Under the pieces are notes generated by a model. The model saw only the letters and a program-made list of their open reading frames with translations, searched no databases and had not been told where the DNA came from. Positions 1 to 6,555 of a stretch of DNA of 6,555 nt are shown here, in pieces (position 1 is the stretch's first letter; each line of letters opens with the position of its first letter). The stretch comes from an uncultured Thermoleophilia bacterium (lineage in GTDB: Bacteria > Actinomycetota > Thermoleophilia > UBA2241): NCBI GenBank assembly GCA_903921965.1, contig CAIXSE010000016.1, forward strand, positions 1 to 6,555. The letters run 5' to 3'. A program made the position numbers and the translations under genes.

Positions 1-528
1 GAGCGGCTCGACCCTGCTGCTCACGTGCTCGGCCGAGACGACGGTGCCCTGGATGACGAGGAGGTCGAGGCCGGCGTCGAGCGCGGTCTGGAAGTACTCT
101 TCGACGCGCTGCGGCGTGAGGGAGGCTGCCGCCAGCACGCCGCCGTCCTTGATCTCCTTGACGCGCTTCGCGACCAGCTCGGCCTTGATGGGCTCCTTGT
201 AGATCTGCTGCATCGTGCGCGTGGCGGTCTCTTTGGGGAGCCCGGCGATGCGGTCGAGCTGCTCGTCGGCGTTCTCGTAGCGCGTCTGCACGCCCTCGAG
301 GTTGAGCACGGCGAGGCCGCCGAGCTTGCCCATGGTGACGGCGAACTTGGGGTCGACCACGCCGTCCATGGCCGAGGCCAGGCACGGGACCTCGAGCGTG
401 TGCGGGCCGAGCTTCCAGCTGATGTCGACGTCCTCGGCGTCGCGCGTGCGGCGGCTGGGGACGATGGCGATGTCGTCGAACCCGTAGGCGCGGCGACCCT
501 TCTTGCCGCGGCCGATCTCTACTTCCAT
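1..528 (-). CDS. guaB3: GuaB3-family IMP dehydrogenase-related protein, N-terminal part
   Basis: This is the first 176 codons of an IMP dehydrogenase/GMP reductase-superfamily protein; the rest lies beyond the left edge. The N-terminus MEVEIGRGKKGRRAYGFDD is the usual opening of the actinobacterial GuaB3 group. It is followed by a VPSRRTRD segment, the family-typical ASAMDGVVD (about residues 50-60, matching the 'SAPMDTVT' stretch of IMPDH) and GKLGGLAVLNLEGVQTRYE. These belong to the early strands of the TIM barrel. The catalytic cysteine loop lies later in the family and is not in the window. There is no CBS pair in the visible part, consistent with the shorter GuaB3 type. The ATG at 528 is supported by GAGGAGG five bases upstream. 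Its role is inferred to be in purine nucleotide metabolism in the cytoplasm; GuaB3 proteins are less well characterised than GuaB. It is probably a separate transcription unit from the surface operon upstream. Confidence 0.93.
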   Translation of the reverse strand, partial: MEVEIGRGKKGRRAYGFDDIAIVPSRRTRDAEDVDISWKLGPHTLEVPCLASAMDGVVDPKFAVTMGKLGGLAVLNLEGVQTRYENADEQLDRIAGLPKETATRTMQQIYKEPIKAELVAKRVKEIKDGGVLAAASLTPQRVEEYFQTALDAGLDLLVIQGTVVSAEHVSSRVEPL

Positions 529-533
529 GGCGT

Positions 534-540
534 CCTCCTC
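534..540 (-). promoter_or_regulatory. Shine-Dalgarno site of guaB3
   Basis: The minus strand reads GAGGAGG, ending five bases before the ATG at 528. This strong match fixes the guaB3 start. Confidence 0.8.
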
Positions 541-582
541 GGGGGCGCGGGGGGCGTGATGCGACTCTGACTCCGGATACAC

Positions 583-613
583 AAAAGACCCGGGCACGGA
601 CGTACCGGGGTCT
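583..613 (-). terminator. Intrinsic terminator-like hairpin upstream of guaB3
   Basis: The arms AGACCC/GGGTCT (586-591 and 608-613) enclose a second stem of five pairs (593-597 with 602-606) around a four-base loop, with one mismatch between the two stems. On the minus strand the stem is followed by TTTT (586-583). One inner pair is a G-U wobble only in minus-strand RNA and a C-A mismatch in plus-strand RNA. Stem and T-run therefore agree on direction. It could end read-through from the surface operon. If guaB3 is transcribed from upstream of it, it could instead act as an attenuator in the guaB3 leader. Confidence 0.65.
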
Positions 614-668
614 CTGGGCGCTGGATGTGCGTTCTGCGGACTGCTGTCTCTCGTGTCAACGTCCTAGG

Positions 669-697
669 ATGCTACCAGCGGGGGCAGAGGGGTGCAA
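669..697 (-). promoter_or_regulatory. Weak candidate promoter for guaB3
   Basis: The minus strand has TTGCAC (697-692), a 17-base spacer and TAGCAT (674-669). This is 3/6 and 4/6 to the sigma70-type consensus. A second, perfect TTGACA lies at 659-654, but it has only CAGAAC at the right distance. Either would start transcription upstream of the 583-613 hairpin. No convincing promoter was seen between that hairpin and the gene. Confidence 0.25.
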
Positions 698-719
698 CAG
701 CGGCCGTGGTCACGGGGAG

Positions 720-733
720 GCTCGCCGGCGAGC
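720..733 (-). terminator. GC palindrome just after the last surface gene
   Basis: A perfect 14-base palindrome, GCTCGCCGGCGAGC, starts 13 bases after the stop codon of the 747-1814 gene. It can fold as five pairs with a four-base loop. No T-run follows, so at most it is a 3'-end stabilising or U-tract-less termination hairpin. A chance palindrome in GC-rich DNA is possible. Confidence 0.3.
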
Positions 734-746
734 GCACGACGCGACG

Positions 747-1814
747 TCAGTAGTTGGGCGTTACGACGAAGGTGATGACCTGGGTGTATGTGCCTGCGGG
801 CACGCCGAAGTCGACCGCGACCTGATTCGTCAGCTGGATGGTGTCGGGCGCGCCGGAACCGGTGGGACCGGCGGTCGTCAGGAGTGTCTCCACGGCGGTC
901 GGGTAGCCGACCCATTGCCCGTTCTCGAGACCGGCGGCGAAGTCGGGGGCGTCCACGCCTCCAGTGGTCATGGCGCCCTTGAACCCCACGCCATTGTCGG
1001 GGAACTCCGCGACGCCCTCCGACACACCTGACGTCACCCCGGGGATGGTGTACGTCGGCAACGTGCTCTTGAACAGCCCGTCCGGGCTCCCGTAGATGGA
1101 GAGCGAATAGCCGTTGGGCGCGTTCGTCTGCACGGTGAGCGAGTAGTTGACCCGGGAGTGGTTGCTCCCCCCCTCGATGCCGAGCGGGCTCAGTCCGAGG
1201 GAGAAGGACGGGTTGTCGTTGCGGAACACCAGCGTCTGCGCGACGTGGAGAGTCTGTTCTACGCTGGATGAGCCGAAGTCGACCTCCTCTGAGTCCCCGG
1301 TATCGACCTCCCCGTCGGGGGGCGTATCGGAAAACACCGTGATGGATGCCGAGTAGGCGCCCGCCGCCTCGGTGTTCGTGAGCCCGGCGACCGAGATGTA
1401 GACGGGCACGCCTGGGTCAGGTGCGGCCGCCGAGGGCGACACGGCGATGGTCAGCATGTCGTCGGCGAGGGTCACCGGACTGCCTGGGGGGGCAACCACT
1501 CCGAAGCATTGGTCCACCACAGGAGAGCCGCTGGTGCCGGGGGGGACGGTCATGCTCACGTACGCGATGCTCTCGACGGCGCTGCCCAGCGCGAACGAGT
1601 AGGAGTATGTCACGCCGTCCGACGCGGTCTGGGAGTTGCTGACCCACCACTCGACGCCGGTCAGGGCGCCCGGGTCGGCAAGACACACCGATGGCAGAAG
1701 AAGCAGCCCCGTCAGGATCGCGACGAGCACAAGGAGGAGGCCGAGCACAGGCTCGCGCGATACGCCGCAACTTCGCGCTACGGACCCACGAGTTCCATCA
1801 GGATCCGGCCTCAT
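747..1814 (-). CDS. Secreted WxL-like surface protein, second paralogue
   Basis: 355 aa. The frame stays open upstream into the neighbouring gene, but the ATG at 1814 is chosen because GGGGAG lies eight bases before it and because it places a signal peptide correctly: a long polar n-region (1-23), a Leu-rich core (24-43) and probable cleavage after CLA (residue 46). PSVC does not fit a lipobox. The mature protein aligns by eye along its length with the 2895-3869 product. Shared points are the start (GVEWWVSN against GVPDWTVSN), MTVPxGTxGxP, PVYIxxxGLTN, VAQTLxF, TNAxxGYxLS, xNxVAVDF and a Pro-x-Tyr C-terminus. The GYSL (235-238) and ITFVV (347-351) sites sit where WxL domains carry their two WxL motifs. 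An acidic insert (167-179) is unique to this copy. There is no sortase motif or C-terminal helix. It is last in the operon, 56 bases after the DUF916-like gene. A role as a wall-bound or appendage subunit is inferred. Confidence 0.8.
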   Translation of the reverse strand: MRPDPDGTRGSVARSCGVSREPVLGLLLVLVAILTGLLLLPSVCLADPGALTGVEWWVSNSQTASDGVTYSYSFALGSAVESIAYVSMTVPPGTSGSPVVDQCFGVVAPPGSPVTLADDMLTIAVSPSAAAPDPGVPVYISVAGLTNTEAAGAYSASITVFSDTPPDGEVDTGDSEEVDFGSSSVEQTLHVAQTLVFRNDNPSFSLGLSPLGIEGGSNHSRVNYSLTVQTNAPNGYSLSIYGSPDGLFKSTLPTYTIPGVTSGVSEGVAEFPDNGVGFKGAMTTGGVDAPDFAAGLENGQWVGYPTAVETLLTTAGPTGSGAPDTIQLTNQVAVDFGVPAGTYTQVITFVVTPNY

Positions 1815-1822
1815 CGGGACAG

Positions 1823-1828
1823 CTCCCC
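1823..1828 (-). promoter_or_regulatory. Shine-Dalgarno site deciding the 1814 start
   Basis: The minus strand reads GGGGAG, eight bases before the ATG at 1814. It supports this internal start over the much longer open frame that overlaps the upstream gene. Confidence 0.6.
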
Positions 1829-1870
1829 ATGTTCCGCGACACCCGGCCCGGTGGCTCGGCGCACGCGAGT

Positions 1871-2890
1871 CTACTTGTTGGCGGCAGCGCCGTAGATGAC
1901 CTCCTGCCGGCGCCGGCGCTGCTTGCGCGAGCGGCGCACGAGGAGGAACACGATCAGCGCCACGATGCCTGCGGGCACCGCGAGCCAGTACGGCGCGATC
2001 ACGTAGACGGTGCGCGTAAGTACGACCTTCTCGTTGCTCTGCGACGACTTGTTGTACAGAACTACCGTCTGTATGTCGTACTTGCCAATTCCCAGCGTGG
2101 ACTTCCACTGTATCGGAACACCGCGCGAACGGCCCGCCGGCAACTGATGTGCCCGCTCACGGATGCGCGACGGGTCAGGCTTGCTGAAGCCATTCACGAC
2201 CGTCTCAGTCGTGAATCGCAGCGAGTTCTTCCCGGTGTTCGTGACACGGACAGCGCCACTGACAGACGCCGACCATGACACCGTCGGAACGTCGACGTAA
2301 GTCGCCGTCACACTCGTGTTGCGGTCGCCCGGGACCGTCAGCACCACGAGCGCTCCGACGGCGTTGACCGTGCGAATCTGCCCCGAGGTCACCTCTGGCG
2401 TCGCAAGAAAGCCGAGGTAGTAGTCATCCGGCCGCAGGTTCTCAGGGGTTTCAATCCGAATCCTCACTTGCTTGGCCTGACCCGCCTTCAGTTCGAACTC
2501 CTCGGGAACAATCTGGATGCGATGTGCAAACTGGGGGTCAGGTGTGGGAAGAAACTGCGTCTGACCGTCATCCAGAAGCCTGACCCGGCTCGGTGTGATT
2601 GTGACGGTCAGCGGCTCGCTCCCTACGTCTGCGACGCTGAGGGTCACCTTCGCTGTATCGCCTGGCTCCACCGGAATCGGCTCAGCGGGGAACGAGACCG
2701 CCAAGTCGGAGCTGGCGGCGGCGGCGGTAGGTGCGGTCGCAGCGAACATGAGAAGCACCATGAAGAGGACGTGAAGGCCGCCGATCACCGAGGTGATCCG
2801 GCGGCCTTCACGTGAGCTAGTGGGCTGGGGGGTCAAGAGCGACACGTCTTGGGTTTCGCCACCCGTGCAGACCTTCCCTGCCGAATTCAT
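1871..2890 (-). CDS. Membrane-anchored DUF916-like (WxL-interacting-type) protein
   Basis: 339 aa from the ATG at 2890. A hydrophobic signal segment (about 35-59, cleavage after TAAAA) follows an unusually long n-region. Then come two beta-rich domains: about 62-190 (FPAEPIPVEPGDTAKVTLSV opening, RIQIVPEEFELKAGQ, PENLRPDDYYLGFLATPE) and about 195-297. One membrane helix (about 299-318) and a tail with RRSRKQRRRR follow, so the bulk lies outside and the C-terminus inside. This order matches the DUF916 (WxL peptidoglycan/interacting) family of Firmicutes, where a DUF3324 domain and a C-terminal helix follow; assignment is by eye. It lies between two WxL-like genes, as expected for such a partner, and probably tethers or assembles them. 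The start is uncertain: the ATG is four bases after the upstream stop with no SD, so reinitiation is likely. In-frame GTG (2845, 2788), TTG (2836) and ATG (2761) also lack an SD. Confidence 0.78.
   Translation of the reverse strand: MNSAGKVCTGGETQDVSLLTPQPTSSREGRRITSVIGGLHVLFMVLLMFAATAPTAAAASSDLAVSFPAEPIPVEPGDTAKVTLSVADVGSEPLTVTITPSRVRLLDDGQTQFLPTPDPQFAHRIQIVPEEFELKAGQAKQVRIRIETPENLRPDDYYLGFLATPEVTSGQIRTVNAVGALVVLTVPGDRNTSVTATYVDVPTVSWSASVSGAVRVTNTGKNSLRFTTETVVNGFSKPDPSRIRERAHQLPAGRSRGVPIQWKSTLGIGKYDIQTVVLYNKSSQSNEKVVLTRTVYVIAPYWLAVPAGIVALIVFLLVRRSRKQRRRRQEVIYGAAANK
2769..2813 (-). other. 21-bp hairpin at the junction of the first two surface genes
   Basis: The arms at 2769-2789 and 2792-2813 pair over 21 base pairs with one bulged base (2798 or 2799) and a two-base centre, so the real loop is probably four. 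In minus-strand RNA it is followed by UCCUCUUC, a poor U-tract. It lies 82 bases after the stop of the 2895-3869 gene and within codons for the end of the n-region and start of the hydrophobic core of the DUF916-like signal peptide. It could be a leaky terminator, a 3' stabiliser of the first gene's mRNA, or a brake on translation of the second. Confidence 0.75.
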
Positions 2891-2894
2891 TGAC

Positions 2895-3869
2895 TCAGTT
2901 GTAGTCGGGAGCGACGATGTAGGTAATCGTGTCGCTGTAGTTGCCGGCGGCCTGGGAGAAGTCGACGGCGACCTTGTTGGTGATGGTCAGGAGATCGCCA
3001 TCGTCCCCAGTGGGACCAGTATTGTGGAAGATTGCGGCCCCCTCGGCGGCGGTCTTGTAGCCGTAGTAGTTGGCTGGCGTCCCGAGTTCAACGTGGCCAG
3101 TCCCGCTGGTGTCGGTCACGAGGAAGCCGAAGCCCACATCCGGGAATGAACCGGGAGCGACGCCGGTCGTGTCATTGACGGCCGCAATCTGCGTCAGATC
3201 GGCATCCTTGAGACCAGCATCCTTCACAGACAGAGTGTACCCACTCTCTGCGTTCGTCTTGACCGAGAGCGAGACGACCTTGGTCTGATTGAGCGTGTTG
3301 GTCGGATCGACGTGGAGGTTGAAAGCAGCGGTGCTGTTGGTGAAGAGGAGCGTCTGCGCGACCGCGACAGTCACGCCCGTGGTGTTCCCACCAAAGGCGA
3401 CCGCGGCGGTCGTAGCCGTATCAATCGTGGCAACAGGGCCAGCGGATTGGGTGGTAATTATTGCGGTATCGCTGCCCGCACTGCTCCTGTTGGTCAGGCC
3501 CGTGATCTGGATGTACACGGGCGTACCCGCGTCCACTGAAACCCGATCTTCAACGGCGATCGTGTAGGTGAGCACGTTTGTGGCAAGCGCAACAGAGCCG
3601 GTGCCGTCGATTCCGTACACCGTGCCCACCGCCGGGGTGCCAGCCGTGCCATCAGGGACGGTCATGGTGACCGTGGCGATGATACCCCCTGTCGTCGTTG
3701 TGAACATGTAGGTGTAGGTAACCGAGGTGGCTGACGTCGCTGTGTTGCTAACGGTCCAATCGGGCACACCCAAGGCTCCTGCGAACGCCGCACCCGCAAA
3801 GACCCCGACGGCAAGCACCGCCATGACCATCACGATCGTGAAGCGTGTGATGTGTTTCCGAGCCTTCAT
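2895..3869 (-). CDS. Secreted WxL-like surface protein, first gene of the operon
   Basis: 324 aa. The ATG at 3869 is chosen over an in-frame GTG at 3896 because GGGAGG lies seven bases upstream of it. The signal peptide is classical: MKARKHITRF, a hydrophobic core (11-29) and cleavage after AFA (residue 30). The mature protein is Thr/Val/Ala-rich with no cysteine. An N-terminal beta domain (about 36-140) holds MTVPDGTAG and PVYIQITGLTN; a C-terminal region (about 166-324) runs from VAQTLLF through KTNAESGYTLSV and TNKVAVDF to DTITYIVAPDYN. GYTL (210-213) and ITYIV (315-319) occupy the places of the two WxL motifs of Firmicutes WxL domains, with Tyr for Trp. There is no LPXTG or C-terminal helix, so it is either held non-covalently or polymerised. 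It is paralogous to the 747-1814 product. Its strong SD and first position suggest it is the major subunit. Its GC is lower than that of the flanking kinase and third surface gene. Confidence 0.82.
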   Translation of the reverse strand: MKARKHITRFTIVMVMAVLAVGVFAGAAFAGALGVPDWTVSNTATSATSVTYTYMFTTTTGGIIATVTMTVPDGTAGTPAVGTVYGIDGTGSVALATNVLTYTIAVEDRVSVDAGTPVYIQITGLTNRSSAGSDTAIITTQSAGPVATIDTATTAAVAFGGNTTGVTVAVAQTLLFTNSTAAFNLHVDPTNTLNQTKVVSLSVKTNAESGYTLSVKDAGLKDADLTQIAAVNDTTGVAPGSFPDVGFGFLVTDTSGTGHVELGTPANYYGYKTAAEGAAIFHNTGPTGDDGDLLTITNKVAVDFSQAAGNYSDTITYIVAPDYN

Positions 3870-3876
3870 CACCGAA

Positions 3877-3887
3877 CCTCCCTCTCC
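3877..3887 (-). promoter_or_regulatory. Purine-rich Shine-Dalgarno region of the first surface gene
   Basis: The minus strand reads GGAGAGGGAGG, ending seven bases before the ATG at 3869. It is the best SD among the three surface genes, fits high expression and decides the start against the upstream GTG. Confidence 0.75.
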
Positions 3888-3889
3888 GT

Positions 3890-3938
3890 GCGACACCCGC
3901 GTCGCTCACCTGGATGGAACCTACGATGCAGTTCATCG
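3890..3938 (-). other. Two small leader hairpins before the first surface gene
   Basis: GCGAC/GTCGC (3890-3894 and 3901-3905, six-base loop) directly abuts the SD region. CGATG/CATCG (3924-3928 and 3934-3938, five-base loop) lies just upstream. Both would be in the 5' untranslated RNA if transcription starts further upstream. They do not match a riboswitch class I know. Five-pair stems are common by chance at this GC content. Confidence 0.3.
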
Positions 3939-3973
3939 GCCGCCGTGGAGGGCAGACCACAGGGTCACACGCC

Positions 3974-4002
3974 TCTTTGGAAACGAAGCCCCAGCCTGTC
4001 AA
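3974..4002 (-). promoter_or_regulatory. Candidate promoter of the surface operon
   Basis: A perfect TTGACA -35 (4002-3997) is followed after 17 bases by CAAAGA (3979-3974), a poor -10 (2/6). A start near 3967 would give a leader of about 100 bases. The weak -10 would suit an activator-dependent promoter, possibly served by the adjacent regulator, but that is inference. Confidence 0.28.
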
Positions 4003-4293
4003 CTAGAGGCCTCGTAGGCAGAGGAGAGCCGCGGAGGACGGATGTTCTAGCGGTGCAGCGGGTCATCTGACGGATGCGGAGGACCCGGAGGGCGGAGCAA
4101 CACGAGGGAGTCGAGACTGGCTTCGGGGAGAAGCGCATTGGGGTGGGACCCCCTGCATTCATCGGCGGCGGCGGAGCCGGTGCGCAGGGCACCTGTCCCT
4201 GTCTACACCAGGGCTTCCGCCCAGATCGGCCGGGACGCCGGTGGGTACGCGCACATGGGTCTAGACGTTCGTACCATGAGGAAGTCCGGGACA

Positions 4294-4323
4294 GGATGCG
4301 GTCACCGTAGGGTGACATCCCTA
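4294..4323. promoter_or_regulatory. Nested dyads, possible regulator-binding site
   Basis: Two overlapping inverted repeats are present: GTCACC-N4-GGTGAC (4301-4316), extended outward by GGAT/ATCC with a three-base offset (4294-4320), and TAGGG-N6-CCCTA (4308-4323). Dimeric NarL/FixJ-type regulators bind inverted repeats of this size, and such a regulator is encoded next door. The distance of about 430 bases from the surface-operon start codon is large for a direct activator site. An RNA hairpin is an alternative. Confidence 0.3.
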
Positions 4324-4343
4324 GAACAGCGTCGGCTGGTCCG

Positions 4344-4368
4344 GGCGGGCAGCGAAGCCGGCCCCGCC
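4344..4368 (-). terminator. GC-rich hairpin downstream of the regulator gene
   Basis: GGCGGG/CCCGCC (4344-4349 and 4363-4368) encloses a four-pair stem around GAA (4350-4360), with a two-base bulge. It lies about 70 bases after the regulator's stop codon. No T-run follows on the minus strand, so it is only a possible U-tract-less terminator of the kinase/regulator unit. Confidence 0.3.
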
Positions 4369-4401
4369 TCTCGGCACTCGCGCGCAACGGCGCGCCCCAG
4401 C

Positions 4402-4448
4402 GCGCAGCGTCAGGCGCACACCGGCGCGCAAGGCGCAGCGTCAGGCGC
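4402..4448. repeat. 16-base direct repeat spanning the regulator stop codon
   Basis: GCGCAGCGTCAGGCGC occurs at 4402-4417 and again at 4433-4448, 31 bases apart. The second copy contains the response-regulator stop codon (4441-4443). Flanking bases also partly match, so this looks like a decayed tandem duplication of about 31 bases at the gene's 3' end. Slippage in this GC-rich sequence would explain it. Confidence 0.7.
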
Positions 4449-5103
4449 GCGCGTCGATGAGGTGCAGCTCCATGCCCTTCACGATCGCCTCCGCGCGGCT
4501 GCGCACGCCGAGCTTGCGGTAGATCGCGGAGATGTGGTTCTGCACCGTCTTCTTGCTCAGGAAGAGCTCGGAGGCGATCTGCGCCGGCGAGCGCGGCGTC
4601 GCGAGCAGGCGCAGGATCTCGAGCTCGCGGTCGGTGAGCTCCAGGCGGCGCTGCTCGTAGGCGCCCGGCGCGTAGTCGAGCTCGCGGATGCCCTCGCCGA
4701 GGTTGGCGGCGACGCCGGTGCTGAGCACCGTGCCGCCCTTGACGACGAGGTCGATGGCGCCGAAGAGCTGCTCGGGCTCGGCGTCTTTGGCCACGTAGCC
4801 ACGGGCGCCGGCCGAGATCGCGCTGAAGAGCGCGTCCCTGTCTTCGCGCGCGCTCAGGATGATGACTTTGACGTCGTCGCCCCGCTCGCTCAGGTGGCGG
4901 GCGACGTCCAGGCCGCTCATGCCGGGCATGGAGATGTCCAGGAGCAGGATGCACCCCTGGTTCTCCCCCACGGTGGCGATGGCCTCGTCGCCGCTGCACG
5001 CCTCGGCCACCACGACGTAGCCCTCGGCCTCCAGGAGCTGCCTGAGCCCCTGCCGGAACAGGCCGTGGTCGTCCGCGATGATGACGCGTCCCTTGTCTGT
5101 CAT
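4441..5103 (-). CDS. NarL/LuxR-family response regulator
   Basis: 220 aa. The receiver domain (about 5-122) has the acidic pair D11-D12, phosphoacceptor D56 in LLLDISMPGMSG, S84 in ILSARED and K106 in GYVAKDA, so it should be phosphorylatable. A linker (123-153) leads to a LuxR-type helix-turn-helix (about 155-212: LTDRELEILRLLA, IASELFLSKKTVQNHISAIY, KLGVRSRAEAI), complete and of normal length. The ATG at 5103 overlaps the kinase stop by four bases (ATGA), so the two are translationally coupled and should work as a pair: phosphotransfer from the kinase, then dimerisation and DNA binding. Targets are unknown. The surface operon begins about 570 bases downstream on the same strand and is the obvious candidate by position only. 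The NarL type usually pairs with HisKA_3 kinases, whereas this kinase has a classical H-box. Confidence 0.95.
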   Translation of the reverse strand: MTDKGRVIIADDHGLFRQGLRQLLEAEGYVVVAEACSGDEAIATVGENQGCILLLDISMPGMSGLDVARHLSERGDDVKVIILSAREDRDALFSAISAGARGYVAKDAEPEQLFGAIDLVVKGGTVLSTGVAANLGEGIRELDYAPGAYEQRRLELTDRELEILRLLATPRSPAQIASELFLSKKTVQNHISAIYRKLGVRSRAEAIVKGMELHLIDARA

Positions 5104-6548
5104 TGAGTCACCACCAGGAGTGAGACGAGGTCCAGGAACGTCTCGACCTCGAAGGGTTTGGGCAGGTACCACGCTTGCCGCCCATGCACTTCCGCGAGCG
5201 CACCGCCCGCGCCTTGGTACCCACTGGCCAGCAGGACCGGAACGCCTGCCGGCAGTTGCTTGGCGATGTCGACGCCGGACTGCCCCGGCAGCTGGAAGTC
5301 GAGGACCGCGCAGCGCCAGGCGGTGTGGCGGCGCCACACGTCGCGGCCCGCGCCGACGGCGGTGACCACGGCGCCGCACGACTCCAGCGCCTCGACCTCC
5401 GCGGCGCGGATGGCGGGGTCGTCCTCGACCACGAGGATCGGGACGCCCGCCAGACGGCTGCGGTCAGGCAGCGGCAGCGTGACGACGAACTCCGCGCCCC
5501 CGCCGCGGCGGTCCTGGGCGCGGATGTCGCCGCCCGCGGACTCCACCAGGCTCTTGACCAGCCAGAGGCCGAGGCCCGTCCCGCTCGCCTTCGTGCTGAA
5601 GAAGGCGGCGAACACGTCGCCCGACGGCAGCCCGGGGCCGCGGTCGGCGATGCGCACGGCGACCGAGCCGTCGCGGACCTTGACGCCGACGTCCACGGGA
5701 CCGAGGCCGCCGGTCACCTCCAGGGCGTTCGTGACGAGGTTGGTGATGACGGAACGGCAGTCGGCTTCCCTGAGGGCGACGCGCGGCTCACCGGGTCCCA
5801 CGCGCAGGTTGATGGCTGCGCCGTCGAACCTGGCGCGTTCTTTCCTGACCGCGTCGCGCACGACCGGCGCGAGCGGGGTGAGCGCCGTGCCCTCGGCGAG
5901 GGCGGCGTCGGGGTTGATGGAGTGCATGATCGATTTGAGGCGGTCCAGGCACTCGCGCGTCTGGGCCTTGATCACGCCGAGCTGCTCCCGGGCGACGTCG
6001 TCGCCGGTCTGGCGGCGCAGCATGAGGTTGGCGTAGAGCTCGACGGTGGCCAGCGGCGACTTGAGCTCGTGCGTCATGGCGCTGGCGATTCGTCCGACCT
6101 CGGCGAAGCGCTGCGCCTCGGCGCGGCGGCGCTCCTCGGCCAGCGCGTCCGTGATGTCGGCGAAGAACACGGCGGCGGCCCCGCCGTCGCCGAGGATGCT
6201 GACCGTGTAGCCGAGCGTCTGCTCGCCGCCGTCGACGGTCACGACGACCTGGCGGCGCACCGCTTCGGCGCCGCTGCGGCGGGCCTCACCGAGGACGTCC
6301 ACGAGCGCGGCGAGAGCCGGCGGATCGAGGAGTTCGTCCAGCCGCCGGCCCGACACGTCGCCGGCGGGCACGCCGAGCACGCGCGCGGCCGCCGGGTTGT
6401 ACACGGCGACGCGACCGTCGTCGTCCACGGCCATGGCCGCAGTCTGCACGTGCTGGAGCACGGTGCTCGCCAGCGCCTCGATGCCGTTCCTCCTCGCCCT
6501 GGATGTACGCGGCCCCGGACAGACGCGTCCCACTGGCCTCGGGAGCAT
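5100..6548 (-). CDS. Hybrid PAS sensor histidine kinase with C-terminal receiver
   Basis: 482 aa from the ATG at 6548, the outermost start visible. The PAS domain spans about 25-135 (VQTAAMAVDDDGRVAVYNPAA, FFADITD), followed by a short coiled linker. HisKA is about 145-211, with H160 in the H-box MTHELKSPL. The ATPase domain is about 225-360, with N274 in NLVTNALE, D302 in DRGPGLP and the GTGLGLWLV lid motif. The receiver is about 369-478, with D375-D376, phosphoacceptor D417 (LDFQLPGQSG), S442 and K464 in YLPKPF. All catalytic residues are present. No membrane helix is seen, so sensing appears cytoplasmic, or the sensor part lies upstream. Its own receiver suggests autoregulation or a phosphorelay. 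The start is doubtful: the first ~22 residues are Arg/Pro-rich, there is no visible SD, the frame is open to the edge, and another frame looks more protein-like there. Confidence 0.88.
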   Translation of the reverse strand: MLPRPVGRVCPGPRTSRARRNGIEALASTVLQHVQTAAMAVDDDGRVAVYNPAAARVLGVPAGDVSGRRLDELLDPPALAALVDVLGEARRSGAEAVRRQVVVTVDGGEQTLGYTVSILGDGGAAAVFFADITDALAEERRRAEAQRFAEVGRIASAMTHELKSPLATVELYANLMLRRQTGDDVAREQLGVIKAQTRECLDRLKSIMHSINPDAALAEGTALTPLAPVVRDAVRKERARFDGAAINLRVGPGEPRVALREADCRSVITNLVTNALEVTGGLGPVDVGVKVRDGSVAVRIADRGPGLPSGDVFAAFFSTKASGTGLGLWLVKSLVESAGGDIRAQDRRGGGAEFVVTLPLPDRSRLAGVPILVVEDDPAIRAAEVEALESCGAVVTAVGAGRDVWRRHTAWRCAVLDFQLPGQSGVDIAKQLPAGVPVLLASGYQGAGGALAEVHGRQAWYLPKPFEVETFLDLVSLLVVTQ

Positions 6549-6555
6549 TGTCGAC
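6487..6555 (-). other. Possible upstream kinase sequence in another frame
   Basis: Read in the frame one base off from the kinase, the last 69 bases give VDNAPEASGTRLSGAAYIQG followed by EEE. That is a more ordinary composition than the Arg/Pro-rich residues of the kinase frame over the same bases. The kinase frame becomes convincing at IEALASTVLQHV (from 6482). A one-base shift in the GAGGAGGAA stretch (6487-6495) would join them. This could be an assembly indel, a real mutation or coincidence. Confidence 0.35.

What the first reader, a model, noticed from the sequence alone, without database searches (positions are those of the whole stretch)
747..3869. WxL-like surface operon with Tyr-x-Leu in place of Trp-x-Leu, in an apparent actinobacterium
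Two secreted paralogues flank a DUF916-like membrane protein, the gene partnership that defines WxL systems in Firmicutes. The paralogues keep the positions of the two WxL motifs but carry GYTL/GYSL and ITYIV/ITFVV. If correct, this is a divergent branch of a wall-attachment system outside its classical host range, with altered key residues that may recognise a different wall polymer or partner. The motif equivalence is my reading by eye; the family assignment of the middle gene makes it more likely.
Basis: partly seen in the sequence, partly recalled or inferred. Interest (0 to 1): 0.72.

Follow-up and report, generated by a model that had tools for sequence, protein, structure and literature searches.

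The report
Pilin-like operon with WxLIP-type membrane partner
This bacterial operon pairs two secreted proteins that resemble pilus subunits of ultrasmall bacteria with a membrane protein related to the partner of WxL wall proteins, linking two surface systems that carry different names.

The parts
2895..3869 (-). P0001, 324 aa: signal peptide (about 1-30), Ig-like N-terminal domain (about 31-162), Pam-pilin-C-like C-terminal domain (about 163-324)
   Evidence: (AlphaFold2 pLDDT 84)
1871..2890 (-). P0002, 339 aa: WxLIP homologue; signal peptide, two Ig-like domains (about 60-190 and 190-300), C-terminal helix (301-338) with transmembrane stretch and basic tail
   Evidence: (pLDDT 87)
747..1814 (-). 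P0003, 355 aa: second two-domain paralogue (Ig-like N-terminal domain plus Pam-pilin-C-like C-terminal domain, GYSL/ITFVV)
   Evidence: window|750-2156: ntd 5.8e-47, ctd 3.3e-63, pam 2.3e-10
3231..3254 (-). codons for P0001 residues 206-213, NAESGYTL (conserved Asn-Ala-x-x-Gly-Tyr signature, first motif)
   Evidence: Tyr 36 of 36 rows
2898..2936 (-). codons for P0001 residues 312-324, SDTITYIVAPDYN (second motif)
   Evidence: Tyr 34 and Phe 2 of 36 rows
2522..2578 (-). codons for P0002 residues 105-123, LLDDGQTQFLPTPDPQFAH: conserved loop in the stretch that aligns with EfmWxLIP1; that it corresponds to the client-binding hairpin is my reading
   Evidence: profile alignment; paper describes the hairpin

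Best explanation
The operon makes a WxLIP-anchored surface fibre or adhesin of the Pam-pilin kind. P0001 and P0003 are secreted; each carries an Ig-like stalk or ligand domain and a C-terminal Pam-pilin-type beta-sandwich. P0002 is a membrane protein of the WxLIP superfamily whose two Ig-like domains face outward. Its first domain holds the C-terminal domains of P0001 and P0003 at the cell surface, probably by lending them a beta-strand, as modelled for Firmicutes WxLIP and WxL. Shown by computation: gene order, domain families, structural match of P0002 to WxLIP, repeated neighbourhood with Pam-type domains in actinobacteria and CPR, and a separate WxLIP clade for this partner type. Inferred: binding between the products, strand donation, assembly into a fibre, and any ligand.
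Confidence: 0.62

Rival explanations
1. A true but divergent WxL system: the C-terminal domains are WxL domains with Tyr in place of Trp that bind peptidoglycan.
For: WxLIP partner; weak resemblance to WxL above 120 block-shuffles (23.2 against a maximum of 20.0); both motif positions fall in register; relatives P0029-P0036 carry the same N-terminal module ahead of a WxL-like C-terminal domain (5 of 32 A1 members match PF13731 at E<=0.01).
Against: PF13731 does not list P0001 or P0003 at E<=1; probability at most 6.6 against WxL versus 98.8 against Pam; the N-terminal domain, as a control, scores 19.6 against WxL, not far below 23.2; their WxLIPs form a clade apart from the WxL-partnered WxLIPs of actinobacteria.
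Confidence: 0.15
2. P0001 and P0003 polymerise into a TasA-like or chaperone-usher-like fibre by donor-strand exchange, with P0002 as assembly chaperone and base rather than as a wall anchor.
Against: No donor strand was identified; the AbpX hits are not significant; P0002 keeps a transmembrane helix, unlike periplasmic chaperones.
Confidence: 0.3
3. Ordinary secreted Ig-like adhesins that happen to lie beside a generic Ig-like membrane protein; no special partnership.
For: Tandem beta-sandwich proteins are common and give broad structural matches. Two non-CPR loci (L001, L014) and 4 of 19 CPR genomes have no WxLIP match near by.
Against: The pairing recurs in 10 of 15 non-CPR loci and, within 3 kb, in 15 of 19 CPR genomes, and partner type follows WxLIP clade in a 33-protein tree.
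Confidence: 0.08

Closest known systems
WxL clusters (small WxL, large WxL, WxLIP) of Firmicutes
   Same: One WxLIP-superfamily membrane protein beside two secreted surface proteins; client domain at the C-terminus; in Actinoplanes also a small/WxLIP/large layout
   Different: Client domain is Pam-pilin-type, not PF13731; separate WxLIP clade; P0001 and P0003 both carry an extra N-terminal domain
CPR Pam pilus proteins (NCBIfam NF058581 pilin C domain, NF058579 PamT, NF058578 PamR)
   Same: Related C-terminal domain; a WxLIP homologue next door in CPR too and beside PamR in the 4 strong of 6 loci fetched
   Different: Below the NCBI cut-off; no PamR or PamT in the window; N-terminal domain of the actinobacterial type; host is probably not CPR
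WxLIP of Enterococcus faecium, EfmWxLIP1 (PDB 9i1y, 9i25)
   Same: Two Ig-like domains; top structural and profile match for P0002
   Different: 11-12% identity; no NQIDKxxxYFDLK segment; different client
Donor-strand fibres and chaperone-usher pili (TasA, CfaA/CfaE)
   Same: Fold-level resemblance of both partners to chaperone-usher proteins
   Different: No significant sequence relationship found in the PDB searches; no usher in the window; strand exchange not shown here

Membership tests
WxLIP (DUF916-DUF3324) | Secreted protein with two tandem Ig-like domains and a C-terminal transmembrane helix | tested here: met
WxLIP (DUF916-DUF3324) | Sequence homology to WxLIP | tested here: met
   Profile of 24 relatives against 4 Firmicutes WxLIPs probability 97.1, E 5.9e-11 for one pair; PF06030 matches 9 of 24 members at E<=0.01, best 9.2e-9; P0002 alone E 0.065, below cut-off
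WxLIP (DUF916-DUF3324) | Conserved N-terminal NQIDKxxxYFDLK segment (PMC10599100, Results read) | tested here: not met
   Absent from P0002; so it is filed as a WxLIP homologue of a separate clade, not a canonical WxLIP
WxL domain (PF13731) | Match to the WxL profile | tested here: not met
   Not listed at E<=1 for P0001 or P0003
WxL domain (PF13731) | Two Trp-x-Leu motifs | tested here: not met
   GYTL/ITYIV and GYSL/ITFVV
WxL domain (PF13731) | Same fold as WxL | tested here: inconclusive
   Entry 9i25 is titled as WxLIP bound to long WxL, but no WxL chain is among the 50 rows shown for P0001; absence from the list excludes nothing
WxL domain (PF13731) | Binds peptidoglycan | not testable with these tools
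   Needs a binding assay
CPR Pam pilin C domain (NF058581) | Homology to the domain | tested here: met
   P0001 E 2.9e-7; CTD against 14 CPR domains probability 98.8, E 5.2e-17, 125 columns (CPR rows partly found by similarity to this family)
CPR Pam pilin C domain (NF058581) | Score over NCBI's curated cut-off of 55 bits | tested here: not met
   30.7 bits for P0001, 11.9 for P0003; filed as Pam-pilin-C-like, not as a Pam pilin
CPR Pam pilus system | PamR and PamT in the cluster | tested here: not met
   Neither is listed for the window's genes; the contig beyond the window was not seen
CPR Pam pilus system | Forms a pilus | not testable with these tools
   Needs microscopy

The most novel reading that the evidence does not exclude
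WxL domains, Pam pilin domains and the C-terminal domains seen here are branches of one old superfamily of strand-accepting surface domains. All are served by WxLIP-type membrane proteins that lend the missing strand, so WxL wall proteins of Firmicutes and Pam pili of CPR are two forms of one sortase-independent surface-assembly machine. The window's operon would be its actinobacterial form, in a phylum that hosts CPR epibionts.
Probability: 0.3. Interest if true: 0.8.

Novelty: new variant of a known kind. Interest (0 to 1): 0.55.

Why it matters
It suggests that WxLIP is not specific to WxL: the same membrane-protein superfamily partners a different, pilin-like client in actinobacteria and in CPR. 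That gives the poorly known CPR Pam system a candidate membrane base, puts a form of it into cultured actinobacteria such as Actinoplanes and Frankia where it can be tested, and makes one testable claim (WxLIP binds the Pam-type C-terminal domain) that would join two separately named systems.

Tried and rejected
Rejected: Tyr-x-Leu as an altered key residue of WxL. It is the norm of a different domain family, and Tyr also occurs at the first position in 3 of 5 Firmicutes WxL domains. Rejected: Lys-Asn isopeptide bonds in the N-terminal domain of P0001, which has no lysine.

Led nowhere: viral-contig scan (58 stretches, no relative); PDB sequence searches with P0001, P0002 alone, a CPR PamT, A2, WxL P0039, WxL alignment A6 and P0031, none with a hit better than E 0.1; Rfam on the window (0 matches); promoter scan (0 found); family queries NF058580 and NF058582, which turned out to be unrelated families; PamR in the genomes of L017 and L021 (0 of 2). 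No WxL chain appeared among the rows shown for the P0001 model; this excludes nothing. What TLP-1a is was not found.

Papers: searches for Pam pilus, PamT, Southlakia and Patescibacteria pili, for WxL with DUF916, Actinobacteria or CPR terms, for WxLIP since 2024 and for donor-strand fibres, PDB codes or AbpX. In the listings shown I saw no paper on a WxLIP beside Pam pilins; only listings were seen, bar the three papers opened (PMC10599100, PMC9772566, PMC11952670), and most subscription journals and bioRxiv are not held. The recalled links (positive-inside rule, CPR epibionts on actinobacteria as a general theme) come from established knowledge.

Caveats: hhalign E-values are for one pair each. 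The shuffle control breaks long beta patterns. Rows dropped: alignment A2 took P0001, P0003 and 20 of the 34 hits (left out: the identical P0007, the frame-disturbed P0024, and P0029-P0040 with other C-termini or leader-only matches); the Firmicutes WxL set left out the B. pumilus large protein and L. curvatus. The 15 non-CPR loci include two pairs from one genome by record title (L001/L002, L003/L006), and three are titled Burkholderiales (L004), bacterium (L013) and Chloroflexota (L014). In the tree the label for P0004-P0006 is assumed (their neighbours were not seen), L024 rests on PamR alone, L030 on a short sub-cut-off PF13731 match, several branches are long, and five rows come from plasmid records. 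In one search I copied hit coordinates by hand (one WxLIP row of G051, on a contig without a Pam match, was missed; no effect); distances are between profile matches. Five of the 116 CPR genomes (G001, G011, G033, G051, G069) had given rows to the WxLIP profile. The 3 genomes of 396 had already supplied seed loci.
Full report
Observation. The window holds three minus-strand genes at the stated place: P0001 (3869-2895, 324 aa), P0002 (2890-1871, 339 aa) and P0003 (1814-747, 355 aa). P0001 and P0002 are four bases apart, P0002 and P0003 56 bases, and purine-rich ribosome-binding sites precede P0001 and P0003. The quoted motifs are present. Upstream lie a histidine kinase with a receiver domain and a LuxR-type response regulator, and downstream a guaB3-type IMPDH-related gene cut by the window edge. 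The three genes have lower GC3 (0.76-0.85) than the flanking genes (0.92-0.97), which fits horizontal acquisition but does not prove it.

The flanking proteins. Both have an Ig-like N-terminal domain and a C-terminal domain. PF13731 lists neither at E<=1. NCBIfam NF058581, 'Pam pilus system pilin subunit' of CPR bacteria, finds P0001 residues 190-323 at E 2.9e-7 (30.7 bits, cut-off 55) and P0003 at E 0.18; of 32 members of alignment A1 it finds 5 at E<=0.01. Profile comparison of the C-terminal domain with CPR Pam domains from my loci gives probability 98.5, E 2.2e-15, 121 columns (8 CPR rows), and 98.8, E 5.2e-17, 125 columns (36 and 14 rows). Those CPR loci were found by similarity to this same family, so this comparison is not independent; NF058581 is, and one of the CPR rows (L017) scores 133.9 bits against it. 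Against WxL the domain gives probability 0.5 and 1.4, 1.7 (54 WxL rows) and, pooled with Pam, 6.6. Within the WxL family the same method gives 99.4-99.6. The pooled score of 23.2 exceeds all 120 block-shuffled controls (maximum 20.0, mean 13.5) and the reversed control (11.9), but the N-terminal domain, as a control, scores 19.6. The resemblance is in register at both motifs. I read this as possible remote kinship, not membership.

Motifs. The first Tyr is invariant in 36 of 36 C-terminal domains, and the second position is Tyr 34, Phe 2. In 14 CPR domains the first is Tyr 11, Phe 3, and the second Tyr 11, Ile 2, Val 1. In 49 non-Firmicutes WxL domains the first is Trp 48, Tyr 1, and the second is never Trp. 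In 5 Firmicutes WxL domains the first is Tyr 3, Trp 2, and the second Trp 4, Ala 1. So Tyr is neither an alteration here nor foreign to WxL.

Domain swaps. Relatives P0029-P0036 carry the N-terminal module of P0001 (by eye in two copies where full-length) ahead of a WxL-like C-terminal domain; 5 of the 32 members of A1 match PF13731 at E<=0.01. Small WxL proteins P0038-P0043, P0045 and P0049 share 26-29 of the first 30 residues of P0001, so nearly the same leader serves both client types in related organisms.

Neighbourhoods. A genome scan gave 21 loci. Of the 15 non-CPR loci (12 titled as actinobacterial), 10 have a WxLIP homologue (9 downstream on the same strand, L007 divergently); of the other 5, three end in or just after the gene (L011-L013) and two lack it (L001, L014). 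L001 comes from the same genome as L002, which has the pair. All 6 CPR loci have it. Of 6 loci fetched with PamR, the 4 strong ones have a WxLIP homologue beside PamR and the 2 weak ones do not. In 116 CPR genomes, 19 have the Pam domain at E<=1e-6 (7 over cut-off) and 58 a WxLIP homologue. In 14 of the 19 a same-strand WxLIP match lies within 300 bp, downstream, in 15 within 3 kb, and in 4 not. Without the 5 genomes that gave rows to the WxLIP profile it is 10 of 14 within 300 bp. In 396 Actinomycetota genomes the P0001 family is found in 3, all of which had already supplied seed loci, and PF13731 in 9 at E<=1e-4, 8 over cut-off: both are rare and patchy there.

Two systems in one genome. Of 18 genomes behind my loci, 3 have PF13731 matches at E<=0.001, 1 of them over cut-off. 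The genome of L009 (Actinoplanes utahensis; L028, over cut-off) and that of L007 (a Microbacteriaceae MAG; L029 and L033, below cut-off but clear with my WxL profile) hold WxL-type proteins with their own WxLIP next door; the third, that of L010, has a short match beside a WxLIP homologue (L030). In a tree of 33 WxLIPs, partner type equals clade: Pam-type actinobacterial 100/100, CPR 100/98, WxL-type actinobacterial 92/72, Firmicutes 100/99 (label caveats under Tried and rejected). In Actinoplanes the Pam-type cluster is small protein, WxLIP, then a 1090-aa open frame with an NHL propeller ahead of the same two C-terminal domains, the layout of WxL clusters (PMC9772566, parts 1 and 2 of 4 read).

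Mechanism. In Firmicutes a WxLIP hairpin is modelled to complete the WxL sandwich (PMC10599100). P0002 keeps a conserved loop in the aligned stretch, the partner domains look pilin-like, and P0002 looks chaperone-like after WxLIP. The simplest account is that P0002 holds P0001 and P0003 at the surface by strand complementation, either as single adhesins or as the base of a fibre. None of this is shown by experiment here.

Verdict. The label WxL does not fit the secreted proteins; WxLIP-superfamily fits the partner. The finding is a new variant of a known kind that connects WxL clusters with CPR Pam proteins.

Noticed in passing
P0038-P0043, P0045, P0049 and P0001 residues 1-30: Small WxL proteins from related organisms carry almost the same signal peptide as P0001 (26-29 of 30 residues) with a different mature part, as if leaders and client domains had been swapped.
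   Followed up: partly
window 747-3869 against 1-597 and 4441-6548: GC3 of the operon is 0.76-0.85 against 0.92-0.97 in the flanking genes, which suggests acquisition from elsewhere.
   Followed up: partly
L035, L036, L034 (Pediococcus, Bacillus pumilus, Pontibacillus plasmids): Annotated WxL proteins of Firmicutes with Tyr instead of Trp in the first motif.
   Followed up: partly
non-Firmicutes WxL rows: The second Trp of WxL is absent in 49 of 49 non-Firmicutes rows (Val, Thr, Ile, Leu or Phe instead).
   Followed up: no
L015 11627-16939, minus strand: A 1771-aa open frame in Frankia canadensis with several WxLIP-like Ig repeats, on the strand opposite to the Pam-type cluster.
   Followed up: no
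CPR genomes: WxLIP homologues occur in 58 of 116 CPR genomes, more than the Pam domain at E<=1e-6 (19 of 116): more divergent Pam domains or other clients.
   Followed up: no
PDB 9sj2_C and 9rhp_A: The WxLIP-family profile touches archaeal bundling protein AbpX at E 0.07 and 0.21, not significant; a passage of PMC11952670 calls ABPx, presumably the same, a donor-strand-exchanged fibre.
   Followed up: no
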